The notes under the pieces were generated by a model. It ran no database searches. It worked only from the letters and a program-made list of their open reading frames with translations, and was not told the origin of the DNA. This document shows positions 1 through 64,000 of a DNA stretch of 64,000 bases, piece by piece. The position numbers and the translations under genes were made by a program. This stretch comes from Bosea sp. NBC_00550 (GTDB lineage: Bacteria > Pseudomonadota > Alphaproteobacteria > Rhizobiales > Beijerinckiaceae), in assembly GCF_026020075.1 (NCBI RefSeq), contig NZ_CP102772.1, positions 4,244,501 through 4,308,500 of the forward strand, read 5' to 3'. Position 1 is the first letter of the stretch. Each line of letters opens with the position of its first letter.

Positions 1-401
1 GCGTCTGGATCTTGGGCGGTGCGACTGCTGCCGCGCTGGCGGTGGCAGGCTGGCGTGCATGGGAGCGCTATCGCGCCGACGCCTATCTCCGTCGCGCCGC
101 CGCGGAAATCGACTCGGCGGCGCTTGCTGGCAATGCGCCCGGCGCCGTTTCGGCCGTACTGAAGCGCGCCGCGATGGTCACCTATGGGCGGGAGCGTGTA
201 GCGTCCCTGACGGGGCCGGCCTGGACGAGCTTCGTCGTCGAGACGGCGCCTGCCGGCGAAACGATGACGGAACTGACCAGCAGCCTGCATGGGCTGTTTT
301 CGGCAAACGCTTCTTCATCCGCACAGGACCCTGCTGCGTTGGCTGCTCAAGCCAAGGTCTGGCTGCGGGGCCAGCGCGGCCGCGTTTCAGGGCGGAGGTG
401 A
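1..401 (+). CDS. DUF4381-type membrane protein (5' end outside window)
   Basis: The frame is open from base 3 to the TGA at 399-401, so this is the 3' part of a gene that starts before the window. The visible part begins with a hydrophobic stretch (WILGGATAAALAVAGW), a likely membrane helix, followed by an Arg-rich segment (WERYRADAYLRR) and a helical cytoplasmic tail containing LKRAAMVTYGRERVASLTG, which resembles the DUF4381 family. Such proteins are known from bat-type operons next to VWA proteins, as here: the next gene starts 2 bases after this stop. The role is inferred to be an inner-membrane partner of the Bat proteins; the biochemical function is unknown. Confidence 0.72.
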   Translation, partial: VWILGGATAAALAVAGWRAWERYRADAYLRRAAAEIDSAALAGNAPGAVSAVLKRAAMVTYGRERVASLTGPAWTSFVVETAPAGETMTELTSSLHGLFSANASSSAQDPAALAAQAKVWLRGQRGRVSGRR

Positions 402-403
402 CG

Positions 404-1420
404 ATGCTCTCCTTCGCTCATCCGTGGGTCGTTCTGCTCGCTCCGCTCCCGCTGCTCGTCTGGTTCGCGCTGCCGGCCCATGCGGAGCGGCGCGCCGGTC
501 TGCGCGTGCCCTTCTTCGACAGGCTGGCAAGGCTGAGCGGGCAGCAGCCCTATTCCGGCGGCGTCGTCGCGCGGCGCCATCTCGGCCGTCTGCTGGTCCT
601 GGCGCTGGTCTGGCTGATGACCCTGGCGGCGCTGTCCCGGCCGCAATGGATCGAGCCGCCTCTGCATCGCGACGTGCCCACCCGTGACCTGCTGGTCCTC
701 GTCGATCTCTCCGGCTCGATGGACACCAAGGATTTCGTCGATGCCTCCGGCAAGACCGTGGACCGCCTGACGGCTGTGAAGCAGGTGCTCGACGACTTCC
801 TCTCGCGCCGCAAGGGCGATCGCGTCGGCGTCGTCGTCTTCGGCGATGCGCCTTTCGCGCTGGTGCCCTTCACCACCGACCTGGAGCTGTGCCGCGCGAT
901 GTTGCGCGACACCGATGTCGGCATGGCCGGGCCGCGCACGGCCTTCGGTGACGCCATCGGCCTCGGCATCGGGCTGTTCGCCAAGAGCACGGTCAAGGCC
1001 AGGACGATCATCGCCCTGACCGATGGCAACGACACCATGAGCAAGGTCCCGCCCGCGGAGGCCGCGCGCGTCGCCAAGGACAAGGGCATCGTGATCCATA
1101 CCGTCGCGGTCGGCGATCCGCAGGCGGCTGGCGAGGACAAGCTCGACGAGGCCGCGCTGAAGGAGGTCGCGGACACGACCGGCGGCGGCTTCTTCCGCGC
1201 GCTCGACCGCACCCAGCTCGCCGACATCTATCGCCGCCTCGATGAGATCGAGACCCGCCATATCGATACGGTGAGTTTCCGCCCGCGCCGCGACATCTTC
1301 TGGGTGCCCATCGCCGCGATGCTGGTGCTCACCATGCTCGCGCAGTCATTGTTCATCTGGCGCCGGCATAGGCGCAGCCCAGCCCCGGAACCGCAGGCGA
1401 TTGCGGGAGCGCCGCGATGA
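404..1420 (+). CDS. batA: VWA domain membrane protein, BatA-like
   Basis: A 338-residue von Willebrand factor A protein anchored in the inner membrane. Predicted membrane helices lie near residues 6-24 and 61-78, and a C-terminal one near 305-322. The MIDAS metal site is intact: DLSGS at residues 101-105, a Thr in GPRTAFGDAIG, and an Asp in ALTDGND. ATG 404 was chosen because GGAGG lies 5 bases upstream at 394-398; a GTG at 398 is also in frame. It sits between the DUF4381 gene and a second VWA gene, the usual bat (Bacteroides aerotolerance) arrangement. A MoxR ATPase and a DUF58 protein are often upstream in such operons and would lie outside the window. The proposed stress/envelope role is inferred from the family. 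Confidence 0.88.
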   Translation: MLSFAHPWVVLLAPLPLLVWFALPAHAERRAGLRVPFFDRLARLSGQQPYSGGVVARRHLGRLLVLALVWLMTLAALSRPQWIEPPLHRDVPTRDLLVLVDLSGSMDTKDFVDASGKTVDRLTAVKQVLDDFLSRRKGDRVGVVVFGDAPFALVPFTTDLELCRAMLRDTDVGMAGPRTAFGDAIGLGIGLFAKSTVKARTIIALTDGNDTMSKVPPAEAARVAKDKGIVIHTVAVGDPQAAGEDKLDEAALKEVADTTGGGFFRALDRTQLADIYRRLDEIETRHIDTVSFRPRRDIFWVPIAAMLVLTMLAQSLFIWRRHRRSPAPEPQAIAGAPR

Positions 1421-2334
1421 TGGGCGCGCTCGCCGCTTTCCATTTCGAGCGGCCGCTCTGGCTGCTGGCGCTGCTTCCTGCGGCCGCGCTCTGGCTGATC
1501 CAGCGCCGCCACTCCGACACGCTGCAGCAATGGCGGCGCGTGATCGACCCGGCACTGCTGTCCCATCTCATCGTCGGGACCGACCAGCATAGGCGCGTGA
1601 CGCCGTCGGACTGGCTGTTCCTGGGCTGGATCATCGCGGCAATCGCCGTCGCCGGCCCGGCCTGGCAGCGCGAGCCATCGCCCTTCGCCGACGCCAAGCC
1701 CGCCGTCGCGGTCGTGCTCAAGGTCGCGCCTTCCATGCTGACCGGAGACCTCGCCCCGACGCGACTCGACCGCGCGCGGCAGAAGCTTGCCGATATCCTG
1801 GCCGCGCGCGAAGGGGCTTCGACGGCGCTCGTCGCCTATGCCGGCTCGGCGCATCTCGTCCTGCCGGCGACGCCGGACAGCGCCGCGGTGCTCGATCTCG
1901 CCAAGGCCCTCTCGCCGCGCATCATGCCGAAGGAGGGGGAGGATCTCGCCGGGGCGCTGGCGCTCGCGAGGCGTGCGCTCGCAGGCAGTGCCGATGGCGG
2001 CTCGATCCTGGTCATGGCGGATACAATCGCACCCGAGGCGGTCGCCGATCTGGCCCGGACCAAAGGTCCCGGCGTGACGTTGCTCGCATTGGTAGCGCCG
2101 GGGATCGATGCGAGCGGCGTGGCGGAGGCTGCGCGGGCGATCGGGGCCGTGACGATCGCGACGACGCCGGACCAGACGGACGTCACCGCCGTCGTGCGCC
2201 GTCTCGACAGCCGGGATGTGGCGGCGAGCATCACGGGGGAAGGGGAGCATTGGCGCGAGGCCGGCTACTGGCTGGTCCCGTTCCTCGCTCTACTGTCCCT
2301 GTTGTGGTTCCGGCGCGGATGGGTGCTGGCATGA
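1417..2334 (+). CDS. batB: VWA domain membrane protein, BatB-like, with degenerate MIDAS
   Basis: A 305-residue VWA-fold protein whose ATG overlaps the stop of the preceding gene (ATGA), so translation is probably coupled. Membrane helices are predicted near residues 12-27 and 64-81 and at the C-terminus (WLVPFLALLSLLWF). The position of the MIDAS DxSxS motif reads K102-V-A104-P-S106 (within VVLKVAPSM), so the metal-binding Asp and first Ser are missing, and the Thr loop reads EGEDLAGAL. Metal-dependent ligand binding is therefore unlikely, and a structural partner role for BatA is inferred. The family call rests on fold-like pattern and operon position. Confidence 0.8.
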   Translation: MMGALAAFHFERPLWLLALLPAAALWLIQRRHSDTLQQWRRVIDPALLSHLIVGTDQHRRVTPSDWLFLGWIIAAIAVAGPAWQREPSPFADAKPAVAVVLKVAPSMLTGDLAPTRLDRARQKLADILAAREGASTALVAYAGSAHLVLPATPDSAAVLDLAKALSPRIMPKEGEDLAGALALARRALAGSADGGSILVMADTIAPEAVADLARTKGPGVTLLALVAPGIDASGVAEAARAIGAVTIATTPDQTDVTAVVRRLDSRDVAASITGEGEHWREAGYWLVPFLALLSLLWFRRGWVLA

Positions 2335-2972
2335 GAAGCGCCCGCCCGCTGCCATCATCCCCCTACATCCTCATCGCCGTCGCGACGGTCCTCGCATTGC
2401 TGGCCGCGAGCTACCGGCTCGGCTGGCGCGATCTCTGGCTGACGCCGGATCAGCGCGGGCGGATGCTTCTGGGCGAGAATCGGCCGGCCGATGCGGCGCG
2501 AGCCTTCCGCGATCCGCTCTGGCGGGGCATCGCGCTGTTCCGCGCCGGGGATTTCAAGGAGGCCGCCCAGGCCTTCGCGGCCCGCGACACGGCTGAAGGC
2601 GCTTTCGACCAGGGCAATGCGCTGGTGATGCTCGGCCAGTACGACGATGCGATGAAGCGCTACGACCGGGCGCTCGCCTTGCGGCCCGGCTGGCCGGTGG
2701 CGCTCAACAACCGCGAGATCGCGCGCATTCGCGCCGAGCGGAAGAAAACGACGGGTGGCGATACCGGTAATACCGACACGAAGGCCGATGAGATCGTCTT
2801 CGACAAGACGAAGAAAGGCGGGGAGGATTCGACGGTCGAAGGCGAGAAGCCGATGTCCGACGAACAGGTCCGCGCCCTCTGGCTGAAGCGCGTCCAGACG
2901 CAGCCAGCCGACTTCCTGCGCGCCAAGTTCGCCTATCAGCTGCAGGCGCAGCCGGGCGGGACGGCGCCATGA
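2331..2972 (+). CDS. TPR protein of the bat operon, BatC-like
   Basis: A 213-residue protein starting at ATG 2331, which overlaps the preceding stop (ATGA). One N-terminal membrane helix (YILIAVATVLALLAASYRL) is followed by a periplasmic TPR region: AARAFRDPLWRGIALFRAGDFKEAAQAFAA reads as one helix-turn-helix pair, and a second repeat covers the GNALVMLGQYDDAMKRYDRAL segment. The C-terminal third is charged and low complexity (KKTTGGDTGNTDTKADE). TPR proteins in this operon position are thought to scaffold the VWA proteins; that role is inferred. The longer upstream frame (from 2250) lies inside batB and was not used. Confidence 0.78.
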   Translation: MRSARPLPSSPYILIAVATVLALLAASYRLGWRDLWLTPDQRGRMLLGENRPADAARAFRDPLWRGIALFRAGDFKEAAQAFAARDTAEGAFDQGNALVMLGQYDDAMKRYDRALALRPGWPVALNNREIARIRAERKKTTGGDTGNTDTKADEIVFDKTKKGGEDSTVEGEKPMSDEQVRALWLKRVQTQPADFLRAKFAYQLQAQPGGTAP

Positions 2973-4234
2973 GGGTGGTCCTGGCGCTCCTGCTCGTTCT
3001 TCTCCCGGCCCTCGCGCAGGCGCAGGCTCCCGCAGGCGAGCCGGTCATCCGCACCATGCTCGATCCTGCGCAGGGCGCCGTCATCGGCCAGCCCGTGCGA
3101 TTGAATGTCGAGGTTCTCTTCCCCGGCGAGATGCTTCACCCGCCGCGCGTCGCCGTTCCCGAGGCCGCCGGCGCGCAGATCCTGCGTTTCGAGACGCAGG
3201 CGACGACGATGCGCGAGCGGATCGGCGAGCAGGACTATGTCGGCCAGAGCTTCGAATTCGTGCTGTTCCCGCGCCGCGGCGGAGCGATCGCCGTTCCCGC
3301 GCCGAGCGTGACGCTGCTCGATCGCAGCGGCGAGCCGGCGGGTTCCGCGAAAGGCGAACCGACGCGCATCGACGTGACCGTGCCGCCCGGCATCGACCCG
3401 TCGGGCCCGGTGCTGGCTGCCGACCGCGTCGATGTCGAGCAGAGCTGGTCGCCCAATCCCGCGACGGCGCAATTCAAGCCGGGCAGCGCACTGGTGCGGC
3501 TGATCCGGCGGCAGGCCGATGGCGTGCCCGCGCTCGGGATGGCCGAGTTCCACTTCGCCGCTCCGGAGGGCGTGCGTATCTATGCCGATCCGCCCGTGGC
3601 GGAGGATCGCAGCAATCGCGGCAATGTCGAAGGGCACCGCACGGACAAGGTCACCTATGTCTTCGAGAGGGCCGGAAGCTATGAGCTCCCGGCGCTCTCC
3701 CAGCCCTGGTGGAACCTGTCGGACAAGCAGGCGCGGATGGAGACCTTGCCGGGTGTCGCGGTGACGGTCGCTGCGGCCCCCGCTGCCGGCCGGCCGGATG
3801 CGCAGAAGCGGTGGCCCGGGCTGGCCTGGCTCGCCGCTGCCCTCGTGCTCGCCATTCTGGCCGCTGTTCTTATTGTCCTTCGCCCGAAGCTTTCGGCTCT
3901 CTGGCAGCAGGCGGTAATGCGCCATCGGTCGTCCGAGGCTGCGGCGCGTCGCGAATTGCTGCGCACAGCCAGGGCCGGGGATGCCTCGAAAACCTATCAG
4001 GCGTCCTCGCACTGGCTCCGCCGCTTGCCACCCGACGAGCAGCAGCGTGTGCGGTCGAGCGCTTTGGCTCCCGCCTTGGCCCGGCTCGAACGCGCTTTGT
4101 TCGGCGCGGGCCCGGCCTGGGACCGGGCGGCGGGAGCCGCCTTCGCCAGCGCCGTGACCACCTTCCATCGTCAGAATCGATCGCCGCCTCATCGGGTGGT
4201 CGAGCCGCTGCCGCCGCTCAATCCGATCGCCTGA
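2969..4234 (+). CDS. batD: BatD-like protein
   Basis: A 421-residue exported membrane protein, with its start overlapping the previous stop (ATGA). A signal peptide covers about residues 1-20 (LLLVLLPALAQAQA). A large periplasmic beta-rich region follows, and one membrane helix lies near 281-303 (WLAAALVLAILAAVLIVL) before a cytoplasmic helical tail. This topology and its place as the last gene of the DUF4381-VWA-VWA-TPR operon fit BatD/oxygen-tolerance proteins. It probably forms a membrane complex with the VWA proteins. The exact function is unknown even in better-studied relatives. Confidence 0.78.
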   Translation: MRVVLALLLVLLPALAQAQAPAGEPVIRTMLDPAQGAVIGQPVRLNVEVLFPGEMLHPPRVAVPEAAGAQILRFETQATTMRERIGEQDYVGQSFEFVLFPRRGGAIAVPAPSVTLLDRSGEPAGSAKGEPTRIDVTVPPGIDPSGPVLAADRVDVEQSWSPNPATAQFKPGSALVRLIRRQADGVPALGMAEFHFAAPEGVRIYADPPVAEDRSNRGNVEGHRTDKVTYVFERAGSYELPALSQPWWNLSDKQARMETLPGVAVTVAAAPAAGRPDAQKRWPGLAWLAAALVLAILAAVLIVLRPKLSALWQQAVMRHRSSEAAARRELLRTARAGDASKTYQASSHWLRRLPPDEQQRVRSSALAPALARLERALFGAGPAWDRAAGAAFASAVTTFHRQNRSPPHRVVEPLPPLNPIA

Positions 4235-4262
4235 AGGGCGTGCAGGGACGACAGGGGAAGAC

Positions 4263-4523
4263 ATGTCCGGTCTCGATATCTTCGCATGGATCGTTCTGGT
4301 GGTCCTCGCCTCCAGCACGGTCTTTGTCGTCGTCTTCATGGCGATGTGGCCCGGCATGGTCGCGCGGCGGCGCAATCATCCCTGGGCCGAGGCGGTTTCG
4401 ATCGGCGGCTGGGTCACGCTCTTCCTGGGCTTCGTGCTCTGGCCGGTCGTGCTGATCTGGGCCTATGTCGATGTACCGGCGAGGCCGGGCCACTCGTCCT
4501 CCGGGACGGAGGCGGCGCGATGA
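4263..4523 (+). CDS. DUF3302 inner-membrane protein (YibI-like)
   Basis: An 86-residue protein with two predicted membrane helices (about residues 5-30 and 45-68) separated by a short basic loop containing WPGMVARRRNHPWAEAV. The composition and the IGGW...WPVVLIWAY pattern fit the DUF3302 family, of which E. coli YibI is a member. As in the yibI-yibH pair, it is immediately followed by an HlyD-type membrane fusion protein, with a 4-base overlap (ATGA). It probably assists that adaptor in the membrane. Function is not established. Confidence 0.72.
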   Translation: MSGLDIFAWIVLVVLASSTVFVVVFMAMWPGMVARRRNHPWAEAVSIGGWVTLFLGFVLWPVVLIWAYVDVPARPGHSSSGTEAAR

Positions 4524-5461
4524 TAGTCGTTCTGCTCAACTTCTATCTCGCCCTGCTCTTCATCCTGGTGAAACTCAGGGTCGTGCCCTTCAATATGTTC
4601 TGGAAGGTTTCGCCGGTCCTCGTCCTGCTGCTTCTGCTCATTGGTCTATTCATCCCTATGAACTGGGGCGCTCCTCAGGGCAGCGTGCTGGTGGTGCGCA
4701 ACTCGGTCGCGATCGTGCCCGACGTCGCCGGCGAGGTGATCGAGGTTCCCGTCCAGGCCAACCAGCCATTGAAGACCGGGGATGTGCTCTTCCGCATCGA
4801 TCCGACGCCGTTCCAGGCCCAGGTCGATGCGATCCAGGCGCAGCTCAAGCTTCAGGAGACGCGTCTCTCCCAGATGACCCAGCTCCAGACCCAGGGCACC
4901 GGCCGGGCTTTCGACGTCGAGGAACGTCAGGCTTCCGTCGATCAGCTGCGGGCCCAGCTCGAAGGCGCCAAGTGGAATCTGGAAAAGACGACGGTGCGCG
5001 CGCCCGCCGACGGCTATGTCACCAATGTCGCGCTTCGGAAGGGAGCGCGCGTCGCCAGCCTGCCGCTCTCGCCGGTCATGGCTTTCATCGACACCGCCGA
5101 TACGATCGTCGGTGTCGAGATCAACCAGACCGATGCGCGTTATCTCGCGCCGGGACAGCCGGTGGAGCTGACCTTCAAGATGACGCCGGGAACGGTGCAG
5201 ACCGGCAAGGTGGAGAGCATCCTGCAGGCGGTATCCACCGGGCAGGTCCACACCTCGGGGGCAGCGGTGACGCCGGGCGCCATCCAGGCGGCTCCCTTCG
5301 TGGTGCGCGTGAGAATCGACGATGCCGCCTTCGCCCGGTCCCTGCCGGCGGGCAGCATCGGCGCCGCCGCGATCTTCACCGACCGGGTGAAGGCCGCTCA
5401 TGTGATCCGGAAGGTCCTCCTCCGGCAGATCGCCATCACCAACTACATCAACCCCTTCTGA
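4520..5461 (+). CDS. HlyD-family membrane fusion (adaptor) protein, YibH-like
   Basis: A 313-residue periplasmic adaptor. Two hydrophobic segments at about residues 2-17 and 28-48 (VSPVLVLLLLLIGLFIP) precede the biotinyl-lipoyl-like half motif (VPDVAGEVIEVPVQANQPLK), a coiled-coil hairpin (about 100-155), and the second half motif (APADGYVTNVALRKG) with a beta-barrel domain after it. ATG 4520 overlaps the stop of the DUF3302 gene, and no alternative start is needed. HlyD/EmrA adaptors connect an inner-membrane pump to an outer-membrane channel; no pump or TolC-like gene is next to it, so the partner is encoded elsewhere or is the DUF3302 protein. Confidence 0.85.
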   Translation: MIVVLLNFYLALLFILVKLRVVPFNMFWKVSPVLVLLLLLIGLFIPMNWGAPQGSVLVVRNSVAIVPDVAGEVIEVPVQANQPLKTGDVLFRIDPTPFQAQVDAIQAQLKLQETRLSQMTQLQTQGTGRAFDVEERQASVDQLRAQLEGAKWNLEKTTVRAPADGYVTNVALRKGARVASLPLSPVMAFIDTADTIVGVEINQTDARYLAPGQPVELTFKMTPGTVQTGKVESILQAVSTGQVHTSGAAVTPGAIQAAPFVVRVRIDDAAFARSLPAGSIGAAAIFTDRVKAAHVIRKVLLRQIAITNYINPF

Positions 5462-5475
5462 GGAGCGAGGCAGCC

Positions 5476-5943
5476 ATGATGAAGCAGATTGCAAAGACCG
5501 CTACGCTGGCAAAGGCCGGTATCATGCTCGCGGCGACGCTGATGCTGGCTGGGCCGGTCAACGCGCAGCAGAGCAATCTCGGGCCGGCGACGGGGAAGGT
5601 CCGAATCCAGCAGGTCCAGGTCGCTTTCATCGGCTCGGGCCAGGTGGGCGGCGGTACGCTCACCTTTCGCGGCCGGAACTATGGCCTGACCGTCGGAGGG
5701 CTCGGCTTCGGCGGCATCGGCGCCTCGCGCCTGACCGCAAACGGGACGGTCTACGGGCTGACGCGGCGCGAGGATTTCGCCGGCGCCTATGTCCAGCTGC
5801 GCGAGGGCTGGGCCCTTGGCGACCAGGGAAGCGGCACGCTCTGGCTGCGCAACACCAACGGCGTGACCATGAAGCTGGCGACGCGCCGCAAAGGGTTGCA
5901 GCTGTCGCTCGGCGCCGACGGCGTGCTGATCGGCTTCAAGTAA
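5476..5943 (+). CDS. secreted hypothetical protein, glycine-rich
   Basis: A 155-residue protein with a signal peptide (about residues 1-32, ending GPVNAQ). The mature part is short, Gly-rich and probably beta-stranded (IGSGQVGGGTLTFRG, LTVGGLGFGGIGASRL), ending in GLQLSLGADGVLIGFK. ATG 5476 is directly followed by a second ATG, and GGAGCGAGG lies upstream. It follows the HlyD gene by 14 bases and is followed by a strong terminator, so it is the last gene of that operon. Similar exported proteins are known in Hyphomicrobiales, but I cannot assign a function. Confidence 0.7.
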   Translation: MMKQIAKTATLAKAGIMLAATLMLAGPVNAQQSNLGPATGKVRIQQVQVAFIGSGQVGGGTLTFRGRNYGLTVGGLGFGGIGASRLTANGTVYGLTRREDFAGAYVQLREGWALGDQGSGTLWLRNTNGVTMKLATRRKGLQLSLGADGVLIGFK

Positions 5944-5947
5944 TGGC

Positions 5948-5980
5948 AAAGCCCGCGCAGACACTGTCTGCGCGGGCTTT
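5948..5980. terminator. bidirectional intrinsic terminator between convergent operons
   Basis: A near-perfect hairpin, GCCCGCGCAGACA / TGTCTGCGCGGGC (5951-5977), is flanked by AAA on the left and TTT on the right. It lies between the end of the secreted-protein gene (5943) and the end of gyrB (6010), so it can serve both strands. Confidence 0.85.
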
Positions 5981-6009
5981 GAAACGCCGTGCCGGCTTCG
6001 GCGCCGAAA

Positions 6010-8529
<2,520 letters not shown>

Positions 8530-8571
8530 TCACGCGCCTACGCGTGCGTGTACGCGGGAGGCGCGATCTCG

Positions 8572-9504
8572 TCAGGATCGCCCCGCGAGAGGCAGTGCCT
8601 CCATGCTGAGCTGCACCCTGTCGCGCCCTTCAGTCTTGGCGCGGTAGAGCGCGCGGTCGGCGCGGCCATAGATCGTGGCCGCGGTATCGCCGGGCTGGTA
8701 GGTGGCGACACCGGCCGAGCAGGTATAGCTTACCGCTGGCCGATCGGGCAGGGGATGTGCCGTGCGGGCCTGCGCCAGCAGATGCTGGACGAAGACCACC
8801 GAGTTCTCGGCCGGCGATCCCGGCATGACCAGCATGAACTCCTCGCCGCCGATCCGGCCGAAGCAATCGGTCCGCCGGATCACGCCATGCACGAGATTGG
8901 TGAAATGGCGCAGCACCATGTCGCCGCCTTGATGGCCGAAGCGGTCGTTGATGCTCTTGAACAGGTCGATGTCGAACAGGCAGACGCTGAGCGCGCTGTC
9001 CGGCACGAGCGCTGCCGCCTTGATCAGTGCTTCCAGCCGGCCGAAGACGAAGCGGCGATTGGCGGTGCTGGTCAGTTCGTCGGTCTGGGCCGCGCGCATC
9101 GCCAGGTCGCGATCCTGCCGGAGCAGCCTTTCCTCGCGGCGCAGGTCGCTGATCTCGCTCGCGATGCAGAGCATCCAGCCATTGGGCCGGACGGTTTCGG
9201 TCATCCACAGCCAGCGCCCGTCGACGAGATCGGTCTCATAGGCCCGAAACGGCGTCTTGCCGCGCCGCGACTGGGTCGAGGTCAGCCAGGCTTCGAGATC
9301 GCTGGCCTGGATCGCCGTGCCTTTGAAGGCGGTGTGGTTCCGGCGCATGATCTCGGTCCAGGTCGGAGTTTCGCCGGGCGCGAGATGGAAGGTCCGCCGG
9401 AAGGCGTCGTTGGCAAGGCGCAGGCGATCGGTCTCGTCATAGACCGCGAGCAGGACGTCCGAATGTTCGACCAGATCGGCGAACTGTTCGCGGGTTTTGT
9501 CCAT
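8572..9504 (-). CDS. PAS-like / GGDEF diguanylate cyclase
   Basis: A 310-residue predicted diguanylate cyclase making c-di-GMP from two GTP. The N-terminal half is PAS-like (VLLAVYDETDRLRLANDAF), and a short coiled segment (RREERLLRQDRDLAMRAAQ) leads into the GGDEF domain with DELTSTANRR. The active site reads GGEEF near residue 220, and the inhibitory I-site RxxD (RRTD) is present five residues before it, so product inhibition is expected. No transmembrane segment or EAL domain is present. ATG 9504 was preferred to an in-frame TTG at 9579, because the PAS region starts at once; the ribosome site is weak for either. Confidence 0.88.
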   Translation of the reverse strand: MDKTREQFADLVEHSDVLLAVYDETDRLRLANDAFRRTFHLAPGETPTWTEIMRRNHTAFKGTAIQASDLEAWLTSTQSRRGKTPFRAYETDLVDGRWLWMTETVRPNGWMLCIASEISDLRREERLLRQDRDLAMRAAQTDELTSTANRRFVFGRLEALIKAAALVPDSALSVCLFDIDLFKSINDRFGHQGGDMVLRHFTNLVHGVIRRTDCFGRIGGEEFMLVMPGSPAENSVVFVQHLLAQARTAHPLPDRPAVSYTCSAGVATYQPGDTAATIYGRADRALYRAKTEGRDRVQLSMEALPLAGRS

Positions 9505-9617
9505 GGACCGTTCGGCTTGCCGGGACGCCGCCGTAGCGCCCTGCGCGATCAGGATGCCCCATCCGGAGCCACGATCCAACCCCGGCTTCGGTTGCCGCTG
9601 AGGCGTGGTTACCAGTG

Positions 9618-11456
9618 TCAGGCGGAAAAGCCCGCGATCGCCTCGATGAAGGCCTCGCCATATTGCGCGAGCTTGCGCTCGCCGACCCCTTCGATGCCCC
9701 GCATCTCCTCCAACCCGAGCGGCCGCTCGCGCGCCATCGCGATCAGCGTGCGGTCGGTGAAGATGATGTAGGCCGCCACGCCCTCCTCTCGGGCCATCTG
9801 GAGCCGGAGCTTGCGCAGATGCTCGAACAGCGCGGCGGTGCCCTCGTCGAGCCCGTCGGCGCGCGCCGCGTCGCGCTCGGAGCGCCGTGAACGACGTTCC
9901 GCGAAGGCGTCGGCCCTGAGCGCGATGCTCTCGCGCCCGAACAGGATGTCCTCGCCCCTCGGGGTCAGTCTGAAGCCGCCATGTTCGACGCTGGCCTCGG
10001 CCAGCGCGCCGGCGGCGAAGAGCTTGCGCGTCAGTCCCGCCCAGGCCGCTTTCGGTTTGTCGGAGCCGACGCCGAACGTCTTGAGCCCGTCATGGTTCTG
10101 GCGGCGGATCGCTTCCGTCGTCGTGCCGGTGAGGATGTCGGCGAGATGCGCGGCGCCGAAGCGCTCGCCCGAGCGTATCACCGCCGAGAGGAGCTTGCGC
10201 GCATCGAGCGTCGCATCGGCAAGCGCCGGAGCCTCGGTGCCGCAGAGATCGCAGCGAAACGCGGCCTGCCCGTGCCGGCAGGGCGGCGTCTCCTCGCCGA
10301 AATAGGCGAGCAGCGCGCTGCGCCGGCAGAGCGCGTTCTCGCACAGGTCGATCATCGCGTTGAGGCGCTTGTGCTCGATGCGCTTGCGCTCCTCGTCGAC
10401 CGGCTTCTCGTCGATCTGGCGGCGGCGCAGCGCCATGTCTTCGACGCCGTAGAGCGTCAGCGTGTCCGCCGGCAGCCCGTCGCGCCCGGCGCGGCCGATC
10501 TCCTGATAGTAGCTCTCGATCGAACCGGGCATGTCGGCATGGACGACGAAGCGCACGTCAGGCTTGTTGATGCCCATGCCGAAGGCGATGGTGGCGCAGA
10601 CGACGACGCCGTCTTCCTGCAGGAAGACATCCTGATTGCGATTGCGCTCGGCCTGCTCGAGGCCGGCATGGTAGGCGAGCGCGTTCCAGCCCTTTTCGCT
10701 TAAGGCCGCGGCGAGACGCTCGGTCTTGCTGCGCGAGGAGCAGTAGACGATGCCGGAGCCGTTGCGGTGCCGGCGCAGGAAGTCGTCGATCTGCCGGCGC
10801 GGCTGGTCCTTCGGCGCGAAGGCGAGCTTGAGGTTCGGCCGGTCGAAGGAATGCACCACCATCTGCGGCGGCTGCGGGAAGAGCTGCTGGGCGATGTCGG
10901 CCTGCGTCTCCCGGTCGGCCGTGGCGGTCAGCGCGGTCACCGGCACACCGCCGAGCGCCTCGCGCGTCTTGGCGAGCAGGCGGTATTCCGGGCGGAAGTC
11001 ATGGCCCCATTGCGAGACGCAGTGAGCCTCGTCGATGGCGAGCCTGGTCACGCCGAGGCGCTTCAGGCGCGAAACCAGCCCTTCGCCGGTCAATCGCTCG
11101 GGCGAGACGAAGAGCAGCCGCAGCTCCCCGGCATTGAGCTGGTCCCAGGCTTGCGCCGCCTCGCTCTCGCTGTTCATCGAATTGAGCGAGGCGGCGGAAA
11201 CGCCGGCGCGCAGCAACTGGCCGACCTGGTCGCGCATCAGCGCGATCAGCGGCGAGACGACGAGGGTGAGCCCGCCTGCCACCAGTGCCGGCAGCTGATA
11301 GCACATCGATTTGCCGGAGCCGGTCGGCATCACCGCGAAGACGTCGCGGCCGGACAGCGCGGCTTCGATCACCTCCCATTGTCCGGGGCGGAAATCGTCG
11401 TAGCCGAACACCGATTTGAGGATCGCGCGGGCGTCTGATTCGCGGGATTGCGACAT
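9618..11456 (-). CDS. recQ: ATP-dependent DNA helicase RecQ
   Basis: A 612-residue 3'-5' DNA helicase for recombination and repair. Seen: helicase motif I (MPTGSGKSMCYQLPA), DEAH box (IDEAHCVSQWGHDFRPEY), motif V/VI (VVHADMPGSIESYYQEIGRAGRDG), the RQC zinc-binding cysteines (CENALCRRSALLAYFGE ... CDLC), and a C-terminal HRDC domain (FTDRTLIAMARERPLGLEEM). ATG 11456 (MSQSRESDARAIL) is preferred over an in-frame start 87 bases upstream, because the extra residues do not resemble RecQ. The length is normal for the family. Confidence 0.96.
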   Translation of the reverse strand: MSQSRESDARAILKSVFGYDDFRPGQWEVIEAALSGRDVFAVMPTGSGKSMCYQLPALVAGGLTLVVSPLIALMRDQVGQLLRAGVSAASLNSMNSESEAAQAWDQLNAGELRLLFVSPERLTGEGLVSRLKRLGVTRLAIDEAHCVSQWGHDFRPEYRLLAKTREALGGVPVTALTATADRETQADIAQQLFPQPPQMVVHSFDRPNLKLAFAPKDQPRRQIDDFLRRHRNGSGIVYCSSRSKTERLAAALSEKGWNALAYHAGLEQAERNRNQDVFLQEDGVVVCATIAFGMGINKPDVRFVVHADMPGSIESYYQEIGRAGRDGLPADTLTLYGVEDMALRRRQIDEKPVDEERKRIEHKRLNAMIDLCENALCRRSALLAYFGEETPPCRHGQAAFRCDLCGTEAPALADATLDARKLLSAVIRSGERFGAAHLADILTGTTTEAIRRQNHDGLKTFGVGSDKPKAAWAGLTRKLFAAGALAEASVEHGGFRLTPRGEDILFGRESIALRADAFAERRSRRSERDAARADGLDEGTAALFEHLRKLRLQMAREEGVAAYIIFTDRTLIAMARERPLGLEEMRGIEGVGERKLAQYGEAFIEAIAGFSA

Positions 11457-11537
11457 GATGAAGGGGTGTGCCGCAGCCGGACGCGCTTGGCCAGCCTTTC
11501 GGCTTCCAAAGCTGTGTCGATACTGCTCGGAACCACG

Positions 11538-11625
11538 CGTCATCCCGCGCTTGGCCGGGGATCCATCGAAGGCGCGGCGCTCTGCGATGGACCCCGCATC
11601 TCCGCTTTGCTCCGTCCGGGATGAC
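11538..11625. repeat. dispersed palindromic repeat, copy A (CATCCCGG family)
   Basis: Intergenic element beginning with GTCATCCCGC and ending with GTCCGGGATGAC, with internal GGATCCATCG and CGATGGACC. The outer ends are inverted repeats, so the element can fold as a long imperfect hairpin. It lies between the start of recQ and the end of the next gene. Related copies are listed at 27055, 36659 and 63692. Confidence 0.8.
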
Positions 11626-11645
11626 TGCGTGAAGGTTGGCGAGCT

Positions 11646-11999
11646 TCAGCCTTTGACTGCCAGCAGATGGATCACGGTTGTCAGCGCGAAGATGGCGGTG
11701 ATCAGCTTCGAGGGCCAGGGCTTGAGATCGAACCAGACGAATTGCAGGGCAAGCCGCAGGCCCCAGAAGGCGCCGCCCGCGAGCGGCAGCAGCGGATGCA
11801 CGCTTCCCTGCCCGGATTGCCAGATCAGCGTCGCGCCATAGGCGAGGAAGACGAAGATCAGCATCACGTTGAGCGTCTGCGTGATCGCGGTGTTCAGGCT
11901 GCCGGAGGGCGCGAGCCGCTCCGGCCAGCCGAAGAGACGCCGGAAAGCCGCGTGGAACAGCGCGAAGCCGAGATCGAGCAGCCCAGCCGCCAGAGCCAA
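11646..11999 (-). CDS. small integral membrane protein, hypothetical
   Basis: A 117-residue protein with about four predicted membrane helices (AAGLLDLGFALFHAAF, TLNVMLIFVFLAYGATLIW, LLPLAGGAFWGLRLALQFVW, LITAIFALTTVIHLLAV). No motif I recognise. It follows the LysE-type exporter gene by 6 bases on the same strand and is probably co-transcribed with it; a role beside the exporter is possible but unsupported. Confidence 0.68.
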   Translation of the reverse strand: MALAAGLLDLGFALFHAAFRRLFGWPERLAPSGSLNTAITQTLNVMLIFVFLAYGATLIWQSGQGSVHPLLPLAGGAFWGLRLALQFVWFDLKPWPSKLITAIFALTTVIHLLAVKG

Positions 12000-12005
12000 G
12001 ATCGC

Positions 12006-12620
12006 TCAGCCCCGCGCCGCGATCGCCGCGGCCGCGCCCGCCATCACCCCGCCGGTCGCCCGGTTGATCCAGCGCATCGCCCGCCCGCTGGCGACGAGGC
12101 GCCGCGCCCGGTCGGCCGCATAGGCATAGGCCAGCATCGTCCCGCCGATGATCGGCATCGTCAGCGCCGTCACCTCGACAAAGGCCAGCGGGGTGAGCGC
12201 ATTCAGGTCGATCACCAGCGGCAGGATGGACATGAAGAACACCATGACCTTCGGATTGCCGAGCGTCAGCGCGATGCCGCCGAGGAACAGGCGCCAGCCC
12301 TCGCCGCGTGCGGCGGCGGAGGGCTTCGGCGCCTCGGCCGGGGCTGTCCAGAGCTTCCAGGCGAGGTAGACGAGATAGGCGCAGCCCGCATATTTGATCG
12401 CGACGAAGACGCCGTGGAAGCTCTGCATCAGCACGCTCAGGCCCAGCGCGGTCAGCGTGAACCAGATGAGATCGCCCGCCGCGATGCCGGCGGCGAAGGG
12501 CAGCGAGCGCCGGAACCCGCTCGACAGCGAGCGCGCGACCAGCGCCGCGACCGCGGGCCCCGGCGAGGCGACCGCGAGGAAATAAACCCCGGCGAACAAG
12601 GCGAGGCTGGTGAATTCCAT
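12006..12620 (-). CDS. LysE/RhtB-family amino-acid exporter
   Basis: A 204-residue inner-membrane exporter of the LysE/RhtB superfamily, with about six hydrophobic segments. The N-terminal family signature is clear: FLAVASPGPAVAALVARSL, followed by GFRRSLPFAAGIAAGD. Members export amino acids such as lysine, threonine or homoserine; the substrate cannot be told from sequence. GGGAGGAAACC just upstream of ATG 12620 is a good ribosome site. The small membrane protein gene lies 6 bases downstream. Confidence 0.88.
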   Translation of the reverse strand: MEFTSLALFAGVYFLAVASPGPAVAALVARSLSSGFRRSLPFAAGIAAGDLIWFTLTALGLSVLMQSFHGVFVAIKYAGCAYLVYLAWKLWTAPAEAPKPSAAARGEGWRLFLGGIALTLGNPKVMVFFMSILPLVIDLNALTPLAFVEVTALTMPIIGGTMLAYAYAADRARRLVASGRAMRWINRATGGVMAGAAAAIAARG

Positions 12621-12696
12621 GGTTTCCTCCCGATCTTTTGCCCGATGCTACCAGCAAAGCGCCGGATCGTCCCATCGGGAAGGGTGGTGCGATCGA

Positions 12697-13824
12697 TCAG
12701 TCGATCGGATCGATCCGCCCCGGCGTGACCGCGAGGCGCTGCGCGCCGGCCGGCAGATCGCCGAACAGGGCCGCATCCGCGCCGGTCATCCAGACCTGGC
12801 AGCCGAGACCGGTCAGGCCCTCATAGAGCGCCGCGCGCCGGCGGGGATCGAGATGGGCGGCGACTTCGTCGAGCAGTACCAGCGGCGGCAGCCCGCTCAT
12901 CGCCGCGACGAGCCGGGCATGGGCGAGCACGAGGCCGATCAGCAGCGCCTTCTGCTCGCCGGTCGAGCCTTGTCCCGCGGGGATGTCCTTCGGCCCATGG
13001 CGGACCTCGAGATCCGAAGCCTGTGGCCCGGCAAGGGTGCGCCCGGCCGCGCGGTCGCGATGGCGGCCCTGGCGCAGCAGGCCCCGATAGGCGTCCTCGG
13101 CATCGACGGCCGGCAGGCGCGTGACGAGATCGTCGATCTCGCCGGTGAGCGCGATCACGGCATGCGGGAAGGGCGAGGCGTCGTCGCGCGTCTCGGCGAT
13201 GATGGCGGAGAGCCGGGCCACTGTCTCGGCGCGGGCGGCCGCGACCGCGATGCCGAGCTCGGCGATCTCGCGCTCGACGGCGTCGAGCCACTGGCCCTGC
13301 CCGGGGCTCTCTTCGAGGATGCGGTTGCGCGAGCGCAGCGCCCGCTCCAGCGCATTCGAGCGGGTGGCGTGGCTCGGGTCGATCGCCAGCACGAGACGGT
13401 CGAGGAAGCGGCGGCGGTCGCCGGCCGCGCCGCGGAACAGCCCGTCGAGATCGGGCGTCAGCCAGACCAGGCGCAGATAGTCGCTGAAGGCGAGCGCCGA
13501 GCCGACGGAGGCGCCGTCGATCCGGGCAAGCCGCGGCCGTCGTCCTTCGCCGTCGAGAGGCCCGAGCCCGATGCCGAGCCGGCCCGCATCGTCGCCGAGG
13601 GTGATCGAAGCGGCAAAGGAGCCGTCGCCGCCCTGCCGCGCCATCGTCGCAAGTTCGACCCGGCGCAGGCCGCGTCCCGGCGTGAACAGCGAGAGCGCTT
13701 CGAGGATATTGGTCTTGCCGGCTCCGTTCTCGCCGATGAGCGCAACGATTTGGCCCTCGACCGGAAGATCGAGGGCCTCATAGGAACGGAAATCCTGCAG
13801 GATCAGGCGCGCAACGGCCGTCAC
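12697..13824 (-). CDS. recF: DNA replication and repair protein RecF
   Basis: A 375-residue SMC-like ATPase that helps load RecA at gaps in DNA. Seen: N-terminal LILQDFRSYEALDL, Walker A GENGAGKTN, the QGG-containing AMARQGGDG, signature segment PAGQGSTGEQKALLIGL, and Walker B PPLVLLDEVAAHLD. GTG 13824 was chosen (product begins MTAVARLILQDF), because GGAGGA lies upstream; a TTG at 13848 would add 8 residues of non-family sequence. It lies downstream of dnaN in the usual dnaA-dnaN-recF order, separated from dnaN by 82 bases. Confidence 0.95.
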   Translation of the reverse strand: MTAVARLILQDFRSYEALDLPVEGQIVALIGENGAGKTNILEALSLFTPGRGLRRVELATMARQGGDGSFAASITLGDDAGRLGIGLGPLDGEGRRPRLARIDGASVGSALAFSDYLRLVWLTPDLDGLFRGAAGDRRRFLDRLVLAIDPSHATRSNALERALRSRNRILEESPGQGQWLDAVEREIAELGIAVAAARAETVARLSAIIAETRDDASPFPHAVIALTGEIDDLVTRLPAVDAEDAYRGLLRQGRHRDRAAGRTLAGPQASDLEVRHGPKDIPAGQGSTGEQKALLIGLVLAHARLVAAMSGLPPLVLLDEVAAHLDPRRRAALYEGLTGLGCQVWMTGADAALFGDLPAGAQRLAVTPGRIDPID

Positions 13825-13906
13825 GGAACGGACAACTCCTCCGGGCAATTCGGCCCGAGAACGGAATGACGGCGGTGGTTCCGTCCCAAAGAGACATGCG
13901 CGGCGG

Positions 13907-15022
13907 TCAGACGCGCATCGGCATCAGCACATAGAGCGCGGAAGCGCCTTCGCGGTCCTGGATCACGGTCGGCGAACCGGGGTCGGCGAGCTTGAGCAGC
14001 GCGGTGTCGCCGTCGAGCTGGGCGGCGATGTCCATGAGGTAACGGGCATTGAAGCCGATATCGAGCGGGCTCGCCTCGTAGTCGACCTCGACCTCCTCGG
14101 TCGCCGAGCCGGAATCGGGGTTGGTGACCGAGAGCGTCATCCGCCCGTCCGCCATCGAAAGCTTCACGGCCCGGCCGCGCTCGGACGAGATGGTCGAGAC
14201 GCGGTCGACGCTAGCCGCGAAATCGCCCCTGTCGACGGTCAAACGCTTGTCGTTGCCGCTCGGGATGACGCGCTGGTAGTCGGGGAAGGTGCCGTCGATC
14301 AGCTTCGAGGTCAGCACCACGCTGGCGGTGGCGACGCGGATCTTCGAGGCCGAAAGCTCGACCGCGACCTCGCTCTCGCCGTCCTCCAGCAGCTTCTGGA
14401 TCTCGGCGACGGCCTTGCGCGGCACGATCACGCCGGGCATCCCGACCGACCCTTGCGGGGCTGCGGTATCGACGCGGGCGAGGCGGTGGCCGTCGGTCGC
14501 GACGGCGCGCAGGACGGGGCGGCCGTCGACATCGATGGTGTGGAGATAGATGCCGTTCAGATAGTAGCGCGTCTCTTCGGTCGAGATCGCGAACTGGGTC
14601 TTGTCGATCAGGCGCTTCAGCTCGCCGGCCGGCAGCACGAAGCGATGGGCCATCTCGCCGGCGGTGATGTCGGGGAAATCGCTTTCCGGCAGCGTCTGGA
14701 GCTGGAAGCGCGAGCGGCCCGAGCGCAGCACGAGGCCGCTATCGCCAGTCGTCTCCAGCGAGACCTGCGCACCATCGGGCAATTTGCGGACGATGTCGTA
14801 GAGGGTGTGGGCCGGGACGGTCGTGGCGCCGGGCTCGGCTGCGTCGGCCGCGATCGTCTCCACCACTTCGATATCGAGATCGGTCGCCTTGAGGCGCAGG
14901 CCGCTTTCATCGGCGCTGAGCAGCAGGTTCGACAGGATCGGGATCGTGTTACGACGCTCCACCACGCGATGGACGTGGCCGAGCGACTTGAGCAGCGTGG
15001 AACGTTCGACCGTGACCTTCAT
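13907..15022 (-). CDS. dnaN: DNA polymerase III beta sliding clamp
   Basis: A 371-residue sliding clamp that tethers the replicative polymerase to DNA. The N-terminus (LLKSLGHVHRVVERRNTIPILSNLLL) is diagnostic, the three-domain length is normal, and the C-terminus ends ASALYVLMPMRV, matching the family's MPMR-type end. It follows dnaA, with a strong hairpin in the 157-base gap, and precedes recF. Confidence 0.98.
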   Translation of the reverse strand: MKVTVERSTLLKSLGHVHRVVERRNTIPILSNLLLSADESGLRLKATDLDIEVVETIAADAAEPGATTVPAHTLYDIVRKLPDGAQVSLETTGDSGLVLRSGRSRFQLQTLPESDFPDITAGEMAHRFVLPAGELKRLIDKTQFAISTEETRYYLNGIYLHTIDVDGRPVLRAVATDGHRLARVDTAAPQGSVGMPGVIVPRKAVAEIQKLLEDGESEVAVELSASKIRVATASVVLTSKLIDGTFPDYQRVIPSGNDKRLTVDRGDFAASVDRVSTISSERGRAVKLSMADGRMTLSVTNPDSGSATEEVEVDYEASPLDIGFNARYLMDIAAQLDGDTALLKLADPGSPTVIQDREGASALYVLMPMRV

Positions 15023-15048
15023 GATTGTCTAGTCTTCTGACGCTAGCC

Positions 15049-15070
15049 GCCCAGGCATGGCTGCCTGGGC
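15049..15070 (-). other. hairpin in the dnaA-dnaN intergenic region
   Basis: A 9-bp perfect stem, GCCCAGGCA / TGCCTGGGC, with a 4-base loop lies between the dnaA stop (15180) and the dnaN start (15022). No T-run follows it in the direction of transcription, so it is not a standard intrinsic terminator. It could moderate read-through or stabilise the dnaN message; this is inference. Confidence 0.55.
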
Positions 15071-15179
15071 CCGAATGAGTGGCCAGCGACATTGCCGGAC
15101 GGCAGCCGGGCGCGCAAGAGCCGTGCGTCCCGGCAACCACAGCCATTTGACGGGGCGGGCGCAGGCCGGTCGCGCCGGC

Positions 15180-16709
15180 TCACTCCTGCAGCATGCGCTT
15201 CAGCAGATCGACCTCTTCATGCAGCGAGCGATCCTCGCTGATCGCCTTCTCGATCTTGCGCACGGCGTGCAGCACGGTGGTGTGATCGCGCCCGCCGAAG
15301 CGGCGTCCGATCTCGGGCAGCGAGCGCGGCGTCAGCGCCTTGGAGAGATACATCGCGATCTGTCGCGGCTTCACCACGGCGGCCGTGCGGCGCTCCGAGA
15401 GGATGTCGGCGCGGCTGACATTGTAGCGGGTCGCGACGAGCTTCTGGATGTCCTCGATCTTGACGCGACGCGGCTCGCGCGTCCGCACGAGATCGCGGAT
15501 CGCGGCTTCCGCCGTCTCCAGCGTCACGAGCTGGCCCGACAGCGTCGCATGGGCGAGCAGCCGGTTGGCGGCACCGTCGAGGTCGCGGCCGTTGGTCGTC
15601 ACGACGCGGGCGACATAGGCCACGACGTCAGGGCTGACCTGGAAGTTCGGATGGGCGGTCTGCAGCGCTTCCATCCGGGTGCCCAGGATCTTGGCGCGCA
15701 GCACCTCGTCGAGCTCGCCGACCTCGACGACGAGACCGCCGCCGAGCCGCGAGCGGATGCGCTCGTCGAGAGCTTCGAGCTCACCGGCGAGACGGTCGCC
15801 GGCGACGACGATCTGCTTGCCGGCATCGATCAGCGCGTTGATCGTGTGGCCGAACTCCTGCTGGATCGACTTGCCCTGGATGAACTGCACGTCGTCGACG
15901 ACGAGCAGGTCGATGCCGCGCAGCTTCTCCTTGAAGGCGAGCGCCGTCTGCGATTTCAGCGCTGCGACGAAGCCGTACATGAAGCGGTCGGCGGTGAAAT
16001 AGGCGACGCGCTTGCCCTGGCGACGCGCCTCCTGCGCGATCGCCTGCAGCAGATGCGTCTTGCCCAGGCCGACGCCGGCATGGAGATAGAGCGGGTTGTA
16101 GGGGCTCTGGCCCGCCGGGGCGGCGGCGATGCGTTCGGCCGCGGCGAAGGCGAGCTGGTTCGATTTGCCGACGACGAAGCTCAAGAAGCTCATGCGCTTG
16201 TCGAGAGCGGTGCCGCAGGCATCGACGAGGTCGGCTTCACAAGCTTGGGGGGCGGCAGCTGCGGCCTTGCCGGTTTCCACGAGAACGGCAGCGGCGGGCG
16301 TGGGCCGGCTGCGCGGCATGGCGTCAGGCCGTGCCGGGATGGATGCGTCGCGCGAGACCTGGCGCACCGAGAGCAGCACGCCGTTCGGCGCCGGAAGCTC
16401 GGCTATGCAGTTCACCCGCAGGCGCTCGGCGTAATGCGCCTCGAGCCAGCTTTTCAGGAAGCGGGTGGGGACGGTGAGATAGGCCACGCCCTCGACGATG
16501 CCGGCGAGCTCGAGCCGTCCGAACCAGCTCGAGAACACGTCCTCGCCGAGCTCGGCGCGCAGGCGCCGGCGGACGCGCTCCCAGGCTTCCTGAACCGAAA
16601 CCTCTTCCAGCTGAACCCCTGCGGTTTCCTCCGCCGCGATCGTCACCACCACCGACGCCGTCTCGACCGTCTCCAGGAATTCTTGCCGCTCGAACATCAA
16701 TGGCCCCAT
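15180..16709 (-). CDS. dnaA: chromosomal replication initiator DnaA
   Basis: A 509-residue AAA+ initiator that binds DnaA boxes and opens the origin. Domain I is visible at WERVRRRLRAELGEDVFSSW, followed by a variable linker. The AAA+ domain has Walker A (HAGVGLGKTHLLQAIA) and Walker B (LLVVDDVQFIQGK), and DERIRSRLGGGLVVEV lies in the sensor region. Domain IV ends with the DNA-binding signature GRRFGGRDHTTVLHAVRKIE. The start is uncertain: GTG 16727, ATG 16709 and ATG 16697 are all in frame; GGGG upstream gives 16697 the best ribosome site, and 16709 is used as a compromise. dnaN follows on the same strand. Confidence 0.97.
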   Translation of the reverse strand: MGPLMFERQEFLETVETASVVVTIAAEETAGVQLEEVSVQEAWERVRRRLRAELGEDVFSSWFGRLELAGIVEGVAYLTVPTRFLKSWLEAHYAERLRVNCIAELPAPNGVLLSVRQVSRDASIPARPDAMPRSRPTPAAAVLVETGKAAAAAPQACEADLVDACGTALDKRMSFLSFVVGKSNQLAFAAAERIAAAPAGQSPYNPLYLHAGVGLGKTHLLQAIAQEARRQGKRVAYFTADRFMYGFVAALKSQTALAFKEKLRGIDLLVVDDVQFIQGKSIQQEFGHTINALIDAGKQIVVAGDRLAGELEALDERIRSRLGGGLVVEVGELDEVLRAKILGTRMEALQTAHPNFQVSPDVVAYVARVVTTNGRDLDGAANRLLAHATLSGQLVTLETAEAAIRDLVRTREPRRVKIEDIQKLVATRYNVSRADILSERRTAAVVKPRQIAMYLSKALTPRSLPEIGRRFGGRDHTTVLHAVRKIEKAISEDRSLHEEVDLLKRMLQE

Positions 16710-16727
16710 TCTTTGAAATGCACGCAC

Positions 16728-17418
16728 CTTGGGGTGGCGACCGCATGGCGGACACCTTCCCGGCGCTGTTGTCCGGTCAAAAGGGTTTCGAGCCCGACGG
16801 AGGCATGGCGCCCGTCCGGTTCCGATCCCGCTCTATCGATTTACGCTTGGAAGGCTCGCCGAGAGACGATGCCGCCCTTCATCTCAACACTGAAAGACAA
16901 AGAGCTACATCCTCCAACCTCCATGGTCGCGAGCCAAAAACGCTTGTCATCTCTGGAAATCCCGCGGCGGTCATTTCTGTCCGCCCGGCGATGAAGGGAC
17001 CTTACAAGGCGCTCTCGACGGGCTGCAACATCCCTTTCAGCCGGCTTCGGAGAGTCTCACCGCGAGGGGGCGTTGCGGAGTGATGGCGGGAACCTGCAAT
17101 TGGTTGGGGAACTTAAGATTTTCTTCATGCTCGGCCTCCTGGTTTTCCCGAATCTTTTTTTTCGGGTGCCCGGGAAAGGCTGCCGCAGAGTCGTCGCGAT
17201 TCCGCTGCCCAAAATGCTTTGCCCGCTAAGATGATGATAAATCAGGTCTTTTTGTGAGCGGCAGGAAGCGGCGTCAGGCCCGGTTTCGGGCCCTGAAGCG
17301 TGCCCGAGAGTCAAGTCTGCAAAGGCGTGGAAAGCTTGCGGAAATGCCTTGCGGGAGCGTTTTTTTTCTTCGCTCGAAGCCTGTGGCTGAGTCGCCACAG
17401 AAGGGATGTGAGCCAACG
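16728..17418. other. gene-free region upstream of dnaA; possible regulatory or origin DNA
   Basis: About 690 bases without a convincing gene, visibly richer in A/T than its surroundings. It contains an 8-base T run at 17155-17162 inside a small palindrome (CCCGAA 17147-17152 with TTCGGG 17161-17166), a hairpin CTGTGGC / GCCACAG (17381-17400), and GANTC motifs at 17052, 17188, 17198, 17308 and 17389 (GANTC is the CcrM methylation site in this class). No perfect DnaA box (TTATCCACA) was found; the closest, TGTGGCTGA at 17382, has two mismatches. It probably holds the dnaA promoter; an origin here is possible but unsupported. Confidence 0.45.
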
Positions 17419-17447
17419 AAAAAGCCCGGCCATGAGGCCGGGCTTTT
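17419..17447 (-). terminator. intrinsic terminator of rpsT
   Basis: Stem AGCCCGGC / GCCGGGCT around the loop CATGAG (17424-17444 approximately), with A-rich sequence on one side and TTTT on the other. It lies about 30 bases past the rpsT stop, so on the minus strand it is a hairpin followed by a T run. Confidence 0.85.
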
Positions 17448-17475
17448 CGCCGTCGAAACGATCGAATTGTCGGCT

Positions 17476-17742
17476 TCAGGAAGCCAGCGCGCCGACGCGA
17501 TGAGCGAGGCGGGAAACCTTGCGCGAGGCGGTGTTCTTGTGAACGACGCCCTTCTGCGCGGCCCGCATGATCTCCGGCTGGGCAGCCTTGAGAGCCTCGG
17601 CGGCGGCGGACTTGTCGCCGGAGGCGATCGCCTCCTCGACCTTGCGCAGGAAGGTGCGCATCCGCGAGCGGCGCCCCTTGTTGACCTCGGTGCGCCGCAC
17701 GATCTTGCGTGCAGCCTTCTTGGCCGACGTCGTATTGGCCAT
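17476..17742 (-). CDS. rpsT: 30S ribosomal protein S20
   Basis: An 88-residue basic helical protein that binds 16S rRNA early in 30S assembly. The N-terminus ([17 protein letters not shown]) and the [16 protein letters not shown] and [17 protein letters not shown] segments are diagnostic. It is a single-gene unit with its own promoter (17865-17893) and terminator (17419-17447). Being upstream of dnaA on the same strand is a common arrangement in Hyphomicrobiales. Confidence 0.97.
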
Positions 17743-17864
17743 CGAAACGTCCTCGTCTTCATCGCTGCCGGACGCCTGGCATTATTGCCGGCGGGCCTGG
17801 CCGCTACCTTGCTGGAAAAACGTGAGCGGCGGCCGAGCTTGCGCGGGCCGTCGCGAGTTGGGTG

Positions 17865-17893
17865 GCTATAATCGCTTGCGCGTCCCTCGTCAA
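17865..17893 (-). promoter_or_regulatory. sigma-70 type promoter of rpsT
   Basis: On the minus strand a -35 box TTGACG (17893-17888) and a -10 box TATAGC (17870-17865) are separated by exactly 17 bases, about 120 bases upstream of the rpsT start. Strong match to the housekeeping consensus, as expected for a ribosomal protein gene. Confidence 0.7.
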
Positions 17894-17921
17894 CGCCGGA
17901 ATCGGGTGCGCGCCGCTTCCA

Positions 17922-18923
17922 TCAGGCGGAGGGTGCGATGAAGCGGGCGAAGCTCGCCAGATCGACATTGCCGCCGCTGATGATGATGCCGACGCGCTTG
18001 CCCTCGACCGGCACCTTGCCGGTGAGCACGGCCGCCGAGGCAAGGCAGCCGGTCGGCTCGACCACGAGCTTCATCCGCTCGGCGAAGAAGCGCATGGTAT
18101 CGACGAGCTCGGCGTCGCTGACGGTGACGATGTCCTCGACCAGCGCCTGGATGATCGGGAAGGTGAGCTCGCCGAGGAAGGCGGTCTGTGCCCCGTCCGC
18201 AATGGTCTTGGGCACGCCGATCTTGACGATCTTGCCGGAGCGCAGCGACTGCTGGCCGTCATTGCCGGCCTCCGGCTCGACGCCGAAGATGCGGCAGTCG
18301 GGGTTGAGCGCCTTGGCCGCCAGCGCCGCGCCCGCGAGCAGCCCGCCGCCGCCGAGGCAGACGAAGAGCATGTCGAAGGGGCCGGCATCCTCGATCAGCT
18401 CCTTGGTCGCCGTGCCCTGGCCGGCGATAACCTCGGCATGGTCATAAGGCGGAATCAGCGTCAGCCCGCGCTCGGCGGCGATCCGGTCGCCGATCACCAG
18501 CCGGTCCTGGGTGTAGCGGTCGTAGCGGACGATCTCGCCGCCATAGCCCTGCGTCGCCTCGACCTTCGCCTTCGGCGCATCCTCGGGCATGATGATGGTG
18601 GTCGGCACCCCCAGCAGCTTGCCGGCATAGGCGATGGCCTGGGCATGGTTGCCGGACGAGAAGGTCAGCACGCCCGCCTTCTTCTGCGCCGGCGACAGGG
18701 CGGAGATGGCATTGTAGCCCCCGCGGAACTTGAAGGCGCCCATCCGCTGCAGGTTCTCGGCCTTGAAGACGAGGCTCGCACCCGTCCGCCGGTTGGCCGT
18801 GGCTGAGCTCAGCGCCGGGGTGTGATGCGCCACGCCCTTCAGGCGCTCGGCGGCGCGCTCGACATCGGCATAGGTCGGGAGTGTCAGGCCCTCGGGGGCG
18901 GCGATGTGGGCTGCGGCGGTCAT
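17922..18923 (-). CDS. PLP-dependent threonine/serine dehydratase family protein
   Basis: A 333-residue fold-type II PLP enzyme. The Schiff-base Lys lies in AFKFRGGYNAIS, the substrate/cofactor loop is FSSGNHAQAIAYAG, and the phosphate-binding glycine loop is CLGGGGLLAGAAL. It lacks the C-terminal ACT regulatory domain of biosynthetic IlvA, so it resembles catabolic threonine dehydratase, serine racemase or threo-3-hydroxyaspartate ammonia-lyase. It would deaminate a hydroxy-amino acid to a 2-oxo acid and ammonia; the exact substrate is not determinable. It stands alone between rpsT and the enoyl-CoA hydratase gene. Confidence 0.88.
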   Translation of the reverse strand: MTAAAHIAAPEGLTLPTYADVERAAERLKGVAHHTPALSSATANRRTGASLVFKAENLQRMGAFKFRGGYNAISALSPAQKKAGVLTFSSGNHAQAIAYAGKLLGVPTTIIMPEDAPKAKVEATQGYGGEIVRYDRYTQDRLVIGDRIAAERGLTLIPPYDHAEVIAGQGTATKELIEDAGPFDMLFVCLGGGGLLAGAALAAKALNPDCRIFGVEPEAGNDGQQSLRSGKIVKIGVPKTIADGAQTAFLGELTFPIIQALVEDIVTVSDAELVDTMRFFAERMKLVVEPTGCLASAAVLTGKVPVEGKRVGIIISGGNVDLASFARFIAPSA

Positions 18924-19043
18924 GATCGTTGTCCTGCTGATGAGGGCGCATCGTGTCAGCAGGCGCAGGCCGGGTTCAAGACAAAGATCGACGCCCCGGC
19001 CATGCGTGGGAGTAATCGGTCGCGCGGGATGCGGGAGCTCGCG

Positions 19044-19817
19044 TCAGGCGTTCTTGAAATCCGGCTTCCGCTTTTCGATGAACGCGGACATGCCCTCCTT
19101 CTGGTCGGCGGTGGCGAAAAGCGCGGAGAAGACGCGGCGCTCGAAGCGCAGCCCCTCGTTCAGCGTCACCTCGAAGGCGCGGTTGACCGTCTCCTTCGCC
19201 ATCAGCACCGAGGGCAGCGACTTCGCGGCGATGGCGTCGGCTGCCTTCAGCGTCTCCGTCAGCAGGTCGGCGAGCGGCACGATCCGCGCGACGAGCCCGG
19301 CACGCTCGGCCTCCTGGACATCCATGAGCCGCCCGGTGAGGCAGAGATCCATGGCCTTGGCCTTGCCGATGGCCCTGGTCAGGCGCTGCGTGCCGCCGGC
19401 GCCGGGGATGACGCCGAGATTGATCTCGGGCTGGCCGAATTTCGCGTTATCGGCGGCGATGATGAAATCGCACATCATGGCGAGCTCGCAGCCGCCGCCG
19501 AGCGCGAAGCCCGCCACCGCCGCGATGATCGGCTTGTTCCGCTGGCCGATGCGGTCCCAGGGCACGAACCTGTCGTCGAGATAGGTCCCGGGGAAGGTGC
19601 GGCCCTGCATCTCCTTGATGTCGGCGCCGGCGGCGAAGGCCTTCTCCGAGCCGGTGAGAACGATGCAGCCGATGCCGGCATCCCTCTCGAAGCCGTCCAG
19701 CGCCGTGTTGATCTCGTCGATGAGCTGGCCGTTCAGCGCGTTCAGCGCCTGCGGGCGATTGAGGGTGATGAGCCCGACCTTGCCCTTCGTCTCGACGAGA
19801 ATGGTCTCATAAGCCAT
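19044..19817 (-). CDS. enoyl-CoA hydratase
   Basis: A 257-residue crotonase-family protein that would hydrate trans-2-enoyl-CoA in fatty-acid beta-oxidation. Family marks: [16 protein letters not shown], the oxyanion-hole segment [11 protein letters not shown], and [16 protein letters not shown] followed by [20 protein letters not shown], which carries the catalytic Glu. ATG 19817 (MAYETILVE) has GGGGAGG upstream; a longer frame from 19865 adds non-family residues. No other beta-oxidation gene is adjacent. Confidence 0.93.
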
Positions 19818-19935
19818 GACGGCCTCCCCGGATGATGCTGTTGCGTCAGCTTTAGCGGGCGCCAAGGCGGGAAGTCCATGCGCGCAACGCGCATCCGCGC
19901 ATTCGCGGCATCACACTCGCACTGCCGAGCAGGCG

Positions 19936-20826
19936 TCAGCGCCGCGGCTGGCAGCTCTCGCAATAAAACGTCGAGCGGCCCGACTGCACCAGCCGCTTCA
20001 CCGGCTTACCGCAGCCCGGCGTGACGCAGGTCTCGCCCTCGCGGTCATAGACCCGGAAGCGGTGCTGGAAATAGCCGAGCGAGCCGTCGGCATGGGCGAA
20101 ATCGCGCAAGGTCGAGCCGCCTGCCGCGACCGCCTCCTCCAGCACCTCGCGGATGATGCGGGCTAGCTCGTGCGCCTTCTCGCGCGGCCGGCCGGTCGGG
20201 GTCGCCAGCGTTCCCGCCTCGGCCTCCGGGTGAAGCCCGGCGCGGAACAGCGCCTCGCAGACATAGATGTTGCCGAGGCCCGCCACGAGCCGCTGGTCGA
20301 GCAGCGCGGCCTTCAAGGGCGCGAACTTGCCTGCGAAGAGTTTCGCCAGCGTTTCGCCCGACAATTCGTTGCCGAGCGGCTCGATGCCCATGCCCGCGAA
20401 GTGTTTGGACGTCGCAAGCTCGGCGCGTGGCACCAGGTCCATGAAGCCGAAACGGCGCACGTCGTTATAGGTGACGCGCGCGCCAGACCCCATCTCGAAC
20501 ACGACATGGTCGTGGATCAGGTGCCGGCCGATCTCATTGTAGTAGGAGCCGGGCTCGGTCGGCTTCGTGCCGGGCGCTTCGACGATGAAACGCCCGCTCA
20601 TGCCGAGATGCATGATCAGCGCCTGGCCGTCGTCGAGATCGGCGATCAGATATTTGGCCCGCCGCGAGAGCGCCTCGATCCGCCGCCCGGTCAGGCGCTC
20701 GGAGAACCGCTCGGGCAAGGGAAAGCGCAGATCCGGCCGGCGCTGCTCGATGCGGGCGAAGCGCTCGCCCAGCATGGCGGGCTCCAGCCCGCGCCGGACG
20801 GTTTCGACCTCGGGTAGCTCGGGCAT
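19936..20826 (-). CDS. mutM: formamidopyrimidine-DNA glycosylase (Fpg)
   Basis: A 296-residue bifunctional DNA glycosylase/AP lyase that removes 8-oxoguanine and formamidopyrimidines. The product begins [14 protein letters not shown], so the catalytic Pro2 and Glu3 are in place; this fixes the start at 20826, although the frame extends upstream. The C-terminal zinc finger is [13 protein letters not shown] ... [20 protein letters not shown] is the helix-two-turn-helix region. It is divergent from ubiE, 114 bases away, as in many Alphaproteobacteria. Confidence 0.97.
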
Positions 20827-20940
20827 CCCTGAACTCTCTTGTAAAGCCTGCGTCGAGACGGGCCGCGACAAGCCCGCTGCCTTTGGCTATTCATCGGCTC
20901 AGGCGAAAACAAGACAGATTTGCACAAGGCCGGCCCGACC

Positions 20941-21717
20941 GTGACAGCAGCCCAGAATACCGGACGCGAGGACACCACCCATTTCGGCTTCGAGACGGTG
21001 AAGATCGCCGAGAAGCAGGCCAAGGTCGACGACGTCTTTCACAAGGTCGCGGACCGCTACGACCTGATGAACGACATGATGTCGGCGGGGTTGCACCGCG
21101 CCTGGAAGAGCGCGCTGCTCACCGCGATCAATCCGCAGAAGGACCGGCCCTTCCATCATCTCGATGTCGCCGGCGGCACGGGCGATGTCGCCTTTTCCGT
21201 GCTCGAGGCGGGTGGCCCCCAAACCGACGTCACCGTCCTCGACATCAATGCCGACATGCTCCGCGTCGGGCGCGAGCGCGCCGGCAAGCGTTTTCCGGAG
21301 GATGACCGCATCCGCTTCGTCCAGGGCAATGCCGAGGAACTCGGCCTGCCGGACAATCATTTCGATTGCTATACGATCGCCTTCGGCATCCGCAACGTGC
21401 CGCGCATCGACAGGGCGCTGGCCGAGGCCTACCGCGTGCTGAAGCGCGGCGGGCGCTTCCTCTGCCTCGAATTCAGCCATGTCGACGTGCCGCTGCTCGA
21501 CAAGGTCTACGAGGCCTACTCCTTCAACCTGATCCCGCCGATGGGCCGGCTCGTCACCGGCGATGCCGAGCCCTATCGGTATCTCGTCGAATCGATCCGC
21601 AAGTTCCCGAAGCCGCAGGCCTTCGCCGGCATGATCGAGGATGCCGGATTCCGCCGGGCGAAGTTCACGGCCATGACGGGCGGTGTCGTGGCGCTGCATT
21701 CCGGCTGGAAGCTGTGA
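20941..21717 (+). CDS. ubiE: ubiquinone/menaquinone biosynthesis C-methyltransferase UbiE
   Basis: A 258-residue SAM-dependent methyltransferase that methylates the ring in ubiquinone synthesis. Seen: [17 protein letters not shown], motif [14 protein letters not shown], and [20 protein letters not shown] with [19 protein letters not shown] 20941 gives a product of normal length; an in-frame TTG at 20920 would add seven residues. ubiB starts 19 bases after its stop, so the two are probably one operon. Confidence 0.95.
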
Positions 21718-21736
21718 TGCACCATACGGCCTGCCG

Positions 21737-23293
21737 ATGATCTCCTCCCTCTTCCATCTCGCTCGCGGTGCCCGCGTCGGCTTCGTGCTGGCGCGCGAGG
21801 GCGCGTTGGGGCTGGTCGACCCGTCCGTCCTGCCGCCTCTGGCGCGCGGGCTGATCCGTGTCGGCCGGTTGATCGAGCGGCGCGGGGCCGGTTCCTCTGC
21901 GACGCGGCTTGCCGCGGCGCTGACCCGGCTCGGGCCCTCCTACGTCAAGTTCGGCCAGTTCCTGGCGACGCGGCCTGATGTCGTCGGCATGAGGATCGCG
22001 CAGGACCTTTCGGCCCTGCAGGACCGGATGCCGGCCTTTCCGATGGCGCAGGCGCGCGCCATCGTCGAGGCCGCGCATGGCGTTCCGCTGGAGACGCTGT
22101 TCCCGGAATTCAGCGAGCCGGTCGCCGCCGCCTCGATCGCGCAGGTCCACCGTGCGCGCCTGAAGGACGGGCGCGAGGTCGCGGTGAAGATCCTGAGGCC
22201 GGGCATTCGCGACCGCTTCAACCGCGATCTCGCCGCGATGCGCTTCGGCGCCGAAATGGCCGAGATGCGCTCGGCCGAGGCCCGGCGCCTGCGCTTCACC
22301 GGCGTGGTCGAGACGCTGGCCCGCTCGGTCGCCATGGAGATGGATCTGCGGCTCGAGGCCGCCGCCCTCTCCGAATTCGCCGAGAATACCAAGGCAGACA
22401 CCGATTTCCGCGTGCCTGAGCCGGACTGGCAGCTGACGGCCCGCGAGATGCTGGTCGACGAGTGGATCGACGGCGTGCGTCTCTCGGATGTCGAGGGCTT
22501 GCGCGCCGCTGGCCACGACCTGCCGGAGCTTGCCCGCAACATCATCCAGTCCTTCCTGAAGCATGCGATCCGCGACGGCTTCTTCCATGCCGACATGCAT
22601 CCGGGGAACCTGTTCGTCGATGCTGAAGGCCGACTCGTTGCGGTCGATGGCGGCATCATGGGCAGGCTCGGCCTGAAGGAGCGGCGCTTCCTCGCCGAAA
22701 TCCTGCTCGGCTTCATCACCCGCGATTATCGCCGCGTGGCGCAGGTGCATTTCGAGGCCGGCTACGTGCCGGCCCATCACGACGTCGAGGATTTCGCGCA
22801 GGCGATCCGCGCCGTCGGTGAGCCGATCCATGACAAGCGCGCTGACCAGATCTCGATGGCCAAGGTCCTGACCCTGCTCTTCGAGATCACCGGCATGTTC
22901 GACATGGCGACCCGCACCGAGCTCGTCATGCTGCAGAAGACCATGGTGGTGGTCGAGGGCGTGGCCCGCTCGCTCGATCCGCATCTCGACATGTGGGGCA
23001 CGGCCGATCCGGTCGTGCGCGACTGGATCACCCATAATCTCGGGCCGATCGGCCGGCTGGAGGAGGTCGGGCGCGGCGCCCGCTCGCTGCTGGGTTCGCT
23101 CGCCGCCTTGCCCGATACGATCGGCCGCGCCGAGCGCGTGCTCGGCCAGCTCGAGGACGCCTCGCGCCACGGCTTCTCGCTGGACGAGCGCAGCGTCGAG
23201 GCGATCGGGCGTGCCGAAGCCCGGCGCAATCGCTGGGGTACGGCCGCGCTCTGGGTGATCGCGGCCCTGGTCGCTTACGGGGTGTTCGGCTGA
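21737..23293 (+). CDS. ubiB: ubiquinone biosynthesis kinase-like protein UbiB
   Basis: A 518-residue ABC1/UbiB atypical kinase needed for ubiquinone synthesis. The family's KxGQ motif reads YVKFGQFLATRPDVVG, the Ala-rich nucleotide loop AAASIAQVHRARLKDG replaces a P-loop, and the catalytic segment is FHADMHPGNLFVDAEG. Two hydrophobic segments close the C-terminus (TAALWVIAALVAYGVFG), fitting a membrane anchor. ATG 21737 is preferred over the frame start inside ubiE. The order ubiE-ubiB is usual in the class. Confidence 0.95.
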   Translation: MISSLFHLARGARVGFVLAREGALGLVDPSVLPPLARGLIRVGRLIERRGAGSSATRLAAALTRLGPSYVKFGQFLATRPDVVGMRIAQDLSALQDRMPAFPMAQARAIVEAAHGVPLETLFPEFSEPVAAASIAQVHRARLKDGREVAVKILRPGIRDRFNRDLAAMRFGAEMAEMRSAEARRLRFTGVVETLARSVAMEMDLRLEAAALSEFAENTKADTDFRVPEPDWQLTAREMLVDEWIDGVRLSDVEGLRAAGHDLPELARNIIQSFLKHAIRDGFFHADMHPGNLFVDAEGRLVAVDGGIMGRLGLKERRFLAEILLGFITRDYRRVAQVHFEAGYVPAHHDVEDFAQAIRAVGEPIHDKRADQISMAKVLTLLFEITGMFDMATRTELVMLQKTMVVVEGVARSLDPHLDMWGTADPVVRDWITHNLGPIGRLEEVGRGARSLLGSLAALPDTIGRAERVLGQLEDASRHGFSLDERSVEAIGRAEARRNRWGTAALWVIAALVAYGVFG

Positions 23294-23314
23294 GGATTAT
23301 TTTCGGGCGCGGCC

Positions 23315-23415
23315 ATGCCGTCATTCTCGGGCGAAACGCAGCTTCGACCCGAGAATCTCATGCAGAATAGAGCGCCTCTTCGTCCTGAGATGCCCGGGTC
23401 GAGCCCGAGCATGAC
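23315..23415. repeat. dispersed palindromic repeat, copy B (CCCGAG family)
   Basis: Starts with CCGTCATTCTCGGGCG and ends with CCCGAGCATGAC; inner arms CCCGAGAATCTCATG and CTGAGATGCCCGGGTC. It separates the convergent ubiB and amn genes, where a hairpin could end both transcripts. Most like the copies at 46622 and 54310. Confidence 0.75.
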
Positions 23416-23423
23416 GAGCCCCT

Positions 23424-24878
23424 TTACCGGAACGGCGGCTCGTCGAAGCTCCTGAGCTTGCGCGAATGGATGGTCGAGCCGGCCTCCTTCAGCTTCTCCA
23501 GTGCCGCGAGCCCGATGCGCAGATGCTCGCCCACGGCCCGCTCGTAGAAGGCATTGGCGGCGCCGGGCAGCTTGATCTCGCCATGCAGCGGCTTGTCGGA
23601 GACACAGAGCAGCGTGCCGTAGGGAACGCGCAGCCGGTAGCCCTGGGCGGCGATGGTGCCGGATTCCATGTCGACCGCGATGGCGCGCGACAGGTTGATG
23701 CGCCGCCGCTCCTTGGTCCATTGCAGTTCCCAGTTGCGGTCGTCCTGCGTCACCACGGTGCCGGTGCGCAGGCGCTGCTTCAGCCGGTCGCCCTTCTCGC
23801 CGGTAATCTCGGCGGCAGCCTGCTGTAGCGCGACCTGCACTTCCGCCAGCGCCGGGATCGGGATTTCCGGCGGCACCAATTGGTCGAGGATGTGGTCCTG
23901 CCGGAGATAGGCATGGGCCAGCACGTAGTCGCCGATGATCTGCGTCTGGCGCAGGCCGCCGCAATGGCCGACCATCAGCCAGCAATTGGGCCTGAGCACC
24001 GCGAGATGGTCGGTGATGTTCTTCGCGTTCGAGGGGCCGACGCCGATATTCACCAGCGTCACGCCCTCGCCGGTCTTCCGGATCAGGTGATAGGCCGGCA
24101 TCTGGAAGCGGTGCCAGGGCGCCGACATCACGCGCTCGGCCGCCGAGACATCGACGCCGTCGCGGTCGATGCGGATGCCGCCCGGCGCGATCAGCGCCTC
24201 GGCGGTGCCGGCCTCGATCTCGGCGATGCCGAGCCGGACGAACTGATCGACATAGCGATGGTAGTTGGTCAGCAGCACCCAGGGCTGCACGGCCCGCCAG
24301 TCGGTACCCGTATAGTGCATCAGGCGCCGCAGCGAATAATCGACCCTGACGGCGTCGAACAGCGAGAGCGGGCGCGGTTCGCCATCGATCAGGTCATAGG
24401 TCCCATCGGCGATCTCGTCGCCGACCAGCGAGAGCAGCGGCGTCGGAAAATAGCGCGCGAGCTCGGCGGCGGTGATCTTCCCGCGCCCCAATTCGTCGCC
24501 GCCTTCCAGCGCGTAGGGATAGGGGATTTCCTGCGTGCTGATGCCGGTTTCGATCGTCGCGCCATATTCCGCGACGAGCGGCCTGAGCTGATCGAGCAGA
24601 TAGGCCCTGAATTCGCCGGGCTGCGTCACCGTGGTCGAATAGATGCCGGGCGCCGCGAATTTCGCATAGCCGCGCCGCGTCGCGGTCGGCAGCTTCGACG
24701 GCTCGTAGGTGACGCGTAGCAGGGGGTAACGATAGCGCTGCCGATCCTCCGGTGTCGGCGCCTCGCCGGTATCGAAGAAGCGCTGCAGATCGGCGCGCAG
24801 CGCCGAGCGGGCCTCGTCATAGAGCTGCTCGAGCCGGTCGATGGCGGCTTCTGGGGTCGCTGCGGTCTCGAAGCTCAT
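23424..24878 (-). CDS. amn: AMP nucleosidase
   Basis: A 484-residue enzyme hydrolysing AMP to adenine and ribose-5-phosphate. The N-terminal domain carries RYPLLRVTYEPSKLPTATRR, and the C-terminal nucleoside-phosphorylase-like domain shows LVNIGVGPSNAKNITDHLAV, LMVGHCGGLRQTQ and AVDMESGTIAAQGYRLR, with the substrate-contacting Glu in DMES. Length is normal for Amn. It is a stand-alone gene convergent with ubiB. Confidence 0.93.
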   Translation of the reverse strand: MSFETAATPEAAIDRLEQLYDEARSALRADLQRFFDTGEAPTPEDRQRYRYPLLRVTYEPSKLPTATRRGYAKFAAPGIYSTTVTQPGEFRAYLLDQLRPLVAEYGATIETGISTQEIPYPYALEGGDELGRGKITAAELARYFPTPLLSLVGDEIADGTYDLIDGEPRPLSLFDAVRVDYSLRRLMHYTGTDWRAVQPWVLLTNYHRYVDQFVRLGIAEIEAGTAEALIAPGGIRIDRDGVDVSAAERVMSAPWHRFQMPAYHLIRKTGEGVTLVNIGVGPSNAKNITDHLAVLRPNCWLMVGHCGGLRQTQIIGDYVLAHAYLRQDHILDQLVPPEIPIPALAEVQVALQQAAAEITGEKGDRLKQRLRTGTVVTQDDRNWELQWTKERRRINLSRAIAVDMESGTIAAQGYRLRVPYGTLLCVSDKPLHGEIKLPGAANAFYERAVGEHLRIGLAALEKLKEAGSTIHSRKLRSFDEPPFR

Positions 24879-25038
24879 GGGTGGATCGATCCTCCTTCAT
24901 TTCCGGTTCTAGAGCATTTTCAAGCGAAGGGGACACCAGTTCGCGTGAAGAAAATGCGCCGAAACGAAGAGGCTCGGCCGCGTCTCCGCTCCTGACAGCA
25001 ATCGGCGGTAGCCGAGGCCAATCTGTTCCTGAAGACGC

Positions 25039-25067
25039 TTGACAGGCTGAAGGCATGACGATACTAA
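25039..25067 (+). promoter_or_regulatory. promoter of the arsR-like operon
   Basis: A perfect -35 box TTGACA (25039-25044) and a -10-like TACTAA (25062-25067) are 17 bases apart, 35 bases before the ArsR-family start codon. The operator palindrome lies just downstream. Confidence 0.6.
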
Positions 25068-25073
25068 ACCGAT

Positions 25074-25087
25074 CAGTTAATTAACTG
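25074..25087. promoter_or_regulatory. palindromic operator, probable ArsR-family autoregulatory site
   Basis: A perfect 14-bp palindrome CAGTTAATTAACTG lies 7 bases after the -10 box and 14 bases before the regulator's start codon, covering the likely transcription start. The position suits repression by the ArsR-family protein encoded next to it; this is inference from placement. Confidence 0.65.
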
Positions 25088-25101
25088 ACGGGTTTCATAC
25101 G

Positions 25102-25449
25102 ATGTCGACGGACCCGCTCAGCCTGACCTTCGCCGCTCTCGCCGACCCGACGCGCCGCGCCATCCTGGCAAGGCTGTCGCAAGGCGAAAGCTCGGTGAAG
25201 GAACTGGCCGAGCCCTTCGCGATGAGCCTTCCGGCCGTCTCCAAGCATCTGAAGGTGCTGGAGCGGGCCGGGCTGATCACGCGGGGGCGGGAAGCCCAGT
25301 GGCGACCCTGCCGGCTCGACCCCGGCCCGCTTCAGGACGTTTCGGAATGGCTGGAGCATTACAGCCGTTTCTGGGACCAGAGCCTGAGCCGGCTGGACGA
25401 GGTCCTTCGCGAGATCAAGGTGAAACCACCCGATAAGCAGGGCGTTTGA
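25102..25449 (+). CDS. ArsR-family transcriptional regulator
   Basis: A 115-residue winged-helix repressor. The family pattern is clear: FAALADPTRRAILARLSQGE, then ELAEPFAMSLPAVSKHLKVLERAGLI as the helix-turn-helix and wing GREAQWRPCRLDP. It lacks the ELCVC metal site of metal-sensing ArsR proteins, and the EWLEHYSRFWDQSLSRLDEVL tail matches the subgroup usually found next to SRPBCC (AHSA1) genes, as here. It heads a four-gene operon with the SRPBCC, DUF1579 and VOC genes and probably binds the palindrome at 25074-25087. The inducer is unknown. Confidence 0.9.
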   Translation: MSTDPLSLTFAALADPTRRAILARLSQGESSVKELAEPFAMSLPAVSKHLKVLERAGLITRGREAQWRPCRLDPGPLQDVSEWLEHYSRFWDQSLSRLDEVLREIKVKPPDKQGV

Positions 25450-25488
25450 CGCCAAAGCCTTTGAAATCAGCCCGTGAGGTTTCCCATC

Positions 25489-26034
25489 ATGCTCAAGACT
25501 GTTCTTCTCAGCCTGTCCGGCGTCGTCGTGGTCGGTATCGCCGTCGTGCTGATCCTGGCCGCCCGCAAGCCCGACACCTTCCAGGTGACGCGCACGGTCA
25601 CGATCAATGCACCGCCGGAGCGCGTCTATCCGCTGATCGCCGACTTCAAGGCCTGGGGTGCCTGGTCGCCCTGGGAGAAGAAGGACCCGGCGATGAAGCG
25701 CACCTATGGTGGCTCTGAAACCGGCGTCGGCGCGACCTATGCCTGGGCCGGCGACAAGAATGTCGGCGAGGGCAGCATGCGCATCGTCGAGGCCAAGGCG
25801 CCGGGCCATCTCGGGCTCAAGCTCGATTTCCTCAAGCCGTTCGAAGCCCATAACGACGTGGTCTTCGCCCTCGCGCCGCAAGGACCGGGGAAGACCGTGA
25901 CCTGGACGATGACCGGCCCGACGCCGTTCATGGGCAAGATCATGCATGTCTTCATGGATATGGACCGCATGGTCGGCGGCGACTTTGAAACCGGCCTGGC
26001 TGCGATGAAGGCCGCCGCCGAGCGTTCGGCCTGA
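25489..26034 (+). CDS. SRPBCC-family protein with N-terminal membrane anchor
   Basis: A 181-residue protein with an N-terminal membrane helix (VLLSLSGVVVVGIAVVLILA) followed by a START/SRPBCC ligand-binding domain (VTINAPPERVYPLIADFKAWGAWSPW, GVGATYAWAGDKNVGEG, TWTMTGPTPFMGKI). The domain forms a hydrophobic pocket; the ligand is unknown. ATG 25489 has GAGGT about 10 bases upstream. It is the second gene of the ArsR operon, 39 bases after the regulator. Confidence 0.85.
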   Translation: MLKTVLLSLSGVVVVGIAVVLILAARKPDTFQVTRTVTINAPPERVYPLIADFKAWGAWSPWEKKDPAMKRTYGGSETGVGATYAWAGDKNVGEGSMRIVEAKAPGHLGLKLDFLKPFEAHNDVVFALAPQGPGKTVTWTMTGPTPFMGKIMHVFMDMDRMVGGDFETGLAAMKAAAERSA

Positions 26035-26077
26035 ACAACCTCAATCAGAAAAACACCCAAGGGAGAGGAGACGGCCC

Positions 26078-26560
26078 ATGCAGGTCGAAGTGCGGAAGGA
26101 ACATGAGTGGCTGCAACAGCTCGTCGGTGACTGGACCGCGGAGATGACGGCCTCGATGGAGCCGGGCCAGCCGCCCAGCACCACGCAGGGCACGGAAAGC
26201 GTGCGCTCGCTCGGCGGGCTCTGGACCCTCGGCGAGGGGCAGGGCGCGTGTCCGGATGGCTCCCCCGTCACCAGCCTGATGACGCTCGGCTTCGACCCGG
26301 CGAAGGGCCGCTTCGTCGGCAGCTTCATCGCCTCGATGATGTCGATGATCTGGCACTATGACGGAGCGCTCGCCACCGACGGCAAGTCGCTGGTCCTCGA
26401 TACGGAAGGGCCGAGCATGGCCGGTGACGGCTCGATGGCGAAGTATCAGGACGTCATCACCTTCCTGTCGCCCGATCACCGCACCCTGACCTCGCGCGCC
26501 CTCGGCCCGGACGGCCAGTGGACCGAGTTCATGTCCGCCGATTACCGCCGCAAGATCTGA
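26078..26560 (+). CDS. DUF1579 domain protein
   Basis: A 160-residue protein with the DUF1579 pattern: HEWLQQLVGDWTAEM at the start, GLWTLGEGQG, and MTLGFDPAKGRFVGSFIASMM. These proteins have a lipocalin-like barrel and occur with ArsR/SRPBCC/VOC sets; the function is unknown. It has GGGAGAGGAG 10-15 bases before ATG 26078 and lies between the SRPBCC and VOC genes. Confidence 0.8.
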   Translation: MQVEVRKEHEWLQQLVGDWTAEMTASMEPGQPPSTTQGTESVRSLGGLWTLGEGQGACPDGSPVTSLMTLGFDPAKGRFVGSFIASMMSMIWHYDGALATDGKSLVLDTEGPSMAGDGSMAKYQDVITFLSPDHRTLTSRALGPDGQWTEFMSADYRRKI

Positions 26561-26592
26561 TCGCCTTCAGATCACAACCAGGAGGAAATGCG

Positions 26593-27027
26593 ATGAAACT
26601 CTCGACCTATCTGCTGTTCGACGGCAATTGCCGCGAAGCCTTCACCCATTACGAGAAGGTGCTCGGCGGCAAGATCCAAGCGATGATGGATCACAAGGGC
26701 ACCCCGGCCGAGGAGCATGTCTCACCCGAATGGCGCGACAAGATCCTGCACGCCTGCCTCGAGATCGAGGGGCAGATGCTGATGGCCTCCGATGCCCCGC
26801 CGGACCGCAGCGACGGCCCGATGCGTTCGGTTTCGGTCAGCGTCGGCGTGAAGACGCCGGAGGAAGCGGAGCGCATCTTCGCCGGATTGTCCGAGGGCGG
26901 CGCCAAGATCACCATGCCGCTCGCCGAGACTTTCTGGTCGCCGCGCTTCGGCATGCTGGTCGACCGGTTCGGGACGAACTGGATGGTCGGCGCCGAGCAG
27001 CCGGCCGACAAGATGGATTGCGGCTAG
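26593..27027 (+). CDS. VOC-family protein, PhnB/DUF1428-like glyoxalase fold
   Basis: A 144-residue protein of the vicinal-oxygen-chelate superfamily, PhnB-like subgroup: STYLLFDGNCREAFTHYEKVLGG at the start, the inner strand ILHACLEIEGQMLMASDAPP, and the closing FWSPRFGMLVDRFGTNWMV. It lacks an obvious full set of metal ligands, so enzymatic activity is uncertain. AGGAGGA lies 6 bases before ATG 26593. Last gene of the ArsR-led operon, followed by a palindromic repeat that may end transcription. Confidence 0.85.
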   Translation: MKLSTYLLFDGNCREAFTHYEKVLGGKIQAMMDHKGTPAEEHVSPEWRDKILHACLEIEGQMLMASDAPPDRSDGPMRSVSVSVGVKTPEEAERIFAGLSEGGAKITMPLAETFWSPRFGMLVDRFGTNWMVGAEQPADKMDCG

Positions 27028-27054
27028 ACTCTGCCGATTTCCCGAGGAAGCACG

Positions 27055-27151
27055 CCGTCATCCCGGGCTTGCCCCGGGATCCATCGTAAGGCTCGTCGCT
27101 CTGGGATGGATCCCGGATCTACGCGGCTTCGCCGCTTGTCCGGGATGACGG
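27055..27151. repeat. dispersed palindromic repeat, copy C (CATCCCGG family)
   Basis: Best copy of its family: CCGTCATCCCGGGCTTGC at one end and GTCCGGGATGACGG at the other, with GGATCCATCG and ATGGATCCCGG inside. It separates the convergent VOC and SDR genes. Confidence 0.85.
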
Positions 27152-27177
27152 CGCGGGTCCGGGAAAGTCAGCCGCCT

Positions 27178-27933
27178 CTACGAGCGCCCGCCATCCACGG
27201 ACAGCACCTGCCCGCTGATCCAGCCGGCCTGCTCGCTCAGGAAGAACAGCGCCGCATTGGCGATGTCCTCCGGCGTGCCGAGGCGGCGGGTGTGGATGCT
27301 CTCGACGAGGCGCTTCTGACCTTCCGCTCCGTAGCTCTGCCATTGCCGCTCGGTCGCGGGGTTGGAGCGCACGAAGCCCGGCGCGACCGAATTCACGGTG
27401 ATGCCGTGCGGACCGAATTCCCAGGCGAGCTGCCTGGTCAGCCCGACCAGCGCGTGCTTGGCGCTGGCATAGGCCTGGATGCCGGTGAGGCTCGGCCGCA
27501 ATCCCGCGCCCGACGAGATGGTGACGATCCGGCCATAGCCGGCTTGCTTCATCACCGGCGCCGCCGCTTGCGCCAGGAAGAAGGCGGCATCGACATTGGC
27601 GGCGAAGATCACCCGCCAATCCCCTTCGGAAATGTCCTCGATCGCCCGGCCGACCTGCCCGCGCACACCGCCGGCCGCATGGACCAGGAGGTCGAGCCGG
27701 CCATCGGCGCCGACGATGTCGCGGATCAGAGCCTGCGCCGCTTCGGCCGAGCCGAGATCGGCGGCATGACCGGTCGCATTGATCTCCTGCGCCGCCGCCT
27801 TCACGCCGGCAGCATCGATATCGGCGAGATGGACGCGGGCACCGGCTTCCGCCAGCGCGGCCGCAATGGCGCGCCCGATTCCCTGCGCCGCGCCGGTGAC
27901 GAGGGCTACGCGGCCGTCGAAGCGAATCTGCAT
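27178..27933 (-). CDS. short-chain dehydrogenase/reductase (SDR)
   Basis: A 251-residue classical SDR that oxidises or reduces an alcohol/ketone with NAD(P). The cofactor loop is TGAAQGIGRAIA; Asp in HLADID at the end of beta-2 suggests NAD(H). The catalytic Ser lies in TISSGAG and the Tyr/Lys pair in YASAKHALVG; the C-terminus GWISGQVLSVDGG is typical. It overlaps the start region of the ketopantoate-reductase-like gene by 28 bases, so it is the last gene of the minus arm of the MarR locus. Substrate unknown. Confidence 0.9.
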   Translation of the reverse strand: MQIRFDGRVALVTGAAQGIGRAIAAALAEAGARVHLADIDAAGVKAAAQEINATGHAADLGSAEAAQALIRDIVGADGRLDLLVHAAGGVRGQVGRAIEDISEGDWRVIFAANVDAAFFLAQAAAPVMKQAGYGRIVTISSGAGLRPSLTGIQAYASAKHALVGLTRQLAWEFGPHGITVNSVAPGFVRSNPATERQWQSYGAEGQKRLVESIHTRRLGTPEDIANAALFFLSEQAGWISGQVLSVDGGRS

Positions 27934-28943
27934 CGGTCGATCAATACCTTCAGCGTCTCGAAGGCCATTGGACGGCGGCCTTCCTCGATGTCGTGAACGA
28001 GGGCGACCAGCGTTTCCAGCGCCGGCGTCGCGGTGCCGACCTCGCGGCCGAGGTTCGCGATGACGCCGATCTGCGGATCGACCTCGGTCCTGCGCTTGCG
28101 TACGGCAAGGTCGCGCCAGATGCCGGAATGGGTCTTCGCCGTCTGCGAGGTGTAATCGGCAAGCCAGCGGATCGTCTCGATCTGCGGCCCCTCCGGCTTG
28201 CCGGGCGCGAAGACCATCGGGTCGAACGCGCCGAAGCCGAGCGAGGTCACGCCACGCTTGGCCGCCACTGCCCCGACCTCGCGGCCGAGCGCGAGCCAGA
28301 CCGGCAGGCGCTCGGGATCGGCGAAGTTCGCCGACATCGAATCGTCGGTCAGGGCCGTGGCGAACAGCATCGCACCATAGGCGAGCTTGCCCCAGAGATA
28401 GCCGAAGATGTTATCGGTCAGGATCGCGTCGGGCTCGACGAGCTTGAGCAAGCGGTGCATCTCGGCCGCGCGTTCGCTGATCGAGCCGTCCAGTTCGCCC
28501 ACGACCACGGCGCCGCGATTGCCGTAGAGAATCTCGCCCGGCCCGAGCCAGTCCGCGCCGAAATTGACGAAGCAGCCCATGGTGCGCCGCTCGCCGACCG
28601 CCTTGGCGATGGCGAGCTCGTTGAGTCCGTTCTGGGCGGAGAGGACGAAGCCATCCTCGGCCAGATGCGGAACCAGAGCCGCGAGCGCCGCCTCAGTGGC
28701 TCCGGCCTTCACCGCGAGAACGATGCGGCTGTAGCGGCCGGTCAGCTCGGTCGGCGTCGCGGCCGGAACGACCTGCGTGAATTCCTCGACCGGGCCGGAG
28801 ACGGCGAGGCCGTTGGTCCGGCAGGCTTCGACATGCTCCGCGACGATGTCGACCAGCAGCACGGGCACCCCGGCGCGCGCCCAATAGGCGCCGAGCGTGC
28901 CGCCGATGGCTCCCGCGCCCCAGATCAGGATCGGTTCGCTCAT
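27906..28943 (-). CDS. ketopantoate reductase family protein (ApbA/PanE-like)
   Basis: A 345-residue NADP-dependent oxidoreductase with an N-terminal Rossmann loop ILIWGAGAIGGTLGAYWARAG and an ApbA/PanE C-terminal domain. FGYLWGKLAYGAMLFATAL contains the conserved Lys, and an Asn-bearing loop follows SAQNGLNEL. ATG 28943 gives MSEPILIWGAG at once and is preferred to an upstream frame start. It lies 10 bases after the isoaspartyl-peptidase stop. In this context it more likely handles a catabolic 2-oxo acid or hydroxy acid than pantothenate synthesis; this is inference. Confidence 0.82.
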   Translation of the reverse strand: MSEPILIWGAGAIGGTLGAYWARAGVPVLLVDIVAEHVEACRTNGLAVSGPVEEFTQVVPAATPTELTGRYSRIVLAVKAGATEAALAALVPHLAEDGFVLSAQNGLNELAIAKAVGERRTMGCFVNFGADWLGPGEILYGNRGAVVVGELDGSISERAAEMHRLLKLVEPDAILTDNIFGYLWGKLAYGAMLFATALTDDSMSANFADPERLPVWLALGREVGAVAAKRGVTSLGFGAFDPMVFAPGKPEGPQIETIRWLADYTSQTAKTHSGIWRDLAVRKRRTEVDPQIGVIANLGREVGTATPALETLVALVHDIEEGRRPMAFETLKVLIDRCRFASTAA

Positions 28944-28953
28944 GCCGGCCGCC

Positions 28954-29901
28954 TCACGCCTGCCCGGCCATCTCGACATCGCCGTGGGTGGCGACATGGA
29001 TCAGCCCGTCCGGGGTCACCCATCCCCGATACATGCCTGCGGTGTTGTAGGGCGCAACGACCGTGCCGTCCGCACCGACCGCGACGAGCCCGGCGCCGAT
29101 CTTGTGCTCGGAAAGCTCGGCGAGCATGGCCTGCGTCGCCGCCTCGAGCGAGAGGCCCTTATAGGCGATCAGCGATGCGATCTCATGTCCGACGCAGTAG
29201 CGCATGAAGTACTCGCCCTTGCCGGTGCCCGAGACGGCGCAGCGGCCGTCGCGCGCATAGGTGCCGGCGCCGATGATCGGGGAATCGCCGACGCGCCCGG
29301 CCGGCTTGTTGGTGTAGCCCCCGGTCGAGGTCGCGGCGGCCAGATGCCCTTGCGCATCGCAGGCCACGGCGCCGACCGTGCCGTGCTTCTCCGCCTCGCT
29401 CGCCTCGGCGGCCGTGCCGACGATCTCGCGGATCTTCATCGAGGCGAGGTTCTTGCGACGTCGCTCGGTCGAGAAATGCTCGTTCTCGACGGTGTCGATG
29501 CCTTCATGCTCGGCGAAGTCGTCGGCCGCCGGGCCGGCCAGCAAAAGCGGGTCGCCGCGCAGCATCAGCGCCTTGGCGGCTGTGATGGGATTGCGAATGC
29601 GCTTGGCGGCGCAGATCGCGCCGGCGGCCAGCGTCGCCCCGTCCATGATCGAGGCGTCGAGCTCGTGCTCGCCATCGGTGTTGAAGGCGGAGCCATGGCC
29701 GGCATTGAAATGCGGTGAATTCTCCATCACCCGCACCGCAGCCTCGACGGCATCGACCGCAGCCCCGCCCTTGACCAGGATCGCCCAGCCGGCCCGCAGC
29801 GCGGAGGCGAGGTCGGCGCGGGCCTGGGCCCATTCGGCCTCGGTCATCTCGATCTTCGGCAGCGTGCCGCAGCCGCCATGGATGGCTAGCGCGAGGGTCA
29901 T
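28954..29901 (-). CDS. isoaspartyl peptidase / plant-type L-asparaginase
   Basis: A 315-residue Ntn-hydrolase that matures by self-cleavage. The nucleophile Thr lies in KHGTVGAVACD near residue 175, preceded by a linker, with the substrate loop STGGYTNKPAGRVGDSPIIGAG and FNAGHGSAFNTDGEHELDAS in the alpha part. Such enzymes hydrolyse beta-aspartyl peptides, or asparagine and related amides. ATG 29901 gives MTLALAIHGGCG, the family's start. It lies between the solute-binding-protein gene and the reductase gene in the MarR locus, suggesting that an imported peptide or amide is cleaved here. Confidence 0.92.
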   Translation of the reverse strand: MTLALAIHGGCGTLPKIEMTEAEWAQARADLASALRAGWAILVKGGAAVDAVEAAVRVMENSPHFNAGHGSAFNTDGEHELDASIMDGATLAAGAICAAKRIRNPITAAKALMLRGDPLLLAGPAADDFAEHEGIDTVENEHFSTERRRKNLASMKIREIVGTAAEASEAEKHGTVGAVACDAQGHLAAATSTGGYTNKPAGRVGDSPIIGAGTYARDGRCAVSGTGKGEYFMRYCVGHEIASLIAYKGLSLEAATQAMLAELSEHKIGAGLVAVGADGTVVAPYNTAGMYRGWVTPDGLIHVATHGDVEMAGQA

Positions 29902-29940
29902 ATGATTGTTCCGATCGGTGGTCGTTTGCGAGGCGGGCCG

Positions 29941-30039
29941 TCCGTCATGCTCGCCCTTGTGGCGAGCATCCACGTCTTGAACACCGAACCTGGTCATCAA
30001 GCGAAGACGTGGATGGTCGGGACAGGCCCGACCATGACG
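29941..30039. repeat. dispersed palindromic repeat, copy D (divergent)
   Basis: Begins TCCGTCATGCTCGCCC and ends CCCGACCATGACG, with inner arms GCATCCACGTCTTGA and TCAAGCGAAGACGTGGATG. It lies between the solute-binding protein and the isoaspartyl peptidase genes of one minus-strand operon, so it would form a hairpin within the transcript. Confidence 0.7.
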
Positions 30040-30053
30040 CGAAGGCGGTCGCG

Positions 30054-31646
30054 TTACTTCTTGGCGGGCTTGATGTCCATCGCCAGCGTGTCCTCGTCGA
30101 CGCGCGGGCTGATCGTCACCTTGTCCTTCTGCATCGCCCAGGCCGAGCCGACGGCGGTGATCGGCAGGCGCGGCCGGTCCTTGGCGACGATCGCCGCGAC
30201 ATCGGACAGCATCTGGTTGCGCTTGGCCTCGTCCATCTCGATGCCGGCGTCCTCGATCAGCTTGTCGACCTGGGGATTGGCGTAGTTCTGGACGTTGAAG
30301 GCGCCGAGCTTCTTGGCCGGATCGTTGGAATGCACCAGCGAGGAGAGGGTGTAGTTCGCCTCGCCCGTCAGGGTGCCCCAGCCGGACATCGACATCGAGA
30401 AGTCGCCGCGCAGGCGGGCCGGGAAGAACACGGCGCCCGGCTGGGCATTGGCGTTCACCTCGACGCCGATGCGCGCCAGCATCTGCGCGATCGAGGTGCC
30501 GACCTGCCGGTCCCCGGGCAGGCGGTCATTGGTGAAGGAGAAGGTGATCTTGAAGCCGTTGGGGTAACCGGCCTCCTCCATCAGCTTCTTCGCCTTGGCG
30601 ATGTCGGGGTTTGTTGCCGGCAGGCTCTTGTTGAAACCGGCGATGGTCGGCGTCACCAGCTGGTTCGCCGGCGAACCGAGGCCCTCCATCGCGATCTCGG
30701 CCAGCGCCGGCCGGTCGATGGCGATGTCGATCGCCTCGCGGACCTTCACGTCCTGCAGGGGGTTCTTGGGCAGGGCCGAGCCGTCCTTGGCGCTGATCTG
30801 CGGGGACTTGTCCCGCATGTCGAGCTCCATGTTGAAAAGATAGACGCTCTCGACCGTGGCGACGTTGAGCTTGGCGTCGCGCTTCAGCGTCGGCACGTCG
30901 GAGGCCGGCGCGCGCACGATGATGTCGACCTGGCCGGCCTTGAGCTGCGCGACGCGGGCGGCGTCGTTCGGCAGCTCCTTGCGCACGACCTTGGCCCAGG
31001 GCTCCTTTGGGCCCCAGTAGCCGTCGAAACGATCCAGAACCATCTGGTCCTTCGGCGTCCAGGAGACGAATTTGTAGGGGCCGGTTCCAACAGCCGCCTT
31101 GCCGGAGTTGAACGCCTCGTTGGCATTGTCCTTGGTCAGGCCGGCGGCGGCCTTGTGCGAGACGATGAAGAGCCGGATGAAGTCGTTGGGCAGGTTCGGA
31201 GCCGGCCCGTCCGTGACGATATGGACGGTCAGCGGATCGACGATCTTCACCTCCTTGACGCGGCGGACATAGATCGTCGTCGGGTTCGGCCCGGCGACGA
31301 CCGGGATGCGCTCGATCGAGAATTTCACGTCCTCGGCGGTGAAGTCCGAGCCGTCATGGAACTTGACGCCCGGGCGCAGCTTGAACTCCCACACCGTCGG
31401 CTCGATCGTCTTCCAGCTCAGCGCGAGGCGCGGCTCGATCTGCAGCTGGTCGCCGGACCAGGTCAACGTGTCGAAGACATGCTTCAGCGCTTCGGCATGG
31501 GTGCCGGTCGCGGTGAAATGCGGGTCGATCGATTCCGGCCCGGCGCGCACGCCGATCGTCAACGTCTGGGCGAGCGCTCCGGTGGAGACGGTGGCGCCGA
31601 GCAGGGCGGCGAAGGCCGCGAGGCGGAAGGTGCGGGCCAGCTTCAT
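30054..31646 (-). CDS. ABC transporter solute-binding protein, family 5 (peptide/opine type)
   Basis: A 530-residue periplasmic binding protein (SBP_bac_5). A signal peptide covers about residues 1-26 (FAALLGATVSTGALAQ). Family segments: PESIDPHFTATGTHAEALKHVFDTL, WEFKLRPGVKFHDGSDFTAEDVKFSIERI and VREAIDIAIDRPALAE. Family-5 proteins bind peptides, opines, nickel or other small molecules. The matching permeases and ATPase are encoded divergently at 33089-36635. ATG 31646 overlaps the MarR stop (ATGA), so it is coupled to the regulator. No lipobox Cys is present. Confidence 0.92.
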   Translation of the reverse strand: MKLARTFRLAAFAALLGATVSTGALAQTLTIGVRAGPESIDPHFTATGTHAEALKHVFDTLTWSGDQLQIEPRLALSWKTIEPTVWEFKLRPGVKFHDGSDFTAEDVKFSIERIPVVAGPNPTTIYVRRVKEVKIVDPLTVHIVTDGPAPNLPNDFIRLFIVSHKAAAGLTKDNANEAFNSGKAAVGTGPYKFVSWTPKDQMVLDRFDGYWGPKEPWAKVVRKELPNDAARVAQLKAGQVDIIVRAPASDVPTLKRDAKLNVATVESVYLFNMELDMRDKSPQISAKDGSALPKNPLQDVKVREAIDIAIDRPALAEIAMEGLGSPANQLVTPTIAGFNKSLPATNPDIAKAKKLMEEAGYPNGFKITFSFTNDRLPGDRQVGTSIAQMLARIGVEVNANAQPGAVFFPARLRGDFSMSMSGWGTLTGEANYTLSSLVHSNDPAKKLGAFNVQNYANPQVDKLIEDAGIEMDEAKRNQMLSDVAAIVAKDRPRLPITAVGSAWAMQKDKVTISPRVDEDTLAMDIKPAKK

Positions 31647-32194
31647 GATGAGGTCCCCTCTTGTTCGAGTTCGTTGGGCCATGCAGGAGAGGCGATGACG
31701 AGCTTGTCCATCAGCATGCAAAGCTGTTGCTGCTCGTCCTCGCTGAGGCCGGAGAGCATCGTGCTCTGGTGCTGCACCATCAGCGGCATGGTCTCGTCGA
31801 AGATCTTGCGGCCAGCGGCCGTGAGGTGAAGCACGTAGCTCCGCAGATCCTTCGGATCGGATTCACGCTTGAGCAGCCGCCTCTGCAGCAGCTTCTGCAC
31901 GGCGCGCGACAGCGTGTTCTTCGGCAGGCCAGAGGAGGCCACGATGTTCTTGGCCGCGACGCCCTCCCGCAATCCGACGGCATAGAGCGCGACGAATTCC
32001 GGGCGCACCAGGCCATAGCGGGTCTCGATCCAGCGATAGACCGGATCGTTGAAGCGGAAGGCGACGAAGTTCAGCCGGAAGGAGAGCCAGCAGGGATTGT
32101 CCCAGAGCTTCGTCACGGTCAGGGGATCGAGCTCGGCGAACGCGGCCTCGCGCTCCGGGTCGACACGCGAAAGAGAGGTGGGCGAGCGCGGCAT
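31643..32194 (-). CDS. MarR-family transcriptional regulator
   Basis: A 183-residue winged-helix regulator. The helix-turn-helix and wing are seen in AKNIVASSGLPKNTLSRAVQKLLQRRLLKRESDPKDLRSYVLHLTAAGRKI, with the wing Asp-Arg-like pair DPKDLRS typical of MarR. The N-terminal extension is longer than in minimal MarR proteins. Its stop overlaps the solute-binding-protein start, and its start lies 24 bases from a perfect inverted repeat (32219-32234) in the divergent promoter region. It probably controls both arms of the locus, with a transported substrate or metabolite as inducer; that is inference. Confidence 0.88.
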   Translation of the reverse strand: MPRSPTSLSRVDPEREAAFAELDPLTVTKLWDNPCWLSFRLNFVAFRFNDPVYRWIETRYGLVRPEFVALYAVGLREGVAAKNIVASSGLPKNTLSRAVQKLLQRRLLKRESDPKDLRSYVLHLTAAGRKIFDETMPLMVQHQSTMLSGLSEDEQQQLCMLMDKLVIASPAWPNELEQEGTSS

Positions 32195-32218
32195 GGGAAA
32201 TATCCCCCGGTCAATTTA

Positions 32219-32234
32219 GTTCCAAATGGAACTT
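32219..32234. promoter_or_regulatory. perfect inverted repeat, probable MarR-family operator
   Basis: AGTTCCA-AA-TGGAACT: 7-bp perfect arms with a 2-base centre, lying 24 bases before the MarR start codon and 130 bases before the creatininase-family start codon. The position between divergent units suits a shared operator. A TTGACG box directly overlaps its right edge (32234-32239) and may be a -35 element of the plus arm. Confidence 0.7.
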
Positions 32235-32364
32235 GACGCTCTCGAATGCCAGAGTCAAGGATGGCTTCGGCCTCTGGCCGCAAGGTTTCCTGGCTCGCCG
32301 CAGCGACGCGGGATCGCTTGCTCCGACTCTCTACCGCTTGAACGAACGAAGCAAGGATTGCGCC

Positions 32365-33066
32365 GTGCGTGTCGCCGATTTGAACTGGATGCAGATCGAG
32401 GCCCAGGCTCGGCGTGACGACCGTTGCGTTCTGCCGCTCGGCAGCGTCGAGCAGCACGCCTATCTCAGCCTCGCGACCGACGTGATCCTGTCCGAGCGGG
32501 TGGCGCTGGAGGCGGCCGAACCGCTCGGCATCCCCGTCTTCCCGGTTCTGGCCTATGGCATGACGCCCAGCTTCCTCGATTTTCCAGGCAGCATCTCGCT
32601 CAGGCTGAGCACCTATACGGCGCTGCTCGGCGATCTCTTCGATGGGTTCTATCGCTCGGGTTTTCGCCGGATCGTGCTGGTCAATGGCCACGGTGGCAAC
32701 TCGCCGGCGCTGAATTTCGCGACCGAATGGCTCGGTCAGCATCCGGACGCGAGCGTGCGGGTGCACAACTGGTGGGCGGCGCCGCAGTTTCAGGCGGCGG
32801 TCAAGGCGGTCGATCCGGCCGCCTCCCACGCATCCTGGATGGAGAACTTCCCCTGGACGCGCCTTGCTGGCGTCGCGATGCCCGATACGGCGAAGCCGCC
32901 CTTCAATCCGGCTCAATATCAGGCCGCAGCCCCGGCGAAGCGGCGCGAAATCCTCGGCGACGGCAACTTCCACGGTCTCTACCAGCGGCCGGACGAGGAG
33001 ATGCTGAAGCTCTGGCAGGTCGGCGTCGAGGAGACGCGCGCGGCGATGGTGGAGGACTGGCCGTGA
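32365..33066 (+). CDS. creatininase-family amidohydrolase
   Basis: A 233-residue metal-dependent amidohydrolase. The metal-binding segments are recognisable: GSVEQHAYLSLATD (Glu, His and Asp ligands) and VLVNGHGGNSPALN (His). The family hydrolyses cyclic or linear amides such as creatinine, or formamides. GTG 32365 (product starts MRVADLNWMQIE) was chosen because AAGGA lies 7 bases upstream; an in-frame start at 32233 would put 44 unrelated residues first and begin inside the operator. First gene of the plus arm of the MarR locus, 22 bases before the permease. Confidence 0.87.
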   Translation: MRVADLNWMQIEAQARRDDRCVLPLGSVEQHAYLSLATDVILSERVALEAAEPLGIPVFPVLAYGMTPSFLDFPGSISLRLSTYTALLGDLFDGFYRSGFRRIVLVNGHGGNSPALNFATEWLGQHPDASVRVHNWWAAPQFQAAVKAVDPAASHASWMENFPWTRLAGVAMPDTAKPPFNPAQYQAAAPAKRREILGDGNFHGLYQRPDEEMLKLWQVGVEETRAAMVEDWP

Positions 33067-33088
33067 GGCCGCGCCGAAGGCTTCACCC

Positions 33089-34063
33089 ATGCTAGGCCAT
33101 GTCGCCGTCCGCCTCGCCCAGGCGCTCGTCGTCATGCTCGTCATGTCGGTGTTGGTCTTCGTCGGCGTCTATGCGATCGGCAACCCGATCGATGTACTGA
33201 TCGGCCCCGACGTCAGTCAGGAACTGCGCCTCCAGACCATCGCCCATTACGGGCTCGACCGGCCGCTCTGGGAACAGTACCTCACCTTCCTCGGCCGCGT
33301 GCTGCATGGCGATTTCGGCCGCTCCTTCGTTTTCGGCATGCCGGTGATGGATCTGATCCTGTCGCGCTTGCCGGCGACGCTGGAGCTGACGCTTGCCGCA
33401 GTCTGTGGCGCCGCGCTGATCGGCATACCCGCGGGAATCTATGCCGGCTACAGACCGGACAGCGTCGCCTCGAAGCTGATCATGACCGTCTCGATCCTCG
33501 GCTTCTCCGTGCCGACCTTCTGGATAGGCCTGGTGCTGATCATGGCTTTCGCGGTCGAGCTGCAATGGCTGCCTGCCGGGGGGCGCGGCGAGACCGTCTC
33601 GATCTTCGGCGTCGAATGGAGCTTCCTGACGCTGAATGGGCTCAGCCATTTGCTGCTGCCGGCGCTCAACCTTGCCTTCTTCAAGCTCGCCTTGATGACG
33701 CGCCTCGCCCGCGCCGGAACCCGCGAGACCATGCTCTCGGATACGGTGAAGTTCGCCCGCGCGGCCGGTCTCTCGGAATGGACGGTCCTGCGCCGTCATG
33801 TGCTCAGGCTGATCGCGATCCCGCTCGTCACAGTCTTCGGCCTCGAATTCGGCTCGACGCTCGCCTTCGCCGTCGTCACGGAGACGATCTTCTCCTGGCC
33901 CGGCATCGGCAAGCTCATCATCGACTCCATCCAGTCGCTCGACCGGCCGGTGATGGTCGCCTATCTCATGCTCGTCGCCTTCGTCTTCATCACCATCAAC
34001 TTCCTCGTCGACCTCGCCTATGTCGGGCTCGATCCGCGGCTGCGGAAAGGAGGCGCGCGATGA
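33089..34063 (+). CDS. ABC transporter permease, DppB/OppB type
   Basis: A 324-residue inner-membrane permease with about six helices. The N-terminal helix and the YGLDRPLWEQYLTFLGRVLHGDFGRSF segment are typical of DppB/OppB proteins; the ATPase-contact loop is RAGTRETMLSDTVKFARAAGLSEWTVLRRHVLR. It pairs with the next permease (4-base overlap) and uses the family-5 binding protein encoded on the other arm. Confidence 0.92.
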   Translation: MLGHVAVRLAQALVVMLVMSVLVFVGVYAIGNPIDVLIGPDVSQELRLQTIAHYGLDRPLWEQYLTFLGRVLHGDFGRSFVFGMPVMDLILSRLPATLELTLAAVCGAALIGIPAGIYAGYRPDSVASKLIMTVSILGFSVPTFWIGLVLIMAFAVELQWLPAGGRGETVSIFGVEWSFLTLNGLSHLLLPALNLAFFKLALMTRLARAGTRETMLSDTVKFARAAGLSEWTVLRRHVLRLIAIPLVTVFGLEFGSTLAFAVVTETIFSWPGIGKLIIDSIQSLDRPVMVAYLMLVAFVFITINFLVDLAYVGLDPRLRKGGAR

Positions 34064-34934
34064 AGGACGCGTCTCCCGCCGCCCGCTTCTGGGCCGAGTT
34101 CCGAGAGAGCAAGGCCGCGGTCGCGGCGCTCGCGGTGGTCGTGCTGATGGTCGGCATCGCCGTGCTGGCACCGCTCGTCGCGCCCCAGGACCCCTACGAC
34201 CTCGCCAACCTCACCCTCTCCGATGCGCGCCGCCCGCCCGGCTATGTCGGCGAAGGCGGCTACACCCATTGGCTCGGCACGGATGCGCAGGGGCGCGACC
34301 TGCTTTCGGCGATCCTCTACGGCCTGCGCATCTCCCTGCAGATGGGGCTGGTCGCCGGCGGGCTCGCCTTCGTGCTCGGCGTATCGCTCGGTATCGGCGC
34401 GGCTTATGTCGGCGGGCGCTGGGAAGCCTTCATCATGCGCGTCATCGACCTGCAACTGGCCTTCCCGGCGATCCTGCTGGCGCTGGTGCTCTCCGCGCTG
34501 CTCGGTCAGGGCAAGATGCAACTCATCGCCGCGCTGGCCGCCGCGCAATACGCCTATTTCGCCCGAACGGCCCATGGCGCGGCCTCGGCCGAGCGCGGCA
34601 AGGATTATGTCGAAGCGGTGCTGTCGACGCCGCTGCCGGGCTGGCGCGTGATCCTGCGCCACATCTTCCCGAACTGCCTGCCACCGCTGATCGTCGTCGC
34701 GACCGTGCAGGTGGCCAATGCCATCGCGCTGGAGGCGACGCTGTCCTTCCTCGGCGTCGGCCTGCCGGTGACGGAGCCCTCGCTCGGCATGCTCATCGCG
34801 AACGGCTTCCAGTACATGCTGTCCGGTCGCTACTGGATCTCGATCTATCCCGGCATCGCCCTGATCGTCCTGATCGTCGCCATCAATCTCGTCGGTGACC
34901 GCATCCGCGACCAGGTCAATCCGAGGCTGAAGCG

Positions 34935-34938
<4 letters not shown>
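34060..34938 (+). CDS. ABC transporter permease, DppC/OppC type
   Basis: A 292-residue inner-membrane permease. The N-terminus has the DppC-type soluble start and first helix (AVAALAVVVLMVGIAVLAPLVAPQDPYD), the HWLGTDAQGRDLLSAILYGLRISL segment, and the ATPase-contact loop AASAERGKDYVEAVLSTPLPGWRVILRH. ATG 34060 overlaps the preceding stop, after AAAGGAGG. Together with the DppB-type protein it forms the channel of the importer. Confidence 0.93.
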
Positions 34939-36635
<1,697 letters not shown>

Positions 36636-36658
36636 GCCGTCGTCGTTTCGGAAATACG

Positions 36659-36770
36659 CGCCGTCATCCCGGACAAGCGGCGTAGCCGCGCAGATCCGGG
36701 ATCCATCGCAGGGCGTCGGAGCCCCATGATGGATCCCGGCGCTACGCTTCGCTTCGGCCAGGATGCCGGC
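36659..36770. repeat. dispersed palindromic repeat, copy E (CATCCCGG family)
   Basis: Begins CGCCGTCATCCCGGACAAGC and ends GGCCAGGATGCCGGCGC, with GGATCCATCG and ATGATGGATCCCGGCG inside; the right end has drifted. It lies between the fused ATPase gene and the deacetylase-fold gene. Confidence 0.75.
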
Positions 36771-36814
36771 GCAAATGTCATTGTCCGTCGAGAGAATTTG
36801 AGAAGGAGCGATCC

Positions 36815-37714
36815 ATGTCCGAATCCGAACTCCTGCCCTGGCAATGGCCGGAAGAGGTCTGGCGCGGCAAGGTCGAGCGCGTGCGCGCCGGCCGCAACCT
36901 CAAGCCCGCCAGATGGAAGAACGGCGCCCGCTGCGCCGTAGCGCTCTCCTTCGACGTCGACCACGAGACCAACGAACTGCGCGACGGCGGCAAATCGGTC
37001 GGGCGTCTCTCCTGGGGGCAGTACGGCAATCGCGTCGGCATCCCGCGCATTCTGGACCTGTTGAAGAAACAGGACATCCAGGCGAGCTTCTTCGTGCCGG
37101 CCGTCACGGCGCTGCTCTATCCCGATGAGCAGCGCCGCATCGTCGGCGAAGGCCATGAGATCGGCCTCCATGGCTGGATTCACGAGGTGAACACGGCGGT
37201 GCCGCCGGCGGATGAGCGCGAACTGCACCTGCGCTCGGCCGATACGCTGGAGAAGATCACCGGCGTCAGGCCGGTCGGCATGCGCACACCGTCCTGGGAT
37301 TTCTCGGAGGTGACGCTCGCCGTCGAGCGTGAGCTTGGCCTGCTCTACGATTCCTCGCTCTTCGCAGACGACGACCCCTACGAGATCGTCGAGAAGGGCG
37401 AGGCGACCGGTATGGTCGAATTGCCGGTCGAGTGGATTCGCGACGACGCGGTCTACTTCAACATGAACCGCTTTCAGGCGCTTCGGCCCTATACGCCACC
37501 CGAAGCGGTCTTCGATATCTTCCGCCGCGAATTCGAGGGAGCTTATGCCGATGGCGGGCTCTTTCTGCTGACCATGCATCCGCATGTCATCACCTATCGC
37601 TCGCGCCTCTGGATCCTCGAGGAGCTGATCCAGCTCGCCAAGGCGAAGGGCGATTGCTGGTTCGCGAGCCATGCCGAGATCGCGGCCTATGTGAAGGCGC
37701 AGGCTGGTCTCTGA
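36815..37714 (+). CDS. polysaccharide deacetylase-fold hydrolase (NodB superfamily)
   Basis: A 299-residue carbohydrate-esterase-4/NodB-fold enzyme. The metal and base segments are ALSFDVDHETNEL (residues 44-56, FDVDHE at 46-51) and GLHGWIHEVN, an HxxxH metal site near 116-120; GMRTPSWDFSE follows. There is no signal peptide, so it acts in the cytoplasm, like the PuuE/allantoinase-type branch that cleaves C-N bonds. AGAAGGAG lies 7 bases before ATG 36815. It is the last gene of the plus arm, after a palindromic repeat, and probably attacks the imported substrate together with the creatininase-family enzyme. Confidence 0.85.
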   Translation: MSESELLPWQWPEEVWRGKVERVRAGRNLKPARWKNGARCAVALSFDVDHETNELRDGGKSVGRLSWGQYGNRVGIPRILDLLKKQDIQASFFVPAVTALLYPDEQRRIVGEGHEIGLHGWIHEVNTAVPPADERELHLRSADTLEKITGVRPVGMRTPSWDFSEVTLAVERELGLLYDSSLFADDDPYEIVEKGEATGMVELPVEWIRDDAVYFNMNRFQALRPYTPPEAVFDIFRREFEGAYADGGLFLLTMHPHVITYRSRLWILEELIQLAKAKGDCWFASHAEIAAYVKAQAGL

Positions 37715-37824
37715 GGCCTGCAAGGCCGGAACCATTGCCCGATTCTCGCCGTTTTCGCTTCATCGCGGGTTCAGGCCGCCAACGGCCTGATACCCCCAAG
37801 TTGAAACGAATGACGGGAATTGTA

Positions 37825-39978
37825 ATGCGCACGAAAAGCTGGTTGCTGGTCGGGACCGTCCTGCCTGCCCTCGTCCTTTCGCAGGCCGGACAAGCCTTCG
37901 CTCAAGCCGGGCTGCAACTCGTCCAGGCCCCGGCTCCCGGCGACGAAGAGCCCGGGCGCGGGCCGCGCCAGCGGCCGCAGGAGCCGCGTCCACCGGGAGC
38001 GCAGCCGGGCCAGCGCGGGCCGGAGCGCCCAGCGGTTCCCGGCGCGCCTCAAGCGCCGCGCCCGCCGCAGCCGCCGGCCATCCCCGCGCCGCCGCCACCC
38101 GCCGCTCCCCAGCCGCGCGCCGAGCCGCCGGCCGCCCGTCCGCAGCCGCAACGCCCGGCCATGCCGAGCGAGGCTCCGGCGCAGCCGCGTCCCGCCCCGA
38201 ACATGGCGCCCGCACCCGGCCAGCCTCCGGCAGCGCGCCCGACGCCACCGCGACCGCCGGCCGAACCTACCGTGCCGACGCCGCCGCGCGCCGCGCCTTC
38301 CCAGCCGCCTGCACCGCCGGCCTCCGCTCCTGGCGCACAGCCCGGCCAGCGCCCGCAAGCGGCTCCGCCTCCTGCTCCCGCCCAGCCGGGCTCCCCGCCA
38401 TCGGCCGTTCCGCGCGGTGGCCCGGCCGTGCCTCCCTCGGCAGCTCCATCTCAGCCTCGTCCTCCGGCGGCTGCGCCGCAGCCCGGCACCGCACCCTCCG
38501 CTCCCGCCGGGCAGCCGCGCCCGACGCCGGGAACGCCGCCGGCTGCCGCTCCCGCGCCGGCTCAGCCGGGTGCCGGAGCTGCGCCTTCGGCCGTTCCGCG
38601 TGGCGGCCCGGCCGTGCCACCCTCGGCTGCGCCGCCCCAAGCCCGTCCGCCGGCCGCAGCACCGCAGCCCGTGGCGCCTCCGGCCGCAGCGCCCGGCGGT
38701 CCCGCCGCCCCTGCGCAACCGGGCGCAACCGCTCCGACTCCGCCCGCGGGTGCGGCTCCGGTTCAGCCGCCGCGCCCCGCTCCGGGAGCGCCTCCGGCGG
38801 CGGCTCCGGGTGCTCCGGCCCAGCCCGGCGCCACAGCCCCGATTCCGCCCGCTGGTGCCGCGCCGGGACGTCCCGCGCCCGGAGCGCCGCCATCCGCTGC
38901 ACAACCGGGTGTTGCTCCCGCCCCTGTTCAGCCCGGCATTGCTCCAGGTCAGCCGCCCGCCGGTGGGGCTTTCCCGACTCAGCCGCCCCAGCGCGAAGGT
39001 CGTCGCGGCGGCATCTCGCCCGGCGTCGCAGGTGCGATCGGCCTCGGCGCCGGCGTCATCGGCGGCATCATGGCGACGCAGGGCGCGCAGCGCTTCGAGG
39101 ATATCCGCAGCCGCCGCGAGGAGCGCCGCGAGGGTGACGTCACCATCATCCGCGAGCCCGGCCGCACCATCATCCGCGACGATGACGGCCGCGCCATCAT
39201 CCGCCGCGACGAGGATCAGCGTTTCCGCGATCTCGGTTGGCAGGGCCGCTCCGAGCGCCGCGGCGACGAGAACCGCATGGTCTTCGAGCGCCCCGACGGC
39301 ACGCGCATCGTCACCGTCACGGACGAGGAGGGCCGTCTGATCCGCCGCACCCGCATCGACCGCGACAATCGCGAGGTGATCATCATCGACAACACGCTGC
39401 GCGACCGTCCCGGCCGTTTCGCCGACGATGTCGTCGTGCTGCCGGCGCCGCCGCTGCCGATCCCGCGCGAGCGCTATATCGTCGATGCCGATCAGGCCGA
39501 CGAGGCGCTGATCTACGAGACGATCACGGCGCCGCCGATCGCCGCGATCCCGCGTCGCTACACGCTGGACGAGGTCCGCTACTCGCCGGATCTGCGCGCC
39601 CGCATGCGCAGCGTCGACATCGACACGATCACCTTCGACACCGGTTCCTGGCAGATCGCGCCCGAACAGGCGCAGCGCCTGTCCGTGATCGCGGACTCCG
39701 TCCGGCGCGCCCTGCAGCGCGCGCCCAACGAGGTCTTCCTCGTCGAGGGACATACCGACGCCGTCGGCGCCGATGTCGATAATCTCTCGCTCTCGGATCG
39801 CCGCGCGCAGTCCGTCGCCGAGATCCTGACGCGCGATTTCCAGATCCCGCCGGAGAACCTGACGACGCAGGGCTATGGCGAGCAGTATCTGAAGATCAAC
39901 ACGCAGGACGCGGCACGCGAGAACCGGCGCGTGACGCTGCGGCGCATCACGCCGCTGCTCAGCGGCCAGAACCAGTGA
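37825..39978 (+). CDS. OmpA-domain outer-membrane protein with long proline/alanine-rich region
   Basis: A 717-residue envelope protein. A signal peptide covers about residues 1-30 (VLPALVLSQAGQAFAQ). Residues about 45-390 are a Pro/Ala/Gln low-complexity region with a duplicated block (AVPRGGPAVPPSAAP occurs near residues 193 and 256). A Gly-rich turn (GVAGAIGLGAGVIGGIMA) and a charged region with repeated TIIRxPGR/AIIRRD strands follow. The C-terminal OmpA peptidoglycan-binding domain spans about 597-710 (FLVEGHTDAVGADVDNLSLS, DRRAQSVAEIL, QGYGEQYL). The N-terminal part may span or coat the periplasm. ATG 37810 is an alternative start. Confidence 0.87.
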   Translation: MRTKSWLLVGTVLPALVLSQAGQAFAQAGLQLVQAPAPGDEEPGRGPRQRPQEPRPPGAQPGQRGPERPAVPGAPQAPRPPQPPAIPAPPPPAAPQPRAEPPAARPQPQRPAMPSEAPAQPRPAPNMAPAPGQPPAARPTPPRPPAEPTVPTPPRAAPSQPPAPPASAPGAQPGQRPQAAPPPAPAQPGSPPSAVPRGGPAVPPSAAPSQPRPPAAAPQPGTAPSAPAGQPRPTPGTPPAAAPAPAQPGAGAAPSAVPRGGPAVPPSAAPPQARPPAAAPQPVAPPAAAPGGPAAPAQPGATAPTPPAGAAPVQPPRPAPGAPPAAAPGAPAQPGATAPIPPAGAAPGRPAPGAPPSAAQPGVAPAPVQPGIAPGQPPAGGAFPTQPPQREGRRGGISPGVAGAIGLGAGVIGGIMATQGAQRFEDIRSRREERREGDVTIIREPGRTIIRDDDGRAIIRRDEDQRFRDLGWQGRSERRGDENRMVFERPDGTRIVTVTDEEGRLIRRTRIDRDNREVIIIDNTLRDRPGRFADDVVVLPAPPLPIPRERYIVDADQADEALIYETITAPPIAAIPRRYTLDEVRYSPDLRARMRSVDIDTITFDTGSWQIAPEQAQRLSVIADSVRRALQRAPNEVFLVEGHTDAVGADVDNLSLSDRRAQSVAEILTRDFQIPPENLTTQGYGEQYLKINTQDAARENRRVTLRRITPLLSGQNQ

Positions 39979-39984
39979 CGATGG

Positions 39985-40016
39985 GAACGGGGCTGCTCGA
40001 CGAGCGGCCCCGTTCT
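39985..40016 (+). terminator. probable terminator of the OmpA-domain gene
   Basis: Stem GAACGGGGC (39985-39993) / GCCCCGTTC (40007-40015), with additional pairing inside (GCTCG/CGAGC), followed by only two Ts. It lies 7 bases after the stop codon. Confidence 0.6.
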
Positions 40017-40091
40017 TACCTGGACGCAGGGAACTGCCGCCTTCTGCGGCGGTTTCATCTCCCGGAGGACAAGCCGAAGGGAGGTTCAGTC

Positions 40092-40369
40092 ATGAAAAAG
40101 CTTGATCTGGTGATGCCGGCCTGATGATGGCGGGCTCGTTTGCGGCGCTTCCGGCACTGGCTCAGAGTGCTCCTGCCGCCGTGAAGCAGCGGGCGCCGGG
40201 TGTGCCGCTGGCTCCTCGCGCAGGCGAGGCCGTTCGCGTGCCAGCCAGTGAGAGGCCCGTGCCGCGCACGGAAATCCGCGCCCCGCGCGACGACCGCGCA
40301 CAGGCGGCGCCGCAGCCAAATCGCGACCCGCCGATGCCGCGCCCGGTGCCGTCGATCAGCGCGCCCTGA
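40092..40369 (+). pseudogene. small secreted Pro/Arg-rich protein with apparent signal-peptide frameshift
   Basis: A good ribosome site (GAAGGGAGG, 40076-40084) precedes ATG 40092, but this frame stops after ten codons (MKKLDLVMPA, stop 40122-40124). A second frame starts at ATG 40124 inside that stop (TGATG) and runs to 40369: MMAGSFAALPALAQS, followed by about 66 Pro/Arg/Ala-rich residues. Joined, the two give a normal signal peptide, MKKLDLVMPA-x-MMAGSFAALPALAQS, which needs one extra base near 40121. Either a base is missing in a real gene, or the ORFs are coupled. No function is recognised. Confidence 0.6.
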
Positions 40370-40416
40370 GCGGGGCCGTTCAGGATTCGGCAAGGTCGGC
40401 GAACTAGCGTCGCCGC

Positions 40417-40605
40417 ATGAGCGACGCCGTTTCCCTTGCCCGCAGCATCGTCACGATGCAGACCGCCTCGACGCAGCAGGCACTGTCCGTCGAGATGATC
40501 AAACAGAACGCGCAGGCCGATCAGGGCCTCGTCGCCATGCTCCAGCAGAGCGTCGAACAGATACAGGCGACGCTTCCGGCCGGGCAGGGCGCCTGGTCGA
40601 CCTGA
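40417..40605 (+). CDS. YjfB-like small protein, putative
   Basis: A 62-residue helical protein (MSDAVSLARSIVTMQTAST, QQALSVEMIKQNAQADQGLV, AMLQQSVEQIQATLPAGQ). The pattern of a short Gln/Met-rich helix pair resembles the YjfB family, sometimes called putative motility protein. No flagellar genes are nearby. It stands between the split small secreted gene and the TPP riboswitch. The start has no strong ribosome site. Confidence 0.55.
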   Translation: MSDAVSLARSIVTMQTASTQQALSVEMIKQNAQADQGLVAMLQQSVEQIQATLPAGQGAWST

Positions 40606-40685
40606 CGGCCTGATCCACTTCCATCCTCCAATCGTTCGTCACGCAGCCCGTTGCCAAGCGGCGGCGCTACGCCTAACCTCGGTGC

Positions 40686-43482
<2,797 letters not shown>

Positions 43483-43499
<17 letters not shown>

Positions 43500-44364
43500 G
43501 CGAGAGCGGCGCCGGCCTCGGCGTTGCCGGGCGCGGCTTCGGCTTGGCGGCCGGCTTGGGCTCGGTGTTGAGGCCGAGGCGGGCACGCAGCCCGGCGGCG
43601 CGCGCCTCGGTGATCCGCGCTGCGCAGAACCCCACCTGACCCTCGCGCTGGAAATCGCGGCAGATCATCTCGCGCTCGGCCGAGAAGCCCGCCTGCTCGC
43701 GGGCGATCGTGCGCTGCTCGACCGCGTCGGACTTCGCGGTCAACGTCTTGTAGCCTTCGCGGACGGCTCGCTCGGCCGCACCGCGGGCCCGTTCGATCTC
43801 CTTGGCCTGGGCGGCGGCTGTGCGCGCGTCCGGCCCCCACAGGCCACGCGGGTCGATGCGGCATTGCGCGGCCTCGACGACGCAGGGCTCCGTCGGCTCC
43901 ACGACGAGGAAGGCGCCGTCGAGCACATCGAAGACGATCGGGCAGATCGGAGCTTCCAACCGATAGCGCGGCACCCCGGCCGGACGGCCCAATGCCGTGA
44001 CCGGAACCGGATTTTCGCCGAAGGAAACGGCGCAGGGCTCGACCAGATTGGCGGGCTGGAAGCCGTCGAGATTGAGCTTCATCCCGAATCCGCCTGCCGT
44101 TTTGGTGAAGATCGCCTCGCCGTGATGGCCGTTGCGATGCAGGACCTTGCCGAGGATCGCATCCTCGCCGGCGATCTTGATCGCCGGCATGCTCTGCGGG
44201 CGCGGCTGGGCGGGCGCCCCCGATTGCGGCGGGGCCGCCTGTTGCGCGCCCGGTGCATTGAACGGCTGCGCGCCCGGCAATTGCAGGGGCTGCGCCTGCG
44301 CACAGGCGGTCATCGCGGCTAAAGCAGCCGCCAAAGCGAGGATGAGGCGCGTCGATCGGCTCAT
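43483..44364 (-). CDS. secreted hypothetical protein with Pro-rich linkers
   Basis: A 293-residue exported protein with a signal peptide (ALAAALAAMTACAQAQ, cleavage near residue 25). A Pro/Gln/Ala-rich linker leads to a compact Cys-containing domain (HGEAIFTKTAGGFGMKLNLDG, EPCAVSFGENPVPV, ICPIVFDVLDGAFLVVEP, AAQCRIDPRGLW), then a helical region with EREMICRDFQREGQVGFCAAR and a basic Pro-rich tail. The even number of cysteines suggests periplasmic disulfides. ATG 44364 was chosen because the signal peptide starts there. I do not recognise the family. It is convergent with thiM and divergent from dnaK. Confidence 0.7.
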
Positions 44365-44507
44365 GGCTGTCCATGCGCTAACGGAACGGCCTTCCTGCAT
44401 GAAGGGCGGCATCGGGATGCGCAAGGGCGGCGAGGCCACAGTCGCGCCTGAAAGCACGAATCCGGCCGCAAAGCCCGAAATCCCCGTTTCTTATTCGGCT
44501 CGCCTGT

Positions 44508-44537
44508 CTTGCAAGGGTGGGAACACCCTCACTATAT
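44508..44537 (+). promoter_or_regulatory. heat-shock (sigma-32 type) promoter of dnaK
   Basis: CTTGCAA (44508-44514) and CTATATA (44532-44538), with spacing suited to alphaproteobacterial RpoH promoters, about 150 bases before the dnaK start. No CIRCE element was seen. The rest of the 44365-44684 gap holds no other gene. Confidence 0.65.
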
Positions 44538-44684
44538 ACGCCGCCAAGGGGCGGTTTAACCACCGTCAAACGTGGAATGCCGGTTCGTTCGCCGCTGAAG
44601 CGGGGGCGGTCCGGTCCATGGGCCGGCAGGTGACGGGAATGCGTCGCCGGCCGGCGATCTGCTCAATCGAAAGGGATCCCATCC

Positions 44685-46598
44685 ATGGGTAAAGTCATTG
44701 GTATCGACCTCGGCACGACCAACAGCTGCGTTGCAGTGATGGAAGGCACCACGCCGAAGGTCATCGAGAATTCGGAAGGCGCGCGCACCACGCCCTCCAT
44801 CGTCGCCATCACGGATGACGGCGAACGCCTTGTCGGCCAGCCGGCCAAGCGCCAGGCCGTCACCAATCCGGAGCGCACCTTCTTCGCGATCAAGCGCCTC
44901 ATCGGCCGGACCTTCGAGGATCCGATGACGCAGAAGGATCTCTCGCTCGTTCCCTACAAGATCAAGAAGGCTTCCTCGGGCGATGCCTGGGTCGAGGCTG
45001 ACGGCAAGGACTATTCGCCGTCGCAGATTTCGGCCTTCACCCTGACCAAGATGAAGGAGACGGCGGAGGCCTATCTCGGCCAGCCCGTCACTCAGGCCGT
45101 CATCACGGTTCCCGCCTATTTCAACGACGCCCAGCGCCAGGCGACGAAGGATGCCGGCCGCATCGCCGGCCTCGAGGTGCTCAGAATCATCAACGAGCCG
45201 ACGGCGGCCGCGCTCGCCTACGGCCTCGACAAGAAGCAGGCCGGCACCATCGCGGTCTATGACCTCGGCGGCGGCACCTTCGACGTCTCGATCCTCGAGA
45301 TCGGCGACGGCGTCTTCGAGGTGAAGTCGACCAATGGCGACACCTTCCTCGGCGGCGAGGATTTCGACATGCGCCTCGTCGAGTATCTCGCGGACGAGTT
45401 CAAGCGCGAGCAGGGCATCGACCTGAAGAAGGACAAACTCGCGCTCCAGCGCCTGAAGGAAGCCGCCGAGAAGGCCAAGATCGAGCTCTCGACCACGGCC
45501 CAGACCGAGATCAACCTGCCCTACATCACGGCCGATGCCTCGGGTCCGAAGCACCTCGCCATCAAGCTCTCGCGCGCCAAGTTCGAGAGCCTGGTCGACG
45601 ACCTGATCCAGCGCACCATCGAGCCCTGCAAGAAGGCGCTCAAGGATGCCGGCCTGTCGGCGGGCCAGATCGACGAGGTCGTCCTCGTCGGCGGCATGAC
45701 CCGCATGCCGAAGGTCCAGGAGGTCGTGAAGCAGTTCTTCGGCAAGGAGCCGCACAAGGGCGTCAATCCTGACGAGGTCGTCGCCATCGGCGCCGCGGTT
45801 CAGGCCGGCGTGCTGCAGGGCGACGTCAAGGACGTGCTGCTGCTCGACGTGACCCCGCTCTCGCTCGGCATCGAGACGCTGGGCGGCGTGTTCACCCGCC
45901 TGATCGACCGCAACACCACGATCCCGACCAAGAAGAGCCAGGTCTTCTCCACCGCCGAGGACAACCAAAACGCGGTGACGATCCGGGTCTTCCAGGGCGA
46001 GCGCGAGATGGCGGCCGACAACAAGCTGCTCGGCCAGTTCGACCTGATGGGCATTCCGCCGTCCCCGCGCGGCATGCCGCAGATCGAGGTGACCTTCGAC
46101 ATCGACGCCAACGGCATCGTCTCGGTGACGGCGAAGGACAAGGCCACCAATAAGGAGCAGCAGATCAAGATCCAGGCTTCGGGCGGTCTCAGCGAGGCCG
46201 ACATCCAGAAGATGGTGAAGGATGCGGAGGCCAACGCCTCCGAGGACAAGAAGCGCCGCGAGCTGGTCGAGGCGAAGAACCAGGGCGAGAGCCTTGTGCA
46301 TTCGACCGAGAAGTCGCTGAAGGATTATGGCGACAAGGTTTCGGAAGCCGACAAGGCGGCGATCGAGACCGCGGCCGAGGCGCTCAAGACTGCCCTGACC
46401 GGCGAGGATCCCGAGGCCATCCAGGCGCGCACCAACGAGCTGATGCAGGCTTCGATGAAGCTCGGCGAGGCGATGTATGCCGCCAGCCAGGCCGAAGGCG
46501 CCGCTGCCGAAGGCGAGACGACCGAGGAAGCCAAGAAGGACGACGTCATCGACGCCGACTTCAAGGACGTCTCGGACGACAAGAAGAAGAGCGCGTAA
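44685..46598 (+). CDS. dnaK: molecular chaperone DnaK (Hsp70)
   Basis: A 637-residue ATP-dependent chaperone. The ATPase domain starts [20 protein letters not shown] and contains [51 protein letters not shown] and [14 protein letters not shown]. The substrate domain has [20 protein letters not shown], and the C-terminus is an acidic/charged tail ([15 protein letters not shown]). Its partner dnaJ lies 152 bases downstream, with a palindromic repeat between them. Expected to be heat-inducible from the RpoH-type promoter. Confidence 0.99.
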
Positions 46599-46621
46599 CC
46601 GGCGCTCGCCTTCTCCTGGGA

Positions 46622-46721
46622 CGTCATGGCCGGGCTTGACCCGGCCATCTCGTTACGAGAAGGCATCGCGAAGAAAAACGCTTTCCTGCCGGAGATGGCC
46701 GGGTCAAGCCCGGCCATGACG
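46622..46721. repeat. dispersed palindromic repeat, copy F (GGCCGGG family)
   Basis: A near-perfect palindrome: CGTCATGGCCGGGCTTGACC at the left, GGTCAAGCCCGGCCATGACG at the right, arms 46622-46650 and 46693-46721 with an about 40-base loop. It sits between dnaK and dnaJ, where it may attenuate dnaJ or stabilise the dnaK message. Confidence 0.85.
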
Positions 46722-46750
46722 CATGAGGCGGCGAAGGGGCTGTTCGATCG

Positions 46751-47881
46751 ATGTCGAAACGCGATTACTACGAGATCCTTGGCGTCAGCCGGACCGTGAC
46801 GGAAATCGAGCTGAAGGGCTCCTTCCGCAAGCTCGCGATGCAGCATCACCCCGACAAGAATCCCGGCGACAAGGAAGCCGAGATCAAGTTCAAGGAAATC
46901 AACGAGGCCTATCAGGTCCTCTCCGACGGCCAGAAACGCGCCGCCTATGACCGCTTCGGCCATCAGGCCTTCGAGAATGGCGGCGGCGCCGGCGGCAATG
47001 CCGATTTCTCCGACTTCATGTCGGACATCTTCGATTCCTTCTTCGGCGATGCCCGTCGCGGCGGGCCGCGCAGCGCCAATGGCCGCGAGCGTGGCGCCGA
47101 TCTGCGCTACAATCTCGAGATCGGGCTGGAGGACGCCTTCACCGGCAAGAACGCCTCGATCCGCGTGCCGACCTCGGTCTCGTGCGAGGCCTGTTCGGGC
47201 ACGGGCGCCAAGCCGGGCTCGAAGTCGCGGCAATGCCCGACCTGCGGTGGCCATGGCCGGGTGCGCGCCAATCAGGGCTTCTTCTCGGTCGAGCGGACCT
47301 GCCCGACCTGCTCGGGCCGCGGCGAGATCATCGACGACCCCTGCAAGAACTGCCAGGGCGCGGGCCGCGTCACGCGCGAGCGCACGCTTGCGGTCAACAT
47401 CCCCGCGGGCGTCGAGGACGGCACGCGCATCCGTCTTGCCGGCGAGGGCGAGGCCGGCCTGCGCGGCGGGCCGGCGGGCGACCTCTACATCTTCCTCTCG
47501 ATCAAGCCGCACGCGATCTTCCAGCGCGACGGCGCCGACCTGTTCTGCCGCGTGCCGATCGGGCTGGTTTCGGCCGCGCTCGGCGGCGAGATCGAGGTGC
47601 CCACGCTTTCGGGCGAACAGGCGCGGGTGAAGATCCCCGAGGGCACCCAGACGGGCAAGCAGTTCCGCTTGAAGGCCAAAGGCATGAGCGTGCTGCGCTC
47701 GCGCGAGGTCGGCGACCTCTACATCCAGGTCGTGGTCGAGACGCCGCAGAAGCTCACAGTGCGCCAGCGGGAATTGCTCGAGGAGTTCGAGCGCGAGAGC
47801 TCGCACAACAACCACCCGGAGACGGCCGGCTTCTTCGGCCGGGTGAAGGACTTTCTCGGCGGTCTCGGCGGCACGGCCTGA
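46751..47881 (+). CDS. dnaJ: co-chaperone DnaJ (Hsp40)
   Basis: A 376-residue co-chaperone that stimulates DnaK ATPase. J domain at residues 1-70 with HPD in QHHPDKNPG; Gly/Phe-rich linker ([13 protein letters not shown]); four zinc-binding CXXCXGXG repeats, [24 protein letters not shown] and CKNCQGAG; then the C-terminal substrate domains. Length is normal. It is followed by a strong terminator. Confidence 0.99.
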
Positions 47882-47901
47882 CCGGCACCCGGGCATAGAT
47901 A

Positions 47902-47936
47902 CAAAAAGGGCCGCCTTTCGGCGGCCCTTTGCGTTT
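47902..47936 (+). terminator. intrinsic terminator after dnaJ
   Basis: Stem AAGGGCCGCC / GGCGGCCCTT with loop TTTC (47906-47929), flanked by a run of A on the left and TTT then TTTT on the right. It may also end the convergent CsbD-family gene transcript. Confidence 0.88.
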
Positions 47937-47949
47937 TGAGGCCGGTGCC

Positions 47950-48141
47950 TCAGACCTTGTCGACGGCCTTCTTGACGGCGTCCTTGCCCTTGCCGATCGC
48001 CTGCTGGGCTTCGCCCTTCAGCTCCTGCGCGGCGCCCTCGGCTTCCAGGTCCGGCTTGTTGAACGCCTTGCCGGCGGCCTGCTTGACGTTGCCGGTGGCC
48101 TCGTTGGCCATACCCTTGATCTTGTCGGTCGTGCTGCCCAT
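47950..48141 (-). CDS. CsbD-family stress protein
   Basis: A 63-residue charged helical protein (MGSTTDKIKGMANEATGNVK, AAQELKGEAQQAIGKGKD, AVKKAVDKV). The repeated KGxAxxAxGxxKQAxGK pattern is that of CsbD, a general-stress protein of unknown mechanism. GAGGAG lies 8 bases before ATG 48141; the upstream extension of the frame lacks family features. Confidence 0.9.
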   Translation of the reverse strand: MGSTTDKIKGMANEATGNVKQAAGKAFNKPDLEAEGAAQELKGEAQQAIGKGKDAVKKAVDKV

Positions 48142-48221
48142 TGCGAAGCTCCTCTTGGTTCCGGTGCGACATCCGTCGCGTCGGGTAAGGAACGGAGCCT
48201 GGGCTGAAAGGTTCCGGGCGA

Positions 48222-49043
48222 TCATGCCGTTCCGCTGCCGCTTGCGGCGAGGGCATGCAGCGCCTCGGCCGTGGCGGTATCGGCCGGGAAGAAGGTTTCG
48301 AGCGCGAGCTCCGAAAGCGTGATGTCGACCGGTGTCCCGAACACCGTGGTCGTCGATATCAGCGAGAGCACGGTGTCGCCGAGCCGCAGCTGCATGGGCA
48401 CGACGATGCCGGCTTCGGCTTCGGGCTCATGGCGCGCCTTCGTCGCCTGGCTCGGATGCGGGTACTCCGAAAGCTCGCTCAGCAGGGCGCCCAGCGTGCC
48501 GTCTGCCGTCGATCGGACCTGCTGGCGCAGCCGGGCCAACAAATGTGCGCGCCATTCGCCGAGATTGAGGATGAAGGGCGCGAGTCCGTCCGGGTGCAGC
48601 GACAAGCGCAGCACATTGACCGGCGGCCGCAGCAGCTCCGCATCGGCGACGAGGCTGAGCAGGCGGGTAACCGCGCCGTTCGCCGCGAGCAGCGTCCAGT
48701 GCCGGTCGATCGCGATTGCCGGATAGGGCTCATGGCCCTTGAGGATGAGGTCGATCGCGCCCTTCGCCGCTTTCAGCGACGGGTCTTCCAGCGGGCGCGC
48801 CAGATAGACCGGCGCATAGCCGGCGGCCAGCAGCAGCGCGTTGCGTTCGCGCAGCGGGACAGCGAGGTGCTCTGCGAGCAGCAGCACCATCTCGCGGCTC
48901 GGGCGCGAGCGGCCGCTCTCGATGAAGCTCAGATGCTTCTGCGAGATCTCGGCCTCGAGCGCGAGGTCGAGTTGGCTGAAGCGGCGCAGCTGCCGCCAGT
49001 CGCGGAGCAGGGCGCCGATGGAGGGGGCGTGATGCATGGTCAT
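48222..49043 (-). CDS. XRE-family regulator with MmyB-like ligand-binding domain
   Basis: A 273-residue regulator. The N-terminal helix-turn-helix is clear (LRDWRQLRRFSQLDLALEAE, ISQKHLSFIESGRSRPS), and the rest is an MmyB-type PAS-like domain (PAIAIDRHWTLLAANGAVTRLL, LSLHPDGLAPFILNLGEW, LSLISTTTVFGTPVDITLSEL, ALETFFPADTATA). Such proteins usually regulate a neighbouring redox or membrane gene and may bind a fatty-acid-like ligand. It is divergent from the membrane protein gene at 49176, its probable target. ATG 49043 or 49037 may be the start. Confidence 0.9.
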   Translation of the reverse strand: MTMHHAPSIGALLRDWRQLRRFSQLDLALEAEISQKHLSFIESGRSRPSREMVLLLAEHLAVPLRERNALLLAAGYAPVYLARPLEDPSLKAAKGAIDLILKGHEPYPAIAIDRHWTLLAANGAVTRLLSLVADAELLRPPVNVLRLSLHPDGLAPFILNLGEWRAHLLARLRQQVRSTADGTLGALLSELSEYPHPSQATKARHEPEAEAGIVVPMQLRLGDTVLSLISTTTVFGTPVDITLSELALETFFPADTATAEALHALAASGSGTA

Positions 49044-49175
49044 GGCAGGCAAGCTAGCGATCCCGGCGGACCGTTCCAATTACCTCCCGCTTAATCGACG
49101 CGTCCCCGCGAACCCGTCAGCATTCTCCGCATCGACAACGGGCTTTCCGCCCAACAAGCCGCAAGGAGAAATGCC

Positions 49176-49610
49176 ATGTCGCTCATCCAGTCCTCGCCGT
49201 TCCTGCGCAACGCTCTCGCGCTCGATGCCGCTGCCTGCGCCGGCATGGCTCTGCTGCTCGCCACCGCCGCCGGCCCGCTTGCCGCGCCGCTCGGCCTGCC
49301 GGAAGGCTTCCTGCGCGGGTCCGGCCTCATGCTGCTGCCCTGCGCGGCGCTGCTCGGCTTCCTCGCCAGTCGCAAGCTCCTGCCGCGCCTCGTGGTTTAT
49401 GCGGTCATCGGCGGCAACCTCGTCTGGATAGCCGACAGCATCGCGATCCTGCTGTTGGGCTGGTTCGCGCCGACGGGGCTCGGCATCGCCTTCGTGCTGG
49501 CGCAGGCAGCCGCCGTTGCCATCGTCACCGAGCTCGAAGTGATCGGCTTTAAGCGCTCGCCGGCGCAGGCCGCGATAGCGCTGGGCGCGGATGGCGCGGG
49601 CCTGCGCTAG
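49176..49610 (+). CDS. integral membrane protein, hypothetical
   Basis: A 144-residue protein with four predicted membrane helices (AAACAGMALLLATAAGPLAA, GSGLMLLPCAALLGFLAS, LVVYAVIGGNLVWIADSIAIL, GLGIAFVLAQAAAVAIVTEL). AAGGAG lies 8 bases before the start. It is divergent from the XRE/MmyB regulator, 132 bases away, and likely regulated by it. No function is recognised. Confidence 0.75.
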   Translation: MSLIQSSPFLRNALALDAAACAGMALLLATAAGPLAAPLGLPEGFLRGSGLMLLPCAALLGFLASRKLLPRLVVYAVIGGNLVWIADSIAILLLGWFAPTGLGIAFVLAQAAAVAIVTELEVIGFKRSPAQAAIALGADGAGLR

Positions 49611-49811
49611 GCCTGTCACGCGGCCGCCGCATGGTTCCCGGCCGGCGGATTCCGATCTTGTCAGCGGGGCCGTTCCACGCGCCAGAGCGTGGCATCATGG
49701 GCAACAAGGGGGGCGACCTCTTCGTGGTCACCGAACGACGGCGTCGACGATTCCTCCGGCGAGACCCGGTGCTCCGCCTTCGGCCCGCCTCGGCGCTGAG
49801 CGTCGGAAAAC

Positions 49812-49841
49812 AAAAAGCCCCGGATGCACGCATCCGGGGCA
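49812..49841 (-). terminator. intrinsic terminator of the metNIQ operon
   Basis: Stem GCCCCGGATG / CATCCGGGGC with loop CACG (49817-49840), preceded on the plus strand by AAAAA, which is a T run on the minus strand. It lies 45 bases past the metQ stop. Confidence 0.85.
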
Positions 49842-49885
49842 GTTGCCTGGCTATATGACTGGAGAGCCAGGTGGGGAGGAGACGG

Positions 49886-50686
49886 TCACCAGCCGGCGAG
49901 AACGGCGCCCTTGAAGCGCTCGGCGACGAAGGCCTTGATCTCGGGCGTGTGGTAGCTTTCGAGCAGCGTCTTGACCCAGGGCTTGTCCTTGTCGGCGCTG
50001 CGGATGGCGATGAGGTTGACGTAGGGCCCCTTGGCATCCTCGCGCAGGATGGCCGAGGCCGGGTCGATCTTGGCATCGACGGCGTAGTTGGTGTTGATCG
50101 CGGCGGCGGCGACATCGGCCAGCGAACGCGGGGTCTGGGCGGCCTCGATCTCGATGATCTTGAGCTTCTTCGGGTTGGCCGTGATGTCGGCCACGGTCGG
50201 CTTGAAGCCGACGCCGTCCTTCAGCTTGATGATGCCCCTGTCCTGCAGCAGCAGCAGCGAGCGGCCGCCATTGGTCGGGTCGTTCTGGATCGCGACGGTC
50301 GAGCCGTCAGGCACCTCGGACCAGCTCTTGTACTTCGACGAATAGATGCCGAGCGGGAAGTTCACTGTCAGCCCGACGCTCTCGATCTTGAAGCCGCGGT
50401 CCTTCACCTGGTTGTCGAGATAGGGCTGGTTCTGGAAGGAATTGGCCTCCAGCTCGCCGGCGTCGAGCGCCTGGTTCGGCACGACATAGTCGGAGAACTC
50501 GATGATCTTGAGGTCGATGCCCTTCTTGGCGATGAGCGGCTTCACCTTTTCGAGGATTTCGGCATGCGGGCCCGGCGAGACGCCGATGCGCACGACCTGA
50601 TTCTGCTGGGCCAGCGCCGGGCCGGCGGCAAGGGCGAAGGCGAAGCCGGCGGCAAGGGCGGCGCGGCGGCTGAGGGAGGTCGTCAT
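49886..50686 (-). CDS. metQ: methionine ABC transporter substrate-binding protein MetQ-like
   Basis: A 266-residue NlpA-family periplasmic protein. Seen: VVRIGVSPGPHAEILEKVKPLI, ALDAGELEANSFQNQPYLD, VAIQNDPTNGGRSLLLLQDRG and the closing FVAERFKGAVLAGW. The signal peptide ends GPALAQQ with no lipobox Cys, unlike E. coli MetQ, so the protein is probably soluble in the periplasm. ATG 50686 has AAAGGAAACC upstream; 50707 is an alternative. It is the last gene of the operon, after metI. Confidence 0.9.
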   Translation of the reverse strand: MTTSLSRRAALAAGFAFALAAGPALAQQNQVVRIGVSPGPHAEILEKVKPLIAKKGIDLKIIEFSDYVVPNQALDAGELEANSFQNQPYLDNQVKDRGFKIESVGLTVNFPLGIYSSKYKSWSEVPDGSTVAIQNDPTNGGRSLLLLQDRGIIKLKDGVGFKPTVADITANPKKLKIIEIEAAQTPRSLADVAAAAINTNYAVDAKIDPASAILREDAKGPYVNLIAIRSADKDKPWVKTLLESYHTPEIKAFVAERFKGAVLAGW

Positions 50687-50727
50687 GATGGTGGTTTCCT
50701 TTGACATGAAGCGGATGGAATGTCGGA

Positions 50728-51393
50728 TCAGGCGTGGCGCAGGCGCTTGTTGAGGCGGCGCGCCAGGCGGTCGCCGATGCTCTGGACGAGCTGGACGAGG
50801 ACGATGAGCACGGCGACGACGGTCGCCATCACATCGGGCATGAAGCGCTGGTAGCCGTAGCGAATGCCGAGATCGCCGAGCCCCCCGCCGCCGACCGCGC
50901 CGACCATGGCCGAGAAGCCGATCAGGCTGACGATGGCCAGCGTCAGGCCGAGCACGATCGCCGACAGCGCCTCGGGCACCAGCACCTTTCTGATGATCTG
51001 GACGGGCGTGGCGCCCATGGCGCGGGCAGCCTCGACCAGGCCCTGATCGACCTCGCGTATCGCGCCCTCGATCAGGCGGGCGATGAACGGCGTTGCCGCG
51101 ACGGTCAGCGGCACGATCGCCGCTGCTGTGCCGATGGAGGTGCCGGCGAGCAGCCGTGTGAACGGGATGATCGCCACGACCAGGATGATGAAGGGCGTCG
51201 AGCGGGTGGCGTTGACCAGCACGCCGAGCAGGGCATTGGCGGCAGGTGCCGAGAACAGCTCGCCCCGCTTGCTGGTGGCGAGGAAGACGCCGAGCGGCAG
51301 CCCCAGCAGCGTGCCGATGCCGGCCGCTGTCGCGACCATGATCAGCGTGTCCAAAGTCGATTGCCAGATCAGGCGGATGATTTCAGGAGACAT
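50728..51393 (-). CDS. metI: methionine ABC transporter permease MetI
   Basis: A 221-residue permease with five hydrophobic segments. Typical sequence: TLIMVATAAGIGTLLGLPLG, VNATRSTPFIILVVAIIPFTRLL, the ATPase-contact loop QGLVEAARAMGATPVQIIRKVLVPEALS, and VGAVGGGGLGDLGIRYGYQRF. It overlaps metN by 11 bases and precedes metQ by 41 bases. Confidence 0.95.
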   Translation of the reverse strand: MSPEIIRLIWQSTLDTLIMVATAAGIGTLLGLPLGVFLATSKRGELFSAPAANALLGVLVNATRSTPFIILVVAIIPFTRLLAGTSIGTAAAIVPLTVAATPFIARLIEGAIREVDQGLVEAARAMGATPVQIIRKVLVPEALSAIVLGLTLAIVSLIGFSAMVGAVGGGGLGDLGIRYGYQRFMPDVMATVVAVLIVLVQLVQSIGDRLARRLNKRLRHA

Positions 51394-52492
51394 GGCCGAT
51401 CACCTCCGCCTTGAGTCCCAGGCTCTTGAGGGCGCCGAGCACGGCTTCGCTCTCCGGCGCGCGCGAGGGCACCGAGACGAGCAGGCTGCCGAAGGGCTGC
51501 CCGGCGATGGCGTCGATGCGTCCCGCCAGGATGTTGACGTCGATGCCGACGATGGCGCTCAGCCGGCTGATCACGGGCGCGGTCGCGTTCTCGCCGATGA
51601 AGGTGATGCGCAGGACGAGATTGTCGCCCGGCCGTGCCTGCGAGCGGATGCGGCCCGCGAGATGCTCGGGCACCTCGACCCCGGTCACCGCCTCGACGAA
51701 GCGGGCCGTCGTCGGATGCTGAGGGTTGGTGAAGACGGAGAAGGTCTCGCCCTCCTCGACGATCCGCCCATCCTCGATCACCGCGACCCGGTCGCAGATC
51801 TCCTTGATCACCGGGATCTCATGGGTGATCAGCAGGATGGTGATGCCGAGATCGCGGTTGACCTGCTTCAGCAGGGACAGGATGGAGCGGGTCGTCTCGG
51901 GATCGAGCGCCGAGGTCGCCTCGTCGCAGAGCAGCACCTTCGGATCGGTGGCGAGCGCCCGGGCTATGCCGACGCGCTGCTTCTGCCCGCCCGAGAGCTC
52001 GGCCGGATAACGCGCGCTTTTGTCGGCGAGCCCGACGAGCGCGAGCAGCCTCTCGACCTTGGCGGTGATCTCGGCGCGCGGCGTGCCGGCGATCTCCAGC
52101 GGCAGCGCGACATTGTCGAAGACCGTGCGCGAGGAAAGCAGGTTGAAGTGCTGGAAGATCATGCCGATCCGCCGCCGCTGTGCCCGCCAGCCGGCCTCGG
52201 TCAGGTTCGTGACGTCCTCGCCCTCGATCAGGATGCGCCCGGCGGTGGCGCGCTCGAGCCCGTTGACCAGGCGGATCAGCGTCGACTTGCCGGCGCCGGA
52301 GCGGCCGATCACGCCGAGGATGCTGCCGGCCGGCACGTCGAGATCGATGCCGGCGAGCGCGCTCACGGCCTGCTGGCCGCTGCGCCCGGCATAGGTCTTG
52401 CCGACCTGCTCGAAGCGGATGGCCGTATCGGGAACGGCGATGGGCAGGGCGCCGGCCGCGAGCGTGCCGGGTCTGACGGGGGCGTTCATCAT
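51383..52492 (-). CDS. metN: methionine ABC transporter ATP-binding protein MetN
   Basis: A 369-residue ATPase. Walker A GRSGAGKSTLIRLVNGLE, Q-loop GMIFQHFNLL, signature ELSGGQKQRVGIARAL, Walker B KVLLCDEATSALDPETT. The C-terminal NIL regulatory domain (from about residue 280: PAVISRLSAIVGIDVNILAGR) binds methionine and allows trans-inhibition in the known family. ATG 52492 or 52489 starts it, 4 bases after the stop of the 57-residue ORF. Confidence 0.95.
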   Translation of the reverse strand: MMNAPVRPGTLAAGALPIAVPDTAIRFEQVGKTYAGRSGQQAVSALAGIDLDVPAGSILGVIGRSGAGKSTLIRLVNGLERATAGRILIEGEDVTNLTEAGWRAQRRRIGMIFQHFNLLSSRTVFDNVALPLEIAGTPRAEITAKVERLLALVGLADKSARYPAELSGGQKQRVGIARALATDPKVLLCDEATSALDPETTRSILSLLKQVNRDLGITILLITHEIPVIKEICDRVAVIEDGRIVEEGETFSVFTNPQHPTTARFVEAVTGVEVPEHLAGRIRSQARPGDNLVLRITFIGENATAPVISRLSAIVGIDVNILAGRIDAIAGQPFGSLLVSVPSRAPESEAVLGALKSLGLKAEVIGHVS

Positions 52493-52496
52493 GTCC

Positions 52497-52670
52497 TCAG
52501 AAATGAGTATGGCAGGACCAGTGGGCGATACCGAGCTGCTCGATCGTCACGTCGTGGATCGAACGGCGCCGGTCGTCCACGCTCGTGGCGTCGAGCGGGT
52601 CGAAGCTGGCGGGAACGGCGCGGGCGAACCAGGCTGCCAGGGCGTTCCAGAGTGGCGACAGGAGCTGCAT
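52497..52670 (-). CDS. small ORF of 57 residues upstream of metN
   Basis: Reads MQLLSPLWNALAAWFARAVP and ends SIHDVTIEQLGIAHWSCHTHF; stop at 52497-52499. It lies 7 bases after the 82-residue ORF and 4 bases before metN, fitting a translated member of the operon, and GAGGCGAAG lies upstream of its ATG. The amphipathic N-terminal helix and a His/Cys-containing C-terminus are the only marked features. Function unknown. Confidence 0.6.
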   Translation of the reverse strand: MQLLSPLWNALAAWFARAVPASFDPLDATSVDDRRRSIHDVTIEQLGIAHWSCHTHF

Positions 52671-52677
52671 CTTCGCC

Positions 52678-52926
52678 TCACGAGGCCAGTCGAAGCGAGC
52701 TGGCGCGTCGCGGCGCGGCGAGCCGGCGGGCGGCGCTTTCCGCCGCGCCCGGGCTGGCGAAGCGGCGCCCGTCCAAAGCGTGGAAAGCCGAGGAAGCGGC
52801 GATGAAGGTGAAGTCGCGCTCGTCGGCGCGGCGGCTGACGAGACCGATCTGGGCCTCGCCGATTTCGATCACATAGGCCTGCTGGGCCGGGCGGGTCCGG
52901 CTCGAAGCGGAGTAAAACTGGGACAT
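52678..52926 (-). CDS. small ORF of 82 residues, first full ORF after the Cys leader
   Basis: Begins MSQFYSASSRTRPAQQAYVI, continues EIGEAQIGLVSRRADERDFTF, IAASSAFHALDGRRFASPGAA, and ends basic. ATG 52926 has AAAGG about 8 bases upstream, just after a hairpin (52939-52954). The middle reads as short beta strands with a conserved-looking LDGRRFASPGAAE turn. It is in line with the 57-residue ORF and metN. No family recognised. Confidence 0.65.
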   Translation of the reverse strand: MSQFYSASSRTRPAQQAYVIEIGEAQIGLVSRRADERDFTFIAASSAFHALDGRRFASPGAAESAARRLAAPRRASSLRLAS

Positions 52927-52938
52927 GGCTCTGCCTTT

Positions 52939-52954
52939 CGCCGCTCTTGCGGCG
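52939..52954 (-). promoter_or_regulatory. hairpin between Cys leader ORF and the 82-residue ORF
   Basis: CGCCGC / GCGGCG with loop AAGA, a 6-bp GC stem ending just before the AAAGG ribosome site of the next ORF. A smaller stem, GGCC-GCAA-GGCC with a GNRA-type loop, lies at 52979-52990. Neither is followed by a T run, so control by ribosome access or Rho is more likely than intrinsic termination. Confidence 0.55.
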
Positions 52955-52999
52955 TTCGTCGAAACGATCGGATGGAAGCGGCCTTGCGGCCCTGCGATC

Positions 53000-53068
53000 T
53001 CAGCGTCGACAGCAACAGAGAGAGTGGCGGAAGCGGATTTGGCTTCGGCTCGTTTTCGCAATGGCCAT
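53000..53068 (-). CDS. 22-residue polycysteine leader peptide upstream of metNIQ
   Basis: Short ORF of 22 codons, MAIAKTSRSQIRFRHSLCCC followed by RR and TGA. A strong ribosome site, GAGGAG (53075-53080), lies 6 bases before ATG 53068, and three Cys codons (TGT TGC TGT, 53017-53009) occur just before the stop. Downstream lie hairpins and then the small-ORF/metNIQ genes. By analogy with polycysteine leader ORFs known in mycobacteria, ribosome stalling at the Cys codons when cysteine is scarce could switch on a sulfur-uptake operon. The peptide itself probably has no other function. Coding is well supported by the ribosome site; the mechanism is inferred. Confidence 0.7.
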   Translation of the reverse strand: MAIAKTSRSQIRFRHSLCCCRR

Positions 53069-53186
53069 GTCAGTCTCCTCGGTCTGGAGCCCACGACCCA
53101 GTCGTGGCGCTTTAGCGTTTGGTGACGCGGCGCAAGCTGCTCGCTCAAATCTCCGCGGTGCCTGGATCGCTCCAGGAACGATCTGC

Positions 53187-53215
53187 AATCTGGCGGTGGT
53201 CGTCCTCTTTGTCAA
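53187..53215 (-). promoter_or_regulatory. candidate promoter of the Cys leader / metNIQ operon
   Basis: On the minus strand TTGACA (53215-53210) is a perfect -35 box, with CAGATT (53192-53187) 17 bases downstream. A small palindrome TTCTTT-T-AAAGAA lies directly upstream (53224-53236), where an activator might bind. The 5' leader would be about 110 bases long before the leader ORF and contains a CCACGAC / GTCGTGG hairpin. Confidence 0.5.
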
Positions 53216-53337
53216 TCGGTTCGTTCTTTTAAAGAAACTCAGGCAAGGAGAATAATCTTCTCCAATCGTATGTCCGGAGTGCGGCCTGCGGCATCGCGCG
53301 GCTTGACGGCAGGGCGGAAGCGGCGCCATTTGCCGCC

Positions 53338-53715
53338 ATGCCGGCTCGCGCCACCCTTCTTGACCGCCTGCGCCGCTCCGGGCTCGGAGTCTGGCTCGCC
53401 GTCGCTTATGCCTGGGCGGTGCTGGCGCTGGCCCTCGCTCCTGCGCCCGCGCAGGCGGCTTTCATCGCGCAGAACGGCGCCGTCCTCTGTTCCAGCATGC
53501 CCGTTCCCGGCGATGCCGCGCCGGTTCCGCTTGGCGATCTCGTCCATTGCAAGGGCTGCCCGCTAAACCCGATCCTCGCTGGTTCGGCAGCCGATGGCGT
53601 GCCCTCGGTCGGGCGTTCCGTCGTCAGCCTGCCCGTGCCGCTCCCGCTGGCGGAAGGCCTGGCGCATCGCTTCGCCACCGGCCTCGCGCATTCGCGCGCC
53701 CCGCCGGCCGCCTGA
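53338..53715 (+). CDS. DUF2946-like secreted protein
   Basis: A 125-residue exported protein. The hydrophobic segment WLAVAYAWAVLALALAPAPAQA is a signal peptide or anchor; the mature part has NGAVLCSSMPVPGD and LVHCKGCPLNPIL, a CxxC-with-His pattern similar to DUF2946 proteins, which are often found next to copper genes. It lies 100 bases before the PCuAC copper chaperone gene, so a copper-related role is inferred. The start is uncertain (ATG 53338). Confidence 0.62.
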   Translation: MPARATLLDRLRRSGLGVWLAVAYAWAVLALALAPAPAQAAFIAQNGAVLCSSMPVPGDAAPVPLGDLVHCKGCPLNPILAGSAADGVPSVGRSVVSLPVPLPLAEGLAHRFATGLAHSRAPPAA

Positions 53716-53815
53716 CGTTTCTTCCCCGATCCGTCGATACGTCGCCGGCCTCACGGGGGCGGGCGACATGCAATCTGGACTGCGTCAGCGGTCCTCTCCG
53801 TTCAGGACACAAGCC

Positions 53816-54295
53816 ATGAAGCTTTCCTATTCGCTCGCCGCGGCCGCCTTCGCGCTATCGGCCACCATCGCCTCCGCCCATGAGTTCAAGGCGGGCGCGC
53901 TCAAGATCGGTCACCCCTGGTCGCGTGCGACGCCAGCCGGCGCGAAGGTCGGCGGCGGATATCTCAGCATCGAGAACACCGGTTCGACGGCGGACCGGCT
54001 GGTCTCGGTCTCCGTTCCCTTCGCCGCCCGTGCCGAGGTTCACGAGATGGCGGTGAAGGACGGCATCATGACCATGCGCCCGCTTGAGAATGGCGTGGAC
54101 GTCCCGCCCGGCGGCAAGGTCGAGTTCAAGCCCGGCGGCTACCACATCATGTTCATGGAGCTGAAGCAGCAGCTGAAGCAGGGTGAGATGATGAAGGGCA
54201 CGCTGACCTTCGAGAAGGCCGGCAATGTCGATGTCGAGTTCAAGGTCGACTCGATCGCCGCCAAGGGCGGCGAGGGCGAGCACAAGGGGCATTGA
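53816..54295 (+). CDS. periplasmic copper chaperone PCu(A)C
   Basis: A 159-residue Cu(I) chaperone that delivers copper to cytochrome oxidase in the periplasm. A signal peptide covers about residues 1-21 (AAAFALSATIASAHE). The copper motif is complete: the His-Met pair in AEVHEMAVKD, the later Met in GIMTMRPL, and HxM in PGGYHIMFMEL. The His-rich C-terminus (GEGEHKGH) could bind further copper. ATG 53816 was preferred over the long upstream frame because the signal peptide begins there. Confidence 0.93.
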   Translation: MKLSYSLAAAAFALSATIASAHEFKAGALKIGHPWSRATPAGAKVGGGYLSIENTGSTADRLVSVSVPFAARAEVHEMAVKDGIMTMRPLENGVDVPPGGKVEFKPGGYHIMFMELKQQLKQGEMMKGTLTFEKAGNVDVEFKVDSIAAKGGEGEHKGH

Positions 54296-54309
54296 GCCCG
54301 GATACATGC

Positions 54310-54387
54310 GCGAGATGCTCGGGCTTTGACCCGAGCATCTCTTGCCTGAGATTCTCGGGTCGCCGTGCACGGCGCCCGGGAATGACG
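54310..54387. repeat. dispersed palindromic repeat, copy G (CCCGAG family)
   Basis: CGAGATGCTCGGGCTTTGAC and ACCCGAGCATCTC form one inverted pair; TGAGATTCTCGGGTC and CCCGGGAATGACG extend it. It lies between the convergent copper chaperone and DapA-like genes and could end both transcripts. Confidence 0.72.
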
Positions 54388-54397
54388 TTCTGGCCGA

Positions 54398-55327
54398 TCA
54401 GATCTTCGCGCGCGGATCGTGCTTCGCGATCCGGGCCAGCAGGTAATCGACCTCGGCCTTCGCGGCGGCGCTCAACGCCGCGCCCGGCTTGCGCTGGGCG
54501 TCATGCGTGAGGATGCCGCGCTTCATCATCGTGTATTTGCGCACGGCAAGGCCGACGCCCTGCTGCTGCTCGTAGCGCATCAGCGGCAGATGCGCGTCGA
54601 AGATGTCATGGGCTTCGTCACGCTTGCCGGCCTTCTGCAGCCGCACCACGTCGATCAGCAGCTCCGGGAAGGCATAGCCGGTATTGGCACCATCCGCGCC
54701 GCGCTCCATCTCGAAATCGAGGAAGAGCCCGCCATTGCCGGTCACGATCGAGATCGGCCGGAGCGAGCCTTCCGCCTGGAACTTTCGCAGCGTCGAGATC
54801 TTCTCGAGCCCCGGCCAGTCCTCGTGCTTCAGCATCACGCAGGAGGGATTGTCTTGCACGATCTTGCGGATCACCGCCGGCGTCATCACCACCGACAGTG
54901 TCAGCGGATAGTCCTGGATGACGAAGGGGATGTCGGTCCCGATCGCCTCGACGGCCTGCGCGTAGTAGCCGGTGATCTGGTCGTCGGTCCGCAGGGACGG
55001 GGGCGGCGCGATCATCACGCCGCCGGCGCCGAGATCCATCACCTGTCGCGCGAGCGAGCGCATCGCGGCGAAGCCCGGCGCGGAGACGCCGACGATGATG
55101 GGCTTGCCGCCCATCTTCGCGACGGCGCGCTTGACCAGCCCGATCGATTCCTCCGGCTCCAGCTTCGGCGCCTCGCCCATGATGCCGAGCACGGTAACGC
55201 CGTCCGAGCCGATGCCGTGATAGAACTCGAACAGCCGGTCGGCCGAGGTCCAGTCGATGCTGCCGTCCGGGTTGAACGGCGTCGGCGCGATCGGGAAGAC
55301 GCCGCTGGCGTCGGGTGTCAGGCGCAT
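54398..55327 (-). CDS. dihydrodipicolinate synthase (DapA) family aldolase/hydratase
   Basis: A 309-residue TIM-barrel Schiff-base enzyme. N-terminus GVFPIAPTPFNPDGSIDW is typical; the catalytic Tyr lies in FVIQDYPLTL near residue 137 and the Schiff-base Lys in SCVMLKHEDWPG near 164-166. The family includes DHDPS, keto-deoxy sugar aldolases and hydratases; the flanking FAH-like gene points to a catabolic role on an oxo-acid rather than lysine synthesis. It lies 26 bases after the FAH-like gene on the same strand. Confidence 0.88.
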   Translation of the reverse strand: MRLTPDASGVFPIAPTPFNPDGSIDWTSADRLFEFYHGIGSDGVTVLGIMGEAPKLEPEESIGLVKRAVAKMGGKPIIVGVSAPGFAAMRSLARQVMDLGAGGVMIAPPPSLRTDDQITGYYAQAVEAIGTDIPFVIQDYPLTLSVVMTPAVIRKIVQDNPSCVMLKHEDWPGLEKISTLRKFQAEGSLRPISIVTGNGGLFLDFEMERGADGANTGYAFPELLIDVVRLQKAGKRDEAHDIFDAHLPLMRYEQQQGVGLAVRKYTMMKRGILTHDAQRKPGAALSAAAKAEVDYLLARIAKHDPRAKI

Positions 55328-55353
55328 GATGCGCTCCTTGTCGTACGGTCGGG

Positions 55354-56040
55354 TCAGACGATGCGGGTGCGGACGGTGCCGACGCCGGCGATCTCGCCTT
55401 CCAGCACATCGCCCCTGCCGACCGCCGCGACGCCTTCCGGCGTACCCGTGAAGATCAGGTCGCCCGGCTTCAGCTCGACCAGCCCGGAGAGATAGGCGAT
55501 CGTCTCCTCGACGTTCCAGATCTGCTTGGCGAGGTCGGAGGTCTGGCGCACGACGCCGTTGACGGTCAGTTCGATCTTGCCGGCGCTGGGATGGCCGGCA
55601 TGGCTCGCCGGCACGATCTCGCCGATCGGGCCCGAGAGATCGAAGCCCTTGGCCATGTCCCAGGGACGCCCTGCCTTCTTGGCGGCGGCCTGCAGGTCAC
55701 GGCGCGTCATGTCGAGCCCGGCTGCGTAGCCGTAGACATGGGCGAGCGCCTCGGATTCCGGGATGTCCCTGCCGCCGGTGCCGATCGCCACGACCAGCTC
55801 CATCTCGTGGTGGAGGTCCTTGGTCTTGCTCGGATAGGGCATGTCGGCGCCGTTGATCAGCAGCGCGTCGGCCGGCTTGGTGAAGAAGAACGGGTCCTCG
55901 CGATCGGGATCATGGCCCATTTCGCGGGCGTGCTCGGCATAATTGCGGCCGACGCAGAAGATGCGCCGCACCGGAAAGGAACCGCCCCCCGCGACCGGAA
56001 CGGCCGTGACGGCCGGCGGATCGATCACATAATTGCTCAT
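55354..56040 (-). CDS. fumarylacetoacetate hydrolase (FAH) family protein
   Basis: A 228-residue enzyme of the FAH superfamily (hydratase/hydrolase/isomerase on oxo-acids). Seen: FCVGRNYAEHAREMG, FFTKPADALLINGADMPYP, the metal segment DLHHEMELVVAIG (Glu ligands), AHVYGYAAGLDMTRRDLQ, and the closing PGDLIFTGTPEGVAAVGRGD. Cofactor metal Mg or Mn is expected. Together with the DapA-like gene it may break down a sugar-acid or aromatic intermediate. Confidence 0.9.
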   Translation of the reverse strand: MSNYVIDPPAVTAVPVAGGGSFPVRRIFCVGRNYAEHAREMGHDPDREDPFFFTKPADALLINGADMPYPSKTKDLHHEMELVVAIGTGGRDIPESEALAHVYGYAAGLDMTRRDLQAAAKKAGRPWDMAKGFDLSGPIGEIVPASHAGHPSAGKIELTVNGVVRQTSDLAKQIWNVEETIAYLSGLVELKPGDLIFTGTPEGVAAVGRGDVLEGEIAGVGTVRTRIV

Positions 56041-56256
56041 CGGGCAGCTCCCTCTTGCTCGCTTGCGCCGTTCATGCGGGAGCCGCGCGCCGACCGCAAG
56101 CGACTTGCGGCCTCACCAGGGCTGCGCGGGCGGCATTGCAGACCGCTCTTCGCATGCGCGGCAGAGTTTGTGCGGCGCGTCGTTGCAACCGTGACGATTT
56201 GCCTCCTACACTGCCTGACCGGACCGGTGCCGGTGGTCTTATGGAAGGAGTGACAT

Positions 56257-56466
56257 GTGAGTACGGGAACCGTGAAGTGGTTCAATGAGACCAAGGGTTA
56301 CGGCTTCATCACGCCGGACGAGGGCGGGAGCGACATCTTCGTCCATGTCAGCGCGGTGACGCGTGCGGGGCTGCGTGGGCTGAATGAAGGCCAGAAGATC
56401 AGCTACGACCTCGAGCCCGATCGCAAGACCGGCAAGAGCGCTGCGGTGAACCTGAAGGTCGCGTAG
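56257..56466 (+). CDS. cold-shock protein, CspA family
   Basis: A 69-residue nucleic-acid-binding beta-barrel. RNP1 (KGYGFIT) and RNP2 (DIFVHVS) are intact, and the N-terminus STGTVKWFNETKGYGFI is typical. The start is GTG 56257, with AAGGAG 6 bases upstream. A hairpin (GGGAAGG / CCTTCCC) lies shortly after the stop. Cold induction is possible but not shown by the sequence. Confidence 0.94.
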   Translation: MSTGTVKWFNETKGYGFITPDEGGSDIFVHVSAVTRAGLRGLNEGQKISYDLEPDRKTGKSAAVNLKVA

Positions 56467-56602
56467 GACACGCGCGCGACAGCGGGAAGGCGAACGGCGG
56501 CACCCTTCCCGAGCCACAGCGAATCTCTTTCGCTCACGAGCGGATTGAAGACGATTCCAGGCATGCCCGTCGCCGCTGGCGGCGGAACCGAGGGCAGGCT
56601 CC

Positions 56603-57841
56603 TCAGGAGCGGCCCGGCGCCGGATGGAACAGCCGGCCTTTTTCCACGATCAGCACGGTGACGAGCGCCGCAAGGCCGCAAAGCGCGAAGCCCAGCGTGA
56701 TCGGGACGACCGTGCCGTTGAAGTGCTGGCCGATATAGAAGCCCAGCAGCGCCCCGATGACGGTGGTGACGAAGCCCTGCACCGAGGATGCCGTGCCCGC
56801 GACATGGCCGAGCGGCTCCATCGCCATGGCGCCGAAATTCGGGCCGATCAGGCCGAAGCAGAACATGGCGCCGCCCTGGAAGATCGCGAAGCTCCACAGC
56901 GATTCATAGCCGTTGAGGGCGACGAGCGCATGCGCGCCGGTCAGCGCGATATAGCCGAGCAGTGCCGCATGCGAGACGCGGCGCATGCCGAGCCGGCCGA
57001 CGATGCGCGAATTAAGCAGGGACGAAGCGGCCATGAACATCGCGATCATCGCGAAGATCGTGGTGAACAGCTCCGGCGCGTGGAAGACGTCGACGAAGAC
57101 CTGCTGGGCCGAGTTGATGAAGCCGAACAGCCCGCCGAGGACGAAGGCCATGGCCAGCATGTAGCCGACGCCGATACGGCTCGTCAGCGTGCTGCGGAAG
57201 GCGGCGGCGACGCTTGCGAACGCGATCGGCTTGCGGTCCTCCGGGTGCTGGGTCTCCGGCAGCTTCACCGCGACCCAGAGCAGCACGGTGGCACCGAAGG
57301 CGGTCAGCACGCCGAAGATCCAGCGCCAGGGCGCGATCCAGAGGATCGCCTGGCCGATCGAGGGCGCCAGGATCGGCACGGCCAGGAAGACGATCATCGC
57401 CAGCGACATGACGCGCGCCATGTCGCGGCCGGAATAGCAATCGCGCACGATCGAGACGACCAGCACGCGCGTCGCTGCCGCGCCGACGCCTTGCACGACA
57501 CGCGCGACCATCATCGCCTCGAACGAGCCGGCGAAGGCTGCGGCGATGCTGGCGAGGACATAGATCACGAGCCCGATGATCAGCACCGGGCGGCGGCCAT
57601 AGCGATCCGAGATCGTGCCGTAGAAGATCTGCGAGATGCCGAAGCCGAGCAGATAGGCGGTGATGATCCACTGCCGCTGGTTGGCCTCGGCGATGCCGAG
57701 CGCCTCGGCCATCTGCGGCAGGGCCGGCAGCATCGAGTCGATGGCGAGCGCATTCGTCGCCATCAGCGCGGCCGCGAGGCCTACGAAAGGATAGAAGCCC
57801 ATGCCGTGGCGCGGCCGGGCAATGACGGACATGTCATTCAT
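56603..57841 (-). CDS. MFS multidrug exporter, Bcr/CflA family
   Basis: A 412-residue major-facilitator transporter with twelve predicted helices. Motif A lies at GTISDRYGRRPVLIIGL; motif C-like VVQGVGAAATRVLVVSIVRDCYSG is characteristic of the Bcr/CflA drug:H+ antiporters. The N-terminus is MNDMSVIARPRHGMGFYPFV. Expelled compounds cannot be inferred. It stands alone, convergent with the cold-shock gene. Confidence 0.9.
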   Translation of the reverse strand: MNDMSVIARPRHGMGFYPFVGLAAALMATNALAIDSMLPALPQMAEALGIAEANQRQWIITAYLLGFGISQIFYGTISDRYGRRPVLIIGLVIYVLASIAAAFAGSFEAMMVARVVQGVGAAATRVLVVSIVRDCYSGRDMARVMSLAMIVFLAVPILAPSIGQAILWIAPWRWIFGVLTAFGATVLLWVAVKLPETQHPEDRKPIAFASVAAAFRSTLTSRIGVGYMLAMAFVLGGLFGFINSAQQVFVDVFHAPELFTTIFAMIAMFMAASSLLNSRIVGRLGMRRVSHAALLGYIALTGAHALVALNGYESLWSFAIFQGGAMFCFGLIGPNFGAMAMEPLGHVAGTASSVQGFVTTVIGALLGFYIGQHFNGTVVPITLGFALCGLAALVTVLIVEKGRLFHPAPGRS

Positions 57842-57984
57842 GGTGATCGCGAAAGTTGCTGTAGGGCCCGGCGGCTGCAACCGGGCGGCAGCGGCGGACC
57901 ATCGAACCGCAGAATTAGACGCGCCGGCAGGCTGCGGCAACCCGCCTTGCCGGCCAGGAGCCATGCACCGGGCGCGATTCCGGC

Positions 57985-58623
57985 TCAGTCCGCCTTCTTC
58001 TGCATTTCGGCCATCAGCGCGTTGTCGATCTCGTCGGCCCGCCGTGCGGCCGGCCGACCGGACAGTCGCGCGCCATAGGCTTCGAAGGCCGGCCGCTTCT
58101 CGATCGTTCCGAACTGCAGACCCCAGAGTATCTGTGCGCCGACATAGACGTCGGCGGCGCTGAAGCGGTCGCCGAGCAGATATTCGCCCTGGCTGACGGC
58201 CTGTTCGAGCGTATCCATCACGTCGCCGAAGGTGCCGTAGCCCATCGATCGCGCCCGTTCCGGCGGGACTTCGAAACCGAAGGCCTTGTTGCTGACGGCG
58301 GCCTCGATCGGGCCGGCGGCGAAGAACAGCCAGCGATAATAGGGGCCGCGCAACCGGCTGTCGGCCTCGGGGGCGAGCCCGGCTTGCGGGAAGGCATCGG
58401 CGAGATAGGCGCAGATCGCCGCGCATTCCGTGACGACGGTGTCGCCATGCACCAGCGTCGGCACCTTGCCCATGGGATTGATCGCCTTGTAGTCCGCGCT
58501 CTTCATCGGCGCGCCGAAGCCGACGATCTCGGCGCGGTAGGGCTGGCCGATCTCCTCCACCATCCAGCGCGCGATGCGGCCGCGCGACATCGGGTTCGTG
58601 TACAGGACGAGTTCATCCGTCAT
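57985..58623 (-). CDS. glutathione S-transferase family protein
   Basis: A 212-residue two-domain protein. The thioredoxin-like N-terminus has LVLYTNPMSRGRIARWMVEE with Ser in the active position, KAINPMGKVPTLVHGD (cis-Pro), and VTECAAICAYLADAFP; the C-terminal helical domain carries LLGDRFSAADVYVGAQI. It conjugates or reduces with glutathione; no substrate is evident. It lies upstream of the MFS gene on the same strand. Confidence 0.9.
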   Translation of the reverse strand: MTDELVLYTNPMSRGRIARWMVEEIGQPYRAEIVGFGAPMKSADYKAINPMGKVPTLVHGDTVVTECAAICAYLADAFPQAGLAPEADSRLRGPYYRWLFFAAGPIEAAVSNKAFGFEVPPERARSMGYGTFGDVMDTLEQAVSQGEYLLGDRFSAADVYVGAQILWGLQFGTIEKRPAFEAYGARLSGRPAARRADEIDNALMAEMQKKAD

Positions 58624-58748
58624 GAGCTTTGTCTCCCTGGAGCTCCAGCTTCGCTCTATCCTGCGATAGTGTCGCGACGCTGTCAGGAGCCGATTGCCTG
58701 ACGCCGGAAGATCGAACTGCTATCCTCGCCGCAGAGCGGGGTGGGAGC

Positions 58749-59501
58749 ATGAACGAATCACAGGCGTTGCGCGGCGTATCCCTCGGTGACGGGCGGATGG
58801 CGATCGAAGGGATGTCGGCCCGCTATGTCCAGGGCGCCACCCGCCGTTTTCGGCTGACGGCTTCCGGGCTAAGCTTCGTCGGGGGCTATGACAGCCGCGA
58901 TGGGCGGATCGAGGACGGCCAGCGCCTCCTGGCCGAGGCTCATGTCGAAGGCGGCGCGCTGCGGCGCGCCGGAGTCGAGGGCGAGGCCGGTGTGATCGGC
59001 CTGACCTTGCGTCCGCTATCCACGACCGGAGAGCAGACGCGGCTGCTGCTGCTGCTGGGCTATCGCGAGCAGGACGGCGAAACGCTGCCTTTCGCCGAGG
59101 CGTTTCTCGCGCCGGCCGTCTTCGAGGCCCTCAAGGCGGACATGCTGGCGGGGCTCGCTCGGCACATGACTCTCAGCGCCACGACGAACCTCTGGATACG
59201 GGAAGACGACCGCGATCTGGCGGAGGCAAGCCCGATCGACTGGCATCTCGCCTCCGGCATCGAGGAAGGTGCCGTGGCTCCGGCCCGCGGCTTCATCGAG
59301 AGCATCGAATGGCGGCCGCACGCCTCTCCCGCGCCGAACGACGAGGCGGCCCTCGCGATCCTCCCGGCAGCCGTTCACGACGAGGAGGCGGAGGAGGATT
59401 GGCGGGAAAGCAGCGCCGAGCAGCTGCGCAAGATCAACTGGAGCTTCAAGCAGCTCCTGCTGCTGCTCGCCTTCCTGATGATCATCATCGCGGTGAAGTA
59501 G
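58749..59501 (+). CDS. tail-anchored hypothetical protein
   Basis: A 250-residue protein of unknown family. The N-terminal half is beta-rich (FRLTASGLSFVGGYDSRDGR, RLLAEAHVEGGALRRAG), the middle is helical, a Glu-rich linker follows (HDEEAEEDWRESSAEQ), and the last 25 residues form one membrane helix (LLLLLAFLMIIIAVK). This is the topology of a C-terminal anchor with the body in the cytoplasm. It is divergent from the GST gene and convergent with the flippase-like gene. Confidence 0.65.
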   Translation: MNESQALRGVSLGDGRMAIEGMSARYVQGATRRFRLTASGLSFVGGYDSRDGRIEDGQRLLAEAHVEGGALRRAGVEGEAGVIGLTLRPLSTTGEQTRLLLLLGYREQDGETLPFAEAFLAPAVFEALKADMLAGLARHMTLSATTNLWIREDDRDLAEASPIDWHLASGIEEGAVAPARGFIESIEWRPHASPAPNDEAALAILPAAVHDEEAEEDWRESSAEQLRKINWSFKQLLLLLAFLMIIIAVK

Positions 59502-59510
59502 CCGTTCGCC

Positions 59511-60485
59511 TCACGGCTCGTGGCGGCGAATGCGGCGGATGATCTCGTTCAGCGCCAGCAGGGCCAGCGCCAGGATGAAGGGCAGGACGTAGTAGATCAC
59601 GCGGAAGATCAGCAGCGCACCGAGCACATGCTCGTAGGGGAAGCGGTTGAGCGCGACGAGGATCGTCGCCTCGAACACGCCGAGCCCGCCCGGCGCATGG
59701 CTGGCGATGCCGATCAGGCAGGCAAAGATGTAGGCCGCGAGGAAGGTCGGATAGTCGAGGTTGTAACCGCCCGGCAGCAGCACGAACAGCACGGCAGCGG
59801 CAGCGCAGACCTCGCAGGCGCCGAGTGCCATCTGGCCGAGCGTGGTGCCAAGCCCCGGCAGGTGCAGGTTCCAGCCCCTGACGCGCAGGGTCCGATCGTC
59901 GGTCGCGATCCAACCGAGATAGCCGAGGATGCCGAGCCCGACGGCGCCGCCGACGACCTGGACCACGAGCGGCGAGGTCCGCGCCAGCATCGCGATCGAA
60001 TCCGCCGAATAGACCAGGCTGGCGCAGAGGATGGCACCGAGGCCGAGCCAGAAGGTCAGCCCGGCGATCACCGTCAGGCTCGCGACCTCGGACGCCCGCA
60101 CCCCCTTCGGCGAGTAGATCCAGTAGCGCACCGTGCCGCCGGTCACGATCGGGAAGCCGAGCGTGAAGGAGACCGAATAGCTGGTGAAGGAGGCGAGCGC
60201 CGTGGTGCGGTAGGGGATCGAGAGCCCGAGCCGTCGCAACGCCAGCGCGTCGTAGCCGGTGAGCAGCAGATAGCTCAGTGCGGTGAAGGCGGCTGCGAGC
60301 CCGAGCTGGCGCAGGCTGGCATTGGCGAAGGCGCCGGCGAGTTGGCCCGGCTCCATCTGGCTGATGATGTGCCAGAGCACGACGAGCGAGGCGCCGAAGA
60401 TGACGATGCTCGCCAGCGGGCCGAGCCACCACCAGCGGCTGCGCTTGCGCAGGGGCATTCCTGGCTCGTGCGGGCCGAACGACAT
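59511..60485 (-). CDS. flippase-like / UPF0104 integral membrane protein
   Basis: A 324-residue membrane protein with about eight helices, of the lysylphosphatidylglycerol-synthase transmembrane/UPF0104 type. Typical parts: GYDALALRRLGLSIPYRTTAL, SFTLGFPIVTGGTVRYWIYS and the SHAPGGLGVFEATILVAL region. It has no soluble aminoacyl-transferase domain, so it is a stand-alone membrane module, probably moving lipids. ATG 60485 (MSFGPHEPGMPL) was preferred over a longer frame. Confidence 0.82.
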   Translation of the reverse strand: MSFGPHEPGMPLRKRSRWWWLGPLASIVIFGASLVVLWHIISQMEPGQLAGAFANASLRQLGLAAAFTALSYLLLTGYDALALRRLGLSIPYRTTALASFTSYSVSFTLGFPIVTGGTVRYWIYSPKGVRASEVASLTVIAGLTFWLGLGAILCASLVYSADSIAMLARTSPLVVQVVGGAVGLGILGYLGWIATDDRTLRVRGWNLHLPGLGTTLGQMALGACEVCAAAAVLFVLLPGGYNLDYPTFLAAYIFACLIGIASHAPGGLGVFEATILVALNRFPYEHVLGALLIFRVIYYVLPFILALALLALNEIIRRIRRHEP

Positions 60486-60643
60486 GCGCTCTCTGGGTTG
60501 CGCGCCGCTGCCGGGTGCGGCGGCGCGGTGGATTGGCGAGAGGGCGCGGCCGCGCCCCGGTCCGAGAGATAGCGCGTCGGTGGCGATGCACAAGCCGGTG
60601 TGGCGAATGAACCCTATGAGGGAACCATCGTGGGTGCTTTGCC

Positions 60644-61069
60644 CTATGTGGCGCGCCGATACCAGAAGGCATCGGCCACGCGCTCCATGCCGACGCTCTC
60701 GTAGAAGCCGGCCGCCTCGGGCACGGATGCCAGCATGAGCGCGACCTGCGGGCCGAGCTGCCGCCGCGTTTCGTCAAGCAGGCCGCGCCCGACGCCCTGC
60801 CCCTGCGTGCGAGGGCTCACCGCCAGGTCCGAGAGATAGCAGCACCAGCAGAAATCCGTGACGCAGCGCGCTACGCCGACGAGTTCGCCTTGCGGCCCGT
60901 CGAGACGCGCGGTGACGACGAGATCGGCCGCCGACAGCATCGCCTGAAGCCGGGCTTCGTCCTCGATCGGCCGGATCGCGCCGAGACCGGACTCGATGAG
61001 CACCTGCCTGAACGCGGCGACCGGGAGGTCCGCTTCGCGGGCGTAGAAGACCCGCCTGGACTGATCCAT
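60644..61069 (-). CDS. GNAT-family N-acetyltransferase
   Basis: A 141-residue acyl-CoA transferase. The acetyl-CoA loop (R/Q-x-x-G-x-G/A) is SPRTQGQGVGRGLLDE and the last strand is AAGFYESVGMERV. The N-terminal segment FYAREADLPVAAFRQVLIESG is typical of the YdfB/YhbS-type subgroup. Substrate unknown. It lies downstream of the 188-residue hypothetical gene on the same strand. Confidence 0.88.
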   Translation of the reverse strand: MDQSRRVFYAREADLPVAAFRQVLIESGLGAIRPIEDEARLQAMLSAADLVVTARLDGPQGELVGVARCVTDFCWCCYLSDLAVSPRTQGQGVGRGLLDETRRQLGPQVALMLASVPEAAGFYESVGMERVADAFWYRRAT

Positions 61070-61129
61070 GACCTTCCTCCCGGCCCTTCGGCGCGGGGCG
61101 GACAGTTGTCCGCCCCGCGCGGTGTTGCC

Positions 61130-61696
61130 TCAAGCCGTCTTGCGGAAGATGCGCAGTGTCTTGAAGCCCGGGAGCTCCTCGACCGGCATCTCGCTGGCCC
61201 ACTCCGCGATGATCGGTTCCGCCGCGCCATAGGCGAAGGAGCCCTTGTAGAACAGGATGTGGCCGCCCGCGTCAGTCTGCTGCGTGAAGAGATCCATCAC
61301 CTCGCGGTCGGTCAGCGCGCCATAGGCATCGTTCGCCGCGCTGCGGAATTCGCAGGAATGGAACAGCGTCACGATGTCGAACCGCGGCAGGAGCTTGGCA
61401 TTGCTGGTGTAGATATCGCCGAAATAGGCGGAGTAACTCTTGGTGACGGTTGGGTTCTCGGTCGCGAGCGCGATGAACGCCTCGTATTCCTTCGGCGCTG
61501 CGGTGATCCCGAGCACCGTGTTGTCGAGACGCGGCTCGGCGCAGCGCAGGCCGACATAGTGATGCCCGCCCGTCCCGAAATGGTAGATGCGCTTGCCGCT
61601 CAGGCCTTCCGTCTCGAGCCATTCGACCAGATGCACGTCGCAGGGGCACTGCTCGACCTCGAGACCCCAGAAGGCATCCCAGATATTCATCTTCAC
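61130..61696 (-). CDS. hypothetical protein with a glycine-rich Rossmann-like loop
   Basis: A 188-residue cytoplasmic protein. GKRIYHFGTGGHHYVGLRCA resembles a glycine-rich SAM/nucleotide loop, and DIVTLFHSCEFRSA plus HILFYKGSFAYG could be the later strands of a class-I methyltransferase fold; the fit is weak. It also has CPCDVHLVEWLE near the N-terminus. It lies 48 bases after the end of the ABC-protein gene and 60 bases before the GNAT gene, so these may form one unit. I cannot assign a function. Confidence 0.6.
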   Translation of the reverse strand: MKMNIWDAFWGLEVEQCPCDVHLVEWLETEGLSGKRIYHFGTGGHHYVGLRCAEPRLDNTVLGITAAPKEYEAFIALATENPTVTKSYSAYFGDIYTSNAKLLPRFDIVTLFHSCEFRSAANDAYGALTDREVMDLFTQQTDAGGHILFYKGSFAYGAAEPIIAEWASEMPVEELPGFKTLRIFRKTA

Positions 61697-61744
61697 GGCG
61701 GTTCTCCTCGTTGTTGCCGGTGTTTTTTGATCTGCTGCCGCCCG

Positions 61745-63523
61745 CTACAGGGCTGCGACGGGTTCGGCCGGCCGAGACTCGGCAAAGCCGTCGCGCTCGA
61801 CGATGCGGGCGACGCCGCCGATCCGGCGCAGCACGATCCGGTGGGTGGCGATCTCGCCGAAGCCGGGCGATTGCCCGAAGGCGACGATCACGGCTTCGGG
61901 CAGCGCCGCACGCAATTCGGCAAGCAGGTCGAGCGCCGCCTCGGCTTCGAGGGCATTCGTCGCTTCGTCGAGCAGCACCACCTCGCAGCCGCCGAGCTCG
62001 GCACGCGCCAAGGCGAGCCGCTGACGGTCGCCTCTCGTCAAGGCCCTGTTCCAGTCGTCCTCGCCGTCGAGCCGGGAGGTCAGTGTCGCCAGGCCGTAGC
62101 GGCGCAGCGCGGCGGCGACATCCGGCGCCGGGCGCGGCCGGTCGCCCTGCAGGAGATGGCGCAGGCTCGTTCGCGGCAGCTGCAGATGCTGGGGCACCAC
62201 GGCGACGCGGGCGCTGCGGGGCAATGCGATCATCCCTTCCCCCTGCTGCCAGAGACCCGCGATCGCCTGCAGCAGCGTGTTCTTGGCAAAGCCGGCGTCG
62301 CCGACGACATGGAGCGTCGCGCCGGCCGGCAACGCGAAATCGATTCCGGCGGCGAGCGGCAGGCCGGTGCCGTCGTGCAAGGTCACGTCCTGGAGACGCA
62401 GGACGTGATCCGGAGCGTGCGCGATGACGAGGCTCTGCACCGGCGGGCGGAACTCGATCTCGGCCAGCGCATCGGCCAGTTCATTGACGCGCCGGGCGGC
62501 GGCGAGCCACTCCGCGATGCGCATGAAGTTGTCGAGCAGCCAGTTGCAGGCGTTCTGCACGGCGACGAAGGCCGCGGCGACCTGCACGACGCCGCCGAGC
62601 GTCATCTCGCCGCCGAGGTATTTCGGCGCCGCCAGCAGCAGCGGCACCACCGGGACGAGCGCGCCGCTGCCATTCGTGATCCAGGTCAGGCGCGCGCGCT
62701 GCCGGATCATCGCCAGCCAGCGCCGCACCAGGATCTCGTGGCTGCGCGCGACGGCGTGGCGCTCTCCGGTCTCGGTCCGGGCGAGTGCGATCGCTTCGCC
62801 GTGGTCGCGGATGCGCATCAGGGCGAAGCGCAGGCCGGCCTCGCTCTCGTTGCGCGCGGCGATGAGGCCCGGCAGGCGCCGCCCGACGGTCGTCACCAGC
62901 GCCGAGACGATCACCGCATAGAGGATGGCGGCCAGGACGAGATAGGCGGGGATCGCGATGCTGCTTTCGCCCCAGGACAGGTTCAGGCTGCCGCCGATCT
63001 CCCAAAGGATTTCGATGAAGATCGCGATGGTGATGACGGAGGAAAGCAGGCCGATCGCGAAATCCACCACCGGCTCCGTCGCCCAGCGGACGTCGTCGGC
63101 GATGCGGTATTCGGGATTGGCAGGTTCGGTGCCGGTGAGCCCGAGGCGGAAGAAGCGCCGCTCGCCGACCCAGCCATCGGCCAGCCGCGCGGTGAGCCAT
63201 TGCCGCCAGTGCACCTGGAAGGTCTCGCGCGCCCGCAGGATGACGACGCCGAGCCCCGCCACGACGAAGACGAGCACGGGGAACACGCCCATCGCGACCA
63301 GGGCGCTGTGGCCGTCCTTGCGCTCCAATGCGTCGAAGAACCAGCCGTTCCAGCGGTTGATCGTGACATTGGCGAAGACGGACAGGATGATCCCGGCCGC
63401 CAGCAGCAACGTCCAGAACCAGGCGCGGCCGGCGCTCTCGCCGCGCCAGAAATGACGCGTCAGGCGGGCGAAACGGATCGCCACCCGCCGGTCTCCGGGC
63501 ACGGTCGCTCTCTCGCCTGCCAT
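61745..63523 (-). CDS. SbmA/YddA-type ABC transporter (membrane + ATPase) with degenerate Walker A
   Basis: A 592-residue fused permease-ATPase. The membrane part has the family's early sequence RFARLTRHFWRGESAGRAWF, NVTINRWNGWFFDALERKD and FFRLGLTGTEPANPEYRIADD, with about six helices. In the ATPase part the P-loop reads GDAGFAKNT instead of GxSGSGKST, and the signature is LTRGDRQRLALARAEL instead of LSGG; Walker B (CEVVLLDEATNALE) is kept. It may have weak or no ATPase activity. The ATG at 63523 has a poor ribosome site; a GTG at 63691 would add 56 residues. Confidence 0.85.
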   Translation of the reverse strand: MAGERATVPGDRRVAIRFARLTRHFWRGESAGRAWFWTLLLAAGIILSVFANVTINRWNGWFFDALERKDGHSALVAMGVFPVLVFVVAGLGVVILRARETFQVHWRQWLTARLADGWVGERRFFRLGLTGTEPANPEYRIADDVRWATEPVVDFAIGLLSSVITIAIFIEILWEIGGSLNLSWGESSIAIPAYLVLAAILYAVIVSALVTTVGRRLPGLIAARNESEAGLRFALMRIRDHGEAIALARTETGERHAVARSHEILVRRWLAMIRQRARLTWITNGSGALVPVVPLLLAAPKYLGGEMTLGGVVQVAAAFVAVQNACNWLLDNFMRIAEWLAAARRVNELADALAEIEFRPPVQSLVIAHAPDHVLRLQDVTLHDGTGLPLAAGIDFALPAGATLHVVGDAGFAKNTLLQAIAGLWQQGEGMIALPRSARVAVVPQHLQLPRTSLRHLLQGDRPRPAPDVAAALRRYGLATLTSRLDGEDDWNRALTRGDRQRLALARAELGGCEVVLLDEATNALEAEAALDLLAELRAALPEAVIVAFGQSPGFGEIATHRIVLRRIGGVARIVERDGFAESRPAEPVAAL

Positions 63524-63691
63524 TTCGTCGGGCGTCAGCACGGTTTCGATCGTTCCCCCGGGGCCGGTTTTCCGGTCTCCCACGGTCAGAAGCTGATCGG
63601 GCGAAAATGAACTCAGGCTGAACGGAGTCGGTGGGCGGGCTAACCTCGCACTCTGTCGATGTTCGGCGATGGAGATGGCATGGTGAACCAC

Positions 63692-63828
63692 CCGTCATTC
63701 CGGGGCGCCGCGAAGCGGCGAGCCCGGAACCCAGAACCCGTGCGGTTTCCCAAAGCCAGCGCCTCACAATGACGCGCATCGTTTCTGGGTTCCGGGCTCA
63801 GGCCTTTCGGCCTGCCCCGGAATGACGG
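63692..63828. repeat. dispersed palindromic repeat, copy H (longest)
   Basis: CCGTCATTCCGGGGCGCC at the left and GCCCCGGAATGACGG at the right; inside, GAGCCCGGAACCCAGAAC pairs with TTCTGGGTTCCGGGCTC, giving two nested stems. It occupies most of the gap between the ABC protein and the maeB end (63524-63903); no other feature was seen there. Confidence 0.85.
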
Positions 63829-63903
63829 CGAAGGAGTCGCGACGACGATGCCGCCTTGTCGGCAGCCTCGAACGGTCCGGCTCAGGTTGTCACATGCCCG
63901 GCG

Positions 63904-64000
63904 TCAGCCGCCGATGTTGAAGGACGCCAGCGCCGCCATGTTGACGATGTCGGAGTCCTTGGCGCCGAGCGGCACGATCTGCACGGGCTTGTCGAGGCCC
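63904..64000 (-). CDS. C-terminus of probable NADP-dependent malic enzyme (MaeB type)
   Basis: Only 31 codons are in the window, ending at TGA 63904-63906; the gene continues past base 64000. The residues GLDKPVQIVPLGAKDSDIVN and NMAALASFNIGG match the end of the phosphotransacetylase-like domain of rhizobial MaeB malic enzymes. A stand-alone phosphate acetyltransferase is the alternative. Confidence 0.6.
   Translation of the reverse strand, partial: GLDKPVQIVPLGAKDSDIVNMAALASFNIGG

Follow-up and report, generated by a model that had tools for sequence, protein, structure and literature searches.

The sulfur-uptake genes metNIQ of Bosea sp. NBC_00550 lie downstream of a 5′ leader in which a SAM-II-like aptamer is followed by a short open reading frame (ORF) ending in cysteine codons and then by the gene of an uncharacterized protein, P1. 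We consider it likely that this is a two-input leader for the control of P1 and sulfur-uptake operons, with the RNA sensing SAM and pausing ribosomes sensing cysteinyl-tRNA. The parts and their order, their conservation, the enrichment in cysteine and the wide distribution are established here and, with rather less assurance, we lean towards a widespread alphaproteobacterial leader of the AND type, where a SAM riboswitch gates translation of a cysteine-sensing ORF, in places as short as five or six codons, and P1 and sulfur import are controlled by reading first SAM and then cysteinyl-tRNA on a single RNA. If true, this would be a case of a riboswitch wired in series with a codon-sensing leader ORF, the two responding to two end products of sulfur assimilation, and it would hold for many genera, with the laboratory species Azospirillum brasilense among the bacteria concerned. 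At five or six codons, such leader ORFs would be very small for regulatory ORFs, and the P1 family would be pointed to as a target of sulfur control.

The leader and its genes in Bosea

All features described here lie on the minus strand of the window, that is, the whole 64,000-nucleotide stretch of DNA analyzed. The leader ORF (53000..53068; MAIAKTSRSQIRFRHSLCCCRR) has 22 codons and a TGA stop, and its Shine-Dalgarno (SD) sequence, GAGGAG at 53075..53080, is evident both in the sequence and in the Bosea alignment. Three cysteine codons, TGT TGC TGT (53009..53017), are followed by the arginine codons CGA and CGC and the stop, and in all of this, from start and SD to TGA, the first-pass annotation proved accurate. 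It had also described a hairpin-containing leader, and hairpins are indeed present: the GGCC-rich H1 (52980..52992), read in sequence and alignment, lies directly 3′ of the leader stop, and H2 (CGCCGC..GCGGCG, 52939..52954), which recurs in the alignment, lies directly 5′ of the SD of protein P1. What had been overlooked is the SAM-II-like aptamer upstream of the ORF. Just before the aptamer the sequence reads as promoter-like (TTGACA - 17 nt - CAGATT, 53187..53215), and the TTGACA is kept in 30/30 aligned loci of the genus; a consensus promoter scan did not call this site, the second hexamer being too weak.

The aptamer occupies 53092..53166. Its match to the Rfam family SAM_alpha (RF00521) scores 30.3 bits (E 1e-4) against a gathering score of 36, and because of this shortfall we call it SAM-II-like. 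It has the architecture of SAM-II, with stem P1, pseudoknot P2 (GCUUGC with GC[UA]AAGC) and the conserved AUUUG, CUUGC and GCUAAA core, from which some relatives deviate. A covariance model, R1, was built from 26 leaders picked by the presence of protein P1 and a GCTAA core, not by cysteine content; it scores the window aptamer at 94.9 bits, the window leader being itself one of the 26 seeds. Across these 26 sequences aptamer stem P1 is paired in 100% of alignment cells and pseudoknot P2 in 98.1%, with one pair in each showing change on both sides. A further hairpin, P3 (GCCACGAC..GTCGTGGGC, 53089..53108), stands between aptamer and leader ORF and shows both-sided changes in three of its six pairs over the same sequences, while five of the 67 Bosea-type loci (L020, L097, L098, L101 and L110) lack its 5′ arm. 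Among the relatives scanned, the Rfam cut-off is passed only by L172 (39.1) and L167 (38.0); most scanned loci of the window's SAM-II subtype score 24-35 bits or give no match at all, and since they fall below the RF00521 cut-off the subtype is probably under-annotated in Rfam.

Downstream of the ORF, metNIQ had been described as the operon that the leader serves. The genes are there on the same strand, namely metN (51383..52492; Pfam ABC_tran and NIL), the metI permease gene (50728..51393; BPD_transp_1, PF00528) and a metQ-like NlpA lipoprotein gene (49886..50707; Lipoprotein_9, PF03180, with TIGR00363 over its cut-off); the best NCBIfam match of metN, TIGR02314, reaches 399.5 bits, below its cut-off of 499.7. 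They are not adjacent to the ORF, as two orphan reading frames intervene: P1 (52678..52926), an 82-residue protein encoded by the first gene after the leader ORF, and P2 (52497..52670), a 57-residue ORF ending HWSCHTHF. Neither matches any Pfam or NCBIfam family. A P2-like ORF with this conserved end is found right before metN in 24 of 30 loci. For P1, the AlphaFold2 model (mean pLDDT 82.9, pTM 0.66) comprises three strands followed by two helices, and comparison with PDB sequences gave no relative, the best hit (E 0.052) being a designed protein. Homologues of P1 occur in 33/199 genomes and 18/100 genera of the order, and in 19/240 genomes and 18/203 genera of the class.

Within the genus the leader RNA was found in 33 of 37 genomes and MetN (E 1e-60) in 32; the four genomes lacking the RNA, some of them incomplete, also lack MetN. 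In the one genome with the leader RNA and no MetN match (G016), the SAM-II core and a leader ORF, MTVPHSRRSRTRFRTLCRCRR, precede P1 and then genes read as dnaJ and dnaK. The metNIQ genes were considered as the direct target of the leader and rejected: P1, often with P2, comes first, and P1 retains the leader where MetN is not found.

The Bosea-type set comprises 68 loci (L001-L030 and L074-L111), many of which are the same genomes counted twice. All 68 carry the SAM-II core and the leader ORF, 67 by a script pattern and one (L087, ORF MTIANTFLSRSHFLLCCCRR) by inspection, as a single changed core base hid it from the pattern. The 67 script-matched loci hold 43 distinct leader ORFs, of 20 (1), 21 (5), 22 (35) or 26 codons (2). 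Every one of the 43 has at least one cysteine in its last eight codons and 41 have at least two, the numbers being one in 2 ORFs, two in 20, three in 19 and four in 2; for comparison, cysteine makes up 0.74% of the 16428 codons in the 45 long ORFs of the window. The N-terminal half of the peptide is divergent. The comparison of related genomes that the first-pass annotation had proposed thus comes out in favor of a conserved ORF, with start, SD and cysteine codons retained across Bosea while the remaining peptide drifts, and its presence in 68/68 loci, along with the cysteine-rich leader ORFs that follow this RNA in other families, argues that it is not there by chance.

The choice of cysteine codon deserves separate comment. 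TGT accounts for 76 of the 112 cysteine codons in the 43 distinct leader ORFs, against 11 of 121 in the long ORFs of the window, and the cysteine codon preceding an arginine codon is TGT in 43/43, so that an RNA constraint may add to the preference for TGT at the ORF end. Furthermore, in 42 mutually related sequences the end of the ORF shows a tendency to pair with the segment before H2 (ensemble pairing, 10.9 vs 6.3 pairs; mean z 1.34). Taken to the extreme, such features would make the conserved TGTCGACGCTGA-like end an RNA structural element with an incidental ORF, a reading that we find scarcely credible, as the length changes only in frame, SD and ATG are kept, and other genera attain a cysteine-rich end with other DNA words.

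Cysteine codons behind the same RNA in other genera

Matches to R1 number four strong places and one weak in the genome of the window itself, and extend to 42/199 genomes and 24/100 genera of the order and to 58/289 genomes and 44/224 sampled genera of the class. The relatives examined are the 63 loci (L112-L174) with the best R1 matches from own genome, order and class, at most 30 from each, of which 62 were placed. Cysteine was counted in one locus per genus, in the first ORF of fewer than 60 codons that starts behind an SD, giving 28 genera with that of the window included. Dropped beforehand were the locus that was not located (L163), three with no such ORF by rule (L144, L159 and L173, the last of which does carry MTQSPARNLLRSLCRRDICCRFF, without a clear SD), nine whose first ORF has at least 60 codons, and extra loci of genera already counted.

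The 28 genera, which stand among the best R1 matches, have 73 cysteines in 672 non-start codons (10.9%), three times the shuffled expectation (mean 22.9, s.d. 4.8, maximum 44 in 1000 runs). At least two cysteines fall within the last ten codons in 18 of the 28, where shuffles gave at most 6. By position, cysteine takes up 57 of the 222 codons in the last eight places and 16 of the 450 earlier ones. This enrichment bears on the possibility that the leader ORF is a mere translation-coupling device, whose SD is under SAM control and whose translation makes the P1 start accessible, with no sensing of cysteine by its cysteine codons. Such a reading can draw on the short first ORFs that lack any cysteine behind the same RNA, in 4 of the 28 genera (among the loci examined, L164, L165 and L174 are of this kind), and on LLRLSAFL-type peptides described below, but coupling by itself accounts neither for a cysteine content so far above the shuffles and so concentrated at the end nor for ORFs of five or six codons made up mostly of cysteine and arginine, and we regard it as unlikely.

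The named relatives illustrate the range of forms. A search with the leader DNA found matches in 26 plasmid records, 13 of which were examined; a plasmid search with the P1 protein gave no match. Azospirillum brasilense Sp7 has the leader ORF MTMMSLPFSANRTGTVTGQCCQMRNACCRR and a second A. brasilense one ending in GLCCRMRNASCRR, both with P1. In Azospirillum sp. B510, from another order, the aptamer is followed by an ORF ending SGLCCR, P1 and then annotated MetQ and MetN, and in A. thermophilum an ORF ending ARMCCRCA by P1 and an annotated MetQ; A. oryzae has an ORF ending TLCCRCRRA ahead of an ABC substrate-binding protein (SBP) gene, with no P1 found. P1 is likewise present in Tistrella (..GHCPCGPRAFG), Terrarubrum (..YCRFRRRCRGLVGALCV), Microvirga lotononidis (..DWCRLS, one cysteine) and Microvirga sp. 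VF16 (..LRCLACRLCDTRDGCRL, four cysteines). The smallest forms are MTCCCP of Niveispirillum, with a good SD and no P1 found, and MCCRR of Roseomonas marmotae, MRCCRR of Pseudoroseomonas cervicalis and MRCRR of R. haemaphysalidis, all three with P1; these Acetobacteraceae mini-ORFs show no evident SD and, being from near relatives, are not independent.

These small ORFs also bear on whether the C-terminal peptide acts as a nascent-chain arrest peptide that senses SAM, metal or thiol stress, with the cysteines as ligand residues. Cysteine adjoins arginine near the stop, as might suit such a peptide, and other Bosea SAM-II leader ORFs share a peptide motif, LLRLSAFLxxTR[CS]. Against this, the residues before the cysteines are not conserved, and peptides as short as MCCRR, MRCCRR and MTCCCP would not fill the ribosomal exit tunnel. 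We therefore judge an arrest peptide very improbable, and the reduction of some ORFs to MTCCCP or MCCRR leads us to favor the sensing of codons.

The RNA also occurs alone. At L149, L150, L161, L167, L168 and L172 no leader ORF follows it and the first SD is that of the gene itself, which encodes an SBP (L149 and L150), a Cys_Met_Meta_PP protein (L161 and L167) or a CysG-like protein (L168 and L172). R1 relatives precede CysG-like, Cys_Met_Meta_PP and AhpC-TSA genes, as well as SBP_bac_11 genes (read as sulfate-type) and alpha/beta-hydrolase genes (read as MetX-like). Since this RNA is also found ahead of sulfur genes with no leader ORF in between, the cysteine ORF looks like an addition to SAM-II control, a module placed mainly in front of P1 and uptake operons. 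The converse arrangement was seen at two loci, L045 and L051, where a Cys-rich leader ORF, MHACMTRRCFSAATGACCCC (one residue different in L051), stands before P1, with no SAM-II match at the locus and no R1 match in either genome. To judge from these sequences the leader ORF is separable from the riboswitch and can exist without it. At L045 a gene read as SsuA-like follows P1.

How the two signals might be read

The first-pass annotation had proposed a cysteine-sensing leader ORF. That interpretation remains the best by comparison, with cysteine-rich leader ORFs at the same place in other families, but it was incomplete, as the ORF is the second half of a tandem with the SAM-II-like aptamer and its nearest target is protein P1. 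In the two-input leader that we favor, plentiful SAM would be bound by the aptamer, hiding the SD of the leader ORF, as expected from SAM-II biology. When SAM is low the ORF would be translated, and if cysteinyl-tRNA were also short the ribosome would pause on the terminal cysteine codons. Held on the last codons, it would keep the end of the ORF from pairing with the leader downstream and so raise translation of P1 and the operon, the step of which we are least sure. The net logic would be that a simultaneous shortage of SAM and cysteine turns up the sulfur-uptake genes, here metNIQ.

Simple RNA folding predicts no clear switch. In folds without SAM the leader ORF often has its SD paired (mean unpaired probability 0.41, with 19 of 26 sequences below 0.5), in a calculation without a shuffled control. 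Predicted access to the P1 SD in Bosea is unchanged on stalling (0.35 to 0.36). In the comparison across genera it increases, from 0.25 to 0.37, with 13 of 38 loci going up and 2 down by more than 0.15, and a ribosome at the stop codon raises it about equally, to 0.36, as translation coupling without cysteine sensing would also have it. The native ORF lowers predicted P1 SD access relative to shuffled ORFs in 9 of 15 genera (p 0.064), and relative to no ORF (p 0.035). A simple switch by sequestration of the P1 SD was considered and set aside, being unsupported in the Bosea folds, with a weak trend across genera. For the pairing of the ORF end with the downstream segment, the duplex energy (mean zd -0.38) and the pair counts given above indicate a tendency only.

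A trp-type attenuator was also rejected. A scan of 52600-53330 gave no intrinsic terminator on the minus strand, the two sites found there being on the plus strand, and control through translation or Rho is therefore more likely.

Known systems and further SAM-II leaders

Polycysteine leader ORFs of mycobacteria, as described in the literature, are leaderless, cysteine-responsive attenuators (Canestrari et al. 2020, via PMC9031893 and PMC13236596), in which cysteine availability acts through elongation speed on the downstream genes (PMC9031893, PMC13236596). Going by those descriptions, the window ORF resembles them as a short ORF with contiguous cysteine codons upstream of sulfur genes; in contrast to them it has an SD, follows a SAM-II-like aptamer, belongs to Alphaproteobacteria and stands before P1 and uptake genes. 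According to PMC1273637 and PMC9373788, the SAM-II (SAM_alpha) riboswitch has been known since 2005, from metA of Agrobacterium and Sinorhizobium, and in Sinorhizobium the metA SD forms part of the riboswitch, which sequesters it when SAM binds (PMC9373788). Set beside metA as so described, the window aptamer has the same core and pseudoknot, but the first element behind it is a leader ORF with cysteine codons, there is an extra P3 hairpin, and the score is below the Rfam cut-off. The mgtA leader of Salmonella joins a Mg2+-sensing leader RNA to the proline-codon ORF mgtL. Like that leader, the one in the window combines RNA sensing and codon sensing, with other signals, another RNA and other genes. 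A literature search, judged mostly by titles and abstracts, found no paper describing SAM-II followed by a cysteine leader ORF; polycysteine attenuator ORFs and SAM-II are thus each known, and within those titles and abstracts their connection in series was not found described.

Several other SAM-II leaders were noticed in the course of the analysis. A SAM_alpha match of 34.3 bits (L031/L116, at C1:5194193 in the genome of the window) lies before an NMT1-type SBP gene, without a leader ORF. A second SAM-II subtype, GCTAAAAGCACCACG-like, has leader ORFs in which LLRLSAFLxxTR[CS], or a peptide much like it, recurs, possibly as an arrest peptide. Such leaders occur in Bosea genomes (L115, L184-L188, L191, L192, L196 and L201; C1:4975621 in the window's own genome) and precede P1-like ORFs, an ORF read as GAF-type and an SBP_bac_5 gene. 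The SAM-II leader ORFs of L113, L190, L195, L197 and L198 end in RCS, with the last cysteine alone shared, and stand before flavin reductase genes. Those of L114, L199 and L200 end in HRRL without a shared cysteine, and at L114 the leader is followed by an ORF read as OsmC-like and an NMT1-type SBP gene.
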